A stretch of 64,000 nucleotides of DNA from Rhodopirellula bahusiensis. Lineage in GTDB: Bacteria; Planctomycetota; Planctomycetia; Pirellulales; Pirellulaceae. The notes under the pieces are model-generated. The model had not been told where the DNA came from and did no database searches. It worked only from the letters and a program-made list of their open reading frames with translations. The stretch spans positions 186,001 to 250,000 of the forward strand of contig NZ_NIZW01000001.1 in assembly GCF_002727185.1 (NCBI RefSeq), read 5' to 3'. The first letter of the stretch is position 1, and each line of letters opens with the position of its first letter. Shown one piece after another: positions 1-64,000 of this stretch. Both the position numbers and the translations under genes were made by a program.

Positions 1-2
1 AT

Positions 3-749
3 GAGATTGAAACGGACCTGGATCGCCTTCGTCGCGGTCGCAGCGTTCTCGACACGGTCGGCGAACGAGCCAAAGCCCTCAAACACGAACTCGGAATTCG
101 CGACCAGCAGAAACTCGACGAGTACCTTCTTTCCATTCGCGACCTGGAATCGCGACTGCAGCAATCGGAGGGCTGGGTCCGTCGCCCCAAGCCGGTCGTT
201 GATGAACAACCCGTTTCGGACATCAACGACAAGGCACTCGCAATTGAACGCCAGCGTTTGATGTACCGGATCATCGCCCTGGCGTTGCAAACAGATTCAA
301 CAAGAACGATCACGTTTCAATTGGCCGGGCTGAATTCAGTCCCGCAGATCCCAGGTGTGCAGAGCGATTGGCATGGCTTGTCGCATCACGGCAAAGACCC
401 GGAGAAGATCGCTGAACTGAAACGAATCGAAGCGGCAGAATGGGGAGCATTTGGCGAATTCCTCGATCAATTGAAATCAATCCAAGAAAACGACCGACCG
501 CTGCTGGACCAGACCGCAGTGATGTTCGGGTCCAATCTAGGAAACGCGAGCGCTCATGACTGGCGGAACCTTCCGATCCTGTTGGCCGGTGGAGGCTACC
601 GCCACGGAGAGTACGTCGCTCACGATGCGTCGAACAACACGCCGCTCTGCAACTTGTACGTCGAACTGGCCCAGCGAATGGGCGTCGAAATCGACGTCTT
701 CGGTTCCAGCACCGCGACTGGTATCAAAGGCCTCGAATCCACGACGTAG
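3..749 (+). CDS. DUF1552 family protein, C-terminal part
   Basis: The window opens inside this gene. Its frame is open from base 3 to a TAG at 747-749, giving the last 248 residues. Family features visible are a charged helical stretch containing DLESRLQQSE, the motif DWHGLSHHGKD, and GSNLGNASAHDWRNLPILL near the end. DUF1552 proteins are exported proteins abundant in planctomycetes, usually encoded beside multi-domain cytochrome-like proteins; their biochemical role is unknown. The real start and any Tat signal lie upstream of the window. No frameshift is seen. Confidence 0.85.
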   Translation, partial: EIETDLDRLRRGRSVLDTVGERAKALKHELGIRDQQKLDEYLLSIRDLESRLQQSEGWVRRPKPVVDEQPVSDINDKALAIERQRLMYRIIALALQTDSTRTITFQLAGLNSVPQIPGVQSDWHGLSHHGKDPEKIAELKRIEAAEWGAFGEFLDQLKSIQENDRPLLDQTAVMFGSNLGNASAHDWRNLPILLAGGGYRHGEYVAHDASNNTPLCNLYVELAQRMGVEIDVFGSSTATGIKGLESTT

Positions 750-755
750 CGAAAC

Positions 756-774
756 GGCCCAATCACGTTGGGCC
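756..774 (+). terminator. Hairpin after DUF1552 gene
   Basis: Perfect 7-bp stem GGCCCAA / TTGGGCC with loop TCACG, six bases after the stop codon. It has no T-run, so it is only terminator-like. Confidence 0.4.
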
Positions 775-821
775 AACCTGTAGGTGGTCTCCGCCGTGAG
801 TGCGCGACAAGCAGTGCAAGT

Positions 822-841
822 CTCGGTGGGGGACCACCGAG
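822..841 (-). terminator. Hairpin downstream of pgi
   Basis: Perfect 8-bp stem CTCGGTGG / CCACCGAG around loop GGGA. It lies 28 bases beyond the pgi stop codon, between the convergent DUF1552 and pgi genes. There is no T-tract; it could serve either strand. Confidence 0.4.
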
Positions 842-869
842 CTACAGGTTACCGATCGCTTCAAAGAAC

Positions 870-2285
870 TCAGCGGCCGAGGTTCTTGTTCATGTTGGTC
901 TTGTACTGTTCCACGCCCGGTTGCCCGTATGGGTTGATGCCCAACAAGCGTCCTTCGATCACGGTCGCGATCATCAGCATTTGGAACAGCTGCCCCAACA
1001 CATGCGTGTCGATCTGCGGCAAGATGATGTCGGTCGTCGGACGTCCATCCGCATGCAGTGCGTCATTAGTCCCCTTGATCGCAGCCGCCATGATGTCTGG
1101 CAACGTTTTTTCAGCGATGTCGTTCAACGTGTCTTGGTTGCGGTTCGATTGACCGACGGCCAACGAATCGGTCCGTTGCGATTCCACGATCACATTGTTG
1201 AAGACTTTGTCGTTGCGACCTTGTTGGTGCTGTTGGTGGCGACTGTGCAAATCGCGAGTGTTCAGTGTCGTCAGTGGAGTGACACCCTTGCCGTCTTTGC
1301 CGTTGGACTCGGCCAGCAATTGGTCGTACCACATTCCGACTGACTCAAGTGCTTTGCTCCACACGCTCATCACGCGAATCGATTTGTCGCGGTGCTGCGA
1401 AAGCAGGTGATTCACGGCGACGTACTGCATCACCACGTTGTCGGCGTAGTCCGCCGTCTTGAAGTGCTCGTTCATCGCGACGGCACCCTCGAGCAACTTC
1501 ATGCAGTCCAGCCCCAGGAAAGCAGCAGGGACCAAACCAACGGGCGACAGCACGCTGAAGCGACCGCCGACACCATCGGGCACTGTGAAGATTTCATCGC
1601 AACCGATTTCGGTCGCCAGATCATGCAGCTTTCCACTTTCGCCGGTCACGGGAACGACCAAACGAGACAACCATTCCTCGGACTCGGCCCCCAGTTCGGA
1701 TTCCAAATTGGCGAGGAAATGACGGAACGCGACGGCGGTTTCCATTGTTCCGCCGCTCTTGCTGATCACGATGATAGCGTGACGTTTTTCGGCGTCGCTG
1801 TCCGCGTATCCACCCGCTCGCACGCGTTGCAAAAGCGAGTCAGAGGCGTCGTTGTCGACGTTGTTGCCCTCGAAATACATCCGAGGCTTGCTGCCTCGGG
1901 CAGCCCGGCTCATCTCGTTGTGATACGGGTCGCAGCAAGCTTCCATCATCGCTCGGGCACCCATGTAGGACCCACCGATCCCCAAAACCACGGCTGCGTC
2001 AATTTGGTCGTGCAACCCGTTGGCGACCTTGAAAATGCGTCCCAGTTCCGACGCTTCTCGTTCTTTCGAATAGGCTTCCAACATTTCCTCGGGCAGCCAA
2101 AAGAATCGTGCGTCGAGTGGTTGTTTGTCAGCGGGAATGTCGCCCGATTCGTATTGTTTTTGGTCGGTTTCGACCATCTCGGTGCGAAGGGTTTCCATCT
2201 GGCCCTTCAACGAATCGATTTGTGCTTGAGTGATCCCGTAGTCGTCGTTGATCGATCCGGAAGCGTCGAAACGGAGCAAGCTCAT
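870..2285 (-). CDS. pgi: Glucose-6-phosphate isomerase
   Basis: Interconverts glucose 6-phosphate and fructose 6-phosphate in the cytoplasm, linking glycolysis, gluconeogenesis and the pentose phosphate pathway. The SIS-type sugar-phosphate isomerase fold is shown by GIGGSYMGARAM (phosphate-binding loop), ISKSGGTMETAVAF, and the PGI signature around DLHSRHQQHQQGRNDK. The length of 471 residues fits the shorter bacterial form. I chose the ATG at 2285 (MSLLRFDAS); the frame stays open to an ATG at 2360, but the extra 25 residues look non-conserved. It stands alone, convergent with the DUF1552 gene and divergent from the next gene. Confidence 0.93.
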   Translation of the reverse strand: MSLLRFDASGSINDDYGITQAQIDSLKGQMETLRTEMVETDQKQYESGDIPADKQPLDARFFWLPEEMLEAYSKEREASELGRIFKVANGLHDQIDAAVVLGIGGSYMGARAMMEACCDPYHNEMSRAARGSKPRMYFEGNNVDNDASDSLLQRVRAGGYADSDAEKRHAIIVISKSGGTMETAVAFRHFLANLESELGAESEEWLSRLVVPVTGESGKLHDLATEIGCDEIFTVPDGVGGRFSVLSPVGLVPAAFLGLDCMKLLEGAVAMNEHFKTADYADNVVMQYVAVNHLLSQHRDKSIRVMSVWSKALESVGMWYDQLLAESNGKDGKGVTPLTTLNTRDLHSRHQQHQQGRNDKVFNNVIVESQRTDSLAVGQSNRNQDTLNDIAEKTLPDIMAAAIKGTNDALHADGRPTTDIILPQIDTHVLGQLFQMLMIATVIEGRLLGINPYGQPGVEQYKTNMNKNLGR

Positions 2286-2581
2286 GATGGGGTCCGTGAA
2301 GGAGAGTGGAGAGGAGTTCTCGAATGATTGATTAGGATTGAATGACACCGCGGTGCCCACGAGCGAAGATGATACTGCATCGTTGGTCGCTGGTCAGGGT
2401 GAGAGCAATTAGCGCCCCGCCGCACGCCTTCGCGACCACGGAAAAAGAAAATGCTTGCGAGCAACGCGCGCAGAGAAGTAACATGGACAGCAGGCGGATG
2501 AACAATCGCGATTGCGATGCGAGTCGGCCAAACCTTTTCTTTGGCAATTGCCTTTCATTCATTCCGGCGAGTCACTTCGAG

Positions 2582-2971
2582 ATGATTCACTACACATGTG
2601 ATCGATGTCGACAAGTAATTGACCCCACACAGAGTTCCCGATACACGATTGCGATCGAGGTACAAAAGCTGGCAGAGGAGTGGAACGACGACGAAGCGGT
2701 CGACCATTTGGACGCTCTTCACCAAGCAATCGAAGCCGACGAAGCGGAAGATGAATTGATCGAATTGATCGATCACGACGCCGCATCACCCCGCAACGAA
2801 AGTGAACCCGAATGCTTCGCGGAAGCAACGACCGAACTGCATGACGGCCCCGTCGCGACCGGCGAGGTGGTCACACAAAACTTCGACCTGTGCGAATCCT
2901 GTTATCGCCGCTATCGCAGCAACCCTCTGGGTCGCGAGAGAAACCTGAAGATGCACTTCAGTAACAACTGA
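2582..2971 (+). CDS. Small acidic protein with two CxxC pairs
   Basis: A 129-residue protein starting MIHYTCDRCRQVID. It has one CxxC (CDRC) near the N-terminus and a second (CESC) near the C-terminus, with an acidic, helix-prone middle rich in Asp and Glu. The pattern suggests one zinc site formed by the two ends. I do not recognise a named family. The frame is open upstream to 2342, but the CxxC-bearing part begins at this ATG, so I chose the short form. It is divergent from pgi. Confidence 0.6.
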   Translation: MIHYTCDRCRQVIDPTQSSRYTIAIEVQKLAEEWNDDEAVDHLDALHQAIEADEAEDELIELIDHDAASPRNESEPECFAEATTELHDGPVATGEVVTQNFDLCESCYRRYRSNPLGRERNLKMHFSNN

Positions 2972-3028
2972 TCAGTAACAACGGAACAGGGTGCTCAGCC
3001 GAACAGGGTGCTCAGTTGAAAAAGGTGC

Positions 3029-5380
3029 TCAGTTGCCAAAGGGGTCGCCACCAAACGGGTCGTTGTTCCTCTGATTCGCTGGCGTGGCCGACTTAGATGG
3101 CAACACATCTGACATCCCTTCGGGGATCAAGTCCGTGTCGATGACAAACCCCTTCAGTGCAGACAGTGCCGAAGGGAGGTCACGGTCCATGCCAAGTTCA
3201 TCGACCAGCGATCGTCGCTGCTTCGCAAGCTCTTGCATTCTTTGCTCGCACTGAGCCAACCGGTTTTCAAGCTTGAGCAATTCGGTTTGGTAGCGCTGAA
3301 TCACTTCTCGTGGGAAGGCGGAACTGCCTCTTTGGCGAGTCAACTGGTTTGAGACTCGCTCCAGTTCAGTCACCAAATGCTTTCGCAGATCCAGCAATCC
3401 TTCCAACGTGCGATCGGTGTCGTTGAGTTCACGCCGATCGGCCAAAATACTTTGGAGCATTTCGAGTTGCTCCTTTGGCCACTTGCCCTCGGCAATCCAT
3501 CCTTCCAAGGTGCCCAATGAGATCTCACCCCATTTGTTGGGATCGTCCGCTGAATACTGTTCCATCGTCACGATTTCACGTGAACCACCGTCCGGCAACT
3601 TGACTCTCAGACGATGCCAGGCATCCGTTTTCTCAACCTCGATGTCCTTGTCCTTCATCGCCTGCAACTCATACGGTGTCGGAGGCAAAGGGATTTCCAG
3701 GATCACAGTGCGGTCATCTCCGGAACGATTCAACACCTCGTATTTGGTCTCGCGCTGACGCTGAATTTGGATCGTGATCAGGTGCAGTTTGGGATCGATT
3801 TGAACCGATTGTTCTTCTGAAGTTGATTCAACCGGATGCGCCGTGACACGCACGCCACCATCCATCGCGTATCCCACCAAGCGTTTGACCGACGGTGCCA
3901 AATCGGGAAGCACAACCTCGCCAAGGATCGATCGCATTTGGTCGCCAGCCAAGACACTGCCGGGTCCCGATGGAAGCAAAGCGGGCGTGTTGTTCTCGAT
4001 CTCCAGGCACAACAACGTCGCCGTCGGATGGTAGGACTGACGGTAGACCGAGACGTCGTTGACCGACACGGGATCGATGAGGGTGTCCAACAAAGCGGTC
4101 TTGCCGTCTTCCAAGGCAACGGACTCGAACTGCAACTCCAAGGTGCTGCCGGCGGGAGCGTCCGAGGTTTCGTTCAACACTTGGTTCAGCGAACCGCCGT
4201 AGCCAGAACCACTTGCGAAGAGATCATCGGACGTGGGCCTGGCCCCACGACGAGGCATCGCTCTGAACGCCCCACCTCCCATGCTGCCACCCATGCCACC
4301 TCCCATGCCGCCGCCACCCATTCCTCCCAGTCCCATCGACATGTCCATATCCATTCCCATCATGTCCATGGAGTCGCTCATCCCAATCGTCTCCTCTGGC
4401 ATCCCTGGAGCTGCGAGCTCATTGTTGGCGTAGGCTCGCCCCAGCGATTCGCTGAACCGCGGCGCCATCGCAACTTGCCGTGACGGACGCTGCAACGGTT
4501 CCAAGCGGGCACGCAGCACCGACCGCAAATCCATCGTGAAAAGAACGGGACTTCCGTCGATCAAACTCAACTCGACGCCCTTCCAATCAACCCCCGAGGT
4601 GTTCTCGACAATGCTGCGATGAATCAGTTGGTCGCCTTCAATCCGGTAGCTGACTTTCCACATCGGAACCGAACGCATCAATCCGATGGTGACCTCTCGT
4701 TCGGGGCCGTCGCCAAAGACAAACTCGACCGCACGAGTGGCCAACTCGGCCGGGCGAGACTCTTTTTCCAACGCTTCTCGCAAACGCGATTGAAAGTCTT
4801 CGTCCGACGCATCGATCGAAGCGAAGTCATCCACCCACATCGAACTCAAACCGGTCTCCGTCAAAACGGTCACGACTTCACGGTCGATCCGTTGTTCATC
4901 GACAATCTCAGTGCGTTGTTCAATCGCGACCAGCGTGCCTTCGACCTTCTTGCCGGAATGCTCGGTCGCAACGATGCGTTGCCCTTTCATCGACACTAAC
5001 AAATCGCCAAGCGTGCGAGTGTTGGGGAGTGACTTGGCAGGCTGAACCGGGTCCGGAGGCGATACCATTCGAATCTCACCGGACGCCGAGGCATCCAAAA
5101 TTCGAGACACGCGGACCGCTTCGTTCAGTTCAAACTCGCCCACCTCAACACGGAAGACGCCGGGGCCAGTGATCGTGCCGCGATACTCGAACCAGCCTTT
5201 TCCGGCGGCGTGCAGCGTGATCGATCGAAGCGAAAGTTCGACTTCCGGGATCGCTTGCTTCTCTCGCTCTTGAACCGGTTCCTTCGACGGCGGCTCCACT
5301 ACCCCTTGAGCCCACAACGGATTCGCGACCAAATACAACAACGAACCCAACAGGGCTCGGTTCCAAAAGAAGCCATTCAT
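3029..5380 (-). CDS. Large secreted protein, DUF4139-like, with Met/Gly-rich insert
   Basis: A 783-residue protein starting MNGFFWNRALLGSLLYLVA, a clear signal peptide ending near ANPLWAQ. The frame is open 93 bases further upstream, but this ATG places the signal at the N-terminus. The central part resembles DUF4139-type beta-rich proteins (DTLIDPVSVNDVSVYRQ). Around residues 325-377 is a low-complexity tract made mostly of Met, Asp and Gly followed by Gly-Met repeats. The last ~170 residues are charged and predicted coiled coil (TELLKLENRLAQCEQRMQEL). Likely periplasmic or cell-surface; function unknown. Monocistronic. Confidence 0.7.
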   Translation of the reverse strand: MNGFFWNRALLGSLLYLVANPLWAQGVVEPPSKEPVQEREKQAIPEVELSLRSITLHAAGKGWFEYRGTITGPGVFRVEVGEFELNEAVRVSRILDASASGEIRMVSPPDPVQPAKSLPNTRTLGDLLVSMKGQRIVATEHSGKKVEGTLVAIEQRTEIVDEQRIDREVVTVLTETGLSSMWVDDFASIDASDEDFQSRLREALEKESRPAELATRAVEFVFGDGPEREVTIGLMRSVPMWKVSYRIEGDQLIHRSIVENTSGVDWKGVELSLIDGSPVLFTMDLRSVLRARLEPLQRPSRQVAMAPRFSESLGRAYANNELAAPGMPEETIGMSDSMDMMGMDMDMSMGLGGMGGGGMGGGMGGSMGGGAFRAMPRRGARPTSDDLFASGSGYGGSLNQVLNETSDAPAGSTLELQFESVALEDGKTALLDTLIDPVSVNDVSVYRQSYHPTATLLCLEIENNTPALLPSGPGSVLAGDQMRSILGEVVLPDLAPSVKRLVGYAMDGGVRVTAHPVESTSEEQSVQIDPKLHLITIQIQRQRETKYEVLNRSGDDRTVILEIPLPPTPYELQAMKDKDIEVEKTDAWHRLRVKLPDGGSREIVTMEQYSADDPNKWGEISLGTLEGWIAEGKWPKEQLEMLQSILADRRELNDTDRTLEGLLDLRKHLVTELERVSNQLTRQRGSSAFPREVIQRYQTELLKLENRLAQCEQRMQELAKQRRSLVDELGMDRDLPSALSALKGFVIDTDLIPEGMSDVLPSKSATPANQRNNDPFGGDPFGN

Positions 5381-5643
5381 GCCTGATATCCAGAAGAGTC
5401 GAAGAGAAGCTCGGAACGCATCGACCAAAGCCAACACGTCCTTCCTTGATTCTAAGTAACCCGCGAACAACAAGCGACGAATTTAGCGGTGCGTCTCGAG
5501 CCGCCCGGCGAGAAACCGGAGGGCTCGCGTCCTTCCGTCATGTCATTGGTTGTTCACGTGGTCCAAAACCGAGACAACGCAGCAAAATGCCAACATCACA
5601 ACGGATCAAAGCGAGTTTTCTTAGGGACTTTCCGAATCAGAAA
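5381..5643. other. Intergenic gap, mostly repeat-like
   Basis: This 263-base gap separates the DUF4139-like gene from the end of the upstream-lying sulfatase gene, both on the minus strand. Apart from the hairpin repeat at 5497-5527 and the presumed promoter of the DUF4139-like gene I see no gene. Confidence 0.5.
5497..5527. repeat. REP-like intergenic palindrome, copy 1
   Basis: Hairpin CGAGCC / GGCTCG enclosing an inner CCGG / CCGG pair. The surrounding words (AATTTAGCGG upstream and CCGGAGGGCTCGCG) recur in reverse orientation in the hairpin at 8830-8888, so the two look like copies of a dispersed intergenic repeat. Confidence 0.45.
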
Positions 5644-7095
5644 TCAGCTTCCGCCGTTCGACTTGGACGCCGCTTCGCGTTTTAGCTCTTTGAATCGAGC
5701 TCGCATTTCCGCCAATTGTTTGGCATGGGCGGGATCGTTGATCAAATCGTTTTCCTCGTGCGGGTCATCCGAAATACGGAACAACTGCTCACGGTCGAAT
5801 TCGGGCCAGTAGAAATACTTCCAGTCTTTTCGGACCAAGGCTTCCGACTTTGGAATGAAGTTTTTGTCGCGAATCGTGGGATGTTCGTAGAAGAACTCGT
5901 CACGCCACTTCGCTTGGGAAGCATCTTTCACGTCATACAAAGTTGCCATGTCGCGACCCTGCATGGATTCGGGGACCTCAGCCCCCACGGCATTCAAAAT
6001 GGTCGGTGCCAAATCAACACTGAGCGTGAAGTCGTCATTGGTCGAACCGTGTTTGTCCGCTGGCATCCGTGGATCTCGAATGATCAGTGGCACACGAATG
6101 CTTTCTTGGTGGGGATACCACTTGTCGGCCAAACCGTGCTCCGCGTGGTAATAACCATTGTCGGTCGTGAAGATCACCAACGTGTTGTCGAGAACGCCTT
6201 GTTCTTCCAGCGTTTTCAGAATCTTGCCGCATGTTGAATCCACTTCCGTCGCGAGGCGGTAGTAGTTCTTCATCATGATCTGATACTTCTCCGGCGTGTC
6301 GAAACGCCAGTGATAGCGATTGCGTCCCTCGTTGCCGTCGTTTGCCACGAACTCGGGCAAGCGATGAAAGGACTCGTCCGTTGCATTGGCTGGCACAGGG
6401 ATCTCAACATCCTGATACAGGTGCATGCTTTCCGGTTGAGGCAGAAACTGCTGCGGATTTCCGTCTTCGGCATGCGTCGCGAAAAAAGCGACCGTCAAGC
6501 AAAACGGTTGTTCCTTCGGACGGTTGCCTAAAAATTCCATCGCATCGTTTTCGTTCCGCTGCGTCACGTGCACCTTGGATCCATCGGGCATCTTGAACCA
6601 GTGCCTGCCATAGTACGAGCGACCAAAGTCGTAGTTCTCACCTGGGAACTTTCCGTTGTGCCATTTGCCAACGTGACCGACGTGATAGCCGCTGTCTCGC
6701 AAGACGCCGGGGTAGGTTTGTTCCCAAGGTGTTTCGAAAGGCTTGAACCCATCGCAACCGTGAGACGACATCCATTGCCCGGTGAACAAACACGCTCGAC
6801 TGACACCGCAAATGGATGTCGTCACGCAGTTCTCCGTGAACCGCATGCCTTCACCGGCCAATGCGTCCAGCGTCGGTGTTTGCACGACTGGATTGCCAGC
6901 GACACCGAGCGTGTCATGACGCCAATCATCGGCGTACAGCACCACAACGTTCATCGGAGTCGCGGACGCTTCCGATGAAGCATCCGGCGAGGCAGCGACG
7001 GCCTGACTTCCAAGAGACAAAGTGGCAAAAACGCTCAAGCAGAATACTGGCGTAACGAGACGGAACCAAACCTTTCGGAACCAACTTGCAATCAT
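5644..7095 (-). CDS. Secreted sulfatase (formylglycine type)
   Basis: A 483-residue sulfatase that would hydrolyse sulfate esters on exported glycans. It starts with a long signal peptide ([19 protein letters not shown]). The metal-binding opening [14 protein letters not shown] follows, then the formylglycine segment [12 protein letters not shown]. The Cys to be matured is present, but Pro of the usual C-x-P-x-R is Val, a variant I have seen in planctomycete sulfatases. Later sulfatase features are [11 protein letters not shown] and [13 protein letters not shown]. It is divergent from the next sulfatase gene, with a ~110-base shared promoter region. Confidence 0.9.
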
Positions 7096-7207
7096 GATGT
7101 TTTAACAGGAGGGAGGTTTTTAGGCGGGTGAGGACCACGGACGCGGTCGGTCGAGATAGAGTAACAGCTTTTCACAATAAAAATGCACTTTTAGGCGAGA
7201 ACTTTCG

Positions 7208-8746
7208 ATGCGTTGCCCCTCCCTTTTGAGATCCCCGTTCGCTCGATTTCTTCTCGTTTCCCTCGGATGCATTCTCAACGTCTCTCCGTTGTGTGCTGAA
7301 ACCAAAACGCAACCAAACGTCCTGATTCTGTATGCGGACGATCTTGGTTACGGCGACTTGAATCTGCAAAACGCCGAGTCGAAAATCCCGACGCCTCACC
7401 TGGATCAACTGGCTCGATCGGGCATGCGGTTCACGGACGGGCACTCGTCGTCAGGAATCTGCACGCCCAGCCGATACGCTCTGCTGACCGGGCGTCATCA
7501 CTGGCGTGATTTTCACGGCATCGTCAACGCGTTCGGCCAATCCGTTTTCGAACCCGAGCAACTGACGCTCGCGGAAATGTTCCAACAACATGGCTACGAA
7601 ACCGCGGCGATTGGAAAATGGCACCTCGGTTGGGATTGGGACGCGGTCAAAAAACCGGACGCCAAAACGTTTGGCGAAGGTCGCAAGAAAGGCTACGGTC
7701 CGGAAGCCTTTGACTGGACAAAGCCGATTCCCGACGGGCCGCTCGCACATGGATTTGATTCGTACTTCGGCGACACCGTGATCAACTTCCCGCCGTACTG
7801 CTGGATTGAAAACGACAAGGTCGTGAAGGCTCCCGACACGATCATGGACACGGCGAAATGGAAACCGATCAAGGAAGGCAACTGGGAATGCCGCCCCGGC
7901 CCAATGACATCGGACTGGGATCCGTACGAAAACATTCCCACCACGACCGAGCGTGGCGTTCAGTTCATTCAATCAAAAAGCGATAGCGATCAACCCTTCT
8001 TCCTGTACTTCGCATTCCCCGCCCCTCACGCTCCGATCATTCCCAACGACGAGTTCGATGGTCGATCCGGAGCGGGCCCGTATGGCGACTACGTTTGCGA
8101 AACCGACGACGCCTGCGGCAAACTGCTACAAGCTCTGAAAGATTCGGGACAAAGCGACAACACGCTTGTGGTCTTCTCCGCCGACAACGGACCGGAACGC
8201 TATGCCTATGCCCGTGACGAAAAATACGATCACTGGTCGTCGCAGCCTTTCCGCGGATTGAAACGAGACCTCTACGAAGGAGGTCACCACGTTCCGTTTG
8301 TCATTCACTGGCCGGGCGTCACGGATGCTGAATCAACTTGCGATGCATTGGTCTCGCAAGTCGACTTGTTCGCGACGATGGCTGACATGCTGGGACACGA
8401 AATTCCCGATGGCCAAGCCAAGGACTCACGCAGTTTGATGCCGCTGCTGAAACAACCCAACCAAAAACATCGTCAGTCGCTGGTCCAGAACACTCGCGTC
8501 GATGAGTACGCGATCCGAGACGGCAAGTGGTTGTTGATCGATGCCAAGAGCGGCTACGTCAGCGGCCGAAACAAAGGCTGGGAATCTCGCCGCCAAATTC
8601 CGGCGGACGATAAACAGCCGTATGAGCTGTATGATTTGTCCGTCGACATCGGGCAAAGTGAAAACGTCGCGAGCGAGTATCCCGAAACGGTCGAGCGAAT
8701 GAAGTCGCTGCTGCAAACCATTCGCGAAGATGGCTATCCCGAATAG
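7208..8746 (+). CDS. Secreted sulfatase, arylsulfatase A-like
   Basis: A 512-residue exported sulfatase. Signal peptide [20 protein letters not shown]; metal site [14 protein letters not shown]; canonical formylglycine motif [23 protein letters not shown]; and [11 protein letters not shown] with the second half of the metal site. It ends [13 protein letters not shown], typical of arylsulfatase A-like members. Substrate cannot be told from sequence. It is divergent from the sulfatase at 5644-7095, which suggests shared regulation. Confidence 0.92.
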
Positions 8747-8829
8747 CTGACGAAGCCGCCGGGCCGGAGCAGTTGGGTGTATCAACCATTCCCGCCTGGT
8801 GGTTTGGCAATGAAAAAACTTTGGTTGAC

Positions 8830-8888
8830 ACCGGACGGCTCGCGCCGTTCCGCTACTAATTTTAGCGGCTGGGCGCGAGCCCTCCGGT
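8830..8888. terminator. Long hairpin between convergent genes, REP-like copy 2
   Basis: Near-perfect hairpin of about 21 bp: ACCGGA, GGCTCGCGCC and CCGCT pair with AGCGG, GGCGCGAGCC and TCCGGT, with small symmetric bulges and a 9-base loop. It lies between the ends of the sulfatase and trpD genes, so it can act as a bidirectional terminator. It shares words with the palindrome at 5497-5527. Confidence 0.6.
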
Positions 8889-8938
8889 TTGACGAACTTT
8901 AAGATTCAATCCTGACAAACCGCTCGCTGTTTCGCGAT

Positions 8939-9967
8939 TCACTCTGCGAGCTGTTTCAGTTTGTCTTGTGCCGCACCGGAATCGATCGCTTCCGCGGCGA
9001 GTTGGACTCCTTCGGTGAGCGATGAGACCCGCCCGACCAAACTCAACGCCGCGGCGCAGCCCGCCAACACCGTGTCGCGTTGCGGTCCGGGGCTGCCTTC
9101 GAAAAGACTGCGGATGATCTCGGCGGACTCCGGTGGATCGGCGGCGGCGAGTGCGTTTTGATGAACCGGGGTCAGGCCAAAATCGGCTGGCATCCACGTG
9201 TGACTTTGCTGAGCACCCGAGGCAACTTCGATGCACGAGGTCGCACCGTCGAGCGATACTTCGTCTTGTCCGTCATCGGCATGCAGCACATAGCTTCGCT
9301 GCGTGTCCAACTCCGCCAGTGCCGCGGCGATTTTAATTTGCGTTTCGGGTGCGGCGGTTCCGAGCAATTGATGCGTTGCTCCGGCTGGGTTGCAAAGCGG
9401 TCCGAGCAAGTTGAACAGCGTTGGAACAGCCAGCTTTCGACGGACCGACACAACGTGCCGCATCGCGGGATGCAGCTTGGCAGCGAAACAAAAGCAGATG
9501 CCGATGTCATTGAGTCGACGCGATACCTGATCAGGTTCGGATTCGATTTTGACGCCCAAACATTCCAGCACATCGGCCGAACCTGTCTTGCTGGTCGCTC
9601 GCCGATTTCCATGCTTGGCCACCGCGACGCCACATGCCGAGGCCAAAATGGCGACCGCGGTGGAGATATTGAAGGTCCCGGATCCACTGCCGCCGGTGCC
9701 GCATGTATCCAGCAACACGTCGTGATCATGATCAATTCGAGTCATGTGCTTTCGCATCGCTCGAGCCGCACCGACCAACTCGCTGACCGCTTCGCCTTTT
9801 TCACGCAGAGCCAGCAAGAGCTGCCCAACTTCTTCTTCGTTCGCCGCACCTTGCAGCATCGCGTCGATCAAGGCACCGGTTTGCTCCGCCGACAAATCGT
9901 TGCCACCTCGCGCGCGAGTGATAGCATCCGAGAACGTGAGCGTGGGGTCAGTCGAAGAATCAGTCAT
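8939..9967 (-). CDS. trpD: Anthranilate phosphoribosyltransferase
   Basis: Second committed enzyme of tryptophan synthesis: transfers the phosphoribosyl group of PRPP to anthranilate. The 342 residues carry the diagnostic PRPP site DTCGTGGSGSGTFNIST and the anthranilate-side motif AKHGNRRATSKTGSADVLE, plus FNLLGPLCNPAGATHQLLG. The length is normal for the family. No other trp gene is in the window, so it is unlinked from the rest of the pathway here. Divergence from neighbours suggests its own promoter. Confidence 0.95.
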   Translation of the reverse strand: MTDSSTDPTLTFSDAITRARGGNDLSAEQTGALIDAMLQGAANEEEVGQLLLALREKGEAVSELVGAARAMRKHMTRIDHDHDVLLDTCGTGGSGSGTFNISTAVAILASACGVAVAKHGNRRATSKTGSADVLECLGVKIESEPDQVSRRLNDIGICFCFAAKLHPAMRHVVSVRRKLAVPTLFNLLGPLCNPAGATHQLLGTAAPETQIKIAAALAELDTQRSYVLHADDGQDEVSLDGATSCIEVASGAQQSHTWMPADFGLTPVHQNALAAADPPESAEIIRSLFEGSPGPQRDTVLAGCAAALSLVGRVSSLTEGVQLAAEAIDSGAAQDKLKQLAE

Positions 9968-10096
9968 CAGCCTGGCAGGACAAGAGCATCAAGGCGTGCT
10001 TTCGCGACGCACGTTGGAGGGAACGCCCCAAGTGTAGCCTGCCGTCACGATTCGAAGCGAGCCAGCATCATTCAACACGTGGAGCGTTGACCGGGC

Positions 10097-11128
10097 TCAC
10101 TCGCTGAGCTTCTGCACCTGTCGCTCGACTTCGTCTCGATCCATCTCTCGGGACTCCGACGGAAACGCGAACGGTGTTAGGTACCAATCTTCGGTGAAAT
10201 CAGCACTCTCGCCCGGGTCCAGGTTTTCAGCCGGTCCGATGGGTTCCAGTTCGACTAAGTCTTTCTCAGGGTACCAAACCGAGACTGTCAAACCCGCCAG
10301 TTCGTTGTACGACCGTTCAGGAAAGGTCGGAAACCGCTTCACGAACAACTGATTCGTCGGTGACAAATACGCCAGCCAACCAGCATGGCTGTCGAATCCC
10401 AGTTTTGGAAACTCCGGCGTCGCAGAAACAACGACCGCATCCTCGTCGACTTGGATGTTGGGTTCGTTTGGCCGAGTTCGAATCAAACCGTTTTCGTATC
10501 GCACATATCCTCGCGGGAACCGCACCGGGCCCGAACGCGGCACCAATACGATGCCTCCACCAACCGCGAAAGTTCGGCTCCAGTGGCACAAGCTGATCGG
10601 GCGTTCCGATTCATTTGCGATCGTTTGCGTGCACCGCAGGTGTGAGCCCTTTTCCGCCAGCTCAAATATTCGCGTTAGCCGAGCACCGGACTTCGAATCG
10701 TATTGGCTGGTCATTTTCACCGAACGATCGCCAACGATTTCCGCGTCCCAACGTCCATTCCAAAGCACGTTGCCGCGTTGAACGACCATTTCGGGTCCGA
10801 TGTCAAATCGTCCCGCCGACAATTGACCGCGACGATCACGCTGGCCTTGCTCGGATTGCTCCAGCGTCCAGCCCGCATCTTCGGGATCTAGGTACAAGAC
10901 ATTGGTTCCGCCGACGGAATACTCCATCACTCGACCACCCGCGGCGGGACAGAGCGTCACGACGGTGTCCTCGTTGCTCAGCCGGAGACAATCTTCGTAT
11001 CCATGGAAGGCAACGACGGATACTCCATCGGCTGCATTCGCAATGGCGCCACAAATCATTGAAAGAACAACGCAGATCACGACTGACATTGCGGCACGAC
11101 TTTGCGAGCGAAAGAGTGGAGTGGACAC
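10097..11128 (-). CDS. Secreted DUF4380-like protein
   Basis: A 343-residue exported protein. The N-terminal signal (AAMSVVICVVLSMICGAIANA) is followed by GGRVMEYSVGGTNVLYL, CHWSRTFAVGGGIVLVPRSG and a beta-rich body. This pattern matches DUF4380, thought to have a galactose-mutarotase-like fold; the role is unknown. The gene is divergent from the nucleoside hydrolase gene across a ~170-base gap. There is no sign of truncation. Confidence 0.6.
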   Translation of the reverse strand: MSTPLFRSQSRAAMSVVICVVLSMICGAIANAADGVSVVAFHGYEDCLRLSNEDTVVTLCPAAGGRVMEYSVGGTNVLYLDPEDAGWTLEQSEQGQRDRRGQLSAGRFDIGPEMVVQRGNVLWNGRWDAEIVGDRSVKMTSQYDSKSGARLTRIFELAEKGSHLRCTQTIANESERPISLCHWSRTFAVGGGIVLVPRSGPVRFPRGYVRYENGLIRTRPNEPNIQVDEDAVVVSATPEFPKLGFDSHAGWLAYLSPTNQLFVKRFPTFPERSYNELAGLTVSVWYPEKDLVELEPIGPAENLDPGESADFTEDWYLTPFAFPSESREMDRDEVERQVQKLSE

Positions 11129-11300
11129 GTGGGTCTCATTTCAAAACGTTGGCGAAAAACACGGTGATGTTTGAACAGCGGAAGAAACCTCTCCCACGTT
11201 GCCTCATCCTATCCATTTCCACCTCCGCTCAGTTGCGAATCGTGATCGGAACCAGCCGAGGGCCTCGCCGGGCCACGGGCGAGAACTTAGACTGGATGGT

Positions 11301-12245
11301 ATGACCAGAAAGATCATCATCGACTGTGACCCCGGAATCGACGACGCCATTGCATTGACCATGGCTTTGTTTGATCCGAGGTTGGACGTTGTCGCGATCA
11401 CACCAACGGCCGGAACCGTTGACGCGGCGCAGGCCAGCATCAATGCGATGGGGATCGTCGATCTGTTGGACCCGGCACGCTATCCGCAACTGGGAACGGC
11501 GGTCGCCCCCAGCGATCCACCGGTGTTGGATGACAGCCATTTGAATGGCCCCGATGGACTGGCGGGATTCAATTTCCCATCCGCCACGCGGCAAAACGAT
11601 CACTCCAGCGACAAACTGATGGCGGACTTGATCCGGCGTCACCCAGATGAAATCACGATCGTTTGCTTAGGACCGCTGACGAACTTGGCACGTCTATGCC
11701 GAATGGATCCGGCCGTGTTGCCGTTGATCGACAAAGTCATCATCAGCGGTGGAGCGGTCTCCCACAGCGGCAACGCAACCGCGGTTTCGGAGATGAACTT
11801 CTTCTTCGACCCCGCCAGTGCCAAACAAGTCATCGCGTCAGCAACAACCAAGAGTTTGGTCCCTCTCGATGTGACCGATGCGGTTACCTTCGGAGTGGAC
11901 TTGTTGGAAAAGCTTCCCGCTGACTCGACCCGCGCTGGCAAGTTGCTTCACAAGATCCTGCCCTACAAGTTTCGCATCTCGCATCAAAAGTTGGGGCGGG
12001 AAGTGATTCCTTTGCAGGACGCCACCACGATGATTTCCGTCATCGAACCTGAAATGTTTCAGTGGGATGAAATGGCCGGCGATGTTGAAGTCAACGGCGC
12101 GTTGACCCGCGGCATGACGGTGTTCGATCGTCGGATGCGTCCTGAATGGAGCGTCAACATGGAAGTGGCTCGTCGAGTAAGCATTTCGGATGTTCGCGAT
12201 GCGATCGTGCGAAGCATTCGCTACGCCGGACAACAAACCCGCTAG
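11301..12245 (+). CDS. Nucleoside hydrolase (IunH family)
   Basis: Hydrolyses the N-glycosidic bond of nucleosides, giving ribose and base, for salvage. The family's calcium-binding opening DCDPGIDDAIALTMAL is at residues ~7-22, with SEMNFFFDPASAKQV further on (the ExNxxxDP element). The frame is open upstream to 11199, but the ATG at 11301 puts the Asp cluster near the N-terminus as in the family, giving 314 residues. It is followed after 15 bases by a transporter gene, so the two may form an operon. Confidence 0.88.
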   Translation: MTRKIIIDCDPGIDDAIALTMALFDPRLDVVAITPTAGTVDAAQASINAMGIVDLLDPARYPQLGTAVAPSDPPVLDDSHLNGPDGLAGFNFPSATRQNDHSSDKLMADLIRRHPDEITIVCLGPLTNLARLCRMDPAVLPLIDKVIISGGAVSHSGNATAVSEMNFFFDPASAKQVIASATTKSLVPLDVTDAVTFGVDLLEKLPADSTRAGKLLHKILPYKFRISHQKLGREVIPLQDATTMISVIEPEMFQWDEMAGDVEVNGALTRGMTVFDRRMRPEWSVNMEVARRVSISDVRDAIVRSIRYAGQQTR

Positions 12246-12260
12246 GGCAGACGCTTCCTC

Positions 12261-13298
12261 ATGGAATGGATGCTGATGGCGTTGGTGTCCGCCGGTTTGC
12301 TCGGGGTCTACGACCTCGCGAAAAAACTGGCGGCTCGTGACAACGCGGTGCCGATGGTCCTCTTCGCGACCGCCTGCGTGGCAACTGCGATCTGGGGGCC
12401 GCTGCTGGTCATTCAGCATCTTGCCGGTGATGCGTTTCCCATTGAGTTTTTAAAAGTCGAGCCGCTGACCTGGACCGACCACGGCAAACTGCTGGCCAAG
12501 AGCGTTTTGGTCGGGGCGTCTTGGACGCTCGCATTGTTTGCACTCAAACACTTGCCACTCAGCATCGCCGCCCCCATTCGATCGACCAGTCCCGTGTGGA
12601 CGATCGCCATCGCGATTGGTGTGTTGGGCGAACGGCCGACTTGGATGCAGTGGGTCGGCATCGCAATCGTGATCGCATCGTTTTGGCGGTTTTCGACTTT
12701 AGGAAAATCAGAAGGCATCCGATTCACGACCGACCGCTGGGTCGGATGCATGCTGCTAGCAACGTTGCTTGGAGCACTCAGTTCCATTTACGACAAATAT
12801 CTGCTGCAAAGCGGTGGCTACTCTCCCGCAACCGTTCAAGCCTGGTTCACGATTTACATGCTGCCCGTCATGACTCCGCTCGCACTTCACTGGTGGATCC
12901 ATCAACGCGGCCGAGATGATTCGACGCCCGGCGTGCCAGCGGAGGGCTTGTCGCCGGTCGACAATGTTGAAAAAGAATCGCAGAACGAGAACTGGGCTCG
13001 CTCAATTGAGCCTGAACCGGCAAGGGGAACCATCGACGCCCGATCCACGTCCAAGTTTGAGTTCCACGCGGCGGTTTGGTGCATCAGCCCTCTGCTGTTG
13101 GCCGCAGACATGGTCTACTTCACGGCCATGGCGAACCCTGATGCCATGGTTTCTGTCATTTCGACGCTGCGGAGATGCAGCGTTGTTATCGCGTTGGTAT
13201 TGGGAGCATCGCGGCTTGGCGAATTGAATTTGCGACGAAAGGCAATTTGCGTGGCTGGGATTTTATTTGGTGCCGCCATGATCCTTTTGGGGAACTAA
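12261..13298 (+). CDS. EamA/DMT-family transporter
   Basis: A 345-residue membrane protein with about ten hydrophobic segments in two halves, as in drug/metabolite transporters. HLPLSIAAPIRSTSPVWTIA and AIGVLGERPTWMQWVGIAI are typical of the EamA repeat. A hydrophilic loop of ~50 residues (about 215-265) separates the halves. The start is 15 bases after the nucleoside hydrolase stop, so the two may be co-transcribed; a nucleoside or base substrate would be a guess. Confidence 0.8.
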   Translation: MEWMLMALVSAGLLGVYDLAKKLAARDNAVPMVLFATACVATAIWGPLLVIQHLAGDAFPIEFLKVEPLTWTDHGKLLAKSVLVGASWTLALFALKHLPLSIAAPIRSTSPVWTIAIAIGVLGERPTWMQWVGIAIVIASFWRFSTLGKSEGIRFTTDRWVGCMLLATLLGALSSIYDKYLLQSGGYSPATVQAWFTIYMLPVMTPLALHWWIHQRGRDDSTPGVPAEGLSPVDNVEKESQNENWARSIEPEPARGTIDARSTSKFEFHAAVWCISPLLLAADMVYFTAMANPDAMVSVISTLRRCSVVIALVLGASRLGELNLRRKAICVAGILFGAAMILLGN

Positions 13299-13470
13299 CC
13301 CCCTTCAATCGTCGCAATCGGCACTCTCCACCCCACTGTTATTTTTTAGCGTTCGACGAAACTACAATCCCAAGTCAAGATAGACTTTGACGCTTAATGT
13401 TAGAGCGTCCCAGCAATCAACGTGTCAGCTGCTGGTTTACGTTTGGTGACATGGAAGCCGCCGTGACGGT

Positions 13471-14598
13471 ATGAATGGTATGCCTGCAACCACACGCTAC
13501 GAACCTGTTCCGACGATCACTTATCTCGGAGAGGAATCCAGTCAATGCGATCCCAAATTGGTATCGCGTTACGATGACCTGACGCGTCGTCGCAAGATGA
13601 ACTGGACCGGTCACTACAACCTTCGCCGGATGCTGGGACGTGGTGGACAAGGCGAGGTGTACTTGACCGAGCACCGAGGCACGGACGGATTCACGGTTCC
13701 CGTCGCGATGAAGATTTTCTCGCCGGAACGCTTCCCGGATGCCCGATCGTACGACGAAGCGATGCAACGAATCGCTTCGATCGCTGCACGCATCGCGCTG
13801 ATCCAACACGACAACTTGCTGGACGTTCAAAACTTTTTCGAACGCGACCGCATCCGTGTGATGCTGATGGAATGGGTCGACGGATACGATCTCCGGCAAC
13901 TGGTCATGCCGAAGTGCCTCGAACTTCTGCGCGATCACATCACGCCCAAGCGGTGGAAGTACATCAACGATGTGATCATCACCGAAGGCCCCGAGCAATC
14001 TCGATTCAAACCCGGCGTCGCTGTCGCGATCGTTCGTGAATGCTTAGCTGCCTTGGCCGCTTTACACCGCGACGGGATTGTTCACGGGGATGTCAAACCC
14101 GCCAACATCATGCTGAAACGCAGCGGCCACGCGAAATTGATCGACATGGGTTCGTCGATTGACTATCGCAACCCGCCCAAAGATCGCGAATGCACTCCGC
14201 TGTACGCCGCTCCCGAAGTCTTGGACAACCTCGACGCAACGCCCCGGAGTGACTTGGCCAGCGTCGGTTACGTGCTGGTCGAGTTGTTGTCCGGATTCAA
14301 CCCGTTCAACAACACGAAGAACTTAGGCGAATTGCTGCAGGCAAAACGCGAACTCCCGATGAATCTGGAACGGATTCTTCCTGAGGAAGTTCTGCGGAAT
14401 GCGTTGTTAATGAATTTTTTACGTGGCCTGATTGCCCCTGATCCAACGCTCCGATTCGTGAGCGCGGAGGCAGCCGAGCACGTGGAACAAGGTGCAGCGG
14501 CATTCCATCGACAGCTCATCATTGGCAATATGTCGACGGAATACGACAATGACATTCGCTTGTGGTTGGAAGAGCTACGCCGGTTGGAAAACGACTGA
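13471..14598 (+). CDS. Ser/Thr protein kinase
   Basis: A 375-residue cytoplasmic kinase without transmembrane segment. The glycine loop GRGGQGEV is at residues ~56-63, VAMK with the ATP-binding Lys at ~78-81, and the catalytic loop HGDVKPANIM at ~201-210. The metal-binding motif is DMG rather than DFG (LIDMGSS), followed by AAPEVLD. The sequence is therefore expected to be active, of the PknB-like bacterial type. The substrate is unknown. It ends 49 bases before a phosphatase gene on the same strand. Confidence 0.88.
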   Translation: MNGMPATTRYEPVPTITYLGEESSQCDPKLVSRYDDLTRRRKMNWTGHYNLRRMLGRGGQGEVYLTEHRGTDGFTVPVAMKIFSPERFPDARSYDEAMQRIASIAARIALIQHDNLLDVQNFFERDRIRVMLMEWVDGYDLRQLVMPKCLELLRDHITPKRWKYINDVIITEGPEQSRFKPGVAVAIVRECLAALAALHRDGIVHGDVKPANIMLKRSGHAKLIDMGSSIDYRNPPKDRECTPLYAAPEVLDNLDATPRSDLASVGYVLVELLSGFNPFNNTKNLGELLQAKRELPMNLERILPEEVLRNALLMNFLRGLIAPDPTLRFVSAEAAEHVEQGAAAFHRQLIIGNMSTEYDNDIRLWLEELRRLEND

Positions 14599-14647
14599 CG
14601 GCTTCCGACCCATCGGACCGCCTCCAACCAACCCCAAGACAATCACC

Positions 14648-15448
14648 ATGGACACTGCCCATTTGAGGCTGGCCGTCGACGCCGCTCGCGCCGGAGCCGC
14701 TGAATTGATGTCACGACGCGATCACCGCGTCGTGAAAGAAAAAGGCCCCAAAGATTTGGTGACCGATGCCGACCTGGCATCTCAAAAAGCCATTCGCGAC
14801 ATGCTGGTCGGTGCTTATCCCGACTACGCATTTGTCGGCGAAGAAGAAGGCGAGAACGATCCGCCCGCCAATGTACGAGCCGGTGATCCGGACGCTCCTC
14901 CTTGTTGGGTGGTGGATCCTTTGGACGGAACAATCAACTTCGTTCACCGCTTGCAAAGCTTTGCTGTGTCCATCGGTTTGTACGCCGCGGGCAAAATGCG
15001 TTTGGGTGTGATCTACGATCCGACGCGCGACGAGATGTTCACCGCGATCGACGGGCAAGGCGCTCGCTGCAACGACCAGAAGATGTCAGCCAGCGGTTGC
15101 ACAGCGATCGACGAGAGCCTGATCGCTTGCAGTTTTCGAGCTGGCGTGACGGGCGACTCACCCGAAGTCACGCGTTTTGTGAAAGTCCTGGAACGCTGTC
15201 GATCGCTTCGACGCTTGGGCTCGTGTGCACTCAACATGTGCTACGTCGCGGATGGACGACTCGATGGTTATTGGGCCACCAATGTCGCCGCTTGGGACTC
15301 GGCCGCTGGCACCGTGATCGCTCGCGAATCGGGTGCGATCTTGGAAGGCTACGGCGGCGCAGAGTTCGACGATTGGAATCCAAAGTTTTGCGTGTCGGCA
15401 ACGCCGGAACTGCAATCACTTTTGACTGAGCAACTGAGCGGCACATGA
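14648..15448 (+). CDS. Inositol monophosphatase family phosphatase
   Basis: A 266-residue Mg-dependent phosphatase of the IMPase/CysQ superfamily; the true substrate could be inositol phosphate, PAP or a histidinol-like phosphate. The metal-site motifs are complete: GEEEGEND, DPLDGTINFVH and WDSAAGTVIARESG. The start ATG at 14648 (MDTAHLRLA) fits the family; the open frame extends upstream into the kinase gene but is not conserved. Its stop overlaps the next gene by 4 bases (ATGA), so they are translationally coupled. Confidence 0.88.
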   Translation: MDTAHLRLAVDAARAGAAELMSRRDHRVVKEKGPKDLVTDADLASQKAIRDMLVGAYPDYAFVGEEEGENDPPANVRAGDPDAPPCWVVDPLDGTINFVHRLQSFAVSIGLYAAGKMRLGVIYDPTRDEMFTAIDGQGARCNDQKMSASGCTAIDESLIACSFRAGVTGDSPEVTRFVKVLERCRSLRRLGSCALNMCYVADGRLDGYWATNVAAWDSAAGTVIARESGAILEGYGGAEFDDWNPKFCVSATPELQSLLTEQLSGT

Positions 15449-16038
15449 TCATCGACCCTAACGATGTTTCGATCACCGCCGTGTATGAATCCATGGTTGC
15501 GCTCATCACGCCACGCCCGATCGCGTGGGTGTCAACGTTGTCGTCCGATGGTGTCGCGAACTTGGCACCGTACAGTTTCTTTGGCGGCGTCGGGGCCAAT
15601 CCACCGACGGTGATGTTTTGCCCGGTCAATCGATTGGACGGAACACCCAAAGACACTTTGGCAAATGTCCGTGCCAACGGTCAGTTCGTGGTGAACGTGG
15701 TCACGGAAGAGTTCGCCGAATCGATGAAGAAAACTGCCGCGGACATTCGTCCTGACGAAGACGAGTTCGTGCTATCCGGTCTGCAAAAGGCTCCTTCGAC
15801 CAAAGTCGACGTGCCTCGCGTCGCGGATGTCGTCGCTGCGATGGAGTGCGAAATGTTGACTTCCATGCAATTGGGACCAGGCCGCGGCGGAGCCAACTTG
15901 GTCGTCGGACGGATTGTTTCGTTTTATGTGGCTGATTCAGTCACCGGTGAGAACGGATTGCCCGACCCAGAGCAAATTTTCACGATTGGTCGCATGGGTG
16001 GTCCGCGATACACACGAACACGCGACCGTTTCGAATGA
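15445..16038 (+). CDS. Flavin reductase-like, FMN-binding split barrel protein
   Basis: A 197-residue protein of the flavin reductase-like family. PRPIAWVSTLSSDGVANLAP, SFFGGVGANPPTVMF and KDTLANVRANGQFVVNVV are characteristic. The family reduces or binds FMN; some members act as oxidoreductases on small molecules. The start overlaps the stop of the phosphatase gene by ATGA, making a two-gene operon. No partner oxygenase is nearby. Confidence 0.85.
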   Translation: MIIDPNDVSITAVYESMVALITPRPIAWVSTLSSDGVANLAPYSFFGGVGANPPTVMFCPVNRLDGTPKDTLANVRANGQFVVNVVTEEFAESMKKTAADIRPDEDEFVLSGLQKAPSTKVDVPRVADVVAAMECEMLTSMQLGPGRGGANLVVGRIVSFYVADSVTGENGLPDPEQIFTIGRMGGPRYTRTRDRFE

Positions 16039-16231
16039 AGCTCCCTTGCGGTTGGACGAGGGCGGTTGGTTGCCCCAAGTCATTTTCACGCCGGGAGCCA
16101 TCACGCTAAACACGCCTGAATGCCCCAAGTCGACGGGCTTTGACGCAAGTCTATTGGTTTGGAACATCGTCGTCTTGGTAGTAAGATAGATCATCCCGCC
16201 TACCCAACTTCCCTCCTTCCTGGGTTCCTAG

Positions 16232-19200
16232 ATGATCTGGAACGTCAACGCGTCCTGTCGCTCGATTGGATGGTTCGCTGTTTCGCTGCTGCCTTGCATT
16301 GCCGTTTCCGGTGTTGTGTCGGCGGAAGAAGCCGCTTCGAAAGCTGAGATCGACTTTGGCCGCGACATCCGTCCGATCCTCTCGGACCACTGCTTCGCTT
16401 GCCACGGTCCCGACGAGCACGATCGGCAAGCTGGTGTGCGATTGGATTCAGCCGAAGGCATCGCGGATGTCATCGATCAGGACGAATGGGCGGCGAGCTT
16501 GTTGATTGAGCGAATCGCAACGGACGATTCCGACATGATCATGCCGCCGGAGGACTTCCACAAACCATTGTCGCCCAAGCAAATTGAATTGCTCAATCAA
16601 TGGGTTTCCGAAGGCGCGGCGTACGCCTCGCACTGGGCCTTCACTGCACCACGGCGTCACGAACTGCCCACCGACTCGTCCAAGGCAGACCGCATTGATC
16701 AGTGGATCGATGTCGAGCTGCAAACTCTGGGGCTTTCCGCTGGTGGAAACGCAGACCGCAGAACACTCGCCCGTCGCGTCGCGTTGGACTTGACCGGCTT
16801 GCCACCAACGCTGGATCGAGTTGAAGCTTTCGCGGCGGATCCATCCCCCGATGCCTACGAGAATTTTGTCGATGAACTGATTGCGACGCCCGAATATGGC
16901 GAGCACATGGCCAGGTATTGGCTGGACTTGGTTCGCTACGGCGACACTCACGGATTGCACCTGGACAACTATCGCGAAATGTGGCCCTACCGCGATTGGG
17001 TCATCGAGGCATTCAACACAAACATGCCGTTTGACCAATTCATCACGCGGCAATTGGCCGGGGATTTGTTGCCGGAAACGGACGAGGCAGAAACGCTTCG
17101 CAACAAGATCGCCAGCGGCTTCAATCGACTGAACGTGACGACCAACGAAGGCGGTTCGATCTACGATGAAGTCTTCTCTCGCAACGTGATCGATCGCACT
17201 GACTCCTTCGGCACCATTTTCCTAGGGTTAACCACGGGATGCTCTGTTTGCCACGACCATAAATTTGATCCCATCACACAAAAAGACTACTTCGCGCTGT
17301 CGGCGTTCTTCAATTCGTTGGACGGCCGAGCGATGGACGGCAACAACAAAGCCCATCCGCCTGTGATTCGCGTGCCATCGGCAGAGCAATCCGCTGAATT
17401 GAAGCAACTGGCGTCCGACATCGCGGAATTGGACAAAGAGTTGGCAGGGCCCTTGCCCGAAGTCGATGCCGCTCAACTGCAGTGGCAACAATCGCTTTCT
17501 TCGACCGAAGAATCATTCCATGCGAACTTGATGCCGAGCAAAGTCACGACAAAGAACGACGGCAAGTTCAAACTGAATGACGACGGTTCGGTCGAATGGG
17601 ATGGAACGCCTCCCGCCAAAGATGTGATGCACATCGTCTCACCGCTGCCGAGTGGCACTTGGCGAATGCTGCAACTGCACGCGAAAACGGATGAAGAACA
17701 TCCGCGAGTTGGAACGGCTACCAATCAAAACGCCGTGCTCAGCGAAATCAAAATCGAAACTCGCCCCGATGACCAATCGGACTGGACCGAGATTCCGATT
17801 CGTTCCGCCAAAGCCACCCGGGCACAGGCCAGCGACGGATTCGCGGTGGACAAAGCGATCGATGGCAAAATCGACACCACGACTGGATGGGCCGTCGGCG
17901 GTCACGAAGCAACTGGCGATCGAACGGCTTGGTTTGTGGTTCCTGCCATCCAATCCGAAGGAGGACAAATTCGCGTTTCATTGCACTACGAATCGGTGCA
18001 CGTTGCTCACATGCTTCGACATGTCGCGTTGTCACTGAACTCATCGGCGAGTCAACTGCCCGAAGACCAACGAGTCGTCCTGGGTGACTCGCACTTGGTC
18101 GGGCCACTGAAAATCGAAGGCGTCGAAAATGGCTTGAAAGAGACTTTCGCGGGCGAAGACAAAAACGAATTCGATCCTGCTGTTCCGGTCACCTATCAAG
18201 AAACCGAGCATGACTGGCAACACCGTGCCGACATCGTTTCCGTTTTGAGCAACGAACTGCCAACGCTCGATGACTCGCCAAGCGTTTCGGTGCTGCACCA
18301 AACCATTCGGTCGCCCTCGGACCAGACCGTTGAACTGATGCTCGGAACCGACGAAGGCAACGTTCTGTTCTTGAACGGCAAAGAAGTCGCGAAACAGAAG
18401 CCGGGCAATCGCAAGGACAACGAATTCAAACCATTGGCGAATCGTCACAAGCTGTCGCTGAAGAAAGGCGACAACCACTTGTTCATCCGCCACATCAACC
18501 GCAGTGGCCCAGCGACGCTGACCTATGCCATCCAATCGCCGACGTTGCAGTTTTCAGAGAAGCTAAATGAACGCTTGGCGGATTTGCCAGTTCCTGAAGA
18601 AAACGACGCTGCCCCGAGTTTGGATTGGCGAGCCGCTCGCGAATTCTATCGCGAGGTCGTTTGCGACCATCCACGCTGGATCGCGCTGAATGACATGCGT
18701 GACGGCATGGTCGCGATGCGAGACAAGATCAATGGCCAAGTGCCAACGACCTTGGTTTGGAAAGAAACCGCCAATCCTCGCGACGCACACATCCTGGAAC
18801 GAGGGCTCTACGATTCACCGGGAGAAAAAGTCGAACGTGCGGTTCCCGGGTTCTTGCCCGACCTCCCCGAAGACGCTCCGAAAGATCGCTTGGGGCTCGC
18901 CCAGTGGTTGCTTCGCGAAGATCACCCGCTGACCACTCGTGTTGCCGTCAATCGTTTTTGGCAGCAATTGTTTGGCAACGGCTTGGTCAAAAGCAGCGAA
19001 GACTTCGGCAGCCAAGGTCACTTGCCATCGCACCCCGAGCTGCTCGATGAACTCGCGATCGATTTTCGCGAAAGCGGATGGAACGTGAAGGAGCTGATGA
19101 AGCGATTGGTGATGACCGAAACCTACCAACGCGATGCAACGGCAACCAGCAGCATGTTGGCCGTGGATCCAAACAACCGCTACTTCGCTCGCGGCCCACG

Positions 19201-19825
19201 ATTCCGATTGGATGCCGAGACGCTTCGGGATCAGCTGCTCTCCCTATCAGGACTGCTGGTCGACACCCGAGGCGGTCCGAGCGTCAAACCACCTCAGCCA
19301 GCGGGCCTTTGGGAAGCGGTGGGCTACACCGACAGCGACACGGCCAACTTTGTCCCCGACGAAGGTGAAAAGACCGTTCGCCGTAGCGTTTACACCTTTT
19401 GGAAACGCACCAGCGCCCCCGCCGTGATGTCAACGTTTGATGCACCAAGTCGTGAATCCTGCACTGCTCGGCGTGAACGAACCAACACACCGATGCAGGC
19501 TTTGTTGCTGCTCAATGAAACGCAAGCGATGAAAGCTGCTCTGGCAATGGCTCAAGAAATCACAGCGTCGCCAACTCCCGATCCATCGGATTGGGAAGCG
19601 ATCTCTCGGAAGCGAATTCAATCTGCTTTCGAGCGTGTGACCCTTCGCCCGATCGAAACCAACGAACTGAGATCACTGGAACGTCTGCTGGCCGATTTGA
19701 CCGAGCACTATTCGGTGCAACTCGAAGAAGCCCGCAAGCTGGCCGGAACCCCCGACCCAGAACTGGCGGCATGGACCGTCATGATGAACACCCTTTTGAA
19801 CTTGGACGAGGTGGTTTGCAAATGA
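16232..19825 (+). CDS. Planctomycete cytochrome / DUF1549 / DUF1553 protein
   Basis: A 1,197-residue exported protein of a family expanded in planctomycetes. Order: signal peptide (residues ~10-31), a cytochrome-c-like PSC1 domain with the haem motif CFACHGPD at ~54-58, DUF1549 ([15 protein letters not shown], then [19 protein letters not shown]), a second [11 protein letters not shown] near 335, a beta-rich insert resembling a carbohydrate-binding or discoidin-like module (~450-750), and DUF1553 ([35 protein letters not shown]). Likely periplasmic redox function linked to glycan breakdown. Its stop overlaps the next gene's start. Confidence 0.88.
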
Positions 19826-21378
19826 GTCGCTCTGAATTTCCCTGCGAAGATTGGAACTCGCTGACACAATCACCATTGATGTCTTCGGTTCTCCAAGAAC
19901 GCTTGCAGCACCTCACTCGTCGTTCGCTGTTCTCAAACGCCGCCGCGGGTTTGGGGGCCGCCGCCCTCGCATCGATGCCGGGCATGGGCCGCGCCGCCGA
20001 CAGCCAACCGGTTTCGCTGGACACACCTCCCGCTGGTGCACCTCAAGGCGGTGTTCCCGGGCAACCAGGGTTGCCGCATCACGAGCCCGCCGCAAAACGC
20101 GCGATCTACTTGTTCATGTCGGGTGCTCCCAGCCAAATGGACATGTGGGATCACAAACCTCAAATGGCGGACTGGTTCGACAAGGATTTGCCCGAGTCGA
20201 TCCGCCAAGGCCAACGTTTGACGACGATGACCAGCGGTCAATCGCGATTTCCTATCGCGCCGAGTATCTACGACTTCAGCCCGCACGGTGCCAACGGAAC
20301 CATGGCCAGCGAGTTGATCCCACACATGGCCAAGAAGGTCGATGAGATCGCTTTGGTCAAATCGATGTACACCGAGGCGATCAATCACGATCCCGCGATC
20401 ACGTACATCTGCACCGGCAACCAACTTCCCGGCAAAGCTTCCTTGGGTTCTTGGTTGAGCTACGGACTGGGGACGGAAAACGAAGACTTGCCCGCCTTCC
20501 TGGTGATGACCGCCTCGTGGACCGGACGCAAACAAGCTCAGGCGCTTTACAACCGACTTTGGGGTAGCGGCTATTTGCCAAGCAAGTACCAAGGCGTCGC
20601 ACTACGAAGTGCCGGCGACCCCGTGCTGTATCTTTCCAACCCCGACGGAATCGACTCGGGCGTGCGTCGCCGAATGCTGGATACCCTCGCGGAACTGAAT
20701 CGCAACACGCTGGACCGTTGGCACGATCCTGAAACGGAGGCTCGGATCGCTCAGTATGAGATGGCGTTCAAGATGCAAACGAGCGTGCCGGAACTCACCG
20801 ATTTGAGTGATGAACCACAGCACGTACTCGATCTATATGGTCCCGACGTGACCAACCCAGGCACATTCGCAAACTGTTGCTTGATGGCACGACGAATGGC
20901 GGAACGTGGCGTTCGCTTCACACAAATCTTCCACCGAGGATGGGACCAACACGGTTCCCTGCCGAAAGACCTTCCCAACCAATGCAAAGACACGGATCAA
21001 CCCTCCGCTGGCTTGCTCACTGATTTGAAACAACGCGGGTTGCTCGATGACACGCTGGTCGTTTGGGGTGGTGAATTCGGTCGAACGATTTATTGCCAGG
21101 GCGCACTCAGCAAGACCAACTACGGCCGCGACCACCATCCCAAGTGCTTCTCAATCTGGATGGCCGGAGCTGGGATCAAGAAGGGAGTCGTGCACGGCGA
21201 GACGGACGAGTTCAGCTACAATATCGTTCGCGACGGCGTTCACATTCGTGATTTGAACGCCACGATCCTGAACCAAATGGGAATTGATCACGAGCGTTTC
21301 ACCTATCCGTTCCAAGGCCTGGATCAGCGTCTGACCGGCGTGGAAGAAGCTCGCGTCGTTCGCGAATTGCTCGCGTGA
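19822..21378 (+). CDS. DUF1501 family exported protein
   Basis: A 518-residue protein of the alkaline-phosphatase/sulfatase-like superfamily. A Tat-type signal ([18 protein letters not shown]) is at residues ~32-49. [18 protein letters not shown] and [15 protein letters not shown] are DUF1501 hallmarks. The start ATG overlaps the stop of the DUF1549/1553 gene (ATGA), an arrangement conserved in planctomycetes, and the pair is presumed to work together in the periplasm. The function is unknown. Confidence 0.9.
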
Positions 21379-21979
21379 CGTAGACGAATTGAGCGAAGCC
21401 CGCCAGTGATTACAGGCGGGACGATGGGCTCAGAAGAATGTTTGCCCGCCACGTTCGCTTTCAGATCGTGGCGTTCCAATCAGATTTTGAATCGATCGCC
21501 GCGCAGACAAAGGAATCCGCTCAAGACGGAAGCGATGGAAAGCAACATCCATTGGAACTTGGTCAGGTGCAGGAAGTACAGTTTGAACTCCCACCAGCAG
21601 TCCCAGAAGTAGTCGACGAAAGAAAAGGCGAGCAGGAAAGCGTCCATATCGGAACTCTCGATTGCATGTGTTTCACGGGGTACGTGCAGTCAACCCTAGT
21701 TCGACACCGTGCCTTCGCAGCACCGTTCTGTTTCACAGGAAGTAGAAAGATGCAGATGCGAGATTCCCGCAAGGCTTGACCGGCAAAATCAGCACAAAAC
21801 GACGTGGTTTGCGGGGTGCCAAACAAAATTTGGGGTGACGCCTCAGACCGGCCTTGCAAGCGATCCGAGCATAGATATACTCCACCCCATCGCAGCGGAG
21901 ATGAGACTTTCTTCATCTTCTTGCGAGCCTTTGAAGAAGATCAAAAGTTGTTTTCAAACGCTCTGATCAACCTCTTCGA
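21379..21979. other. Non-coding stretch before tRNA-Asp
   Basis: About 600 bases with no convincing gene on either strand; the open frames here show no family features. A short hairpin (CCCGCC 21399-21404 / GGCGGG 21415-21420) follows the DUF1501 stop and may end its transcript. The tRNA promoter should lie near the right end. Confidence 0.5.
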
Positions 21980-22053
21980 GGCGCGGTAGCTCAATTGGTT
22001 AGAGCCCCGGACTGTCGATCCGGAGGTTGCGGGTTCGAGTCCCGTCCGCGTCG
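21980..22053 (+). tRNA. tRNA-Asp (anticodon GUC)
   Basis: The cloverleaf folds completely: acceptor GGCGCGG with CCGCGTC (one G-U), D-stem GCTC/GAGC, anticodon stem CCGGA/TCCGG with loop CTGTCGA (anticodon GTC), T-arm GCGGG-TTCGAGT-CCCGT, discriminator G. CCA is not encoded. A run of seven T follows as a terminator. An integrase gene starts 200 bases downstream on the same strand, so this tRNA is the probable integration site of the element to its right. Confidence 0.95.
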
Positions 22054-22166
22054 CTTTTTTTACCCCGCAATTTGCTGGGTTTGTGAATTTCGGTATTCTC
22101 TCAGAGTTCGCTCTGTCCGAGAAGTTGTCCGAAAACTTTGGTATGATGACACGCGTCAGGCGGTTT

Positions 22167-22217
22167 GGTGGCAGCCAACCGCGTGATGCAGAACGAACCT
22201 TTCTGTCGCCTCTGATG
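22167..22217 (+). promoter_or_regulatory. Conserved leader motif, copy 1 (before integrase)
   Basis: Hairpin with stem CGGTTTGG / CCAACCG and loop core TGGCAG, followed by AACCTTTCTG and TCGCCTCTGATG. The same core words occur again downstream of the integrase at 23467-23515, but with a differently paired stem (see that entry). Confidence 0.55.
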
Positions 22218-22252
22218 CTTTCCATTCCCTTGGATTCAGAAAGAGGTTCGTT
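22192..22252 (+). promoter_or_regulatory. Helix covering the integrase ribosome binding site
   Basis: AACGAACC plus TTTCTG (22192-22205) is the reverse complement of CAGAAA plus GGTTCGTT (22237-22252), apart from a 2-base GA bulge: 14 bp closing a 31-base loop. The 3' strand contains the AGAGG ribosome binding site and ends one base before the integrase ATG at 22253. In the folded state translation should be blocked. Confidence 0.6.
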
Positions 22253-23422
22253 ATGGCTCATTTCCCAAAGCCTTTCTTCAAGAAGGCTCGTGGTCTCTGG
22301 TACGTTCAGATTGACCGCAAGCAAATCAATCTTGGCCCTGATCGCGATGAAGCGTTCCGCCAATACCACCAGATGATGAGTCAGCCACGAGCTGACCATG
22401 TCTCCCCCGAATCGGTCGTTGCGATCATTGATTCGTTTCTCGATTGGGTTTACAAAAACCGGGCACCGGACACGTTCGAGTGGTACCGCCATCGTTTGCA
22501 GCGGTTTGTCATCCAATATCCCGAGATGACGGTTTCCCAACTCCGCCCATTCCACGTCGAGCAGTGGGTTGGGCAGTACGATCTGGCCGTCACAACGAGA
22601 CACAACTATTTCAGATCGATCAAGACGTGCCTGAAATGGGCGGTGAAGCAAGGTTACATCCAATCAAGTCCGCTCAAAGACATGGAAGTCCCATCGCCGG
22701 AGCGACGAGAAGTCTACATTCCTCCCAATGAATTCAACGCGATGCTGGTTCACGTCCCCGTTGGGCCGGTGCGCGACTTGCTCGTAACGACCTATCACAC
22801 AGGTTGTCGCCCCCAAGAATCGCTGCGATTGATGGATCGGTACGTTGAGCTAGGCAAAGCTCGTTGGGTGTTTCCTCAAAATAAATCAAAGGGTAAACGT
22901 GCCCCTCGTGTTGTTTACTTGGACGATGAGGCGTTGGCCATCACCAAACGTCTTCTCGCTGAATCCAATGGTGGCGAACTATTCCGTAACACACTTGGCA
23001 ACCCTTGGACGAAAGACTCAATCAACTGTGCCGTCGATCGAATCAGAATTCGGATGGGCAAAGCAGCGTTGAAGTCCGCCGGCAAAGAGCCAACTGATGA
23101 AGAAATTGCAAAACGCATCAAGAAGCTGAAAAAAACGAAACGGGCAAAGGGTATAGAAAAAGTCAAAACGGCTGCCGAGCTTCGTTGTGAAGCAAAGCAA
23201 AAACTGTTTCGCAACATGGCATATGCTGCCGCCCCTCGCTATTCGCTCTATTCGCTTCGGCATTCTTGGGCCACCAACGCTTTGAAAAGTGGCGTTGACG
23301 CACTAACCGTCGCCCTGCTGATGGGACACCGTGATCCAGCGATGCTGGCACGAGTGTATCAGCATCTGTCGCACAGTCCTGATCACATGCTGGAACAGGC
23401 CATACGAGCTACAGACAACTAG
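22253..23422 (+). CDS. Tyrosine recombinase / integrase
   Basis: A 389-residue site-specific recombinase presumed to integrate and excise the element at tRNA-Asp. The N-terminal DNA-binding part opens FPKPFFKKARGLWYVQI; a SAM-like core-binding domain follows at ~50-140. Catalytic residues: Arg186 in TGCRPQESLRL, Arg336 in SLRHSWATN (the preceding His is Tyr333), His359 in GHRDP and nucleophile Tyr369 in ARVYQHL. A Lys/Glu-rich insert of ~50 residues (about 273-325) lies before the second Arg. The ribosome binding site is buried in a helix (22192-22252). Confidence 0.93.
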   Translation: MAHFPKPFFKKARGLWYVQIDRKQINLGPDRDEAFRQYHQMMSQPRADHVSPESVVAIIDSFLDWVYKNRAPDTFEWYRHRLQRFVIQYPEMTVSQLRPFHVEQWVGQYDLAVTTRHNYFRSIKTCLKWAVKQGYIQSSPLKDMEVPSPERREVYIPPNEFNAMLVHVPVGPVRDLLVTTYHTGCRPQESLRLMDRYVELGKARWVFPQNKSKGKRAPRVVYLDDEALAITKRLLAESNGGELFRNTLGNPWTKDSINCAVDRIRIRMGKAALKSAGKEPTDEEIAKRIKKLKKTKRAKGIEKVKTAAELRCEAKQKLFRNMAYAAAPRYSLYSLRHSWATNALKSGVDALTVALLMGHRDPAMLARVYQHLSHSPDHMLEQAIRATDN

Positions 23423-23466
23423 ACGCTCAGGGGTCGGCGACGTGAGCGAGAATGAGATCCCCGCCC

Positions 23467-23515
23467 GGTGGCAGCCGGGCAGGGTTGGGAAGCAACCTTT
23501 CGGTCGCCTCTGATG
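23467..23515 (+). promoter_or_regulatory. Conserved hairpin motif, copy 2 (after integrase)
   Basis: Stem GCCCGG / CCGGGC around the same loop TGGCAG as copy 1, then a second hairpin GGTTG-GGAAG-CAACC, then CTTTCGG and TCGCCTCTGATG. Compared with 22167-22217 the loop and tail are conserved while the stem bases change in pairs. It sits between the convergent integrase and excisionase-like genes. Confidence 0.5.
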
Positions 23516-23518
23516 AAG

Positions 23519-23797
23519 CTAATCGAGCTGGATGTGCTTCAAGTTGGGGCGGAGCTTGCGGCGAGGGGATGGTGGCTGTGAGGATTCTGAACGACAACTT
23601 TGGATGTATTGGTTAATGTCGCGTGGTTGGAAGCGAATGGCTCCACGTCCGTTGCCGATCCGATACACCGGCAGCTTTCCGGATTCGACTAACTGGTAGA
23701 CCAAGCTGCTCGATACACTGAGCCATTGGGCAACATCTGTGACCGTCAGCATTCGACTCGGTTCGCTTTCGTCTTCTTTCATTGCAGGTCCGTTCAA
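23519..23797 (-). CDS. Excisionase-like HTH protein
   Basis: A 92-residue DNA-binding protein with a MerR/excisionase-type helix-turn-helix (LTVTDVAQWLSVSSSLVYQL at residues ~18-37) and the wing YRIGNGRGAIRFQPRDI. Such proteins steer integrases towards excision or repress element promoters. It is the last gene of a minus-strand set, with its ATG overlapping the stop of the methyltransferase gene (ATGA). An ATG at 23782 (MKEDES) is an alternative start. It converges on the integrase gene. Confidence 0.8.
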   Translation of the reverse strand: MNGPAMKEDESEPSRMLTVTDVAQWLSVSSSLVYQLVESGKLPVYRIGNGRGAIRFQPRDINQYIQSCRSESSQPPSPRRKLRPNLKHIQLD

Positions 23798-24357
23798 AAA
23801 AGACGTCGTTCAACTTGGTTTCCGTAGACAGTCCACTGTGTTCTGGGCTGCTCTTCGCGACCATAGAGTTCGAGGTATGGCCCCGGACTGACCCGTTCGA
23901 TTAATTCACGAACAGCGAATGGTTTTCGGCTGTGCTGCGTTCGTCGATGTAGCAGCCAACTTCGGCATGATTTGTCAGTGAATGGCAGACTGCCGCGAAC
24001 GCCAAGCAAAAGAAATTCATGCGACACTCGCCAATAGTTGCCCATGCCTAGTTGTGGTTTGATCCAAACCAAGCACGACTTGAAATTAAATCCCCACGCT
24101 TCCATGACATCGAACGCCTCGCGAAGAAATGCATTCGTCGTCCACAGGTGCAAGTGAGCATTTTCAGTGATGAGTTGCTCAACGGGTTCACCGCAAATCT
24201 CGTCGAGCTGCAAAGTTCTGTAGTGATTGTCAGCAGCACCGCGTGCTGCCTTATTGGAATATGACCAAGGTGGATCTGCGTAGACTGTGCTGAACCGATG
24301 CTGGCTTTCAATGAGCACATCGAGATTGCCAACAATGCTTGGGGCAGGGTCAATCAT
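23794..24357 (-). CDS. MT-A70 family adenine methyltransferase
   Basis: A 187-residue N6-adenine methyltransferase. The catalytic motif DPPW appears in FSTVYADPPWSYSN, followed by HLHLWTTNAFLREA, LVWIKPQLGMGNYWRVSHEFLLLG and the C-terminal LELYGREE, all MT-A70 features. It probably modifies element or host DNA, possibly against restriction; no cognate endonuclease is recognisable beside it. I chose the ATG at 24357 because it overlaps the upstream stop (ATGA). The frame extends to 24408 without further conservation. Confidence 0.85.
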   Translation of the reverse strand: MIDPAPSIVGNLDVLIESQHRFSTVYADPPWSYSNKAARGAADNHYRTLQLDEICGEPVEQLITENAHLHLWTTNAFLREAFDVMEAWGFNFKSCLVWIKPQLGMGNYWRVSHEFLLLGVRGSLPFTDKSCRSWLLHRRTQHSRKPFAVRELIERVSPGPYLELYGREEQPRTQWTVYGNQVERRLF

Positions 24358-24605
24358 TTGACGCCCTCCGTTTCTGCCGCTGAGCCGTCTTCTTGCTGGA
24401 TCATCCAAGTGTGAGCTCCGTCAAGCAGGAAGCGAACGAACGGTATGTCGTCTTGTCCGAACCGAGTAGATTCGTGCCACAAGTCACCGTTCTTGTAGAG
24501 GCGATGCAGCGAGAGCATGTGGCGAACCATGTTGCCGGACTTCGCTCGGCGTATGCGAACTACAAGCATCCCTTGCCGAATTTCGTGTACGAGTTTCGTC
24601 CTCAT
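24354..24605 (-). CDS. Small accessory protein, element family A
   Basis: An 83-residue protein with IRRAKSGNMVRHMLSLHRLY and GQDDIPFVRFLLDGAHTWM. The layout (short beta strands, then x-R-L-Y-x-x-G-x-x-W/Y, then DD and a helix) is shared with the product of 25541-25795, so the two look like diverged paralogues. Both gene ends overlap their neighbours by ATGA, indicating one translationally coupled operon. Function unknown; such proteins recur in integrative elements. Confidence 0.6.
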   Translation of the reverse strand: MRTKLVHEIRQGMLVVRIRRAKSGNMVRHMLSLHRLYKNGDLWHESTRFGQDDIPFVRFLLDGAHTWMIQQEDGSAAETEGVK

Positions 24606-24931
24606 TGTTCGATTGCTCCATGGCGCTTTCTTGCGGGCGATACCTCTGCGATTGCTTCATCGAGTGTCGCTGCGAGCAAGACTAGCCGACTACGAAGTTC
24701 CTGGTCCATGCAGCCATCGTCGGCTAGCTCGGCTGCCAGCACGCGAGTCAACTTGACCATCGCGAATAGATCAGCAGGAGCGAACCACTGATCCACACGC
24801 CCGTTTCGGTTGTTCAGGCGGGTAATATTGAATCGGTAACGGAAGCCAATCAGCTCATCGCCCGTCTTGTAGACCGATGCGCTGAGTTGCTCGGCTCCGA
24901 CAAGCGTGTATGGTTTTCTTGATTGGTTCAT
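24602..24931 (-). CDS. Small accessory protein
   Basis: A 109-residue protein starting MNQSRKPYTLVGAEQ. TGDELIGFRYRFNITRLNNR followed by a long helix (ALAAELADD-type) gives it a beta-then-helix layout loosely like its neighbour at 24354-24605. No named family. The frame is open to 24997, but the ATG at 24931 lies where the homologous layout begins. The stop overlaps the downstream start by ATGA. Confidence 0.55.
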   Translation of the reverse strand: MNQSRKPYTLVGAEQLSASVYKTGDELIGFRYRFNITRLNNRNGRVDQWFAPADLFAMVKLTRVLAAELADDGCMDQELRSRLVLLAATLDEAIAEVSPARKRHGAIEQ

Positions 24932-25080
24932 TTTTGACCTGCCACTGACTGAGTTGAATTGGGTTGAAATAGCGTGGAGAGCTGCCACTCTCACCACGCG
25001 GGTTTGCTGGCGTGTTGTTCAAAATTGCGGTTCACTCGTGACAGTGGGGTGAATTTCCATTTCTTCTTTTGTCACTCCCG

Positions 25081-25144
25081 GACAGTTACCTGCCAGCGAA
25101 GGGAACTGTCGGAAAAGAGCCGGGCTGAAGTAAATCAGCCCGGC
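25081..25144 (-). terminator. Tandem hairpins ending the upstream small gene
   Basis: On the minus strand a perfect 10-bp stem (25119-25144, GCCGGGCTGA / TCAGCCCGGC) is followed by CTCTTTTCC, a weak T-tract, then by a second hairpin (25081-25110, GACAGTT / AACTGTC). This fits an intrinsic terminator after the gene at 25201-25485. The 270 bases between that gene and the next contain nothing else I can support. Confidence 0.6.
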
Positions 25145-25200
25145 AAAACCTTGGGTGAAACCCATGTCGCTCCTTGAACGACTAAAACCGATGTAGCGAC

Positions 25201-25485
25201 CTAGTACTCTTCCGGCAAAAGAATCGTGGTGCAGGAGCGGTCTGCTTCTGAGATGATCCAAAACTTGGTGTTATCCAAGCTTCGGTACTCCGACAACAGT
25301 CGAAAGCCACGCGTTAGCGACTCTTCGTTTGTGTGCCGGTCTTCATCACAGACATCACCCCAGTCACCTTTGGCGTGCCTTAGCAATGCAATCACCAATT
25401 GGTCGGTTGCAATTGAAAGGTGAACACCCTTGGTCATTACGATTCTCCCAAGTGGGAAGCGTCCTATTTGGTTAACATCCTTCAT
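25201..25485 (-). CDS. Conserved small protein of integrative elements
   Basis: A 94-residue protein. HAKGDWGDVCDEDRHTNEES, then RGFRLLSEYRS, FWIISEADRSCTTILLPEEY at the C-terminus match, from memory, a family repeatedly found in integrative elements and plasmids and usually annotated as hypothetical. The ATG at 25485 was chosen over an open frame that runs to 25674, because the family core begins just after it. Function unknown. Confidence 0.65.
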   Translation of the reverse strand: MKDVNQIGRFPLGRIVMTKGVHLSIATDQLVIALLRHAKGDWGDVCDEDRHTNEESLTRGFRLLSEYRSLDNTKFWIISEADRSCTTILLPEEY

Positions 25486-25503
25486 GGCGTTTTCATCCGT
25501 GGA

Positions 25504-25526
25504 GCCGGTGGGTTGCACCCACCGGC
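25504..25526. terminator. Perfect 10-bp hairpin between small genes
   Basis: GCCGGTGGGT and ACCCACCGGC pair around loop TGC. It lies between two minus-strand genes, 15 bases beyond one stop and 18 bases before the next start. There is no T-run, so it may stabilise or separate transcripts rather than terminate. Confidence 0.45.
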
Positions 25527-25540
25527 AAATTGATAATCCT

Positions 25541-25795
25541 TTACTCTTGGTTTGCCTCTCGCTTGGCGATTTCCGCCTGCTTGAGACACCACGAGAACGC
25601 CAGTTCGGCTGCCTTGGCGACAAACAACAAGTCGTCACGTCGAAACGACGTGGTGTCCTTGTATTCCTCGCCATCGCGATAAGTTCGAGTAATCGTGACG
25701 CTAAGCCACGATCCGTTCTTCTTCGATTCGTTCTTCCAGATGGAAGCTCGAATACCGTTGCCTACTGCGATTCGCTTAATCGGTGCATTTGCCAT
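25541..25795 (-). CDS. Small accessory protein, element family A
   Basis: An 84-residue protein with GIRASIWKNESKKNGSWLSV, TITRTYRDGEEYKDTTSFRR and DDLLFVAKAAELAFSWCLKQ. The order of strands, the R-x-Y-x-D/N-G-x-x-Y/W motif and the following DD-helix match the product of 24354-24605. A strong ribosome binding site (AAGGAG, 6 bases upstream) fixes the ATG at 25795. The family is common on mobile elements; a single-strand DNA-binding or regulatory role has not been shown. Confidence 0.65.
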   Translation of the reverse strand: MANAPIKRIAVGNGIRASIWKNESKKNGSWLSVTITRTYRDGEEYKDTTSFRRDDLLFVAKAAELAFSWCLKQAEIAKREANQE

Positions 25796-25899
25796 GCTTT
25801 CTCCTTTCGTGTTATTCACACGTTGTTGGAAAGCCGATGGAGCAGGCTCTCCTGTCTCCACCGACTCGAATTGTTAAAACTGAAGCCTCATTGCTTCAG

Positions 25900-26358
25900 T
25901 TACTGCGTTAGTTCGCTAACGCGAACCCGAACGTCGTCGAAGTCGTCGACCCTTTGCGTGGGGCGACTCATCTTCGGCGTTCTTTTTTTGTTGGGATATC
26001 GATCAACCTTCACCACGGTTTCCCATGTGTGAAATACAACTTGCGGTGCATAGACAACCCACAAGATCGCGACGACGCCAATCAAGGCGATACGAACGAC
26101 GAGTGCGGGGAAACCTAATGCAAAGCCAATTGCCTTACGGAGTTCCTCTGGAGTCCCCCGCTTTGCTAGTTGAGTGTCTACCTGCGAGAAACCTCGCCGG
26201 TAGGGTCTTCCGAGCAACCTACTAACACCACCCAAAACCGCTCCAACGGCATCCAGCAGGAAGTGTGTAAATCTCACGGAATGTTCAGCAGCGTCCGAGA
26301 TACCCCAACGTATCTCGGCAGCCATTCCTTGAAGGCATTCTTTCAATGTCATTTTCAT
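25900..26358 (-). CDS. Small membrane protein
   Basis: A 152-residue protein starting MKMTLKECLQGMAAEI, preceded by GGGAGG. It has one moderately hydrophobic stretch (FLLDAVGAVLGGVSRLLG) and one clear transmembrane helix (FPALVVRIALIGVVAILWVVY), then a basic tail. I do not recognise the family. It lies in the minus-strand gene series downstream of the coupling ATPase genes and may be part of the same transfer-related set. Confidence 0.5.
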   Translation of the reverse strand: MKMTLKECLQGMAAEIRWGISDAAEHSVRFTHFLLDAVGAVLGGVSRLLGRPYRRGFSQVDTQLAKRGTPEELRKAIGFALGFPALVVRIALIGVVAILWVVYAPQVVFHTWETVVKVDRYPNKKRTPKMSRPTQRVDDFDDVRVRVSELTQ

Positions 26359-26514
26359 GACAACCTCCCTATGACGCCGCTGGCTCATTCCAGACGACGC
26401 TTGATTGACGAACACTTGAAGCGTTCGCCAAGCAATCGGAAGCGATTACCTACCCGTTGTTTTTTCTGCTCTCGGGCCGAGAGACGTTTTCAAACCCTCG
26501 TGGGGATTGAGTGT

Positions 26515-27153
26515 TCAGTTCAATATGGAATTGGATTGCGGAAGATAGGCAGCAACATCTAATAAATCTGGAATCGCGATGACTTTTAAATGGATTCCGC
26601 CCGCAGCGAACGGCTGAAGGGCTTCGGTGAGTCGACGTTGTTTCGGGTGAGTTGGAACAATCCACGTCAACTCAAACTCGCCGCGACGAATCAATTCACG
26701 GATGCCAGTTTGTTGTTCGTGCTTCCCAATGCTTCGTCGTGCCCGTTCAACGATGCGACTGATTTTCGATTGCCCGGTGTCGACACGGACATTGCCTAGT
26801 CGCTGAGACTGAGACGTTGCATCGACGTAGTGACCGGCAGGAAGTCCATACCGAAATAGCTTCGGGAAGTAGTTTTCGAGATCGTCCCTTGTCACCAACG
26901 ACCGAGCCGTTGAGCTTTGACAAAACATCAGGATGCCAAAGGCACGCGCCAACGATGGATCAGACAATGGTTTCGCATTGGCAGCGGTCCAGTATCGGAG
27001 TCCGCTCGCATGATGCCATTCACTGACTTGACCAGCGCGAGCAAGCAGGTCAATTGCGAGCATCGCGCGCTCACGGTCTTTGATTGGCAAACAGCGATCC
27101 AGTGCGATCGTGTGACGACTAATAAAGTCAATCATGGTCTGTTGATAGGTCAT
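26515..27153 (-). CDS. Replication-relaxation-like protein B2
   Basis: A 212-residue protein. Its C-terminal half (LENYFPKLFRYGLPAGHYVD, then LGNVRVDTGQSKISRIVERA) aligns by eye with the product of 30516-31193 (NQYMPWLPGDLSHSPYCVD, then IRVDLGGSPQHVARKTTQ), so they are paralogues. Both resemble Replic_Relax-type proteins: an N-terminal winged helix and a restriction-endonuclease-like C-terminal fold with an R-V-D strand. The role is probably in plasmid replication or transfer. It sits 24 bases after its partner gene. Confidence 0.55.
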   Translation of the reverse strand: MTYQQTMIDFISRHTIALDRCLPIKDRERAMLAIDLLARAGQVSEWHHASGLRYWTAANAKPLSDPSLARAFGILMFCQSSTARSLVTRDDLENYFPKLFRYGLPAGHYVDATSQSQRLGNVRVDTGQSKISRIVERARRSIGKHEQQTGIRELIRRGEFELTWIVPTHPKQRRLTEALQPFAAGGIHLKVIAIPDLLDVAAYLPQSNSILN

Positions 27154-27177
27154 TGGGTGTTGTCTCGACTGAGGCGA

Positions 27178-27816
27178 CTACCAGAGTTCATAGGGAAGAT
27201 CAGCGGACTGGCAGTGTTGATGGAAGGATTCGAGTTGTTTCAACGAGTAACGGCCTGCGGATTCGATCACGCGGGTGACGCTTCCTGATTCGTCGAACAG
27301 ATATGCGTCGGGATTCTTGACACCTCGTTCTGCCATTGAGACGGCGTCCTCGCCAAGCCAAGTGCAAGCGAGTTTTGGTTGAGTGGTTCGATACCGCAGA
27401 TAAACCGCTGAAAGCAGCAAGTCGTGATTGCGGTGGTTCACCGGTGGTAGCCCACCAGCCGATGAACCGAATAGTCGTGCAGCGTGATGACTTGCAGCGA
27501 CAACGGGCGTTGGTTCACATCGCTCGTTCCACCTGGAACTGACAATTTCTGCAATGCGATCAAAATCGGGTGGTGCTTGCTGAGGCATCCATGATGCAAG
27601 CGGATGTTGTTCGATGGGCGAAGCCTGCACCGTCCACACATCACCGACAATCATTCCCGCGCCGCCCAATTGCCTAACTGCTTTGACGACCATTTTCGAG
27701 CTGCCAAATTGTGACTGCCAGCCCTCGTGGATATGGGAAAGCGAAAGCAGTCTCACGCGGCAGGTGAGCGTTTCCATCAAATCATAAATCGCGGGGGTCC
27801 AAGTTCGTTGAAACAT
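27178..27816 (-). CDS. Replication-relaxation-like protein A2
   Basis: A 212-residue protein with an N-terminal winged-helix-like region and a C-terminal strand set PDAYLFDESGSVTRVIESAG followed by a helix and the terminal LPYELW. The product of 31202-31837 has PDAILVDSNDEPAILIEFGG and ends LPYQIW, so they are paralogues. The D...E pattern recalls the PD-(D/E)xK fold of Replic_Relax proteins, but the Lys is missing. The ATG at 27816 overlaps the stop of the ATPase gene by one base (TGATG); a GTG at 27819 is possible. Confidence 0.6.
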   Translation of the reverse strand: MFQRTWTPAIYDLMETLTCRVRLLSLSHIHEGWQSQFGSSKMVVKAVRQLGGAGMIVGDVWTVQASPIEQHPLASWMPQQAPPDFDRIAEIVSSRWNERCEPTPVVAASHHAARLFGSSAGGLPPVNHRNHDLLLSAVYLRYRTTQPKLACTWLGEDAVSMAERGVKNPDAYLFDESGSVTRVIESAGRYSLKQLESFHQHCQSADLPYELW

Positions 27817-30500
27817 CACTCGGCTCCCGTTGCGAGAGTTGCTGATGAATCAATTGGGTGATCTTGCAAGTAGCGATCGAACATTCCGACTGCTTCGGAT
27901 ACAGTTGCCTTGGCTTGCGAAGATGGTTGTTTCTTCAATCTTCGCGTTGCTTTTCGCTGGCGTTGCTTCTTACCTTTGGCCTTCGTAGCTGAAGGATTGG
28001 ATTGCGATTCCGGTGAGGGGCCAATTGAGATCGTTTCGTTGGAGATGTCCGGAGACGTGCTTGATCTGCGTCCGCGATGGGGAATCTCTTTCTTCGGTCG
28101 CTCCCAAGTCGACGGTATGAACGTTCCGATGTCCTTCGAGGGCCATGGCGTGTTTTTGCGCTCTTGGTATTCCTCGGATGAGATATGAAAGTCGCTTTCG
28201 ATGATGACGGGCATCCCGCCGTACTGGGCGTAGCCAGCCCCACGATTGATCAGTACAACACTTTTGCGGTCGTCGTCGCTAACCAATTTGATGTCGTTCT
28301 TTGTCAATCGCGGTGCGACAAAGTCGCGGACGGTCCGAGAAGTGCTGGTGGTTGCACCTCGGTCGTTGACTGATCTGGAAACGGCGATTGATTCGATCGT
28401 GTCAATCGTTTCGCCGCTCGCCTTGGAGAGTCGATCTTGATCGTCCCAACCGGAGATGGCGAACCACTGGCGATACCGGCAATTTGTCTCCAACGTTGAC
28501 GTCAGGTCATAGCGATACAAGTCTTGCATGGACTGATTCGCTAGGATGACGGCGACACCCATGCTGCGAGCAAGTTGCAGCAGATAGTCCAGGTTTCTCG
28601 AAGCCATTCGCTGAAACTCATCGACTACCAAATAGACAGGTACTTGGCGTTCGGTGAGCGTTGCCGCCGTCAACAGCATGAAGCTGGCCAGTCGGGCAAT
28701 TTCCGGCGACGAACCTGGTCCTAGCGTTGCGGACAGACTGAAGTAATGAGCTTCGGGACGCTGAAACAATCGCGTCGGGTCAACGCAATTTTCGGCAACC
28801 TCTCGGTTCGGCGTGCAATCATCGGTGATGTTCAACGCGGCAATTGATGCCAGACGCGTTACCGACATCTTGACGTGGTTTCCAGCGTCCTTCGATTTTT
28901 CATCGAGGCCATGTCGCTTCGGCGACGAGATAACATACGCGAGTTTGTCGCGAAGTTGCTCGAAATTCTTGATCTCAGGAAAGTGGCTGACCGTTGCATA
29001 GAGAACCGATGCGTTCGCGGAACTGAAGTAGCCCTCGCCATAGTCGCTGCCGTAGTTGAGGCCCAGCGCTCCGCACAGAATATCGGTCTTTTGCAATTCG
29101 GTAAGACGGTTCCAACACGGGAGCCTGAATGGATTGAAACCGTAGGTTGCTTGGTCGTCCCGTTGCGTGAAGTAGCGAATCGGAACATCGGTGCCGTTGA
29201 GTGTTTTGGCCGTGCTCGCACCTTGCCGGAGAGACTGGAGAAGCTCGGGCGAGTCGCCTTTAAGGTCGAGCACCATCACGCTAGCGTTTCCTCCGCCCAC
29301 GACCTGCTCGATGAACGGTGAGAGTCCGCGAGCCGTCTTGCCCGAACCACTGTCGCCAAGGAAGTGGGCATGCTCGCGAAACACTTCCGATGGCACGAGC
29401 AATGGTGATTGGTCGTACGAGACTCGGCCAAGATATAGGCTTGCACGTTCGACCGGGTTGTGTGATGAACGAATGCGGTTAGTGATTTGCTTCCACTCGC
29501 TGGCCGGAACAAAACTTGGCTTCGGAATGGAAAGCCGTCCGAAGACGGGTGTCCCGACTATCAAAACCGCCAGAAAGAAAAGAGTGACTGGCAGCAGTGC
29601 CATCGCTCCGCATTGCACGACAAACAGGCCAATATTGAACAGCATTCCAAACAAGCTTTCTGCGTTGGCAATGCGACCAAAGCCGATTACCGCCTCGGTT
29701 GCTTGAGAAATGGCGGTCACTCGAAAGAACGCGAAAGCGTTTACAACAACCGCAACGGTGAGAATCGCCAGTCGTCTTCGGCAATTTCCCGAGGGACTTA
29801 CCAAAACACCTGCGAGCGGTTGGTCGTCTCGGTTGTAGCTGCACCAAGTCACGATGGCGGAAAGACAGCCGTGAACATATTGCTGAGGCGATTGGCAGTA
29901 GACCGCAGCCATTGCCAACCATCCGATAGCCGCAACCAACAGCAAGAGTGATGTGTGCTGTGGAATCAGCACGCAGAGCGCGATCGGCAGGAGCAAAACA
30001 CAACTGGACAAAGTCTGCCAGCAAAGGTCATCCCGAGTATTCCATGATTCATCAACTGAGGTGGGCGACACGGTCGCGACAAAGGTGAAATGGCGAACAA
30101 CTTCTCGCGCAACAAGTGCCGTTAGAGTCAACGCCACGTAGACATCAATCGCAATGGGCAACCGGAAAAGTTGGTAAATCCACGCTGCAACAATCACTGC
30201 GAGACTGATATCGCGAGTAATGGCGAGATGCGATCGCGTTTTACTCCACGCGAGAAAGGCCATGACTGCTACGATCAACAGAGCCAAAAGCGTGACATCG
30301 AGTAGCAGGAAAGGAATCCAGCAACAAAGCAAAGTCACAAAGCTGGTGAGCACTAGTTCCCGCAACACCTTGATGGTGAAGTTAGCGTCGTCGTTGTCGA
30401 CGCCTCGGTGGTAGGCGAATTCCAGCTCCAACGGCTCAGATGGCACGAGATGGCGTTGTATAGGGTTGCCGGGCGATTGTCGGTATACACTTCTAGGCAT
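27816..30500 (-). CDS. VirD4/TraG-like coupling ATPase
   Basis: An 894-residue membrane ATPase of the type IV coupling protein class, expected to bring DNA to a transfer channel. Several transmembrane helices fill residues ~50-330. Walker A is GDSGSGKTARGLSPFIEQV (near 390), then VMVLDLKGDSPELL, Walker B VYLVVDEFQRMASRN (near 625), and an Asn/Gln-rich VILANQSMQDLYRYD sensor region. The C-terminal ~100 residues are basic and low-complexity. A ribosome binding site (AAAAGGA) precedes the ATG. No channel genes are in the window, so transfer would need outside help. Confidence 0.85.
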   Translation of the reverse strand: MPRSVYRQSPGNPIQRHLVPSEPLELEFAYHRGVDNDDANFTIKVLRELVLTSFVTLLCCWIPFLLLDVTLLALLIVAVMAFLAWSKTRSHLAITRDISLAVIVAAWIYQLFRLPIAIDVYVALTLTALVAREVVRHFTFVATVSPTSVDESWNTRDDLCWQTLSSCVLLLPIALCVLIPQHTSLLLLVAAIGWLAMAAVYCQSPQQYVHGCLSAIVTWCSYNRDDQPLAGVLVSPSGNCRRRLAILTVAVVVNAFAFFRVTAISQATEAVIGFGRIANAESLFGMLFNIGLFVVQCGAMALLPVTLFFLAVLIVGTPVFGRLSIPKPSFVPASEWKQITNRIRSSHNPVERASLYLGRVSYDQSPLLVPSEVFREHAHFLGDSGSGKTARGLSPFIEQVVGGGNASVMVLDLKGDSPELLQSLRQGASTAKTLNGTDVPIRYFTQRDDQATYGFNPFRLPCWNRLTELQKTDILCGALGLNYGSDYGEGYFSSANASVLYATVSHFPEIKNFEQLRDKLAYVISSPKRHGLDEKSKDAGNHVKMSVTRLASIAALNITDDCTPNREVAENCVDPTRLFQRPEAHYFSLSATLGPGSSPEIARLASFMLLTAATLTERQVPVYLVVDEFQRMASRNLDYLLQLARSMGVAVILANQSMQDLYRYDLTSTLETNCRYRQWFAISGWDDQDRLSKASGETIDTIESIAVSRSVNDRGATTSTSRTVRDFVAPRLTKNDIKLVSDDDRKSVVLINRGAGYAQYGGMPVIIESDFHISSEEYQERKNTPWPSKDIGTFIPSTWERPKKEIPHRGRRSSTSPDISNETISIGPSPESQSNPSATKAKGKKQRQRKATRRLKKQPSSQAKATVSEAVGMFDRYLQDHPIDSSATLATGAE

Positions 30501-30515
30501 GGGATTGATCCTTTT

Positions 30516-31193
30516 TTAGTTGGCTCGAAGTAAAAGGAATGAAAGACGTGGAATCACAGCGATGTGGACGCGAACTGCATCAGTGCAACCGCAAGCCACG
30601 AGAGCTTTGGAAATTGCTTTCGCCTTCTCTTCGCTGGTGGTCAAGACAACGACTTGAAATCGAGTTGCAGCGGCCAGTTCAGAAATTTGCGGAACATCAA
30701 GGCGGTCAAGAGAAGCCTGCGTCGTCTTTCGAGCAACGTGCTGCGGTGAACCACCAAGATCGACACGGATGAGTTCCAACTGGCCATTTTTGTCAACGCA
30801 ATAGGGGGAGTGAGACAAGTCTCCGGGAAGCCAAGGCATGTATTGGTTGACTTCTTCACCCGTTAGTCGACGACGCGTGTTTCCACTCGTCGCATAGATC
30901 AATGTTGCGAAATCGGTTGGTAAAGCTTGCGGACCGAGCGATTCACCAAGACGTGACGACACTCCCAGCGTGCTGATGGCTTTGCCGCCAAGTCGAAAGT
31001 AGTTTTCTGGCGGAACGAGGACATAGCGATTCAGGATTTGAGCGGAACAGAGGCGTGCAGTAACTTTTGCAACTGCATTCATCGACCGTCCGGGCAACAA
31101 TTGCGTGGCGACGACGTGGTTAGTCGCGAGACGGTAGCGCCGGACGAATTCAACGAAGGCGAGGTCTCTTGGTCGGAGTATTGATTTGTTCAT
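30516..31193 (-). CDS. Replication-relaxation-like protein B1
   Basis: A 225-residue protein. The N-terminus is a winged helix (LRPRDLAFVEFVRRYRLATN, then RSMNAVAKVTARLCSAQIL), and the C-terminal half carries LELIRVDLGGSPQHVARKTT. It is the paralogue of the product of 26515-27153 and lies on the other side of the coupling ATPase. I chose the ATG at 31193, with AAGGA upstream. Probable role in replication or transfer of the element, unproven. Confidence 0.6.
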   Translation of the reverse strand: MNKSILRPRDLAFVEFVRRYRLATNHVVATQLLPGRSMNAVAKVTARLCSAQILNRYVLVPPENYFRLGGKAISTLGVSSRLGESLGPQALPTDFATLIYATSGNTRRRLTGEEVNQYMPWLPGDLSHSPYCVDKNGQLELIRVDLGGSPQHVARKTTQASLDRLDVPQISELAAATRFQVVVLTTSEEKAKAISKALVACGCTDAVRVHIAVIPRLSFLLLRAN

Positions 31194-31201
31194 TGAAGTC
31201 C

Positions 31202-31837
31202 TTACCAAATTTGATAGGGCAGGCCACGCAGGACTGCATCGTCGTGAAAGGCGGAGATCCGATCCGCTTGGTAGTCGCCACCAAACTCGATCAAAATTGC
31301 TGGTTCATCGTTGGAGTCGACGAGAATTGCATCAGGCATTGATTGGCCGGGTTCGCTGTCGGTAATCAGATTCTCACCACGCCACGCGGTGGCATAACTT
31401 GGATGGTTGCAATAGAACCAAAGCCAGACTTCGGAGACGCCAAGGTCATGTGATACCTGAGCCGACATCACTGCTTTGTTGCGTCCACCGAAGTGATTGA
31501 CAGTTTGCTCGGTCGGCAGGAAAACAACCGTCGAACGAGGAGTTCGGTATCGCCATCGACTCTGCAACCGAAATGCAATTTGCGAGACATCCGGGTGTGG
31601 TTGCCCCGGCTGCCAGACGCACACTGGGCTTAGCAACTCTGGCAACGGCCTGGCCATCACCAGACTGCGTTGAAGTAGCCCCAACTCAGTGAAACGACTC
31701 AGGCGACGGCGAGCATTGGCGATGTCGCCAGCCCAGAGTGCATCGGCCAGTTGACGCTGGCCAAACAAGCGGACCTGCAAGCTCAAGGCTCGCAGGACGG
31801 TGACGTCGCGATCGGTAAATTGCGTCCGCTTGCTCAT
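31202..31837 (-). CDS. Replication-relaxation-like protein A1
   Basis: A 211-residue protein. FTDRDVTVLRALSLQVRLFG and DIANARRRLSRFTELGLLQR form an N-terminal winged helix; PDAILVDSNDEPAILIEFGG and HDDAVLRGLPYQIW form the C-terminal restriction-fold-like part. This is the order described for Replic_Relax proteins. It is the paralogue of the product of 27178-27816. Its ATG overlaps the stop of the upstream gene (ATGA). Confidence 0.62.
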   Translation of the reverse strand: MSKRTQFTDRDVTVLRALSLQVRLFGQRQLADALWAGDIANARRRLSRFTELGLLQRSLVMARPLPELLSPVCVWQPGQPHPDVSQIAFRLQSRWRYRTPRSTVVFLPTEQTVNHFGGRNKAVMSAQVSHDLGVSEVWLWFYCNHPSYATAWRGENLITDSEPGQSMPDAILVDSNDEPAILIEFGGDYQADRISAFHDDAVLRGLPYQIW

Positions 31838-32223
31838 TCGCCCATTTCTCCGGCGTCTTCCGAAACGTCTATCCGAACCGGCTTTTTATTGCCTCGCTTT
31901 TTTTTGGGCGTCGTCGTGTCGGGCAAACCGACTGGCAACCCCATGTCCGCTTGACTGACACCCGTCAGCCGCTCACAGATTTCCGGTGCCGAGCTGAGCG
32001 GATCATTCAGCGACATTTCCTGAGCTTGATCGCGAATCAGTTTCGCCAAATGAGGTTTCCCGGCGGCTTCGTACCGTCGAGCTTGTTCTTCCAGTTGGTT
32101 ATGATGATCAGCGTGACCGAGAATGAGCATGCGTTGCAGAGCGGAAGCCATGAAGCTTCCGATGCTTGGCAAGGCCCGCTCAACAAGCCGGTCTGTCATC
32201 CACTGCGTCGTTTTTTGGAGCAT
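31834..32223 (-). CDS. Hypothetical element protein
   Basis: A 129-residue protein starting MLQKTTQWMTDRLVERALPS, with a helical middle (NQLEEQARRYEAAGKPHLAK) and a basic, Lys-rich tail containing TPKKKRGNKKPVRI. It heads the minus-strand operon that contains the paired replication-relaxation-like genes and the ATPase. An AGGA ribosome binding site precedes the ATG at 32223. I do not recognise the family. Confidence 0.55.
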   Translation of the reverse strand: MLQKTTQWMTDRLVERALPSIGSFMASALQRMLILGHADHHNQLEEQARRYEAAGKPHLAKLIRDQAQEMSLNDPLSSAPEICERLTGVSQADMGLPVGLPDTTTPKKKRGNKKPVRIDVSEDAGEMGE

Positions 32224-32255
32224 GGCTAATCCTGTCTTGGGGTTGAAAAGCAACT

Positions 32256-32356
32256 CTCCGGGAATGTCATCCGACCCGGAGTGACAGAATTATTGGCGAC
32301 CTTCGGTTCACGCTAAATTCAAGCTGGTGCAATCTGCGAACAAGTTGGTTGCACCA
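32256..32356. promoter_or_regulatory. Two dyads in a divergent promoter
   Basis: The gap between the minus-strand operon and the HTH-pseudokinase gene holds CTCCGGG-N12-CCCGGAG (32256-32281) and TGGTGCAA-N16-TTGCACCA (32325-32356). Their position, and the XRE-type HTH encoded next door, make them candidate operators. Confidence 0.45.
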
Positions 32357-32372
32357 CAAACCAAGGTGGCCA

Positions 32373-33407
32373 ATGACCAACGCAGGACCGAAACACGGAC
32401 GGACGGTTTCAATCAACGTCTCGAAGCTGACAGCCGCGATGAATCATCGCGGTCTGAGCGTTGAACAATTGAAAGAGCTTGCTGACGTTTCGACGGGGAC
32501 AGTCAACAATCTGCTCGCCGGAAAATCCGTTTACCGGACAACGGCGTCGCAGGTGGCCGCCGCACTTGGGACAACACTCGACGTGTTGATGAACGCGTCG
32601 ACTCCCATTGGAGGCGCATCGACAGTTCACGAATATCTGGTGTCCGATGTTCTGTCGGATTGGATCACGGCGTCGAATGGATTGAAATTCCAGCTTTGCC
32701 GTCTTCGGCATTTGGAACTAGATCGTCAGGCACGCGGGAAACGTTTTGACTTGCGAGACATGACCACCGATGAGGAGCAACGATGTCGTACTTGGATCAA
32801 GCGACACCCGAACGTTTGTGGCACCCTGCAAGACCATCCGAATATCGTTCGCAACCTCACGGCGTTTCACGATCCGGTCGAGAGTTTCTATTGGGTCATC
32901 GACGAATGGATTGACGGTGAACCATTGCAACGAACCTTGGGGCGGCAACCTTTTGAACCACTCGTCGTGAAAGAATTGCTGCTTGATGTGGCTCGTGGCT
33001 TACACGGGCTGCATGAGAAAGGAATTGTTCGACGCGAACTCACACCGGCAACAATTACGATTCGGAACTCGGATGGGCGGGCGATACTCACGGAGTTTGA
33101 ACTGGCCAAGCTGATTGATCGCGGACCAACGGTATCGACAGCGGAATGGCCGGTTGATCCATATCGTGCTGGGGAAGCGGATGCGGACGACGTTGATGTG
33201 CGGGCTGACATCTACAGTTGGGCGAGAATTGGCGTCCACGCCGCATTCGGCGAGTTGCCCGAAATCGGCTCAGAGAAGTCGGCATTGGAAGATACTTTGC
33301 TGCCAAGTTCGGTTCAGTCATGTCTCACGAAGGCAGCAAGTGTCTTCCGAAGCGAGCGTCATGAGTCGATGAATGAAGTCTTGCCGATCGTTGAGGTTTG
33401 GAAATGA
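32373..33407 (+). CDS. XRE-type HTH fused to a pseudokinase
   Basis: A 344-residue protein. Residues ~15-72 are an XRE/Cro-like helix-turn-helix (GLSVEQLKELADVSTGTVNN). The rest has the fold of a Ser/Thr kinase: WVIDEWIDGEPLQRTLG as hinge, LLDVARGLHGLHEKGIVRRE as the catalytic-loop region, and VRADIYSWARIGVHAAFG as helix F. Key residues are lost: HRDLKPxN is replaced by RRELTPAT, and DFG by TEF. I infer a non-catalytic sensor-repressor. The stop overlaps the next gene by ATGA. AAGG precedes the ATG. Confidence 0.8.
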   Translation: MTNAGPKHGRTVSINVSKLTAAMNHRGLSVEQLKELADVSTGTVNNLLAGKSVYRTTASQVAAALGTTLDVLMNASTPIGGASTVHEYLVSDVLSDWITASNGLKFQLCRLRHLELDRQARGKRFDLRDMTTDEEQRCRTWIKRHPNVCGTLQDHPNIVRNLTAFHDPVESFYWVIDEWIDGEPLQRTLGRQPFEPLVVKELLLDVARGLHGLHEKGIVRRELTPATITIRNSDGRAILTEFELAKLIDRGPTVSTAEWPVDPYRAGEADADDVDVRADIYSWARIGVHAAFGELPEIGSEKSALEDTLLPSSVQSCLTKAASVFRSERHESMNEVLPIVEVWK

Positions 33408-34903
33408 GCGACATAAATCCAGAGGAAGCGAACCAACTAAGAGAGGAAATCTCCGAATACCGAGCAGCGATTCAACAATTTCGGGATCTGCCTGACCCGC
33501 TTGGAAAGTTCGCGCGGACTTCAAGGTTGGTTGAGAAGGTTATTAAGACACACTTCCCTCCGGTGGAACCTGAAGTTAGTTCACTCGGAGGATTACTTCA
33601 TTCTCGAAAAGACTTTCTTGGTAAAAAGAAATTCCGAAAAGCTGCCTTCGCGATCGACATTCGCAATTTAGAACTCCACTACGATCCGGATCGGGAGGCC
33701 ACGGAAGCGGACGCGAACAAGGCGACGCGCATTCTATTCGAGATCATCGAATTACATTGCAAGGAGTTGGAGAAAGGGCTACCCAGAACGACGGAAGCCA
33801 TCGATCCGGCGGAAACGCGGCAATTCCCAACCACGACACGAGCCACGCTGCCGTTGCCGGAGCTAGTAGCGTACGCGACACGAATCGAACGCAAGTCACC
33901 ACCGATGCTTGATGCGGATGAAGCCGATCCGCATGTGACGGCATCAACGCTTGCAGAGTACACGTTTTGTCCACGCGCCGGTGTGCTGACGCACGAGGGT
34001 AGTTTTTCTGATCCGGAAGAGGAACTCCCATCCCTTGCTCTGCTTCCTTGGTACGAGCAGGCAGCCATCGAAGAAGCTTACACGCATGCCCTCTATGTTC
34101 TGTTTGCCTTCCCGGTGGGGTTGGTGGCGGCGGTTGTCATTCTGTCATTGATGTTGCTTGGGAATCCAGTCTATCCCCTCCTGCTGATCGGATTGGTATT
34201 GGGATGGACGATCTTTGCATGGCGGGCATTCCGACGTTGGCGAGAGATTGGTAACCGAAGACTTGCCGCCCAGCTCGCAAACGAGTGTAACCCTGTTCCG
34301 GGAAAGAATACGTTCCAGCCGGTCGATTGGTGGGGGTTACTTCTCGCTGGCTATGAAGTGCGTCGCCCCCAAGCCGCATTGCATGATGAGCGCTGGAAAC
34401 TCAGCGGAAAACCGAGAAGGATTCTGGATAAGGGAACGATGAGTATCCCCGTTCATCGAATCCGAAAACCCGAAGGACCAGTGCTTCCCCAACATATTGT
34501 TCGAGTGATGGCGCACTGTCATCTGATTGAAGCCACCGAAGGTGCGAACAGCCCTTTCGGGATCGTTTTATTTGGAAACACTTATCAGGGGATGACGGTG
34601 CCAAACACGAACGAGCACCGCGAGCGATTTTACACGGCTCTTGAACGAGTTCGGGCAATGATCATCGAGTCGGATGCGGGCGAGCGTCAACCTCCCGAGC
34701 CAGTCACCGGGAATGTATGCAGTTCCTGCCACTTCGGTCACCCTCGTTCAATTGCACACGAAGACAAAACGATGCGTTACGAGGAACCACTCGACCCCGT
34801 TCTATTCCACAACGGGAAGAAGGCCTTCCACTGCGACTGCGGAGACCGATTCAATTGGAAACCCAAGCATGACCGCAATCGGAAAATGCGTCGGCTTGAA
34901 TAG
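33404..34903 (+). CDS. HEPN / membrane / Cas4-like fusion protein
   Basis: A 499-residue protein of unusual build. Residues ~10-125 look like a HEPN (DUF4145-like) domain, with the R-x4-H motif in IDIRNLELHYDPDRE (Arg87, His92). A Cas4/DUF83-like region starts at VTASTLAEYTFCPRAGVL (Cys189), is interrupted by two transmembrane helices (~229-277), resumes at LSGKPRRILDKGTMSIPVHR and ends at Cys439/Cys442 (CSSC) and Cys477/Cys479 (HCDC). The nuclease residues expected in GKxD and (V)E(V)K are replaced. It is coupled to the pseudokinase gene (ATGA). I infer an effector of a defence or toxin-antitoxin-like module. Confidence 0.7.
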   Translation: MSDINPEEANQLREEISEYRAAIQQFRDLPDPLGKFARTSRLVEKVIKTHFPPVEPEVSSLGGLLHSRKDFLGKKKFRKAAFAIDIRNLELHYDPDREATEADANKATRILFEIIELHCKELEKGLPRTTEAIDPAETRQFPTTTRATLPLPELVAYATRIERKSPPMLDADEADPHVTASTLAEYTFCPRAGVLTHEGSFSDPEEELPSLALLPWYEQAAIEEAYTHALYVLFAFPVGLVAAVVILSLMLLGNPVYPLLLIGLVLGWTIFAWRAFRRWREIGNRRLAAQLANECNPVPGKNTFQPVDWWGLLLAGYEVRRPQAALHDERWKLSGKPRRILDKGTMSIPVHRIRKPEGPVLPQHIVRVMAHCHLIEATEGANSPFGIVLFGNTYQGMTVPNTNEHRERFYTALERVRAMIIESDAGERQPPEPVTGNVCSSCHFGHPRSIAHEDKTMRYEEPLDPVLFHNGKKAFHCDCGDRFNWKPKHDRNRKMRRLE

Positions 34904-34908
34904 TCTAA

Positions 34909-35880
34909 TCACTTCATCCTGTGTTGAATCCAGTCAGTCAGTCGACTGACGAGACTCGGCGTCGGACCATGCCGAGTCGTATGCCGAATTTCAGCCATTA
35001 CAGCGTTCCAAGTTTCTAGCCATTGACTAGATGTCTCAAAACGGTCGTCTGGTTTTATCGCCAACGAGCGGTCTAACAGGTCGTCGACCGTTTTCCAAAT
35101 CCGTTTCGGAATTTTGTCGCGTTCGGGACTGATTTCGCTAGGTGGCACCAAGCGTGACCTGGACTGAACGGAGTCAGGCAACATTCCAACTTTGCCACCA
35201 TAACCATCGTAAGGAATTCGACTGGTCAGCATTTCATACAGAACGACCCCCAGTGAAAAACAATCGGCGCGAAAGTCGACACGGCGTTGCCCCCCTAAAA
35301 GCTCCGGAGCCGAGTAAACACCGCTCGTGCCGTCTCCTTCCTCTCGTCTCGTTGTTCGCTCCACCGTCCATGCGTTACCGTAGTCAATCAGAACGAGACT
35401 GGTTCGTTTGGTGAGAATTAGGTTTGCTGGTTTGATGTCGCCGTGGACGATCTGTTTGTGGCGATGAAGGTGACGCAGTGCATGGGCCACACCTCTGACG
35501 AGACGAACGGCCTCAGGGGCAGCGATTCGGTGCCGGTTGTGATCACGGATACCGTTGAGCACAGACCTAAGATTGAAACCGTCAATCCACGGCACGACGA
35601 CGTGAACAGAATCACCGTCTTGATGGCATTCGAGAATTTGGAGGATTTCGTTGTCGCCTCGCGTGAGCCGTTGAAGCGTGCGGACTCGGTCAACGCCGCC
35701 GGACGAAGTCGGCAGGATATGCAGTGCTCGCATCTGTTTTGCACTTGGGTCGAAGACCTGAAAAGCCCGCCGTCCGGACGAGCCGATTTTAGCGACGGCA
35801 AGGTACGTGCGACCGCCGATCCGAAAGCGTTCGATAACCGGAAGCTCCGCCCCTCGATAACGGATCGGGCGATTCGGCAT
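34909..35880 (-). CDS. Ser/Thr protein kinase-like protein
   Basis: A 323-residue kinase domain protein starting MPNRPIRYRGAELPV. The catalytic loop HGDIKPANLIL (residues ~146-156), metal motif DYG (~166-168) and APE (~191-193) are intact. The glycine loop is poor, and the position of the ATP-binding Lys in V-A-x-K reads His54 (RALHIL), so catalysis is uncertain. The gene converges on the HEPN/Cas4-like gene, 5 bases away. It could phosphorylate, or sense, the products of that pair. I chose the ATG at 35880, with AAGGA upstream. Confidence 0.78.
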   Translation of the reverse strand: MPNRPIRYRGAELPVIERFRIGGRTYLAVAKIGSSGRRAFQVFDPSAKQMRALHILPTSSGGVDRVRTLQRLTRGDNEILQILECHQDGDSVHVVVPWIDGFNLRSVLNGIRDHNRHRIAAPEAVRLVRGVAHALRHLHRHKQIVHGDIKPANLILTKRTSLVLIDYGNAWTVERTTRREEGDGTSGVYSAPELLGGQRRVDFRADCFSLGVVLYEMLTSRIPYDGYGGKVGMLPDSVQSRSRLVPPSEISPERDKIPKRIWKTVDDLLDRSLAIKPDDRFETSSQWLETWNAVMAEIRHTTRHGPTPSLVSRLTDWIQHRMK

Positions 35881-35960
35881 AGGGTGAATTTCCTTCCTAG
35901 AAACGACGATGTCCAAATGACAGAGTGTAATGCAAAGTATTGCCAAACACCTGTAGCATA

Positions 35961-36660
35961 CACCTGCCGGTCGCAAGCGACCCTAAGTCGCTTGCAGACA
36001 TGGGATTCAAAGGAATCAGGAATGGAACGTCAGCGGGTCATTTGATGTTCCGGTGCAGGTGCCATTTTTCGGGGCGGCAAGCGGGCCGCGTCGCGGCCCG
36101 CCAACAACGGCGGCGAACGCCAGTGAGCCGCTGACCGCCGGAGCGTCCAGCGGAGGCGGAAGACGACCGCAGGCTGCCCCAGCAGGCTCGGTCGTGAGTC
36201 GAGCGTCCAAGCGAGACGGGCGGGCGTTCAAGCCCGCAGCGAACCGCCCCAGCGGTGAGCGTCACGGCCCGTTCAGGGCCGGTGAAGCGTTCAGCGGAAC
36301 AAAGCCGAAAGGCTGGCCCCAGCCAGCCTGAGAGGCGCAGAAGAGAGGCCCGGCTGAGGGCGCGAGTTGTGACAACTCTTTCGGAAGATAGAGCGGGCGG
36401 GCCAGTCGTCGGTTGGCACATACAAGCCGTCAGTCGGATCGACTAGCAAGGTGAGTACGTCGACTCTTCCGCGACGCGGAAAGTCGCAAGCGAGCGGCGG
36501 GGTGGGCGAAGGGGGATCTCCTGATCGCGAACGCGGTCGGGAATCACTCGTAGCCAAAGTGACCGTCGAGGTGTTCCGCAAGACGAAGTCTGCGGAAACC
36601 GAGCGGGAACCCATCTACCAGATCGCCCACCGGGCGATTCGATGTTTCCCGGATTTTTTC
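35961..36660 (+). ncRNA. Candidate large structured RNA 1
   Basis: A GC-rich, gene-free stretch with a dozen strong hairpins: 35973-35995 (9 bp), 36081-36101 (10 bp, one-base loop), 36163-36195, 36220-36237, 36243-36256, 36265-36281, 36303-36314 (GAAA tetraloop) competing with 36311-36328, 36364-36378, 36461-36486 (11 bp), 36520-36541 (9 bp with G-U pairs), 36574-36597 (10 bp) and 36622-36638. CACCTGC (35961) also pairs with GCAGGTG (36055). The G-U pairs and GAAA loop favour the plus strand, and a TTTTTT follows the last hairpin. I see no protein family in any frame. Confidence 0.5.
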
Positions 36661-36805
36661 GACATGAAAGGGGGTAATTGCGAGGTTGGCTTCGTAGGCA
36701 GCGATGAGTGGTGAAGGGGTAAACGCGAATTCCAATTGCAGGAAAAGCGACTACGGATCGGAGTCGAAGCCTGTTCCGTTCCGCAGTCGCCGTAAAGTAT
36801 GCCGG

Positions 36806-37666
36806 CTAGGCAGCAAGGTTTACATTCGGCACGGGCCGACGTTGATCGGCAGTGTCGGAACTCACTACCAATCGTGTCTCGTCGTCGAACAGACTTTTCA
36901 GAATGTCGGACGAACACTTCTGAATGCGCTGCATCGAGTCGGCGAACACTTCACTGTTGCCGTTGTGCAGGTGAATGTATTCGGCAGAGTGTTCCAAGCC
37001 CTCAACTCCCAACGCTTGGCAAACGATGTGTGCAACAGATTGTGCCTCAGTTTCTTTGACGGTGTTGGTCAAACGTTTCCGAGTTTCTTTGTCGGGATGC
37101 AGTATTTCGTGAGCGAGTTCGTGAACGAGAACTTCCAGGCGCATCGGCGGTTTCAATCCGGAAAGGACAGTGATCTTTTTCAGCGAAGAGAAACCCAAAG
37201 TCGAGCCATCGAGAACGCCATACTTCAATGCGATTCCTTTAGAAGCAATCAATCGCTCAACTGAATCAATCCAGCGTTCCACATCTCCAGCCGGTTCCGA
37301 GAACTCAGGCAATTCATCACCCTCGGTTTGGCTGAGATCGAACACGTGAACGACCCGAAAGCCGAAAACCTTCCGTTCATCGGCAGGCGAGTCTTTCTTT
37401 CTGACGGCCAGCGGCGCTGTGATTCCGATTCCCTTTTCGCCCTTCTTGACCGACCGTCCGATTGCTTTCCAACCGTGGAAGCCCAGCACTTTGGTTGCAT
37501 GCGGACATTGTTCCGCAATCAGTACGCAGTTGTTGAAACTGTATTTGTGAAATCGAGCCATCATTTTCATCACGTCTTTCAGACGGACAGTATGCCCCGC
37601 TGCCAGAGCGGTATTGAGCTGGTCGATTCCCGTTTGAACGAGCGTTTTTACTTCATCCTTTTTCAT
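36806..37666 (-). CDS. ArdC-like protein with zinc metallopeptidase motif
   Basis: A 286-residue protein resembling ArdC antirestriction/ssDNA-binding proteins. The N-terminal domain has MMARFHKYSFNNCVLIAEQC and GFHGWKAIGRSVKKGEKGI; the C-terminal domain has the metallopeptidase motif HELAHEILH, with a downstream ETEAQSVAHIVCQALG helix. On conjugative elements such proteins protect incoming DNA. The ATG at 37666 has GGAGAAG in front; upstream in-frame ATGs at 37681 and 37690 are also possible. Confidence 0.8.
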   Translation of the reverse strand: MKKDEVKTLVQTGIDQLNTALAAGHTVRLKDVMKMMARFHKYSFNNCVLIAEQCPHATKVLGFHGWKAIGRSVKKGEKGIGITAPLAVRKKDSPADERKVFGFRVVHVFDLSQTEGDELPEFSEPAGDVERWIDSVERLIASKGIALKYGVLDGSTLGFSSLKKITVLSGLKPPMRLEVLVHELAHEILHPDKETRKRLTNTVKETEAQSVAHIVCQALGVEGLEHSAEYIHLHNGNSEVFADSMQRIQKCSSDILKSLFDDETRLVVSSDTADQRRPVPNVNLAA

Positions 37667-37732
37667 TGTCTTCTTCTCCATTTGCTGCATCCGACTTTGC
37701 AGCGGTTAAATCTCTACACGGCCTGTCGGCGG

Positions 37733-37765
37733 CCACCTTGAACTCAACACAGCAAGTCAAGGTGG
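37733..37765. promoter_or_regulatory. Dyad upstream of ArdC-like gene
   Basis: CCACCTTGA and TCAAGGTGG, a 9-bp inverted repeat with a 15-base spacer, lie about 70 bases upstream of the ArdC-like start in the divergent gap. Operator-like; the binding protein is unknown. Confidence 0.35.
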
Positions 37766-37952
37766 AGTCTTTCGCGCAGCGAAAGCAGCAGAGAGGACCA
37801 GAGCGAAGCGGCGGGACGAACGGACCTTGATGCTGTGGCACAATCAGAAATGCAGCAGACAGGCCTCCTCCATCTCTCCAGCTACATAGATTCCGGTCGG
37901 AAGACGGTCTAAACTGTCGGCTTTCGATTCTTGAAACGGGGAGATACCGGAC

Positions 37953-40238
37953 ATGCTGCGAGTTGCTACGACGGCCATTTCGATATTGATGCTTACGGTT
38001 CCCTGCTGGTCGCAATCCAAGATCCCCCTGACCGAACCGACTAACCGTGCAATACCCACTAAAATCGCTACGGCGAATGTCTACTGCTTCTGCACAAAAG
38101 ATCAGTTCATTGCTTTCGTGCCGGCAGAGAACCAGTCATCGGTGCATCAGATCGTTGCTTCCCGCGGTGCCACGCCGAAGCCAATCGAGTTTCCAGGTGC
38201 CGTAAAGCTTCTGTCATGTTCTCCCGATGGACAGACAATGGCGGCACTTGTGGAAAACACAATCTATTTCGCGAAAAGGGATTCGCAGCAGGCAGATCAC
38301 GTCGCGGTGTCGATTTCACCAGAGCTTGAATCTCCCTCTGAGTTCAAGTGGAGTGCTGACTCGAAGGTTGTGTTCGCAGTACGACGTGGCCAGCCCGCGA
38401 TTATTACGAGAATTGTTTTGGATCAGTCTGAACCTGAGCAAAATTTTACGATTGGTAATCGAATTTACGACAGCTTCCCCAGCTTGAACGGCAAGTTGTT
38501 TATCACGTTTACCTCTGAAAACGTCGAAATTTGGCGCAAGGGGGTAAGCGACAACAAAATTGTCGAGGGCCGGTCATCAGTTGTATCCGGGTCAGCGGAT
38601 GGACGGTTCATCGCTTTCAGATCTGACCGCAAGCTTCAAGTTTGGACGCTTGATCCGCTTGGCAAGGGAGCAACGGTTGCAGCGGACGAAGCCAAGTTGA
38701 TCCGTTTCTCCGACAATGGCAAAAGACTGGTGGTCGCCGAAATTGACGACAAGGTGAAGTGTTACTCGGTGAGTGACGATGGCCAACTTTCGCTGAATCA
38801 GGAATACGACGCCACCTCTGGATGCGGCTGGCTTTCGGCGAGCGGAACGATAGGAGCATGTCTTAGTTACAGCGACTCATCGAGGTTGATGCGCGTGTTC
38901 AACTGTGAAGCTGATGCGGAGATTGAAGTTCCAGTTGTGACAAAGGGCTCGTTCTTTGGATATGATCAACCAATTTTCCCTGAGCAATATATGCTCTCGA
39001 AGAATGGCGTTTGGGGTTTGGTCGAGTGGCCAGAGGGACGTTTAGAGTTGTTCGACGTCCGCTCACAGCTTTCCGTCTGGGGGTGCCGCGTGCCCGAACT
39101 TGAACACGTATGGTTGGTGGACAACGGAGCGAAGCTTCTGACGATAGATAAGTTCGGGAGCCTCCAGATTCATGACACGACTATTGGGAGAGTCCGCCGG
39201 CACAACGTAATCGCAGAATCGGCGCCGCAGCCAAAACGAAGAATGGGCGACACACGATTTCGACTTCAGATGCTGCCCGATGGGAGGCACTGCGTTGTTT
39301 GGTGCGGAGCGTCGCGGCGTGAATTTATCATCATCGAACTAGCAACCCAAAAGATCGTCAGTCGGGTGAAGGCTTTGGACAACGGAAAAGGTGTCGTTCA
39401 AGCTTGGCGTCCCTCAGATGATGGTTCGATCATTTGCGTCATAAAAGATGACGTTGAATTGTTGCGGACCGGGTTTCAAACGAGGGGAACCGGACAATCC
39501 GATAACTACGGTCGCTTCCACATGGCAGTCAAGCCGTTCAGAGCGAAAAAATACACCCATAATATCTACGACACAAAGTCCGGACAAAAACTCCGAACGA
39601 TTCAGTGGGAATTTGTCGATCACGCCTCAGTTCGGAGTTGGGCACATGTTTCGCGAGATGGGAAACTGTGTGCGGCGGTAGCTCGTCAGTGGGACGGAGA
39701 CGGGATAGGTGTTGAAGTCCGGTCGACAGATACCGGCGAACAAGTGCACGCGATTTCAATGCGTGACAGGCGATTCTCCTTCGCCGAGTTCACCCGCGAC
39801 AACACTGGGATGTGGATTTTGACTAAGGATTCGTTGATGCGGCTCGACTTTGGTGCAAAGACACTCACACCGTTCCTCACGGACGAAGTAACCAACGACA
39901 AGCTCATAGAGCACGACCCGATGCGTCCGACGCCTTTGACGGATTCCAATTGGCAGACGTCAGAGTTCGCGTCGTTTGCTGAGTCTGACACAGGGTGGAT
40001 AGCGACAGGACATCGCAAAGGTTTTGTGAACATTTGGAGCGCAAAGGATCGGCAGCGGTATGCTTTCCTTCGTTGCGGAACAGAACTTGTCAGGGCATTG
40101 GCTTTCTCTGCTGACGGCAAGTATCTGATGTCATGGTGCGCAGACCGTAATAAGTTGCAGGTCACTGAGATGTCATCCATCCTACCGCCAGCCCCACCAG
40201 AACCGATGGCCGACCAAGAAGTGAACCTCGATTTCTAA
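37953..40238 (+). CDS. Secreted WD40-like beta-propeller protein
   Basis: A 761-residue protein with a signal peptide (LRVATTAISILMLTVPCWSQ). Repeated strands such as LLSCSPDGQTMAALVENTIY, SGSADGRFIAFRSDRKLQVW, IRFSDNGKRLVVAEIDDKVK and ALAFSADGKYLMSWCADRNK indicate one or two beta-propellers of the WD40 type. No enzymatic domain is visible. It is an isolated cargo gene between the ArdC-like and partition genes, divergent from the former and convergent with parB. Confidence 0.65.
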   Translation: MLRVATTAISILMLTVPCWSQSKIPLTEPTNRAIPTKIATANVYCFCTKDQFIAFVPAENQSSVHQIVASRGATPKPIEFPGAVKLLSCSPDGQTMAALVENTIYFAKRDSQQADHVAVSISPELESPSEFKWSADSKVVFAVRRGQPAIITRIVLDQSEPEQNFTIGNRIYDSFPSLNGKLFITFTSENVEIWRKGVSDNKIVEGRSSVVSGSADGRFIAFRSDRKLQVWTLDPLGKGATVAADEAKLIRFSDNGKRLVVAEIDDKVKCYSVSDDGQLSLNQEYDATSGCGWLSASGTIGACLSYSDSSRLMRVFNCEADAEIEVPVVTKGSFFGYDQPIFPEQYMLSKNGVWGLVEWPEGRLELFDVRSQLSVWGCRVPELEHVWLVDNGAKLLTIDKFGSLQIHDTTIGRVRRHNVIAESAPQPKRRMGDTRFRLQMLPDGRHCVVWCGASRREFIIIELATQKIVSRVKALDNGKGVVQAWRPSDDGSIICVIKDDVELLRTGFQTRGTGQSDNYGRFHMAVKPFRAKKYTHNIYDTKSGQKLRTIQWEFVDHASVRSWAHVSRDGKLCAAVARQWDGDGIGVEVRSTDTGEQVHAISMRDRRFSFAEFTRDNTGMWILTKDSLMRLDFGAKTLTPFLTDEVTNDKLIEHDPMRPTPLTDSNWQTSEFASFAESDTGWIATGHRKGFVNIWSAKDRQRYAFLRCGTELVRALAFSADGKYLMSWCADRNKLQVTEMSSILPPAPPEPMADQEVNLDF

Positions 40239-40259
40239 CGTAGCAGCAGGTGAATTGCG

Positions 40260-41168
40260 TTAGAACAACTTAATGTTGTTGCGGATTCGATGGCGGACAT
40301 CATCGAGTGCTTGGTTCAGTCCCAATTCGACCTCGTGATAGTTCATCTTGGTCGTAGCTGTCACGGTCACTTTGACGCCATTCTCCGCAGCAAAAACGAG
40401 ATGGATGCCGCTGCGAGCTTTGGACACCTTTTTTCCTCGGCGGATCTTGACCTGACGAACCGCTTTGGCGTGCGGCAGTTCGCCTGAAGCGGCCTTCGCT
40501 GCCAATTCAGATATGGAGCGATCGTTGTCGAGCTTACTTAATTCGTACGCGGACGACTTGGACAGAATTCCGCTTTCTACCTGAGACTGAAGTTCCTCGG
40601 GCAGATCGAGCAACGCAAGTGCGCGGCTGACGCGGGACGTAGAAAGATGTAGCGATTCGGCGACCTGCTTCCCGTTCCAATCGTTTAGGGTCATGAGTGA
40701 CTGGTACGCTCGGGCTTCTTCGATCGGTTTCAAGTCGCGTCTGTAAAGGTTTTCAACCAATTGTTGTTCACGGATTTCCGGCTCGGAAATTTCTCCTTCG
40801 ACGAAAAAGCAATTGACGTTCGGCAGTCCTGCAGCTTTCGTCGCACGCCATCGACGCTCACCTGAAATGACGATCCACTTTTCATTTGCTTCGTTCCATC
40901 GGACCCGAATCGGATGCAGTTGTCCGTGGGACCGGATGCTCGCGGCAAGCTTGGCAATATCTCTTTCATCAAACTCAGTTCGTGGCTGCTCGGGATCTGG
41001 AATCACTCGATCAACCTCGATTTTGCCGAATGTTCGCAGCGGCACGCGGCCAACATCTTTTGCCGAAGAAACCGGAGCGAGTTGCGTACGCCGCTCCGCC
41101 GGCCGAAGCCCCATTGATTCGTTAACGTTCAGTTTGACTTCTTCAAGTGCGTTTCGTGTGCTTCCCAT
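40260..41168 (-). CDS. parB: ParB-like partition protein
   Basis: A 302-residue ParB/Spo0J-type protein. The N-terminal nuclease/CTPase region has IPDPEQPRTEFDE, GQLHPIRVRW and the GERRWRATKAAGL (GxRRxRA) and ENLYRRDLKPIEEARAYQSL motifs; the central HTH is GKQVAESLHLSTSRVSRALAL. ParB would load onto centromere sites and work with ParA. It lies two bases downstream of parA in one operon. Candidate sites are the GATTGCAA palindromes listed here. Confidence 0.92.
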   Translation of the reverse strand: MGSTRNALEEVKLNVNESMGLRPAERRTQLAPVSSAKDVGRVPLRTFGKIEVDRVIPDPEQPRTEFDERDIAKLAASIRSHGQLHPIRVRWNEANEKWIVISGERRWRATKAAGLPNVNCFFVEGEISEPEIREQQLVENLYRRDLKPIEEARAYQSLMTLNDWNGKQVAESLHLSTSRVSRALALLDLPEELQSQVESGILSKSSAYELSKLDNDRSISELAAKAASGELPHAKAVRQVKIRRGKKVSKARSGIHLVFAAENGVKVTVTATTKMNYHEVELGLNQALDDVRHRIRNNIKLF

Positions 41169-41170
41169 AA

Positions 41171-41980
41171 CTATGCCACCTTGCGTGTTGATTCATTCGT
41201 ACCAATTCGGTCGAGAATCTCACGCGCCAAGCAATTAGTCAATTTTGCGGCCTTTGATTTGGAATCGTGGAACTGAACCGGGCATCGTCTGGTGAGAGCG
41301 ACTTTGAACGCCGATGCTTCCGGAATCACAGTCTCCATGACAGTTTCCCCATACATGTCGCGGAGTTTTTGCTCGTACATTCGATGAACTAATAGGCGGC
41401 AGTCTGAGCGAGTGACCAGATGTTTCAAGTCTTGGAGGTTCGGATTGAGTGACCGGACTTGCTCCACGCACTGATGCACAGCACGCAGACCTTGCGTTCC
41501 AAAGTCTTCCGGAGGAACCGGAATGAGAACCTGATCCGCAGCGACCATTGCAGTCCAACTGCATCGATACAGGTTCGGTGGGCAGTCAATCAGAACTATG
41601 TCGAAGCCAGATTGTTCGGCAACGAACTCGCGGATTGCGTACTGCAACATCCCAGTCTTCTCTGGCTCCGGTGCATTGAACGGAGCAAGCAATTGATTCG
41701 CTGGGCACAGCGTGATCCCCTCGAACTGGGTTGGACGCAGAATCTGGTCACGTTTAGCGAAGAACCTTGCTTCGTCGAACAACATCGCCAACGTCTGATC
41801 TGATTCCAAACTCTCAACGATTGACGAGCCGAGAAAGCCTTGGCTCAATGAACCTTGCGGGTCCATGTCGAGCAGCAAGACGTTCGCCCCCTGAGCCGCA
41901 AACGCTCCGGCTAAATGGAAACAAGTCGAGCTTTTGCCGCAGCCACCCTTCTGGTTGATTAAACAAAACGTTGTTGGCAT
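41171..41980 (-). CDS. parA: ParA-like partition ATPase
   Basis: A 269-residue deviant Walker ATPase. LINQKGGCGKSSTCFHLAGA is the P-loop, LLLDMDPQGSLSQGFLG and VLIDCPPNLYRCSWTAM follow. It segregates the plasmid-like element or, when integrated, may be maintained for its free form. The ATG at 41980 has a clear GGAGG; the open frame up to 42094 is not conserved. A perfect palindrome (41992-42012) lies just in front of the ribosome binding site, consistent with autoregulation. Confidence 0.92.
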   Translation of the reverse strand: MPTTFCLINQKGGCGKSSTCFHLAGAFAAQGANVLLLDMDPQGSLSQGFLGSSIVESLESDQTLAMLFDEARFFAKRDQILRPTQFEGITLCPANQLLAPFNAPEPEKTGMLQYAIREFVAEQSGFDIVLIDCPPNLYRCSWTAMVAADQVLIPVPPEDFGTQGLRAVHQCVEQVRSLNPNLQDLKHLVTRSDCRLLVHRMYEQKLRDMYGETVMETVIPEASAFKVALTRRCPVQFHDSKSKAAKLTNCLAREILDRIGTNESTRKVA

Positions 41981-41991
41981 GTTCCTCCAAT

Positions 41992-42012
41992 AAGATTGCA
42001 ACTTGCAATCTT
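41992..42012. promoter_or_regulatory. Palindrome 1 of the GATTGCAA type (parA/rep gap)
   Basis: AAGATTGCAA, a central C, and TTGCAATCTT: 10 bp per arm, perfect. It lies 11 bases upstream of the parA start and in the gap shared with the divergent rep gene. Related sites are at 43718-43732 and 44649-44665. Confidence 0.6.
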
Positions 42013-42163
42013 GGGCAAGTGACTGAGATCGCTGGTCGAATGGTCGCAAAGCAGTGGGCTGGTCGTCAAGCAATTTCGTCATCGACCGAAACACGCAGAC
42101 GCAATGGTTTGTTTTGTCACACTCCCCGGCTTCATGCTACGAAGCGGATGGGAGTTGGATTGC

Positions 42164-43426
42164 ATGGCGAAACCAAAACGAAATGTGGCGAAAAGCCAGA
42201 CAGGAATCGGTCAACTGAGTTTGGTGGAACACTCCCTGTGTCCGCTCGACCGCCAAGCGTCGCTTTCTGAAAACCTCGTTCATCAAGTCGAATACCGATA
42301 CAGCGATGCAAATCGAAAACGACAAACGGCACGTGCAAGAATATTTTGCCCGCTCGGATTGTCGGCAAGTGATGAACTCTACCTATGGGGTTTGCTGGCC
42401 CTGACGCTCTCGCTACAAGACGATCGCAGTGATTTGGTAGCAACACCCCACTGGTGCCTCCGACAGCTTGGTGTCGTCGACACGCGTTCGGCCCGTGGTG
42501 GCGAGCAATACCGGCTTTTCCGCGACGCGATCCGACGGCTATCTGTCACGAGCTACCTTTGCGATGCGTTCTACGACCCGATCAAGGCTGAACATCGAGA
42601 AGTTAGCTTTCATTTCTTCAGCTACGACCTTCCGAGCGGTTCGTCCCATCGAGCTTGGCGATTCAACTGGGATCGAACTTTTTACGATCTGGCGAAGCAT
42701 GGAGCAAGTCAACTTCGGTTCGACTTGGAACTGTATCGCAGCCTTGATCCAGCGTCGCGGCGGTTGTTCTTATTCGTTTCAAAGATTTTTCATCGGAGAA
42801 GTTCGCTTCCGTCCTTCGATCTTCGATACGTTGCAGTCGAGCTGATGGGTTTCTCGCCGACTGTCACGCTCCGTGACCTTCGCATAAAAGTCATTCGGTG
42901 TCTGAAGAAGTTGGATGCGTGCAACGTTGTCAGGGATGCAGAAATCTCACGAGTGTCGAAAGGCAAATATCTCCTTTCGGCAAATCGCGGCGTCTATTTT
43001 GACCAAAGAGCGGAGGACAAAGCATCAATGAAGAAGTTGCAGCCAATTATCGAGACACTCATCGGCCTGGGATTCGAGACCGGTGCGGCCTATTCGCTTT
43101 CGAGAAAGTACCCTGCTCGTTTGCTAGAGGAATGGGCGGACATCACCCAAGCCGCGTCGGAACGGTTTGGGAGACCGTTCTTCAAGAAGTCGCCAATGGC
43201 GTTTTTCGTTGACTCTGTCAGCAAGGCGTCGAAAGGTCAGCGGACGGCTCCCGATTGGTGGCACGAAGTCAGACGCGAGGAGCAGAATCAGGCTGAGCTA
43301 TCAAACAACAGTCAGAAGTTATTCGCCGACCTTCGTGCCGAACTATTCGGCGATTCTCCGGCCAAGCAGTCTCAGCAGGACGTTTCGGTCGAAACAGCCG
43401 CAGACATTCTCAAGAGTTTTAACTAG
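42164..43426 (+). CDS. Plasmid-type replication initiator (RepA/RPA-like)
   Basis: A 420-residue protein resembling the replication initiator protein A family: GIGQLSLVEHSLCPLD, RKRQTARARIFCPLGLSASD with ELYLWGLLALTL, winged-helix segments (LLFVSKIFHRRSSLPSFDLR) and a basic C-terminal part. It should open the origin next to it and recruit host helicase. The ATG at 42164 (MAKPKRN) has GGAG upstream; ATGs at 42134 or 42104 are possible. It is divergent from parA. Confidence 0.75.
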   Translation: MAKPKRNVAKSQTGIGQLSLVEHSLCPLDRQASLSENLVHQVEYRYSDANRKRQTARARIFCPLGLSASDELYLWGLLALTLSLQDDRSDLVATPHWCLRQLGVVDTRSARGGEQYRLFRDAIRRLSVTSYLCDAFYDPIKAEHREVSFHFFSYDLPSGSSHRAWRFNWDRTFYDLAKHGASQLRFDLELYRSLDPASRRLFLFVSKIFHRRSSLPSFDLRYVAVELMGFSPTVTLRDLRIKVIRCLKKLDACNVVRDAEISRVSKGKYLLSANRGVYFDQRAEDKASMKKLQPIIETLIGLGFETGAAYSLSRKYPARLLEEWADITQAASERFGRPFFKKSPMAFFVDSVSKASKGQRTAPDWWHEVRREEQNQAELSNNSQKLFADLRAELFGDSPAKQSQQDVSVETAADILKSFN

Positions 43427-43593
43427 CTCAACTCCACACCCAAGCAGCAGATATCTCAATAAGCAATCCTTTGATTAGAACAGTAGATCTTTGTACAAGT
43501 ACTTTGGAGAATCGTTTCAGCCGGCGATGATTCCGGCATTTCCTCAATCATGTCAGGCAAGTAGCGAAAGCAGCGTCGACCGACTGAACAAGA

Positions 43594-43688
43594 TTCTGCG
43601 ACGCCAACTACACGTCGGCGCCACGAAAACGCGATGCAGACTACACGCAGTCTTGCTCCGCCGTTGCGACGCGAACTACACGTTAGGC
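43594..43688 (+). other. Weak attC-like site
   Basis: The stretch ends CACGTTAGGC, which matches the 3' core GTTRRRY of integron attC sites. A partly complementary GCCAAC lies at 43603. Between them CGTCGGCG can pair with CGCCGTTGCGACG, and AACTACACG occurs twice plus once with a change. The 5' core lacks the T of GCCTAAC, so the call is weak. Confidence 0.25.
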
Positions 43689-43694
43689 AACGAG

Positions 43695-44266
43695 CTATCC
43701 ACAGGTGTCGAACCCAAATTGCAAGTTGCAATCGTCACAGAGCTACGACTGAAAGTCGCTTTCCGAGCAACGCTGACTTCGGCTTTTGGTAGGCCTGATT
43801 CGCTGGACGCGAACGCTTGTAGATCGAAACACTCGCCTCCGACCACGTTTCGGCTTCACCAAGCCGAAAATTTGCAATCGTCTCTGGGTACGGTATTGAA
43901 ATTCCATTGGTTGGAAATCGGATTTCCACCATTGCTGTAAAGGACGTCAAACGCATTGCTGCGAGTGACCCGCAATTTCGGTTCGCGAGTGGTGATACGC
44001 ATGACAAACATCAGTAGGCAATCGCACCCGGTAAACTTGAATTCACCATTCAGGCTAAGGGAACAGAGTTAACCTCCTGTTACGCGGTTGGCCCGTAGAG
44101 CTGGATGCATCGAGAGGTGCTTGTCCAGTTCGACGGAGGCTTCGTCGAGTAATCCGGTTTTGTCCGCTGGCTTCGTATGCCAGTGATTTCAATTCCGAGT
44201 AATCCGACGATTCGATCCGATGCAAATCGGTCCCGCGAGGACACTGCCAGCGTCAATTGACGCTGG
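43695..44266. other. Candidate replication origin (oriV)
   Basis: A gene-free region downstream of rep. It holds a near-consensus DnaA box CTATCCACA (43695-43703), the palindrome ATTGCAA-G-TTGCAAT (43718-43732), a half site TTGCAATC (43872-43879), the 11-base direct repeat CGAGTAATCCG at 44146 and 44196, and the perfect 20-bp palindrome CCAGCGTCAATTGACGCTGG (44247-44266). The clustering, beside an initiator gene, suggests the origin. Confidence 0.45.
44247..44266. repeat. Perfect 20-bp palindrome in putative origin
   Basis: CCAGCGTCAA followed directly by its own reverse complement. It is a possible binding site for a dimeric protein, or a cruciform, about 90 bases before candidate structured RNA 2. 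Confidence 0.6.
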
Positions 44267-44352
44267 TGGAGAGATGCCTTGGGCGGGGGCGATGCGGAAG
44301 AACCTTGAGGCGTTCTCGTAGAACGCATTGAGGCCGCTATTTTTCAAAACAG

Positions 44353-45120
44353 GTGAGGTACTTTCTGATGAAGAGATTCATGAGAAGAGAGGTGCGTAAT
44401 CCTGTGCAGGGGATTCGAGGTCATCGACCTCGCTCAACCTGCCCGGCGTGGGGAGTTTCGAGTCTGGCGACAGACCGAACCGCAGGCGACTTACTGCGGC
44501 GATCGTTGGCAAATCCAACGACGGCGAATAGCTCAACTACGAAAGGCCCGCGAGGGCTTGCCGGTAAACTTTGCGGAAGACGCTGCCGAGCAGCGAACGA
44601 CTTTGGTTGGTGGGTAAGAGGGGGCTTCTACGTTCGCCCCTCAGAAATGATTGCAACTTGCAATCGAAACTATGCCGGTTCTGGCGAACTGGACATACAG
44701 CCAAATTCCCTCCCGGTCACACGGGATAGCGACGTGATCCGCAAGGTGAAGAGAATAGCTAACGCAGGAAGCTCTATGGCAGCCGGACGGTTACCGGTGC
44801 TTGGCAGTGGTTCGCTGAGTGATTCAAACGCCGTAGAGTGGGAGTGTGGTCTGATTAGAAGTCGAGAAGCCAGTCGGCGGGAGCTTTCTGTGCGACTTGA
44901 GCGATGGCTGTGCAAGGCAGTGCAGTCTCGTTGGCGTGATCGGGTGGTGCCGAGAACTTTGCCACGACGAAAGGACTGACGGGCAGCTTATGCGATTGGT
45001 GTTTGGCACTCGTACGGGAGCAGTCGCAATTGCGATTTGCTTCTGTGCGATGCCGGCACTTCGCTGAAATCTGCTGATGAATTTGTGTTGTCGACTGAAA
45101 CGATTTCAGCCGGCTTTTCT
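44353..45120 (+). ncRNA. Candidate large structured RNA 2
   Basis: A second hairpin-dense, gene-poor region: 44416-44432 (7 bp), 44462-44475 (GCGA loop), 44481-44498, 44504-44520 (6 bp), 44546-44557 (GCGA loop), 44581-44595 (6 bp), 44621-44640, 44671-44697 (11 bp with one G-U) and 45063-45110 (9 bp, followed by CGGCTTTTCT). GNRA-type loops favour the plus strand. A 208-codon open frame covers part of it but shows no family and conflicts with the helices. It lies upstream of the gene at 45477 on the same strand. Confidence 0.45.
44649..44665. promoter_or_regulatory. Palindrome 3 of the GATTGCAA type
   Basis: GATTGCAA, central C, TTGCAATC: perfect 8-bp arms, the same core as the palindrome in the parA/rep gap. 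It lies inside the structured region at 44353-45120. Confidence 0.55.
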
Positions 45121-45406
45121 TGGAAGGACGCAAGCGGTCACACAAGATCTGTGCGGGAGCACTGGTGTTTTGTGGCGATGACTTTACGGCAGTACCGGGA
45201 GTGCGTCTGCATTCCAGTGGTTCTGTCGGAAGGTTGTTTGTGTGAAGGGTTGTATGCATTGGCGTGGCACAATACATGAATGTAGTGCTGCGGCGGCGTT
45301 CGATTCTGCAACGGTGTTTCTGCTCTCTGTGCTTCGACCTGACTGGTTTCTGCGCAGAACAGACGCCTGAGCATGCATGCGAGTGTTTTTTGAATGAAAC
45401 GGCTTC

Positions 45407-45445
45407 TGGAACCTGTGCCGACAAACAAACAGGTTCCAATTTTTG
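45407..45445 (+). terminator. Terminator/attenuator before the 45477 gene
   Basis: TGGAACCTGT pairs with ACAGGTTCCA (10 bp, 12-base loop) and is followed by ATTTTTGG. It ends about 30 bases before the ATG of the next gene, so it either ends the transcript of the structured region or works as an attenuator. Confidence 0.6.
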
Positions 45446-45476
45446 GCTTGCAAGCAATTTGGAGCAGGGACGCTCA

Positions 45477-46154
45477 ATGAAGTATCGAGCAGTAACGACA
45501 TCAGTGGAAGGATTCGTGCAGCAGATAGCGTGTTGCTATTTGCGCCACGGCTATTGGTTTCACGTGCAAGGAAAAGTGCCAGCCGGTAAGTCGCCTGAAG
45601 CCATCGACGAAAAGCTCATCAGCAAATACGGAATCGCAGTCAGTGAATCCACTCGCGCCCGCCGAAAGAAGGCAGGACGGTCAAACTTACAGTACATCCG
45701 TCATGAATCCAATTTCGTGATTCTCGCAACCAAAGGCGAGCATCGATTCTTTGAAGATGAAGCCAATCTCATTCGCGACATTCGCCGCGTTCCGATTCAC
45801 TACGCCGGTTACTCCATCAGCTACAAACCCGGTGGACGAAAGAAAGACGGCAGCAACGACGATAGGTGGCACTCTCACGTCGCGTTAACGCGAAGCGTCT
45901 ATCTGAACTTACGAGCAGCGTTTACTGAGCGGGCGAAACAGGATTCTGCGGACAACTTAGCTCGCGCAATTTACGAACTACCATTTGCTCCCTACGCTCC
46001 GATTCGCCGCCAACTGCTTATCTTGCTTCGAGACGTCAATCGAGTTCGCAAATTGGCTGGTCGCAAGCAATTGCCGACTGAAATACTGCCACTAAGGCGA
46101 CGAGTAGTCAGACCTTTCGACTCGCAGGCCTGGCAATTTGAGTCTTCTCCGTGA
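45477..46154 (+). CDS. Uncharacterised conserved basic protein
   Basis: A 225-residue protein starting MKYRAVTTSVEGFVQQIACC. Notable stretches are GYWFHVQGKVPAGKSPEAID, SESTRARRKKAGRSNLQYIR, KGEHRFFEDEANLIRDIRRV, IHYAGYSISYKPGG and LPFAPYAPIRRQLLILLRDV. I have the impression of a widespread family in accessory DNA, but know no function. It is rich in Arg/Lys, consistent with nucleic acid binding. A ribosome binding site (GGAGCAGGGA) precedes the ATG; the open frame upstream to 45264 covers the terminator hairpin. Its stop overlaps a small downstream gene. Confidence 0.65.
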   Translation: MKYRAVTTSVEGFVQQIACCYLRHGYWFHVQGKVPAGKSPEAIDEKLISKYGIAVSESTRARRKKAGRSNLQYIRHESNFVILATKGEHRFFEDEANLIRDIRRVPIHYAGYSISYKPGGRKKDGSNDDRWHSHVALTRSVYLNLRAAFTERAKQDSADNLARAIYELPFAPYAPIRRQLLILLRDVNRVRKLAGRKQLPTEILPLRRRVVRPFDSQAWQFESSP

Positions 46155-46270
46155 TACCGCCCGTACTCTTCATGGCAGTCGCATTCTGGCTGCTTTCCGT
46201 ATTCGTAACCTACCCAGCCGAAGCGTCAGCATTCTTAGCTGCCGCGGTTCTCTCAAAATTTCTGAGGTAA
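46151..46270 (+). CDS. 39-residue hydrophobic protein
   Basis: A short frame starting with GTG in a GTGA overlap with the previous stop: VIPPVLFMAVAFWLLSVFVT then a second hydrophobic stretch ending VLSKFLR. It would be one or two membrane helices with a basic end. An internal ATG at 46172 is an alternative start. The overlap suggests translational coupling; there is no homology evidence. Confidence 0.35.
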   Translation: MIPPVLFMAVAFWLLSVFVTYPAEASAFLAAAVLSKFLR

Positions 46271-46704
46271 ATTGGGGCGGCGTTTCATAACAATCGGCAA
46301 GTGCTAGGAGTGTCGGCTCCTGTTAGTTGGCATGATACTGCGATTCTCGAGTCCGCATGTTAGAACCCAATTGCAGGCCGTAACTGCACGCATCAATTTT
46401 GCAGATATAGACAGAGAAGCCTTCTTCAAATCCAATTCTCAGGAGCGTTCAAGTCGAACACGTGACCATGTTTGCGACTTCGTTGCCAGCGTGAGAATAA
46501 GAGCGTTATCGAGCGATCATTAGACTTAGAAGCTCACTGGTCATTCGTCTGCCAAGAAGGATCAACCGTAGACCAGTTGGGATACCAAATGCAACGTTTC
46601 GTCAGTTTCCAAAATGCTTCGGTCGTGAAGGTGGCTGCATCCGCCCGGCGTATCTCGCAGTTTATAATCGGCGATGACGTCTGGTTGCGGACACCCTTTA
46701 AAAA
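46271..46704. other. Gene-free remnant left of the insertion sequence
   Basis: About 430 bases in which I see only short open frames without family features. It does not contain the missing 5' part of the serine recombinase found to the right of the IS, so material was lost here. Confidence 0.4.
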
Positions 46705-48002
46705 GGTCCATCTGGGTTTAGTGTGGGTAAAGATCTAGTCCACCGCAGTAAAAGTAGATCGCGGTCTTGAAGTTCTCGCGATTGCGATAGCCGCCGACAC
46801 GTCGCTTGATCGACATGATCTTGCTGTTCATTCCTTCGGCCACTGCGTTGGTGATGAAGTGCGTGCAGTAGCTCACGACGTTTGCTAAACGATCGCGGAT
46901 TGTCTTGGCGACCTTCTTCAGTGGCGAAAGCTTGGTGTGGATCACTCGCTTGTACCAGTCTTTGAAGTAGACGGTGGCTGAAGTCGCATCGGCATGGTGC
47001 CACAGGTCGCGAAGCATCTCCTTGTAGGCCCAAGCCTTGCCGGTCTCCAATTCCTGCGTATAGACCGCATCAAATCGCTCTCGCTGTTGTTCGCTCAGGT
47101 TCTCTTGGCCGCTTAACCACAGGTAGCGAGTGCGTGTCAATCGTTTGTCACCTACAGCGCTCAGTTTGCGATGCTCACCGCGTCGGACTTTGTCGACTGC
47201 TTCGGTAGCAAGCTTCATCACATGGAAGCGGTCATGGACGATCTTGGTTTCGGCAAGTGGAATGTTCTCTTTGGCTGACTTCACGTAGGCAGCACTCATG
47301 TCCATCGCAATCGCTTCGATACCGTCGCGTTGAGCCTGGGAAAGTTGCGAAAAACAAGCGTTCCCTGCATCGGTGTCATTCCCATCCGAAATCGCTTCGA
47401 CGGTGCTTCGATCCAGATCGTAGATGAGCGTGATGTAGTTCTGGCCTTTGCGAAAGGCTTTTTCATCAATGCCAATTCGAGGCATGACTGCATCTGTCTT
47501 CCGGGCTTTACCACGTGCCACCGCCTTCTTGAGAATGTGCCACGTTTCATCCCAACTCGTTCGAAGGATTCCAGCGGCACCTTGAACAGTCTGTGTCGCC
47601 AGCAAGACGTCGATGGAGAAACGTTCGAAGAACAATGTGAACCGACTGTTCTTCTCGGCCCAAGGGAGCTGGACTTGCTTCACACCGTGCTCAGGGCATT
47701 TCACACGTGGTGGCTTGGCGTGGAGAACCGTCCGATACTGCATCGTGTCCAGATGCCGCCAGCGTCGCTCAGAAACGTGGTCATAGCAAGCAAGTTGACG
47801 GTCGCACTCAGGGCAGCAAAACTTCGCGCCATCGGCGTGCTCAACATGAATGTCAACTTGGCCCGCTTCGGTATCAAGAGTTACATTGGCGACGATCCAA
47901 GGTGGTGTCAGGCCAAGGATCTGCTGGTAAAACTCGGTCTCGTGCATCTAGGCTCTCCTTTGTGGAGAATTTTAACCGACCCACAAAGTTCCCGGATGGA
48001 CC
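46705..48002 (-). mobile_element. ISL3-family insertion sequence
   Basis: 1,298 bases bounded by imperfect terminal inverted repeats: GGTCCATC-T-GGG, five variable bases, TGTGGGT on the left (46705-46728) and GGTCCATC-C-GGG, five variable bases, TGTGGGT read from the right end (47979-48002). One transposase gene fills it. The 8 bases outside each end (TTTAAAAA and CAAGAAAG) differ, so no target duplication is visible, which fits a deletion beside the element. Confidence 0.8.
46718..47947 (-). CDS. ISL3-family transposase
   Basis: A 409-residue DDE transposase. An N-terminal zinc-finger region (CCPECDRQLACYDH, then KCPEHG) is followed by the catalytic core: IGIDEKAFRKGQNYITLIYD with the first Asp, MDMSAAYVKSAKENIPLAET and IVHDRFHVMKLATEAVDKVR with the second, and NAVAEGMNSKIMSIKRR with the Glu. 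The frame is intact, and the stop lies within the left inverted repeat. A GGAGAGCC-type ribosome binding site precedes the ATG. Confidence 0.93.
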   Translation of the reverse strand: MHETEFYQQILGLTPPWIVANVTLDTEAGQVDIHVEHADGAKFCCPECDRQLACYDHVSERRWRHLDTMQYRTVLHAKPPRVKCPEHGVKQVQLPWAEKNSRFTLFFERFSIDVLLATQTVQGAAGILRTSWDETWHILKKAVARGKARKTDAVMPRIGIDEKAFRKGQNYITLIYDLDRSTVEAISDGNDTDAGNACFSQLSQAQRDGIEAIAMDMSAAYVKSAKENIPLAETKIVHDRFHVMKLATEAVDKVRRGEHRKLSAVGDKRLTRTRYLWLSGQENLSEQQRERFDAVYTQELETGKAWAYKEMLRDLWHHADATSATVYFKDWYKRVIHTKLSPLKKVAKTIRDRLANVVSYCTHFITNAVAEGMNSKIMSIKRRVGGYRNRENFKTAIYFYCGGLDLYPH

Positions 48003-49323
48003 CAAGAAAGCGGGGCATCCGGACACTGGGCGAGTCGCCGTGACTCCGGACAAGTACCATGCACTGATCCGTGGTCACTGTCCGGCGTACATCTCGGAAG
48101 AACAGTATGAACGCAACCAGCAGCGAATTCGCGAGAATCAGTTCGGTGGGAAGTCCAAAGGCGCCCCGCGTGACGGCGAAAGCCTGTTAGCTGGCATCGT
48201 TTACTGTGGCAAGTGCGGCCGCCGCATGGCAGTCGCCTACTCAGGCGACCGTCCAGTGATGCGATACTTTTGAACAACCGGCTTGATTGATTTCAGATCC
48301 GCTACCTGCCAAAGCTTGTCCGGCAAACAGCTCGATGCGATTGTTGCCGATAAGGTGTTAAAGGCACTTGAGCCAGCATCGTTAGAAGTCAGCGTTCTTG
48401 CCGCTGCGGATCTTGAACAGGCACAGCAATGTATGGACGACAATTGGCGGCAGCGACTGGAGCGTACACGGTTCGCCGTGGATCGCGCGCGCCGACAGTA
48501 CGATGCAGTTGAACCCGAGAATCGACTCGTCGCGAGGGAACTTGAACGGCAATGGAATAAAGCACTCCAAGACGCCGAAGCACTTGAACAAGAGTATGCA
48601 CGCTTTCGACAAACGAACGTAACCGAACTCTCGGACGATCAACGCGCGATGATTCAGTCGTAAGCGAACAGCGTGCCTACACTTTGGCAATTGCCGTCTA
48701 CCACTAACTCTGATCGGCAACGCATTATCCGACTTCTAATTGAACGGGTCGATGTTGTTGTCGAAGGAACGACCGAACAAGTCGATGTCGCACTGAATTG
48801 GTCTGGAGGGTTTTCCAGTCACCACGGATTAATACGTCCGGTTCGTCGGTATGAACAGACGGCCGATTACGAGCGGCTAAAAAGTCGAATTGTCGAACTC
48901 GTAACAGCTGGAAGATCGTATGCGGAGATCGCACGCATTCTCAACGAGGACGGGTTTCATCCCACAAAGCAGACTAACCGTTTCAACAAGTCAATCGTCG
49001 GAAGGCTTGCGAAAAAGTTCCGGGGAGAAACTGAAGCAACCAGGAAACGCGCTCCGATAGAGCTCGGGCAACATGAATGGACCGTTGGAGATTTGTCTTC
49101 GGAGTTGCAGATTCCGCGAACCACCCTTCACTCGTGGAAGCAACGAGGGTGGCTGCATGTTGCTCGCCAGTTGCCTGGCTACCGGGGGCAACTAATCTAC
49201 TGGGCAGACAATCGTGAGTTGAGCCGTCTCAGGCAATCGCGGGCGACCAAGTGGAACTACGGTGATCCACCGCTGCCCGCCGAACTGACGACGCCGCAGA
49301 TCGAAAACCGCAAGAAGTCGTAG
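48003..49323 (+). pseudogene. Truncated serine recombinase
   Basis: The C-terminal part of a large serine recombinase in one frame: GHPDTGRVAVTPDKYHALIR and ISEEQYERNQQRIRENQFGG (recombinase domain), CGKCGRRMAVAYSG (zinc ribbon), a coiled coil, LWQLPSTTNSDRQRIIRLLI and the end region RSYAEIARILNEDGFHPTKQ. The catalytic N-terminal domain is missing, cut at the IS edge. Two in-frame stops interrupt it: TGA at 48271-48273, where the third zinc-ribbon Cys is expected, and TAA at 48661-48663. It is a remnant of an earlier element. Confidence 0.85.
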
Positions 49324-49484
49324 AGGAATGGCATCCAACAACGGCGCGGGCAAAGTCGTCGTTTAGCGTTACGCAAGGACTCAGTATGAATGACACTTCT
49401 CCAAGGGACGGTTCGTTGTCATCATCGTGCTCCGCACCTCGTGACGACGCATGATGATCTCGAAGAGATATTCACCGCTGCGCT

Positions 49485-49826
49485 TTGGCAACTGCTCATT
49501 ACTACGGCGCGAAGACGGAACTGGTCGAGCCGGGTACCGAATCGGGAGTGATTGAACTCGCGCCGGGCGCATCCGTCGCAGGAAAAGTCGCCTACCTGGG
49601 TAGACCAGTGCCGAACATGAGTATTGCGGTTGTCCAAGTTGACCGAACAGCCGGCATTAGGGCGTTCGTGGCCGCAGTTGGCGACGTTACTGATGAGGAC
49701 GGGTCGTTTGAGTTCAACTATCTGCCGCCAGACCAGGAATGCTGCATCTACTCGGTCGTTGGAGAGGCCCGTACCGGATCGATGTCACCGAATTGCGGGA
49801 CTTGCTTCGGTTCGTTGTCTCGCTGA
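49485..49826 (+). pseudogene. Fragment of a carboxypeptidase-regulatory-like domain protein
   Basis: One frame reads ELAPGASVAGKVAYLGRPVP, then DEDGSFEFNYLPPDQECCIY, the layout of a carboxypeptidase regulatory-like beta domain as found in M56-type planctomycete proteins. There is no credible start, and the sequence breaks down after 49,826; a short continuation may exist in another frame near 49,840-50,010. Likely the tail of a gene lost at the right end of the element. Confidence 0.45.
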
Positions 49827-49976
49827 GAACCGATAACGGTGTCTCGGCGAATTACTGAACCACCTATCGGTACACGTACAGTCACACACGCATGGTCCGG
49901 CCGAGTTCCCCAAAATTACCGCGGGGCAACTTCGACGATCAAAGCAGAAAACAACGAGGACGGCGCTCAAGTCGAC

Positions 49977-51098
49977 TTACCGAAGCGAGAGGTGTCCCTT
50001 GACGAAGCTTACGCTGTCGTATTCCGGCCAACCGGACCACGCCATCCAAAAGCCTTGACCATTATCGCTGAAAAATTTTGCAGGGATGAAGTAGCTAAAT
50101 TTGACTAGGTCATCCTTGAAGTTGTCGCGGTAATGCAACGTCGTCCATGGTCCCCATGGCGTCGGAGAATCAAAAATACCTAGGCTCGCAACCCCGGACT
50201 CTTTTGCCAACGGTGTATCCCGGTTGTCATCAGCGCAAAAATGCGGCTTCGTCATGAGGTAGCGTTTAAGTTCTGCATTGTAGCAAACGCCGATGTGCCA
50301 GTAATAGCCGTTGGGATCATGGAATACCGCTGCGCGGTCGTGCATCGACTCGGACCAGATCGGCATATTTCCTTCAGCGGACAGCCCCTTAAACCACCGG
50401 TATTCATCAGGTTCGAACAAGTGTTCGCCCTGCACGCGCCCGAGATACAAATCGTTCTGCCGATTGAATCCGAAGTAAACGTAGACATAGTCATCGAGCG
50501 AGTCCTCGTTGCCGGGCCCGAATTGGCAGATACCGCGCACACGGAATCCGGCGGGTGCCTTTGGAAAGGCTTTTCCTTTGCCGTACGTCCAGCTTAGTCC
50601 TCCGTCGCGCGACAGTGCGGTTGCCGTGTCATCGTTGTCGTTGATGCTGTCGCCGCGTGTCCAAAACATGCGCAAATCATTGCCCAGAGCGATCAGTGCT
50701 TCGGGTTTTCCAAATCCGCTCCCCGGCCCGTCGCCCCAGAGATCGGTGCCGTTCAACGTCGGCGGTGTCCCGGAAATGCGAGTCACGCCGATGCTGCGTT
50801 TGTTGTCTTTTCCTTCGCCGTTCCATCCCCAACCGTCGCCCCAGGCGGCAACCAAATCGCCGTCGGCAGTCCATGTCATCGGCCATTGATCACTGCCCTT
50901 GCCGAACACTCGCTCGGAAGACCAATCAAACGTAACCGAATCAATCACCGGGCTTGGAGGATATGGAGCCATGGTAGAATCGCCCGGTGCGGAGGGATTC
51001 TTGCCCGCCGAGTTCGGGTCGGCGGCATCCTGTGCCCCGATCGGTGTAAGGGCGGTGACCATGCAAATGGTTGTGATGAAATAGAAGTTCTTTGACAT
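49977..51098 (-). CDS. Secreted DUF4185-like protein
   Basis: A 373-residue protein with a signal peptide (NFYFITTICMVTALTPIGAQ). GKGSDQWPMTWTADGDLVAA, WGDGWGWNGEGKDNKRSIGV and FWTRGDSINDNDDTATALSR are beta-propeller-like and match DUF4185, which resembles glycoside hydrolases/sialidases of five-bladed type. It is complete. It is the first intact chromosome-like gene after the mobile element and may belong with the glycan locus to its right. Confidence 0.65.
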   Translation of the reverse strand: MSKNFYFITTICMVTALTPIGAQDAADPNSAGKNPSAPGDSTMAPYPPSPVIDSVTFDWSSERVFGKGSDQWPMTWTADGDLVAAWGDGWGWNGEGKDNKRSIGVTRISGTPPTLNGTDLWGDGPGSGFGKPEALIALGNDLRMFWTRGDSINDNDDTATALSRDGGLSWTYGKGKAFPKAPAGFRVRGICQFGPGNEDSLDDYVYVYFGFNRQNDLYLGRVQGEHLFEPDEYRWFKGLSAEGNMPIWSESMHDRAAVFHDPNGYYWHIGVCYNAELKRYLMTKPHFCADDNRDTPLAKESGVASLGIFDSPTPWGPWTTLHYRDNFKDDLVKFSYFIPAKFFSDNGQGFWMAWSGWPEYDSVSFVKGHLSLR

Positions 51099-51314
51099 TC
51101 CTGATCTCGAGTCCGACTGAGCAAAACGACTATTTGTGGGGCATCTGGCGGAACTGTGCGCGTCGTGTATTTGATTTAGATGATGGCGGGTGGATGTAAA
51201 AGTGTGGACATGTAATCTTCCAAGGGAGGTTTCTGAATTCTTCCGAGGAGAACGAACATGTGCATAAGCCTACTGTATCACGCTCTGCCGTAAGTGGCTA
51301 CCAGCAAACGATAA

Positions 51315-53111
51315 TTGAGTTTTCCGTTGGCCAAGTCAAGTTTCATATCACTCGGAGAAGCTCCCGGTGGCTTGACTGACGCTCGACGCGCCTCGTTGCC
51401 CGTCGACTACAACCACAGTGTGCTGGTGACGGTTTGGAACGAAAACTCGATAGAACGCTTCGACGTTGAGCCGAAAGGTGGCAGCATCACTTCATCTGGT
51501 CGAAAATTGTTTCTTACCGGTGGCAAGGACTTTCGGCCCGTCGCGATTGATTGTGATAGTCGTGGAAATATTTTCGTCACCGATTGGATGCTGGTTGACT
51601 ACCCAAATCATGGACGGGGACGCATATGGCGAATCAGTACCAAACCGGATGCAGCGTCCACAGATCCGCAATCGTACTTTTCGGAGCCGATTGCAAGTGA
51701 GGATGTCACAGAGTTTCAGCTCGTCGAAAATGGCGATTCCGCGAAGTTGACCGAGGCTCTGGAAAGCGACTTCCCGTTCCTTCAGCACGCTGCTCAAATG
51801 CTGCTTGCGAAGGACGATTTGCGATCAGAACGCGACTCACTTATGCGACACAAATCCGCCAAAGTACGTCTCGGTGCTCTGCTGGCCAGCAAACGAAGCG
51901 ATCTTCAATCACCAGATTCCTTGATCCGGCGTTTTCTCGCTGACAAAGACTCTGAAGTACGGCGAGCCGCGTTGATGTGGGCCGGAGAATCGATGCTCAC
52001 CGAACTGCGTGATGACTTGGATGGTGCAATCAATCAAGGAGACGTCGATGCTACACTCTTTGAAACTTACCTCGCCGCCGTCGAAAATCTCAATGGTGAT
52101 TTTTCCGAGAACGTTCGCCTGCAAACTGCGAGACGAGCCAACACACTTAGGCGACAACTGCCCGCAGGTTTGATCGCGAGCGTCGCTGAGGATTCGGCGT
52201 TCCCAAATGAAGTGCGCGTGCTCGCGATTGACAGACTTACCGATGCGGAAGTTGCCGGCGGTTCTGATTGGCTGAGTCCATTGCTGAGCGAAGGAGCTGA
52301 CGCACTCTCGATTGCCGTCGCAAGACGCTTCGCGAGCATGAACGCAGATCGCTAGAGGTCACTGCGTGAACCACTCAGCCAACTTGCACTGGATGACTCG
52401 CGATCGGCGATTGCACGCAGCGAAGCTGTTTTCGCGCTCTGCAATTTTCGCCCCGCTGATCCATGGCGATTCGTGCCGCTGTTGACCAACGACGACCAAG
52501 ATTTGGCTATTGAAACCTCACGCACGTTTCGGGCATGGTTGGATGTGGGAGTGGCCCGAGACTGCGTTGAGACCATTAAAAACTTGGATCTCACCGACGC
52601 AGTTAGTGACCGCCTTGCACCAGCATTGAACCGTGGCGTTTCACGTCCAGCGAATAGGGAAGAATCGCTCGCTGTACTCAGTGACGGCGGTGATGCCCAG
52701 CGGGGTCGCCGCGTGTTTGACACCAACCGTGTGGGTTGCAAGAAATGTCACACGGTTGGAAGTCGTGGAGGAACACTGGGTCCGGACCTTGGGCAGATTT
52801 CCAAATCCAAGAGCCGAGAACAGATCATTGACGCGATTTTGAATCCGTCTGCCGACTTCGCTCCACAGTATCAAGCGTGGATGGTTGTTACGGTCGATGG
52901 CAAAGTCCACCGAGGTCTGCAACTCGACCATAAGTCGGGCGGCAAGATCAACCTAACTCTCGAAACGGGCGAGACACGTACGTTCGCTGCCGATGAAATC
53001 GAAGACTACGTCGCCTCGCCAAACTCACTAATGCCCAATGGCTTGGCAGACACAATGACCGTCGCTGAATTTAGAGACCTGATCATGTATCTCGCCTCCG
53101 TCGACCGCTAG
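51315..53111 (+). pseudogene. Broken PVC-type haem-binding dehydrogenase gene
   Basis: One frame carries the end of a sorbosone-dehydrogenase-like propeller (GKDFRPVAIDCDSRGNIFVT, DWMLVDYPNHGRGRIWRIS), a HEAT-like helical region (MRHKSAKVRLGALLASKRSD), and a C-terminal haem domain (NRVGCKKCHTVGSRGGTLGP, then MYLASVDR). An in-frame TAG at 52353-52355 splits it, and a TAA at 51312-51314 plus the missing N-terminal ~half mark the left end. Intact relatives are about a thousand residues. Treat as a decayed gene near the element boundary. Confidence 0.8.
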
Positions 53112-53374
53112 AAGAACATTACGGACGTCCACTCGCCGGATTCTTTGATTGATCCATGATGGGTTTGACCGGCATTTCGGACGACTTGGCTCAGGCAAAG
53201 CGATTTGAGACTGAGGTCCACTCGCCGCCCGCTCGCTTACACCAACGCGATGTCAGCAGGAACGAGAAGGCAGTTCGTGTCACTGAAGAGAGGAAGACGT
53301 AAAAACTCTCGACAACCGAATTGCGGCTGATCAAGGCACTTGCAAGTCTATAGATTTTGGGTACATTCCATTGA

Positions 53375-54043
53375 ATGAATCGAAATCAGTCTGACATCGC
53401 ATACGAATTCCTTCGCAGCAAATTGATTAGTCGAGAACTCTCGGCGGGATCTCGAGTCCGTTACGGACCGCTGGGAGATCAAATCGGAATGAGCGCCACT
53501 CCGGTGCGAGAAGCGATCGGCAGATTGGCCAGTGAGGGACTGGTTGATTTAGTTCCGCAGGCGGGCGCCGTCGTCAAGCGGTTATCGCGCAGCGATGCGG
53601 TTGAAGTGTTTGAAATGCGTGAAGCGATCGAGCCCTATGCTGCAGCGAAGGCGGCACAACTGATTGGACTGCATCAACTGAAGGTGCTGCAGGGAACGCT
53701 CGATCAAATTTTGCAGTTGCTGGAGCGCTCAAAGGCGAAGACGCTCAATGACAAGCACGCTCGCCAATTCGACGAGGCGGACCTTGAGTTTCATTTGACG
53801 ATCCTTCGTTCCACTGAAAACCGCCGAATGTTGAAAGTCGTCAGCGATTATCACGTGCTGACGGAGATTATCGGCGTGGATAGACATTCTTACTCTCGCG
53901 ATGTCGTCGCTTTGACTGTGGATGATCACGCAGCGATTCTGGATGGACTTAGACGACGGGACGGTGACGCGGCGCGCGAAGCCATGTTGACCCATATTCG
54001 CAATAGCCGCCAGCTGACATTAACCGGAATGGGCAAGGGCTAA
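53375..54043 (+). CDS. GntR-family regulator (FCD type)
   Basis: A 222-residue regulator. The winged HTH (YEFLRSKLISRELSAGSRVR, GDQIGMSATPVREAIGRLAS) is at residues ~8-70; the C-terminal FCD ligand domain has VFEMREAIEPYAAAKAAQLI and LEFHLTILRSTENRRMLKVV. It starts a plus-strand run of lyase, symporter and sulfatase genes and probably controls them in response to a sugar acid. The 260 bases upstream contain no gene I can support. Confidence 0.88.
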   Translation: MNRNQSDIAYEFLRSKLISRELSAGSRVRYGPLGDQIGMSATPVREAIGRLASEGLVDLVPQAGAVVKRLSRSDAVEVFEMREAIEPYAAAKAAQLIGLHQLKVLQGTLDQILQLLERSKAKTLNDKHARQFDEADLEFHLTILRSTENRRMLKVVSDYHVLTEIIGVDRHSYSRDVVALTVDDHAAILDGLRRRDGDAAREAMLTHIRNSRQLTLTGMGKG

Positions 54044-54094
54044 GTCCATTTCTAGCCCGCCAACTTCGCAACTCGAAATGAAAAAATACACGAA

Positions 54095-55018
54095 ATGATT
54101 CACGGAATTATCCCCCCTCTGGTAACACCGCTTGCCGATCGAGATCGACTGGATGTGTCGGGCGTCGAGCGTTTGCTGGGACAGCAACTCAGCGCTGGCG
54201 TCGACGGCGTGTTCATTCTGGGCACAACCGGCGAAGGGCCAAGCCTAAGTGATGATGTGCAACACGCCATGATTGATGAAACCAGCACCGTCGTCGATCA
54301 ACAAGTCCCAATCTACGTCGGAATCACGGATACGTCACTTGTTCGAGCGATCAAGCTGGCCGAGTTCGCCGCTGATCAGGGTGCGGAAGCCGTCGTGGCG
54401 GCTCCGCCGTTCTACTTTCCCGCCGGTCAAACGGAACTGCAGAACTGGTTTCGCGAATTGGCGGATTCTTTGCCGTTGCCCCTGTTGCTCTACAACATGC
54501 CAAGCTGTGTGAAGATTTCAATTGAGGTCGATACGCTACGGGCATTGATCGAACACGAGAACATCGTTGGGCTGAAAGACAGTTCTGGCGACCTCAAATA
54601 CTTCGCCCAAGCAGTCGAAGTTGCTGCCACCCGAGAGAGCTGGCCGGTGTTGATGGGGCCTGAAGCAAAGTTGGTTGAAGCGATGCGTCTCGGGGCTGCA
54701 GGCGGAGTGACAGGCGGTGCGAATCTCTTTCCGAAACTGTTTACTGATTTGTTTGCGGCCATCACAAACGGTGAACAGGCCGAAGTCGATCGGCTGCAGC
54801 AAATTGTCGTTGAACTGCAGGATTTGTACATGTTCGGCAAATATGGTTCGTCGTACTTAAAAGGCCTCAAGTGCGCGATGGAGTTGTCCGGTATCTGCAG
54901 TGGGCAACTCGCGGCTCCGTTCGATGCCTTTAAGGAACCCCAGCGCGAACAGGTACATCAGTGGTTGACGGAGTTTTCCAAGCGGACATTGCTGGACGAA
55001 ACGATGACTCAGGGATAG
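54095..55018 (+). CDS. Aldolase-type lyase of the DapA/NanA superfamily
   Basis: A 307-residue class I lyase of the dihydrodipicolinate synthase / N-acetylneuraminate lyase superfamily. GVDGVFILGTTGEGPSLSDD is the GTTGE substrate loop; YNMPSCVKISIEV precedes the Schiff-base Lys in NIVGLKDSSGDLKYFAQ; GGVTGGANLFPKLFTDLFAA follows. It probably cleaves a sialic acid-like or other keto-sugar acid to pyruvate and an aldehyde rather than acting in lysine synthesis, judging from its neighbours. The symporter gene follows 4 bases after its stop. Confidence 0.85.
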   Translation: MIHGIIPPLVTPLADRDRLDVSGVERLLGQQLSAGVDGVFILGTTGEGPSLSDDVQHAMIDETSTVVDQQVPIYVGITDTSLVRAIKLAEFAADQGAEAVVAAPPFYFPAGQTELQNWFRELADSLPLPLLLYNMPSCVKISIEVDTLRALIEHENIVGLKDSSGDLKYFAQAVEVAATRESWPVLMGPEAKLVEAMRLGAAGGVTGGANLFPKLFTDLFAAITNGEQAEVDRLQQIVVELQDLYMFGKYGSSYLKGLKCAMELSGICSGQLAAPFDAFKEPQREQVHQWLTEFSKRTLLDETMTQG

Positions 55019-55022
55019 CCAA

Positions 55023-56531
55023 ATGTCGACGCTAGACTACGCCATTATTGTTGTCTACCTCGCCGGCACGCTGGGGCTTGGGTTTTGGTGCATGCGCCGC
55101 AGCCGAAATTCCGACTCGTTCATGGTCGCCAGAGGGCGGCTGGGAGGTTGGGTCGTCGGATTGTCCATTTTTGGTACCTACGTTAGCAGCATCAGCTTCC
55201 TTGCGATTCCCGGCAAAGCCTTGGTGGGTAATTGGAACTCGTTTGTGTTTTCGCTGTCTCTTCCGTTCATCGCATGGTTTGGAGCGAAACTGTTCGTGCC
55301 ATTCTATCGCCGGCACGGGCATGTTTCGGCGTATGAACACATGGAGCAACGATTTGGTACGTGGGCACGGCTGTACATGTCAACGTGTTTTATGTTGCTT
55401 CAGGTCGCGCGGGTTGGCTCAGTGATGTATCTCATCGCCGTCGTGATGCAACAGCTTCTAATGTGGGACATGGTTACAATCATCATTGTGACAGGAGTCG
55501 TGACCACAGCTTACACCTGCATCGGCGGACTCGAAGGCGTCGTGTTGACCGACGCCTTGCAGTCGGCGGTCTTGATTGCCGGTGCGGTTCTGTGTGCCAT
55601 CTGGATTCCGTTCTGTATGCCGGAAGGCCCCAAGCAACTAATTGAAATTGCAATGGCGGACGACAAGTTCAGTCTGGGAAGCTACTCGCTGGATGCGACA
55701 GAATCAACGGTGTGGGTGGTGATGCTGTATGCGCTCACGATCAATCTGCAGAATGTTGCCATCAATCAAAGTTACACGCAACGCTACCTTTCGGCTCAGT
55801 CTGTGTCCGAGGCGAAGAAGTCGGTTTGGTTCGGAAGCCTGCTTTATGTTCCGGTAAGTGCGTGCTTCTTTTTCATCGGCACAGCTTTGTATGCCTATTA
55901 CACCGCGCAGCCAGAATTGCTTCCGGAGGATCTCGCGGCGGAATGGCAGGCCGGAAAAGGGGACTCAGTATTCCCTTTCTTCATCATGTCTGCGTTGCCG
56001 ACAGGTGTCCGTGGAGTGATGCTGGCAGCGATTTTGGCGGCTGCCATGAGCACTGTTAGTTCCAGTTTGAACAGTTCCGCAGCTCTGACACTGACAGATT
56101 TTTATCAACGGCTGGTCGACCGAGAACCAACGGAGTCGCGCGCCATGAAGGTATTGTACGGCGGCACGATCATCTGGGGAGTCGCCGGAACTGCGTTAGC
56201 TCTCGCAATGATTCGCGTCAAAAGCGTACTGGATGTTTGGTGGGAAATGTCAGGAGTACTCAGCGGTGGCATGCTGGGGCTGTTCCTGTTGGGATTCCTT
56301 AGCCGGCGCATCTCGAACCAAGCAGCGCTGTTTGGCGTGATCGTGGGTGTGCCCGTTATCGGCTGGTTGACGTTCTCGAGTGGAGCGACGTCGGTTCCTG
56401 AAATCCTGCAGAATCCGCTACACCCTTTCCTTACCGTCTTTCTCGGAACGGTTGCGATCACTCTGACCGGATTTGTCGCGACGATGCTGTTCGTCAATCA
56501 CAAACAGAAAGGGCAGGCAAATGAACAATAG
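55023..56531 (+). CDS. Sodium:solute symporter (SSS family)
   Basis: A 502-residue membrane protein with about 13 hydrophobic helices. FMVARGRLGGWVVGLSIFGT, then TYVSSISFLAIPGKALVGNW, and ACFFFIGTALYAYY, AAAMSTVSSSLNSSAALTLT are typical of the SSS/NSS-like sodium:solute symporters. It probably imports the sugar acid cleaved by the lyase upstream. Its end overlaps the start chosen for the next sulfatase gene. Confidence 0.9.
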   Translation: MSTLDYAIIVVYLAGTLGLGFWCMRRSRNSDSFMVARGRLGGWVVGLSIFGTYVSSISFLAIPGKALVGNWNSFVFSLSLPFIAWFGAKLFVPFYRRHGHVSAYEHMEQRFGTWARLYMSTCFMLLQVARVGSVMYLIAVVMQQLLMWDMVTIIIVTGVVTTAYTCIGGLEGVVLTDALQSAVLIAGAVLCAIWIPFCMPEGPKQLIEIAMADDKFSLGSYSLDATESTVWVVMLYALTINLQNVAINQSYTQRYLSAQSVSEAKKSVWFGSLLYVPVSACFFFIGTALYAYYTAQPELLPEDLAAEWQAGKGDSVFPFFIMSALPTGVRGVMLAAILAAAMSTVSSSLNSSAALTLTDFYQRLVDREPTESRAMKVLYGGTIIWGVAGTALALAMIRVKSVLDVWWEMSGVLSGGMLGLFLLGFLSRRISNQAALFGVIVGVPVIGWLTFSSGATSVPEILQNPLHPFLTVFLGTVAITLTGFVATMLFVNHKQKGQANEQ

Positions 56532-58119
56532 TCGCTGCGACTGGATTCCAACTCTTCATTGGATTTCAACTCTTCATTGCATTCCAATGAACGGGTATCC
56601 GCTGGTGTTATTGCTCCTGCTGAGCTTCACCTTTGGACAATGCGTTTGCGCGGATGAAGCGACACCTGTTTCACCGGCTGAGCCGGTTCGCGGGACGACA
56701 TCTGCACGTCCCAACATTGTGATCGTCTACACCGACGATCAGGCGGCGTGGGCCGTTGGAACGGCGGTTCAGCGTGGCTGGTTTGATGATGTGGCGAAGG
56801 CGGCGACGCCGAATATTGATCGTCTCGCCAGCGAAGGTGCGATCTTCCGAAATTTCTTTTGCACGACGCCGGTTTGCAGTCCCGCTCGCGCTGCATTCAT
56901 GACCGGGCGATATGCCAGCGAGTTCGGCATCACGGACTTTATCCCACAGCCGGGGCACAAGTTATATGACGAGGACAATCAGGTCGCTCTCGACCCCGAC
57001 AAGAGCATAACATTCGCGGAAGTACTACAGCAAAACGGCTACCAAACCGGATTGGTAGGCAAGTGGCACTTGGGTGATTGGACGGCCAAGGGTAGCGAAC
57101 GATTGCATCCGACTCATCACGGATTCGATTACTTTATGGGGCTGACCGGAGGCGGGACGACACCCAGCAATCCGGAGCTCGAAGAAGAAGGTAAAGTTCG
57201 TAAGTTTACAGGACTGACGATCGACATTCTGGCTGACCGAGCGTTGAAGTTCATCGAGCGATCGAGGGACAAGCCGTTCCTGCTGTGCCTGAACACTCGG
57301 GCGCCACACGGAGCTTGGCTGCCTGTCGCCCCGGAGGATTGGCAGCCCTACGACGGACTTGACGCGAAGATCCCCAATCCCGATTACCCGGATTTGAACA
57401 TCACGAAGATGAAAAAACAGATGCGTGAGTATCTGGCCAGTACGGGTGGTGTTGATCGCAACATCGGTCGGGTGCTCGGACTGCTCGATGAACTGCAGCT
57501 TGTTGAAAACACGGTTGTGATCTTCACGTCTGACCACGGCTACAACATGGGGCACAATGGGTTTTGGCACAAAGGCAACGGCATCTGGGCAACTCGTCAG
57601 CCGCCGAGGGAATCACATCGTGGAACACGAGCGATCTCGGCAAAATATCGACCGAATCTTGACGACCACTCTTTGCGAGTTCCAATGATCATTCGTTGGC
57701 CGGGCGTGGTCAAAGCAGGCACGGAAATCGAATCCACGGCGACGTCGCTCGATTTCTTTCCGACTGTATTAAACATGACGAGGCTTGCGCTGCCCGAGAA
57801 TCTGCGTCTTCGCGGCCGCACTTTACTGCCGTTGCTGAAGGGAAAGGCGCCGCCAGACTGGGATCAGAATCTGTACGCTGAATACCACATGACTAACTAC
57901 GCGCACGCCGACCTACGTTGTTATCGAACTCCACAGTTCAAACTGGTCGTTGATTCTCGCAACGCGGGCCGAAACGAGTTCTTTGATTTGAAGGCTGATC
58001 CCGGCGAAACTCGTAACCTGATCGCAGACCACAGTCCGGAAATTCAATCAGCAATCAAGAAACTGACTCAACGGCTCGAATCGACGCGATCCGAAATAGA
58101 AAATGCACACGTGCGGTGA
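56521..58119 (+). CDS. Secreted sulfatase
   Basis: A 532-residue exported sulfatase. Motifs are NIVIVYTDDQAAWAVGTAVQ (metal), CSPARAAFMTGRY (formylglycine), VGKWHLGDWTAKG and VIFTSDHGYNMGHNGFWH. The gene overlaps the symporter stop. Start is uncertain: ATG at 56521 (weak AGG upstream) or ATG at 56587, which puts the signal peptide (PLVLLLLLSFTFGQCVCA) at the N-terminus. The extra N-terminal bases contain two near-identical 18-base tandem repeats. Confidence 0.85.
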   Translation: MNNSRCDWIPTLHWISTLHCIPMNGYPLVLLLLLSFTFGQCVCADEATPVSPAEPVRGTTSARPNIVIVYTDDQAAWAVGTAVQRGWFDDVAKAATPNIDRLASEGAIFRNFFCTTPVCSPARAAFMTGRYASEFGITDFIPQPGHKLYDEDNQVALDPDKSITFAEVLQQNGYQTGLVGKWHLGDWTAKGSERLHPTHHGFDYFMGLTGGGTTPSNPELEEEGKVRKFTGLTIDILADRALKFIERSRDKPFLLCLNTRAPHGAWLPVAPEDWQPYDGLDAKIPNPDYPDLNITKMKKQMREYLASTGGVDRNIGRVLGLLDELQLVENTVVIFTSDHGYNMGHNGFWHKGNGIWATRQPPRESHRGTRAISAKYRPNLDDHSLRVPMIIRWPGVVKAGTEIESTATSLDFFPTVLNMTRLALPENLRLRGRTLLPLLKGKAPPDWDQNLYAEYHMTNYAHADLRCYRTPQFKLVVDSRNAGRNEFFDLKADPGETRNLIADHSPEIQSAIKKLTQRLESTRSEIENAHVR

Positions 58120-58187
58120 CCGGAATGTCGTCGGACGTCTGTCAAAGTTGTGCAACGCCTCACCACCTCACTCAAGTAAATCCCACC

Positions 58188-61100
58188 ATGTTGAAACATC
58201 TCGCACTCCTGTATGCATTGACGTTCGCAATTCTCTTCGGTTCGTTCGACCACGCGATGGCTCAGGATGAATGGAAACTTAAGGAGTTGCGATACAACAA
58301 TCCGGGTCTAGCCGTCGACTTGGGAGTCGGTCTGTGGGCGTGGCCGATGCCAATGGACTACGACGGAGACGGTGACATGGATCTGCTCGTCTCGTGCCCG
58401 GACAAACCATCCAACGGCGTCTACTACTTTGAAAACCCAAGTCAGGATCCGGCAGAAAAGTTCCCCGTGTTTCTGCCGGGAGTGCGTGTTGGCAAGACCA
58501 GCCAAAACATGCAAGTCAGCTATGTCGACGGGCAGCCACGCATCTTGCGTATGTGCTGGGAGCACCATCGGGACAAAGCAACAGGAGCGTTCGACTTCGA
58601 CAATGGGAAACGGTTTTACCCAAACAACAACATCCACGAAAACAAGACCCGCGCGAACATGTGGCGATTCGTGGACTTCGATGGCGACTCAGATCAGGAC
58701 ATCATTGTCGGCGTCGGCGACTGGACGGACTATAGCTGGGACAACGCATACGACAATCACGGTCGATGGCGGAACGGTCCGCTTCACGGCTACATCTATC
58801 TGATTCGCAACGAAGGATCCGCGGCCGATCCAAAGTACTCTGAATCTCCCCTCAAGCTCGAAGCTGCTGGTGGTGAAATCGACGTTTACGGTTGGCCGTC
58901 ACCAAACTTTGCCGATTTCGATAGTGACGGTGACCTCGATCTTCTGTGCGGCGAGTTTCTGGATGGATTCACGTATTTTGAAAACGTGGGCACTCGCGCC
59001 GAACCGGTTTACGCCGCCGGCAGTCGATTGAACGACGAATCGGGACAACCGCTTGTGATGGACCTGCAGATGATCACTCCGACGGCGTTTGACTGGGACG
59101 GCGATGGCGATATGGACCTAATCGTTGGCGATGAGGACGGACGCGTCGCATTGGTGGAAAACACGGGACGCCTGCGAAATCGTGAACCGATTTTTCACGC
59201 CCCGCAATACTTTCAACAGCAGGCCGACACGCTGAAGTTCGGTGCATTGGCGACGCCGTACGCTTACGACTGGGACGATGACGGCGACGAAGACATTTTA
59301 TGCGGCAACACGGCGGGATACATTGGGCTTTTCGAGAACCTTGGCGCGGGTCAAAACGGTTTGCCAAAATGGTCGGCGCCGATCCTGTTGAATGTTCACG
59401 ACAGTGCCGGCGACGAGGGCGCGAAACCGTTTCGGATTCTTGCCGGACCAAACGGTTCCATTCAGGGGCCAGCGGAAGCGAAGTGGGGATACACGACGCT
59501 TTCGGTCGCCGACTGGGATGGCGATCAAGATCCCGACATCATTTACAACTCGATCCTCTCGCGTGTCGGCATCCTTCGCAACGACAACGGGAGACTGACA
59601 GATACACCCCTGCAGAGCGGGCAGACAGAAGCGCCACCGCAGTGGTATTGGTGGCAGACACGGGCAAGCGATACTTTATCGCAGTGGCGGACGACTCCGG
59701 TTGCCGTCGATTTTGACGCCGACAACAAGCTTGATCTGGTGATGCTCGATCAGGAAGGCTTCTTGACGTTGCGACGATCGGCGGGTGCGGCAGAGCGGAT
59801 CTTTGTCGACGAAAACAACCAACCGCTGCGAATGAACGCGAAGTCGTGCGGAGGATCAGGACGTATCAAGCTGGATGTCGTCGACTGGGACGGCGACGGC
59901 CGACTTGACCTGCTGGTCAATTCTGAGAACGCGACGTGGTATCGCAACTGTGAAGACCGCGATGGCCAAATCGTACTCAAGAAGATCGGCAACCTTGCCA
60001 AACGCAACGTGGCCGGGCACACATCCAGTCCCGCCGCGTGTGACTTCGACAAAGATGGCAAACCTGACCTGTTGGTCGGCGCGGAAAATGGCCGATTGTA
60101 CTTCGCAGCTCATGACGACTGTATTTCCTTTCCAGCGGAAAGACTGTCGGCGGCACCGGCAAAGGAAACCGCCGCGCCGAAGTTTCCGGGATTCGTCAGC
60201 GAAGAGTTCATTTACACCAAGAGCAGTTTTCCCCAATGCCACGCATCAACGATTTGTCAGACAGATCGTGGGCTCGTGGCCGCGTGGTTTGGCGGTACGA
60301 AGGAGGGCAATAAGGATGTCGGAATCTGGAGTAGCTATCACGATGGCAACCGCTGGTCGAATCCCGTCCAATGGGCGGACGGCGTTCAGCACGAGGGGCT
60401 TCGGCATCCATGTTGGAATCCCGTGCTTTATCAAACGCCCGGCGACGGACCCACGTTGCTGTTCTTCAAGGTCGGCCCCAATCCTCGTGACTGGTGGGGC
60501 GAGTTCATGGTCAGCTATGACGATGGCCGCACGTTTCGCGATCGCGGCCGCCTGCCAGAAGGCATCGATGGGCCAGTTCGCAGCAAGCCGATTCTTCTTG
60601 GCGACGGCACGCTGCTGTGTCCGTCGTCCACGGAGCACGATCACGATTGGAGAATGCATTTCGAGATCCTCGTTGATTTCGATCATCCTGAACTGGGTGC
60701 GTCGTGGAAACGGTTCGAGCCGAAAGAGCAGCCGTTCCAAGTCATTCAGCCAACCCTGCTGACGACTGCCACGGGTGAGATCCAAGCACTGCTGCGTTCA
60801 AAGCATTCCAAGATCTTTCAGGCTTTATCCAGAGATCAAGGTCACACGTGGACCACGCTCGCTGACACTGGTCTTCCCAATCCCAACAGCGGCATCGAAG
60901 CACTGACACTGGCTGACGGTCGGCATCTGCTGCTGTACAACCCTGCGGGCGGCGAGCGAAAAGATGGCTGGGGGTCGCGACAGGTGCTGGATCTCGTCAT
61001 CAGCGACGACGGACACAATTGGAATAAAGTCGCGACGGTGGAACGAGTCGACAAAGGGGAACTGTCGTATCCCGCCATGATTCAAACGCGAGATGGGAAG

Positions 61101-61196
61101 GTTCACTTGACCTACACTTGGAAACGGCAACGCGTTCGACACATGGTCGTCGATCCGGCTCGTCTGAAGACTGGCGAAAAGGTTAACGATCAGTAA
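58188..61196 (+). CDS. FG-GAP repeat plus sialidase-like secreted protein
   Basis: A 1,002-residue protein with signal peptide (LKHLALLYALTFAILFGSFD). The first ~650 residues hold about nine Ca-binding-type D-x-D-G-D-x-x-D segments (for example DYDGDGDMDLLVS, DWDGDGDMDLIVG, DFDKDGKPDLLVG) of FG-GAP/VCBS propellers. The C-terminal ~330 residues are a sialidase-like (BNR) domain with HASTICQTDRGLVAAWFGGT and NPDAxT-type sites. It may bind and cut a sialylated or similar polymer. The ATG at 58188 places the signal at the N-terminus; the frame extends upstream without conservation. Confidence 0.8.
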   Translation: MLKHLALLYALTFAILFGSFDHAMAQDEWKLKELRYNNPGLAVDLGVGLWAWPMPMDYDGDGDMDLLVSCPDKPSNGVYYFENPSQDPAEKFPVFLPGVRVGKTSQNMQVSYVDGQPRILRMCWEHHRDKATGAFDFDNGKRFYPNNNIHENKTRANMWRFVDFDGDSDQDIIVGVGDWTDYSWDNAYDNHGRWRNGPLHGYIYLIRNEGSAADPKYSESPLKLEAAGGEIDVYGWPSPNFADFDSDGDLDLLCGEFLDGFTYFENVGTRAEPVYAAGSRLNDESGQPLVMDLQMITPTAFDWDGDGDMDLIVGDEDGRVALVENTGRLRNREPIFHAPQYFQQQADTLKFGALATPYAYDWDDDGDEDILCGNTAGYIGLFENLGAGQNGLPKWSAPILLNVHDSAGDEGAKPFRILAGPNGSIQGPAEAKWGYTTLSVADWDGDQDPDIIYNSILSRVGILRNDNGRLTDTPLQSGQTEAPPQWYWWQTRASDTLSQWRTTPVAVDFDADNKLDLVMLDQEGFLTLRRSAGAAERIFVDENNQPLRMNAKSCGGSGRIKLDVVDWDGDGRLDLLVNSENATWYRNCEDRDGQIVLKKIGNLAKRNVAGHTSSPAACDFDKDGKPDLLVGAENGRLYFAAHDDCISFPAERLSAAPAKETAAPKFPGFVSEEFIYTKSSFPQCHASTICQTDRGLVAAWFGGTKEGNKDVGIWSSYHDGNRWSNPVQWADGVQHEGLRHPCWNPVLYQTPGDGPTLLFFKVGPNPRDWWGEFMVSYDDGRTFRDRGRLPEGIDGPVRSKPILLGDGTLLCPSSTEHDHDWRMHFEILVDFDHPELGASWKRFEPKEQPFQVIQPTLLTTATGEIQALLRSKHSKIFQALSRDQGHTWTTLADTGLPNPNSGIEALTLADGRHLLLYNPAGGERKDGWGSRQVLDLVISDDGHNWNKVATVERVDKGELSYPAMIQTRDGKVHLTYTWKRQRVRHMVVDPARLKTGEKVNDQ

Positions 61197-61256
61197 GCCC
61201 GTACGCCGAAGTTCGATCGCCTTGCTCCCATGTTGCGGATAGATAGGACACAAGAA

Positions 61257-62726
61257 ATGCGCGCTACCATCAAGATAACCATAACGTTGTGCCTCCTTTG
61301 GGCAGATTGCGCAGTTGCCAATCAAAACGTATTGTTCATCATTGCTGACGACTTGAATTGTGCGATTGGCCCTTACGGTGATGTAAATGCCAAGACCCCG
61401 AACCTTGATCGACTCGCCTCGCGCGGAATGACTTTCCAGCGGGCGTATTGCCAACAGGCGGTCTGCAATCCGTCGCGTTCATCCTTTCTGACCGGACTAC
61501 GTCCGAGTACGGTTGGCGTCGATGACTTGCGAAAATACTTTCGCGACACGGCAGCCGGTGGCAGCACACTGGTGACATTACCGCAACACTTCAAGAACCA
61601 CGGATACTTCTGCCAGAATATCGGCAAGCTGTTCCACAACATGGGCGACACTCAGGATCGCCGTTCGTGGTCGATTGACGAGGTCTTGCACAAGGGGACC
61701 CACGCAGACGACACTGTTTTTGCAAACGGTCCCGACCGAGGAACGAAGCGGCCCTATAAAGCGCCCGTGACCGAGGCTCATGATCTGCCTGATACGGTCT
61801 ATCGCGACGGTCAAATCGCCAACTTGGCGGCGGCGATGTTGCGAGACCATCCCGCGGACAGCCAGCCATTTTTTCTGGCCGTTGGATTTTGGCGTCCGCA
61901 TCTTCCCTTTGTTGCGCCGAAGAAGTACTGGGATCTTTATGACCAGCAAGCCATCACACTTCCCAACCCGGCGGAACCACCGACGAATGTTCCGTCGATC
62001 GCGATGCATTCATCGCGCGAAATCAAAGGTTATGGTCTGACCCCCGAAGACCGACCGTTCAACGAAGACGAAATTCGGCACTATCGTCACGGCTACTACG
62101 CTGCGATCAGTTTCCTTGATGCTCAAGTTGGCGAAGTGCTCGACGCGCTGGATCAAAGCGGTCACGCCGACGACACCATCGTGGTGTTCACGTCCGACCA
62201 CGGTTTTCATATCGGCGAAAAGACACTGTGGGGCAAAACGTCCAACTTTGAGCTCGACGCCCGTGTCCCACTGATCATCGCCTCGCCCCGTCATTCGCAA
62301 ACGCATGGGCAATCGACGAAGGCGCTTACCGAACTGATCGATCTGTACCCGACGCTTGGCGAATTGGCAGGCATCCGGGACGATCTTCCCGGTCGCCTTG
62401 AAGGCGTCAGTCAAGTGACCGTGTTGAGTGCACCGGCGTCATCGGTGAAAGCTTTCGCGCTGACTCAGCACGAACAGCCGTTCTATGGATCGGTCAAGAA
62501 TCGTAAGGCCATCGGCTATTCGCTACGGACCGACCGCTGGCGTTACACCGAGTGGCGATCTTTGAAGGACAGTTCCGTGATCGATCGCGAGTTGTACGAT
62601 CACGCAAATGATCCACTTGAAACCGCCAACATCGCCGGAGAACAGTCCGATACTGTTGCTGTTCTTACCAATCAGATTGCAGAAGTAATTGGCATTGCCC
62701 GGCAGAAGTCTGGCGACAAGAAGTGA
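61257..62726 (+). CDS. Secreted sulfatase, iduronate-2-sulfatase-like
   Basis: A 489-residue sulfatase. After a signal peptide (ATIKITITLCLLWADCAVA) come VLFIIADDLNCAIGPYGDVN, the formylglycine motif CNPSRSSFLTG, and DTIVVFTSDHGFHIGEKTLW, in the order and with the length of iduronate-2-sulfatase-like enzymes. The last of the plus-strand glycan genes; the neighbouring DUF1553 gene is on the other strand. The ATG at 61257 was chosen over 61230 for the signal peptide. Confidence 0.88.
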   Translation: MRATIKITITLCLLWADCAVANQNVLFIIADDLNCAIGPYGDVNAKTPNLDRLASRGMTFQRAYCQQAVCNPSRSSFLTGLRPSTVGVDDLRKYFRDTAAGGSTLVTLPQHFKNHGYFCQNIGKLFHNMGDTQDRRSWSIDEVLHKGTHADDTVFANGPDRGTKRPYKAPVTEAHDLPDTVYRDGQIANLAAAMLRDHPADSQPFFLAVGFWRPHLPFVAPKKYWDLYDQQAITLPNPAEPPTNVPSIAMHSSREIKGYGLTPEDRPFNEDEIRHYRHGYYAAISFLDAQVGEVLDALDQSGHADDTIVVFTSDHGFHIGEKTLWGKTSNFELDARVPLIIASPRHSQTHGQSTKALTELIDLYPTLGELAGIRDDLPGRLEGVSQVTVLSAPASSVKAFALTQHEQPFYGSVKNRKAIGYSLRTDRWRYTEWRSLKDSSVIDRELYDHANDPLETANIAGEQSDTVAVLTNQIAEVIGIARQKSGDKK

Positions 62727-62820
62727 GTTTGAAAGTACGCTGACACAGAGGTTCTTTCTGAGCCTAATCGACGGTTACAAATTCGTTGCAGTTGATCAGC
62801 GATAGGCAAAGATGATCGAG

Positions 62821-64000
62821 TTATTCGCTGTTGTCGGTGCCAGAGGCCGCGAAAAATTCTTGCACGTCCTTCAATTCGGCCTGCGATGGTGGACGACCAA
62901 GCGCCCTTAGAAATGCGGCTGCGTCGACTCCTGCGATTCAGCGATCGATTCGGCCATCGCCTTCGACATGCTTAACGTAAAGGCTGAATTCAACAGGTGC
63001 AGCGACTGGGGAGCCGTGGTCGAACTGCCGCGTGCCGAGCAACTTGTGTTGGCGCTTGGGCGATCAAAAACTTCAAAGATCGGATATCGCAGGTTTCGGC
63101 GAGCGAACACGTAAATGCTTCGGCGCGTGTGTTCGGATTTGTCTTTGGTCACGTTCCACTGATTTTTTAACAGCGTGGACACGAGTTCCTTCGGAAGGGG
63201 AGGTAGCACGCCGGGGCCACCTGATTTGAGATTGATTTTTCCCGACACCCGTAGGATCGCATCGCGGATCGCTTCGCCTTCCAGACGCCATCGCGGGAAT
63301 CGTGAAAGCGACGTGGCATCGGGGTCATCTTTGATTGCTTTTTCCCAGTTCGTTCGTTCCGTCGGCGTTGCGTGTTCCAGCAGCCGGCTGCGCTGGCGGT
63401 ACGTTGACGACATCACGATCAGACGATGCAGCGGTTTCAGTTTCCAATGGTTCTCGACAAAAGTCGCGGCAAGCCAATCGAGAAGTTCCGGGTGACTGGG
63501 CTCGTCACTCATCACGCCGAAGTCGCTGGGAGTTCCGACGAGTCCGCTGCCAAAGTGATGTTGCCAAACACGATTGACCATGACTCGGGCGGTCAGCGGG
63601 TTGTCGCGCGAAGTCAGCCAGTTGGCCAGAGCCGTTCGCAGGCCCGCTGACTTCTTCGACGGATTGGGTGCGTACGAATTCAGCTTGGTCGCAACCACAC
63701 GAATTACTCCGGGGGTGACTTCCGGTCCCGGACTGCGAAAGTCGCCGCGCAACATTAGGTGACTGGGCTGCTTGAATGGAAACGATTCTTCAAGCGTTGA
63801 AAGTGACCGGTTTTTCTCAAGCGGAACCGCGGGCTCGAAGATCGCTCGCATGCGATAGAAATCAGCCTGACTGATCGCGTCATACTTATGATCGTGGCAT
63901 TGGGCACAACCGACTTGCAAACCCAACAACACTTCGCCGACCGTCGACGTCAGTTCGTTCAGCACGGAGTGGCGACGCTCTTCGATCAGGTTAATGTCGG
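62821..64000 (-). pseudogene. DUF1549/DUF1553 protein, C-terminal part, frameshifted
   Basis: The gene enters from the window's right edge. One frame (64000 to about 62930) shows LQVGCAQCHDHKYDAISQAD, MVNRVWQHHFGSGLVGTPSD and the DUF1553 end SANTSCSARGSSTTAPQSLH, then stops at 62907. The expected ending GVDAAAFLRALGRPPSQAEL (and KDVQEFFAASGTDNSE) continues in the next frame and stops at 62821. A one-base frameshift near 62,925-62,940 therefore breaks a normal-length C-terminus; it may be real decay or a sequencing error. Confidence 0.8.

Follow-up and report, generated by a model that had tools for sequence, protein, structure and literature searches.

A conserved pseudokinase, kinase and putative membrane Fe-S pseudo-nuclease module in integrative elements of Planctomycetia, with a possible role in the control of transfer

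Organization of the locus

The window, a 64,000-nucleotide stretch of the genome of Rhodopirellula bahusiensis, contains a compact group of three genes. HTHPK (32373-33407, plus strand) encodes a 344-residue fusion of an XRE-type helix-turn-helix (HTH) with a pseudokinase; CAS4TM (33404-34903, plus strand), which overlaps it by ATGA, encodes 499 residues comprising a HEPN domain and a putative Cas4-type Fe-S pseudo-nuclease into which a membrane hairpin is inserted; and KIN (34909-35880, minus strand), which is convergent with CAS4TM and lies 5 bases from it, encodes a 323-residue Hanks-type kinase homologue without the beta3 Lys. This is the layout given in a preliminary description of the locus.

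HTHPK is separated by a divergent intergenic region of 119 bp (32254-32372) from a transfer operon on the minus strand, which begins with a gene for a 139-aa protein (31834-32253) and continues with a Replic_Relax-type pair of 211 aa and 230 aa (30516-31837; PF13814 1.6e-6 for the 211-aa protein) and an 894-aa coupling protein of the TraG/TraD/VirD4 type, T4CP (27816-30500; TraG-D_C 1.1e-7, TrwB_AAD_bind 2.7e-7, and SXT_TraD 6.2e-8, the last below cut-off). Upstream of KIN lies a covarying structured element of either RNA or single-stranded DNA (36081-36329, plus strand), and beyond it are the ParB and ParA genes of the element backbone (40260-42094, minus strand; ParB_N 6.6e-20, AAA_31 4.2e-30).

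These genes belong to an element integrated at tRNA-Asp, the left end of which is marked by a 52-bp direct repeat over the 3' end of the tRNA gene (22007-22058, plus strand) and by an adjoining integrase gene (22253-23422, plus strand; Phage_integrase 1.2e-12). The second copy of the repeat is found 100.5 kb away (G000:C1:308540-308591). The element is mobile, as shown by the repeat at tRNA-Asp and by its nucleotide identity of about 95% to the element carried by K23_9, which belongs to another genus. Of the hallmarks of an integrative conjugative element it has the integrase, the direct repeats at a tRNA gene and the coupling protein; neither a relaxase nor a T4SS channel was recognised among the element proteins scanned, which represent part of the 100 kb; a 440-aa gene (42104-43426) considered as a relaxase candidate was rejected after giving no match in Pfam, NCBIfam or PDB sequences, and a search for plasmid relatives gave no match.

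Two degenerate kinases

The Pfam matches of HTHPK (HTH_3/HTH_26 and Pkinase) are above cut-off for both the XRE HTH (3.1e-5) and the kinase domain (3.3e-12), and the motifs RRELTPAT and TEF, on which the preliminary description had based its assignment of a pseudokinase, are present. Across 40 homologues the HRD Asp is replaced by Glu, Gly or Asn in every case, the catalytic-loop Asn is gone and the DFG Gly has become Glu or Asp; Arg221 is invariant and Lys123 is Lys in 39/40. Judged by these residues, HTHPK is a pseudokinase in every one of the 40 copies.

KIN (Pkinase 4.8e-30) retains the HRD Asp (Asp148, 29/29), the Asn (Asn153, 29/29) and the DFG Asp (Asp166, 30/30) in its homologues, and Arg37 is nearly invariant. 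The position of the ATP-binding beta3 Lys is occupied by His54, as had been noticed previously, and in every homologue with letters there it is His, Gln, Leu, Tyr, Met or Ile, never Lys; a WNK-like Lys may lie elsewhere in the chain. The losses in the two proteins are complementary, in that HTHPK has the near-invariant Lys123 and no catalytic Asp, and KIN has the Asp, Asn and DFG residues and no beta3 Lys.

For both proteins the best NCBIfam matches include MAD6 (HTHPK 2.1e-25, KIN 1.4e-25), with scores of 89.3 and 89.9 bits against a curated score of 460. Membership in a known defence system was rejected, the matches to MAD6, PD-T4-6, MkoA and PglW profiles being of the kind expected from generic kinase similarity. 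What HTHPK and KIN have in common with the MAD6 kinase of MADS and with PD-T4-6 is distant kinase homology, but no MADS gene set was recognised nearby and HTHPK has lost catalytic residues.

A Cas4 fold with a membrane hairpin and a lost nuclease site

Structure prediction with AlphaFold2, combined with structure search, supports both of the folds that had been proposed for CAS4TM, HEPN and Cas4-like. In the full-length model (pLDDT 76.7), residues 173-449 match Cas4 with a Z score of 15.8 over 168 residues (7mi5_A, a Cas4/Cas1 fusion), in agreement with profile matches to PADLOC Cas4d (1.1e-7) and TIGR00372 (6.9e-4), and the motifs RNLELH, CPR, CSSC and HCDC are all found in the protein. The Cas4-fold part (residues 173-499; 33920-34900, plus strand) includes the hairpin (residues 219-291), formed in the model by helices 219-251 and 257-291, where the preliminary description had placed two transmembrane helices; a simple scan finds hydrophobic segments there in 36/37 homologues. 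Cys189, Cys439, Cys442 and Cys479 are invariant in all 37 aligned members and are of the Fe-S type, the cluster being putative.

The nuclease site has fared differently from the fold and the cysteines. Its Asp is replaced by Trp, Arg, Phe or Tyr in 40/40 homologues, its Glu is lost in 40/40 and its Gln in 40/40 (to Arg or Lys in 39/40), while the Lys of the PD-(D/E)xK motif is kept in 8/40; Cas4-type proteins from the same class keep GKPD, PEEWK and Q. The earlier reading of a Cas4-like Fe-S nuclease therefore holds for the fold (Z 15.8) and the conserved Cys, but not for catalysis. An active Cas4 nuclease was rejected because the catalytic residues are absent family-wide, and CAS4TM is best classed, from the aligned residues, as a putative Fe-S pseudo-nuclease without a complete nuclease site in all 40 members. 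It shares with the Cas4 nucleases (CRISPR Cas4 and solo-Cas4) the fold, the CPR motif, the four Cys and the general RecB-like layout, but differs from them in the insertion of a membrane hairpin behind the first Cys motif, the placement of the last Cys in a CGDRF motif, the replacement of the catalytic Asp, Glu and Gln, and the lack of recognised CRISPR genes alongside. According to a survey of the family, Cas4 proteins have conserved catalytic motifs, and the one inactivated Cas4-like protein that it names is a viral nucleocapsid protein (PMC5704561).

Distribution and position in the transfer backbone

In a survey set of 40 non-redundant planctomycete loci, HTHPK and CAS4TM occur together in 40/40 and KIN in 31/40, a result of the neighbourhood search that bears out the proposal that the three genes form one module on a mobile element. 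Phylum-wide samples gave few matches, and in the sensitive sample the matches were all to members of the class. The features of the module are kept in homologues at 25-75% identity and are not due to chance, because of this conservation and because both folds are backed by AlphaFold2 and structure search. A search of the open literature yielded no description combining a Cas4-like protein, transmembrane segments, a kinase and HEPN, as had been suspected; the module is described neither in a HEPN survey (PMC3710099) nor in the Cas4 survey (PMC5704561), and a BREX survey mentions neither Cas4 nor planctomycetes (PMC12839542). The same search found no paper on planctomycete transfer elements of this type.

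A coupling-protein/Replic_Relax operon lies beside or around the module in 35/40 loci, in at least five gene arrangements. In most loci T4CP adjoins the module, ParA/ParB are present in many, and homologues of the 139-aa protein (in many) and of the Replic_Relax pair are found in module loci. KIN, HTHPK, CAS4TM, the Replic_Relax genes and T4CP form a one-strand row in L093, L094 and L096, and the order in L016 is KIN-CAS4TM-HTHPK-T4CP. Because it sits beside or inside the operon in 35/40 loci, the module is to be regarded as backbone and not as cargo, and the view that it is defence or addiction cargo of the element is not sustained. Transfer genes are missing in 5/40 module loci, mostly on short or cut contigs, and module-free coupling-protein or Replic_Relax clusters are found in L138, L139, L144 and L145.

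The adjacency to T4CP and the Replic_Relax genes, including the same-strand run, would also be consistent with a structural role, in which HTHPK and CAS4TM are parts of the DNA-transfer machine that dock the DNA of the element onto the coupling protein at the membrane, the dead pocket of CAS4TM grips single-stranded DNA, and KIN regulates assembly. The fold relatives among the matched structures (Cas4, AddB, Dna2, EXO5) bind single-stranded DNA, and the formerly catalytic positions of CAS4TM are now basic or aromatic (Arg/Lys for Gln in 39/40; Trp, Arg, Phe or Tyr for the motif-II Asp). The module-free T4CP clusters argue against such a role, however, as does the XRE HTH by a divergent promoter, which is more regulator-like, and we regard it as credible but unlikely.

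An optional and exchangeable HEPN domain

The HEPN domain (residues 1-124; 33404-33775, plus strand), modelled with a pLDDT of 90.7, matches 7ae6 over 118 residues with a Z score of 9.7; HEPN proteins fill nearly all of the top 20 rows, HEPN-MNT toxins being among the top matches; in the full CAS4TM model the Z score is 9.0 over residues 8-125. Arg87, Asn88 and His92, which make up the Arg87-Asn88-x3-His92 motif, are invariant in 7/7 copies at 28-37% identity to that of the window, which confirms the HEPN domain with R-x4-H (RNLELH) recognised earlier. Membership is assigned because of the fold and the motif, the Pfam HEPN matches all being below cut-off (PF05168 E 0.14 for CAS4TM of the window; RiboL-PSP-HEPN 0.019, Apea 0.035 and DUF4145 0.054 in other members). 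With the HEPN superfamily (HepT toxins, Csm6, AbiV, the RNase L/IRE1 KEN domain) the domain shares the fold, the helix count and the position of Arg-x4-His, but it differs in being fused to a membrane pseudo-nuclease. HEPN-MNT systems have an MNT antitoxin as partner, whereas the operon partner of CAS4TM is a pseudokinase; both CAS4TM neighbours are kinase-like, and no nucleotidyltransferase match was found for them. RNase L and IRE1 combine a kinase-like and a HEPN-type KEN domain in one chain, whereas here the two are in separate proteins, so that the likeness is one of analogy only and not of homology.

HEPN is present in 7/40 loci, as an N-terminal fusion to CAS4TM in close relatives. It was rejected as the core of the module, since most loci are without it, and the suggestion that the purpose of the module is the restraint of HEPN by the pseudokinase is not supported for the same reason, since these members keep the other three parts. 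A defence, abortive-infection or addiction module, with a HEPN toxin controlled by the pseudokinase and kinase as the preliminary description envisaged, would account for the fold with its intact Arg-Asn-x3-His and its toxin-like structural matches, for an allele replacement that resembles the patterns of conflict systems, and for the distant resemblance that the kinase parts bear to MAD6 and PD-T4-6 profiles. It is nevertheless rather unlikely, given the absence of HEPN from most members, the place of the module in the transfer backbone rather than in cargo, and MAD6 scores far under the curated cut-off (89 against 460 bits).

The replacement itself is sharp: the HEPN domain of the window is 33% identical in amino acids to that of L001 while the surroundings are 93-98% identical, so that the HEPN DNA forms an island of allelic replacement in a pair of elements that are about 95% identical elsewhere. 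The membrane segment of CAS4TM is likewise variable, L004 being 55-59% identical to L001-L003 there against 84-93% in the flanks, and one genome carries three related modules with different N-termini. All three observations could be understood if the membrane-bound CAS4TM/HEPN protein recognised or blocked a second copy of a related element, with HEPN and the variable membrane segment setting the specificity of exclusion or immunity. This seems very improbable, since no known exclusion protein is alike, an HTH-pseudokinase and a kinase would be unexpected parts, and the three modules coexist within one genome.

A proposed control of transfer

The reading preferred here, to which we assign a probability of about 0.5, is that the module is a backbone control or gate on transfer in a family of Planctomycetia elements that are integrative and carry a coupling protein. 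It is supported by the 40-locus synteny, the conserved 119-bp region that adjoins the module, the family-wide pseudo-enzymes and the mobility of the element, and also by the existence of module-free transfer clusters together with the small number of modules (5/40) that are without transfer genes. The 119-bp region, a candidate HTHPK operator, is 82-99% identical at the nucleotide level to L001-L004; in L013 the identity is 79% over 72 nt. Four observations count against transfer control: a search for an operator palindrome common to the family found no clear one; no relaxase or T4SS channel was recognised among the element proteins scanned, so that self-transfer is at most putative; in L070, L085 and L095 it is KIN, not HTHPK, that is divergent to the Replic_Relax genes; and in L073 no transfer genes accompany the HTHPK-CAS4TM pair in 15 kb.

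Under transfer control, HTHPK would bind the common divergent promoter and repress both operons, and CAS4TM would tether it to the membrane close to the coupling protein, where the Fe-S/former active-site pocket may sense DNA, redox state or another ligand. KIN and the pseudokinase domain of HTHPK would then act as a signalling pair that releases HTHPK, and a fused HEPN, where present, would add an RNase effector whose exchangeable alleles could provide a barrier, exclusion or stabilization function. ImmR/ImmA of ICEBs1 and SetR/SetCD of SXT are repressor modules of integrative and conjugative elements, with which the module shares an XRE-type HTH regulator by a divergent transfer operon in an integrated element; signalling in ICEBs1 and SXT proceeds by a protease or by RecA-driven cleavage, whereas here it would involve a pseudokinase, a kinase and a membrane Fe-S pseudo-nuclease.

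Eukaryote-like kinases abound in planctomycetes, and few of them have a known role. The module provides a case in which control of gene transfer by phospho-signalling or by a pseudokinase can be tested, since a kinase, a pseudokinase and a putative membrane Fe-S pseudo-nuclease have stayed together across a large divergence and are linked to the transfer genes of a mobile-element family, and its exchanged HEPN would be an RNase-type effector plugged into an element backbone. A bolder and distinctly doubtful extension is that the two degenerate kinases, with their complementary losses, work as a single signalling pair, allosteric or composite, together with the membrane Fe-S pseudo-nuclease, that the ligand is the covarying structured RNA or DNA next to KIN and the HEPN RNase a plug-in, exchangeable output, and that the whole represents a new class of checkpoint in mobile elements.

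The structured element is previously unreported and is a possible partner of the module. It has no match in Rfam, and its covariance model detects it in 17/58 loci; two-sided changes are found in 31/44 pairs, and the paired fraction is 94.1% compared with 74.7% for the shuffled control.

Gene layout and neighbourhood

The module comprises HTHPK (window 32373-33407, + strand), whose XRE HTH and Pkinase matches lie above the Pfam cut-off; CAS4TM (33404-34903, +), a membrane-hairpin protein which overlaps HTHPK by ATGA and has only weak sequence matches to Cas4; and KIN (34909-35880, -), a clear Pkinase separated from CAS4TM by 5 bases. Coordinates, overlap and gap agree with the preliminary description, and the grouping of these genes recurs elsewhere: among 40 non-redundant loci, drawn from genome contigs and whole-genome searches, HTHPK and CAS4TM occur together in every one and KIN is present in 31. 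Four of the nine loci without KIN end at contig borders, and in a fifth (L068/L146) the gene lies some 14 kb off on the same contig. Genes for a coupling protein or Replic_Relax are found in 35 of the 40, the others being L072, L073, L086 and two contigs of 3-4 kb.

In the window the module is divergent from the transfer genes, with KIN convergent. Module and transfer genes all lie on one strand in L093, L094 and L096, the order is KIN-CAS4TM-HTHPK-T4CP in L016, KIN adjoins Replic_Relax in L070 and L095, and in L077, L079, L081, L140 and L142 the module is followed by the transfer operon in the same direction. The conservation of gene content despite this reshuffled order argues for a function shared with the transfer genes, and control of transfer by the module is given a probability of about 0.5. 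A structural role in coupling is distinctly less probable; coupling-protein clusters free of the module also occur (L138, L139, L144, L145). The window's own genome holds three copies of the module: that of the window, a second that lacks KIN and has a transposase-like gene alongside (L006/L013), and a third that lacks HEPN (L007/L014).

If the module controls transfer, HTHPK would bind an operator within the conserved 119-bp divergent region, CAS4TM would sense the membrane or a ligand, KIN and HTHPK may signal to each other, and HEPN would be an optional RNase output. The earlier proposal was instead a defence or addiction module in which the pseudokinase restrains a HEPN effector. By the membership tests applied, the module belongs to none of MADS, BREX and HEPN-MNT, and no description of it was found in the open literature searched. 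Defence or addiction is considered unlikely, and a role in exclusion a good deal more so.

Folds and active-site residues

In the CAS4TM model (AlphaFold2, 10 homologues; pLDDT 76.7) residues 6-124 form a helical N-terminus and residues 219-291 a long hairpin of helices; an alpha/beta domain is also present. On a second look with a structural aligner it matched Cas4 at Z 15.8 over 168 residues and the HEPN protein AF0298 at Z 9.0. The isolated HEPN domain was modelled at pLDDT 90.7, its best 20 structural rows, at Z 7.9-9.7, are almost all HEPN proteins such as toxins, Csm6 and sacsin, and R87-N88-x3-H92 is invariant in 7/7. No Pfam HEPN model reaches its own cut-off on this domain; since Foldseek E-values are weak and helical bundles score easily, the case for HEPN is made by the fold together with the invariant motif. 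Structure prediction thus supports both folds that had been proposed.

The Fe-S nuclease activity proposed for the Cas4-like protein did not hold up. None of 40 non-redundant CAS4TM proteins keeps the motif-II Asp, where W, R, F or Y stands instead, or the catalytic Glu; the Gln position is R or K in 39, and the Lys is retained in 8. This residue mapping is validated by Cas4-type proteins of the same class, which show GKPD, PEEWK and HRVQ in the alignment. An active Cas4 was accordingly ruled out for the module. Start Met aside, only C189, C439, C442, C479, G335, P337 and P349 are invariant among 37 diverse members, which by sequence is precisely a set of putative Fe-S-type cysteines together with three positions of structural character.

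HTHPK lacks the HRD Asp in 40/40 and keeps Lys123 in 39/40; this is a candidate beta3 Lys, past which the profile alignments to solved kinases begin. In KIN the HRD Asp, Asn and DFG are all present, and the beta3 Lys never is.

Separately, planctomycete loci L101, L102 and L103 encode Cas4-type proteins of ~150 residues behind an N-terminal hydrophobic stretch, with GKPD/PEEWK/Q motifs intact, which are possible active membrane-bound relatives of CAS4TM.

Segment exchange in CAS4TM

The window element and that of K23_9 (L001, another genus) are otherwise about 95% identical, with a backbone mostly at 88-100% nucleotide identity, but identity drops to 45-54% at about 33300-33900, where a 0.6-kb HEPN-coding segment has been exchanged. 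By domain, HEPN is 33% identical, and the Cas4 parts and membrane segment 93-95%. Because the HEPN identity of L001 and L002 (69%) matches their backbone level, the window allele is the replaced one. The opposite pattern is seen between L003 (8001-9509) and L004 (8001-9512), with HEPN at 95%, the membrane segment at 56% and the Cas4 part at 91%; judged from these alignments, the membrane segment is a second variable segment, separate from HEPN.

A structured element beside KIN

A multi-hairpin fold with strong covariation (31/44 pairs) lies at window 36081-36329 (+), with copies at L001:10660-10908, L003:10695-10942, L153:1022-1270 (-) and others; the block was detected in 17/58 loci, in most of them just upstream of KIN and oriented away from it. 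Its hairpin loops repeat GTTCA/GTCCA and CCCCA. It has no Rfam match; in the window's own genome it occurs only in the two element copies, and it was found in 0/24 relatives. It is a candidate RNA or single-stranded DNA structure, that is, a ncRNA or an oriT; G-U and A-C counts of 18 and 9 only weakly favour RNA on the + strand.

The host element

The integrase adjoins tRNA-Asp, whose 3' end forms a 52-bp direct repeat at window 22007-22058 and at 308540-308591 of the same contig. The element so bounded is about 100.5 kb, its left 42 kb lying within the window. It also encodes ParA/ParB, ArdC-like, MT-A70 and T4CP proteins, and its long cargo includes genes for sulfatases, transporters and the like. 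Neither a relaxase nor a T4SS channel was recognised among the element proteins scanned, so the label "conjugative" is an inference drawn from the presence of a coupling protein. A 440-aa protein (42104-43426) that matches nothing in Pfam, NCBIfam or the sequences of the PDB is conserved beside ParA/ParB in these elements and may have a role in transfer or replication that has escaped recognition. A group II intron match (RF00029) at 44096-44208 is barely at threshold, scoring 40.1 against a gathering score of 40.

What the first reader, a model, noticed from the sequence alone, without database searches (positions are those of the whole stretch)
35961..36660. Candidate large structured RNA beside the kinase module
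Seen: about a dozen stable hairpins in 700 gene-free bases, including 9-11 bp perfect stems, a GAAA tetraloop, G-U pairs that favour the plus strand, a closing long-range helix (35961 with 36055), two mutually exclusive hairpins (36303-36314 against 36311-36328) and a T6 run near the end. Inference: a large non-coding RNA of unknown class, possibly linked to the adjacent module or to the ArdC gene.
Basis: partly seen in the sequence, partly recalled or inferred. Interest (0 to 1): 0.7.

Follow-up and report, generated by a model that had tools for sequence, protein, structure and literature searches.

The report
Hairpin array in planctomycete mobile elements
This stretch is a conserved, uncatalogued string of hairpins beside the DNA-transfer genes of mobile elements in planctomycete bacteria; the structure is clearly real, but whether it works as RNA or as folded single-stranded DNA is still open.

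Summary
The structure is real. The core (36130-36305) has homologues across the class Planctomycetia: a covariance model hits 15 of 397 class genomes; its 3 hits among 392 phylum genomes are all in the class. On 30 aligned copies 37 of 44 pairs show changes on both sides and 95.6% of cells pair. Rfam has nothing. It is an ordered array of short hairpins with recurring GTTCA and CCCA loops and tandem G.A motifs.

The RNA reading is unsettled. G.U pairs are nearly absent (1.5% of pair cells; RNase P 11.0%, tmRNA 15.9% in the same genomes), and stems change without the usual transition bias. The window copy lies in a ~100-kb element integrated at tRNA-Asp. Every scorable copy is antiparallel to the relaxase-like, coupling-protein and ParB genes (20/20, 17/17, 20/20). 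Five loci lack the kinase and carry it beside relaxase-like genes; kinase and ArdC are optional neighbours.

I favour a strand-specific DNA hairpin array acting while the element is single-stranded (0.45) over a non-coding RNA (0.40). Neither transcription nor transfer is shown.

The parts
36130..36305 (+). Conserved hairpin-array core (model R1, 176 positions)
   Evidence: 182.1 bits, E 1.2e-50; covariation
36136..36158 (+). E1: stem with GGA/GGA internal motif, loop GTCCA
36163..36195 (+). E2: two-part stem with one unpaired C, loop CCCA; 13 of 14 pairs change on both sides somewhere
   Evidence: helix 3
36198..36217 (+). E3: stem with GA/GA tandem motif, loop GTCCAA
36220..36237 (+). E4: stem, loop GTTCAA
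36243..36256 (+). E5: stem, loop CCCA
36265..36281 (+). E6: stem, loop GTTCA
36282..36300 (+). E7: stem with GAA/GGA motif, loop GTTCA
36311..36328 (+). E8: stem, loop CCCA, in long copies of the closest relatives
   Evidence: compensatory change in L029/L030
35973..35995 (+). 5' hairpin shared with close relatives only
36467..36481 (+). 3'-part hairpin TTCCGC..GCGGAA, present in the long copies
36520..36541 (+). 3'-part hairpin with two T.G pairs, kept in shape in long copies
34909..35883 (-). Protein kinase gene, divergent from the array (optional neighbour)
   Evidence: Pkinase 105.3 bits
36806..37690 (-). ArdC-like gene, convergent (optional neighbour)
   Evidence: ArdcN 35.6 bits
31202..31837 (-). 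RelaxA: PF13814 (MOB_C-type relaxase domain) protein
   Evidence: 28.8 bits, cut-off 25.3; naming from PMC5357655
27816..30500 (-). TraD/TraG-type coupling protein gene
   Evidence: TraG-D_C 32.3 bits
40260..41168 (-). ParB gene
   Evidence: ParB_N 71.4 bits
22253..23422 (+). Tyrosine integrase gene of the element
   Evidence: Phage_integrase 48.4 bits
22007..22058 (.). Left end repeat in tRNA-Asp; exact 52-bp copy at G000:C1:308540-308591

Best explanation
The array is a cis-acting, strand-specific DNA element of the mobilization/partition region of planctomycete integrative elements that carry a PF13814 (MOB_C-type) relaxase and a TraD/VirD4-type coupling protein. When the element is single-stranded during transfer or replication, the plus strand folds into an ordered row of GTTCA- and CCCA-loop hairpins. 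A protein (relaxosome part, primase or RNA polymerase) reads the loops, most likely to start second-strand synthesis as a single-strand origin does, or as an accessory of oriT. Shown: the conserved structure, loops and G.A motifs on one strand, fixed orientation to transfer and partition genes, G.U avoidance, location in an integrative element. Inferred: that the folded form is DNA, which protein binds, and the role in priming or transfer.
For: Covariation. G.U 1.5% of pair cells against 11.0% (RNase P) and 15.9% (tmRNA) in the same genomes, 1.3/7.8/15.2% in short-loop hairpin helices alone. Transition share of Watson-Crick changes 33-38% against 53-54%. Antiparallel to RelaxA 20/20, TraD 17/17, ParB 20/20, although the HTH-kinase and Cas4-like genes have the other orientation in L041 and L139. 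Array 173-248 nt upstream of RelaxA in L140, L141 (nearer copy), L143, L147. All 11 array-bearing genomes in the draw have RelaxA. Element ends at a 52-bp tRNA-Asp repeat. Precedents: ICEBs1 sso1, Frpo, ArdC binds ssDNA.
Against: No transfer or ssDNA data. 23 RelaxA-bearing genomes lack the array (22 no match, G842 24.5 bits), so it is no universal oriT. In G592 the array and RelaxA are on different contigs. The 3' part shows 6.4% G.U and 69% transitions, more like RNA. Orientation is partly inherited synteny, so the counts are not independent. The G.U share of known ssDNA elements was not measured here. No T4SS gene was recognised among the ten proteins scanned from the rest of the element.
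Confidence: 0.45

Rival explanations
1. A structured non-coding RNA, transcribed from the plus strand divergently from the kinase or relaxase gene, which acts as RNA for the mobile element: in mobilization, or in control of the neighbouring operon.
For: Strong fold and covariation, RNA fold more strand-biased than DNA fold; G.U 17 against A.C 6 points weakly to the plus strand; divergent 5' neighbour in 26 of 28 and convergent 3' neighbour in 25 of 28, as for a separate transcription unit; RNA-like 3' part; precedent of sgm-sRNA at the mobilization module of SGI1.
Against: G.U depletion and lack of transition bias. No promoter-like or terminator-like site. In L033, L136, L137, L138 the core ends 27-28 nt from the ParB stop, leaving little room for a terminator.
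Confidence: 0.4
2. A double-stranded site: protein-bound palindromes or supercoil-driven cruciforms, for partition or relaxosome assembly.
For: Near-perfect Watson-Crick palindromes; next to ParB or the relaxase genes in many loci.
Against: Loop sequences and tandem G.A motifs are conserved on one strand, which a duplex site does not need; 176-nt ordered array is long for such a site.
Confidence: 0.1
3. A REP-like or IS200-like dispersed hairpin element riding on the mobile element.
For: Two copies in L041, L141, L146, L148; one weak Y1_Tnp-like gene 2 kb away in L112 (E 0.0094).
Against: At most 4 copies per genome; no GTTCA-loop hairpin further than 600 nt from a core in 424 kb; the Y1-like gene is in one locus only; fixed order of hairpins.
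Confidence: 0.05

Closest known systems
Single-strand origin sso1 of ICEBs1 (PMC4595007, passages)
   Same: Stem-loops on one strand of an integrative element near transfer genes; fixed orientation
   Different: Three stem-loops in sso1, related to plasmid sso; here an ordered row of at least seven with two loop kinds; no sequence comparison was made and no priming shown
Frpo single-stranded promoters (PMC9849209, passages)
   Same: Folded ssDNA in a transfer region, near anti-defence genes in some plasmids; ArdC is a neighbour in part of our loci
   Different: Frpo forms a stem-loop carrying -10 and -35 boxes; none was looked for in the folded form here, and ArdC is convergent, not downstream
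STAXI motif RF01728 (PMC2864571, passages)
   Same: Repeated structures near antirestriction and integrase genes; the authors weighed ssDNA against RNA
   Different: Repeated pseudoknots with UUCG loops in Enterobacteriales; no Rfam match here
sgm-sRNA of Salmonella genomic island 1 (PMC9299015, abstract and passages)
   Same: Structured region in the mobilization module of an integrative element
   Different: Transcribed, 3' end of a longer transcript, tyrosine-recombinase-type mobilization proteins; no sequence comparison made
GOLLD, ROOL, OLE RNAs (PMC12286853, abstract and passages)
   Same: Large structured elements, two of them on phages or prophages
   Different: No Rfam match here; they are found near tRNA islands or in Bacillota; G.U not compared
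Rhodopirellula-1 motif (PMC2864571, one table row)
   Same: Listed for Planctomycetes and Proteobacteria as an ambiguous candidate
   Different: Its alignment could not be seen, so identity cannot be tested

Membership tests
Rfam 15 families (including STAXI, GOLLD, ROOL, OLE) | Score at or above a family's gathering score | tested here: not met
   No match in the region; best sub-threshold match in 35700-36900 is SNORD94 at 20.3 of 60 bits. That the named families are in Rfam is from papers or recall
Structured RNA in general | Compensatory changes in stems | tested here: met
   (ssDNA would show them too)
Structured RNA in general | G.U accepted as a pair | tested here: not met
   1.5% against 11.0% and 15.9% in RNase P and tmRNA; 3' part 6.4%
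Structured RNA in general | A transcript | not testable with these tools
   no expression data; no promoter or terminator consensus
Single-strand origin (sso) | Stem-loops in one strand, fixed orientation in the element | tested here: met
   orientation relative to the transferred strand unknown
Single-strand origin (sso) | Converts ssDNA to dsDNA | not testable with these tools
   needs a plasmid assay
oriT of a MOB_C element | Lies next to the relaxase gene | tested here: inconclusive
   173-248 nt in four loci, 3.6-7 kb away in others; absent from 23 RelaxA-bearing genomes, one weak match apart
oriT of a MOB_C element | nic site | not testable with these tools
   none
Frpo-type single-stranded promoter | -10 and -35 boxes formed in the folded strand | not tested
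   only a linear scan was run
sgm-sRNA of SGI1 | Processed RNA needed for mobilization | not testable with these tools
   none
REP/IS200-like hairpins | Dispersed copies with a Y1 transposase | tested here: not met
Rhodopirellula-1 motif | Match to its published alignment | not testable with these tools
   only a table row is held

The most novel reading that the evidence does not exclude
A new kind of DNA-transfer element: an ordered code of GTTCA- and CCCA-loop hairpins, read as folded single-stranded DNA by a planctomycete protein, conserved across a bacterial class and recognisable by its near-total rejection of G.U pairs.
Probability: 0.3. Interest if true: 0.8.

Novelty: new variant of a known kind. 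Interest (0 to 1): 0.62.

Why it matters
A class-wide, covarying hairpin array beside relaxase genes gives a concrete handle on how mobile DNA moves or replicates in planctomycetes. It also makes testable whether G.U depletion and missing transition bias in an alignment can tell folded DNA from folded RNA, a doubt the STAXI authors raised for their own motif (PMC2864571).

Tried and rejected
Led nowhere: blastn of the region against plasmids and phages (no match); a hairpin pattern in viral contigs (none; one match, L108, whose surroundings look like packed genes with no array; dropped). G145/L027 matched a pattern but shows no array around it (dropped). Of the six short blastn hits L011-L016, five (L012-L016) were read and dropped as chance; L011 is a true distant copy. 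My first alignment had two sequences on the wrong strand and was redone. L150 (28.1 bits) and L153 (24.5 bits) look decayed or doubtful; L150 is in A6 and but was left out and of the unsupervised set. L142 lies at a contig end and has no scorable neighbour.

Controls: RNase P used 15 of the 16 matches (L162, 535 nt, left out). tmRNA used the 13 matches above cut-off; one search cut one of them (L215) at the wrong place, so its tmRNA figures are void and were redone. Pair counts on A6 lean towards the model by construction. A5 is a plain MAFFT alignment, but the structure counted on it was drawn by me from the same sequences. Helix E5 is misaligned in A5 (51.4% of its cells paired).

Considered and rejected: a protein-coding explanation (single-base length differences); membership in an Rfam family; an RNA of the kinase module as the general case (kinase-free copies). 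Not in print as far as searched: open PMC library only. A structure prediction of RelaxA was unfinished and is not used.

Full report
OBSERVATION. The region 35961-36660 folds much better than shuffled sequence: as RNA z is -8.49 on the plus and -3.63 on the minus strand, as DNA -7.63 and -5.55. Rfam has no match in it at the gathering score and only weak chance-level ones below it. A promoter/terminator consensus scan is empty.

HOMOLOGUES. BLAST finds a second copy in the same genome and copies in relatives. A scan of named genomes with the neighbouring kinase brought 80 loci; a nucleotide profile from four copies then found the array upstream of the kinase in ten of the 27 upstream pieces searched. 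From 14 copies I built model R1 of the 176-nt core. R1 hits 15 of 397 genomes of the class at E <= 1e-4, 23 places, up to four in one genome, and 3 of 392 genomes drawn from the phylum, all three in the class. In 15 chosen genomes (own, 12 of the same genus, two known carriers) it hits 4, one of them weakly at 24.5 bits.

STRUCTURE. On the plain MAFFT alignment of 14 copies 90.5% of cells pair, 22 of 44 pairs have a change on both sides, and the covariation score is 0.260 against 0.098 in shuffles and at most 0.110 when partners are slid. On 30 copies aligned to the model 95.6% of cells pair, 37 of 44 pairs have a change on both sides, and the score is 0.523 against 0.130 in shuffles and at most 0.067 when slid. 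The usual order is E1 (GTTCA-type loop), E2 (CCCA), E3 (six-base loop), E4 (GTTCA type), E5 (CCCA type), E6 and E7 (GTTCA type); L149 lacks E3 and E4. E1, E3 and E7 hold G.A-rich motifs on the plus strand; in L141, L140 and L020 some of these are replaced by Watson-Crick pairs. In 424 kb of sequence holding the copies, 30 of 62 perfect hairpins with five-base loops inside the array regions have the loop GTTCA read on the array strand, and 25 of 62 with four-base loops have CCCA; no GTTCA-loop hairpin lies further than 600 nt from a core.

RNA OR DNA. G.U cells are 17 of 1226 on the model alignment, A.C 6, and 17 of 1103 on an unsupervised alignment and fold. RNase P of the same genomes gives 176 of 1604 and tmRNA 150 of 945, treated the same way. 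In short-loop hairpin helices alone the shares are 1.3%, 7.8% and 15.2%. Among differences between Watson-Crick pairs, transitions are 33% (model) or 38% (unsupervised) against 54% in RNase P and 53% in tmRNA. The stems behave as if G.U were a mismatch, which I read as a constraint on DNA complementarity. Against this, the 3' part of 11 long copies has 29 G.U in 450 cells and 69% transitions, though also 9 A.C and a less certain alignment.

CONTEXT. The window copy lies between a kinase gene and an ArdC-like gene, in an element with an integrase, a PF13814 protein, a TraD-type coupling protein, ParB and ParA-like and Rep-like genes (names of the last two are mine from sequence, not from a family match). 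A 52-bp tRNA-Asp repeat recurs 100.6 kb away, so the element is integrative. PF13814 is the MOB_C relaxase domain according to PMC5357655 (passages); 8 of 13 RelaxA proteins match it. Over 29 copies the array is antiparallel to RelaxA in 20 of 20, to TraD in 17 of 17 and to ParB in 20 of 20 scorable cases. Its 5' neighbour is divergent in 26 of 28 and its 3' neighbour convergent in 25 of 28. L140, L141, L143, L147 and L149 show no kinase cassette, and RelaxA or RelaxB is the 5' neighbour. L112 lies beside an MT-A70 gene; RelaxA of that genome is on another contig.

CO-OCCURRENCE. RelaxA was found in 34 of 337 class genomes, 11 of them array carriers. The other four carriers are not in the list of matches; BLAST shows RelaxA in the held stretch beside their arrays. 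The 23 RelaxA-bearing genomes without a listed R1 match were searched with the refined model: 22 gave nothing and G842 a weak 24.5 bits. The array goes with these elements but not with every RelaxA system.

READING. Single-strand structures in transfer regions are known: the orientation-specific sso1 of ICEBs1 (PMC4595007, passages) and Frpo promoters active on entering ssDNA (PMC9849209, passages); ArdC binds ssDNA and is needed in recipients (PMC7213743, abstract). The RNA alternative has a precedent too, sgm-sRNA of SGI1 (PMC9299015, abstract and passages). I favour folded single-stranded DNA at 0.45 over RNA at 0.40. The structure and its conservation are shown; its chemical form and function are not.

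Noticed in passing
window 22007-22058 and G000:C1:308540-308591: Exact 52-bp repeat of the tRNA-Asp 3' part bounds an integrative element of about 100.6 kb; the window ends inside it. Ten proteins scanned from the rest of it showed no T4SS family.
   Followed up: partly
L017 (G000:C8:46000-63000): A second, related element with its own array, ArdC, kinase, ParA, ParB and Rep-like genes in the same genome.
   Followed up: partly
window 35937-35968; L034 and relatives about 200 nt 5' of the core: Repeated ACACCTG words in the window, and in L033, L034, L032, L044, L053 an ACGTGTT...AACACGT-like inverted repeat near the kinase start; possibly an operator or partition site.
   Followed up: no
window 32349-35883: Cassette of an HTH-kinase, a protein with weak Cas4-like similarity (best E 1.1e-7) and a second kinase, kept together in many loci.
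   Followed up: no
window 44096-44208: Group II intron match barely above the Rfam gathering score (40.1 against 40).
   Followed up: no
window 23794-24408 and 46718-47947: MT-A70 methylase and ISL3-family transposase genes in the element; MT-A70 domains also near the array in L112 and L141 and a related protein in L142.
   Followed up: no
L141 6834-7271: Two array copies in direct tandem, about 90 nt apart between cores.
   Followed up: no
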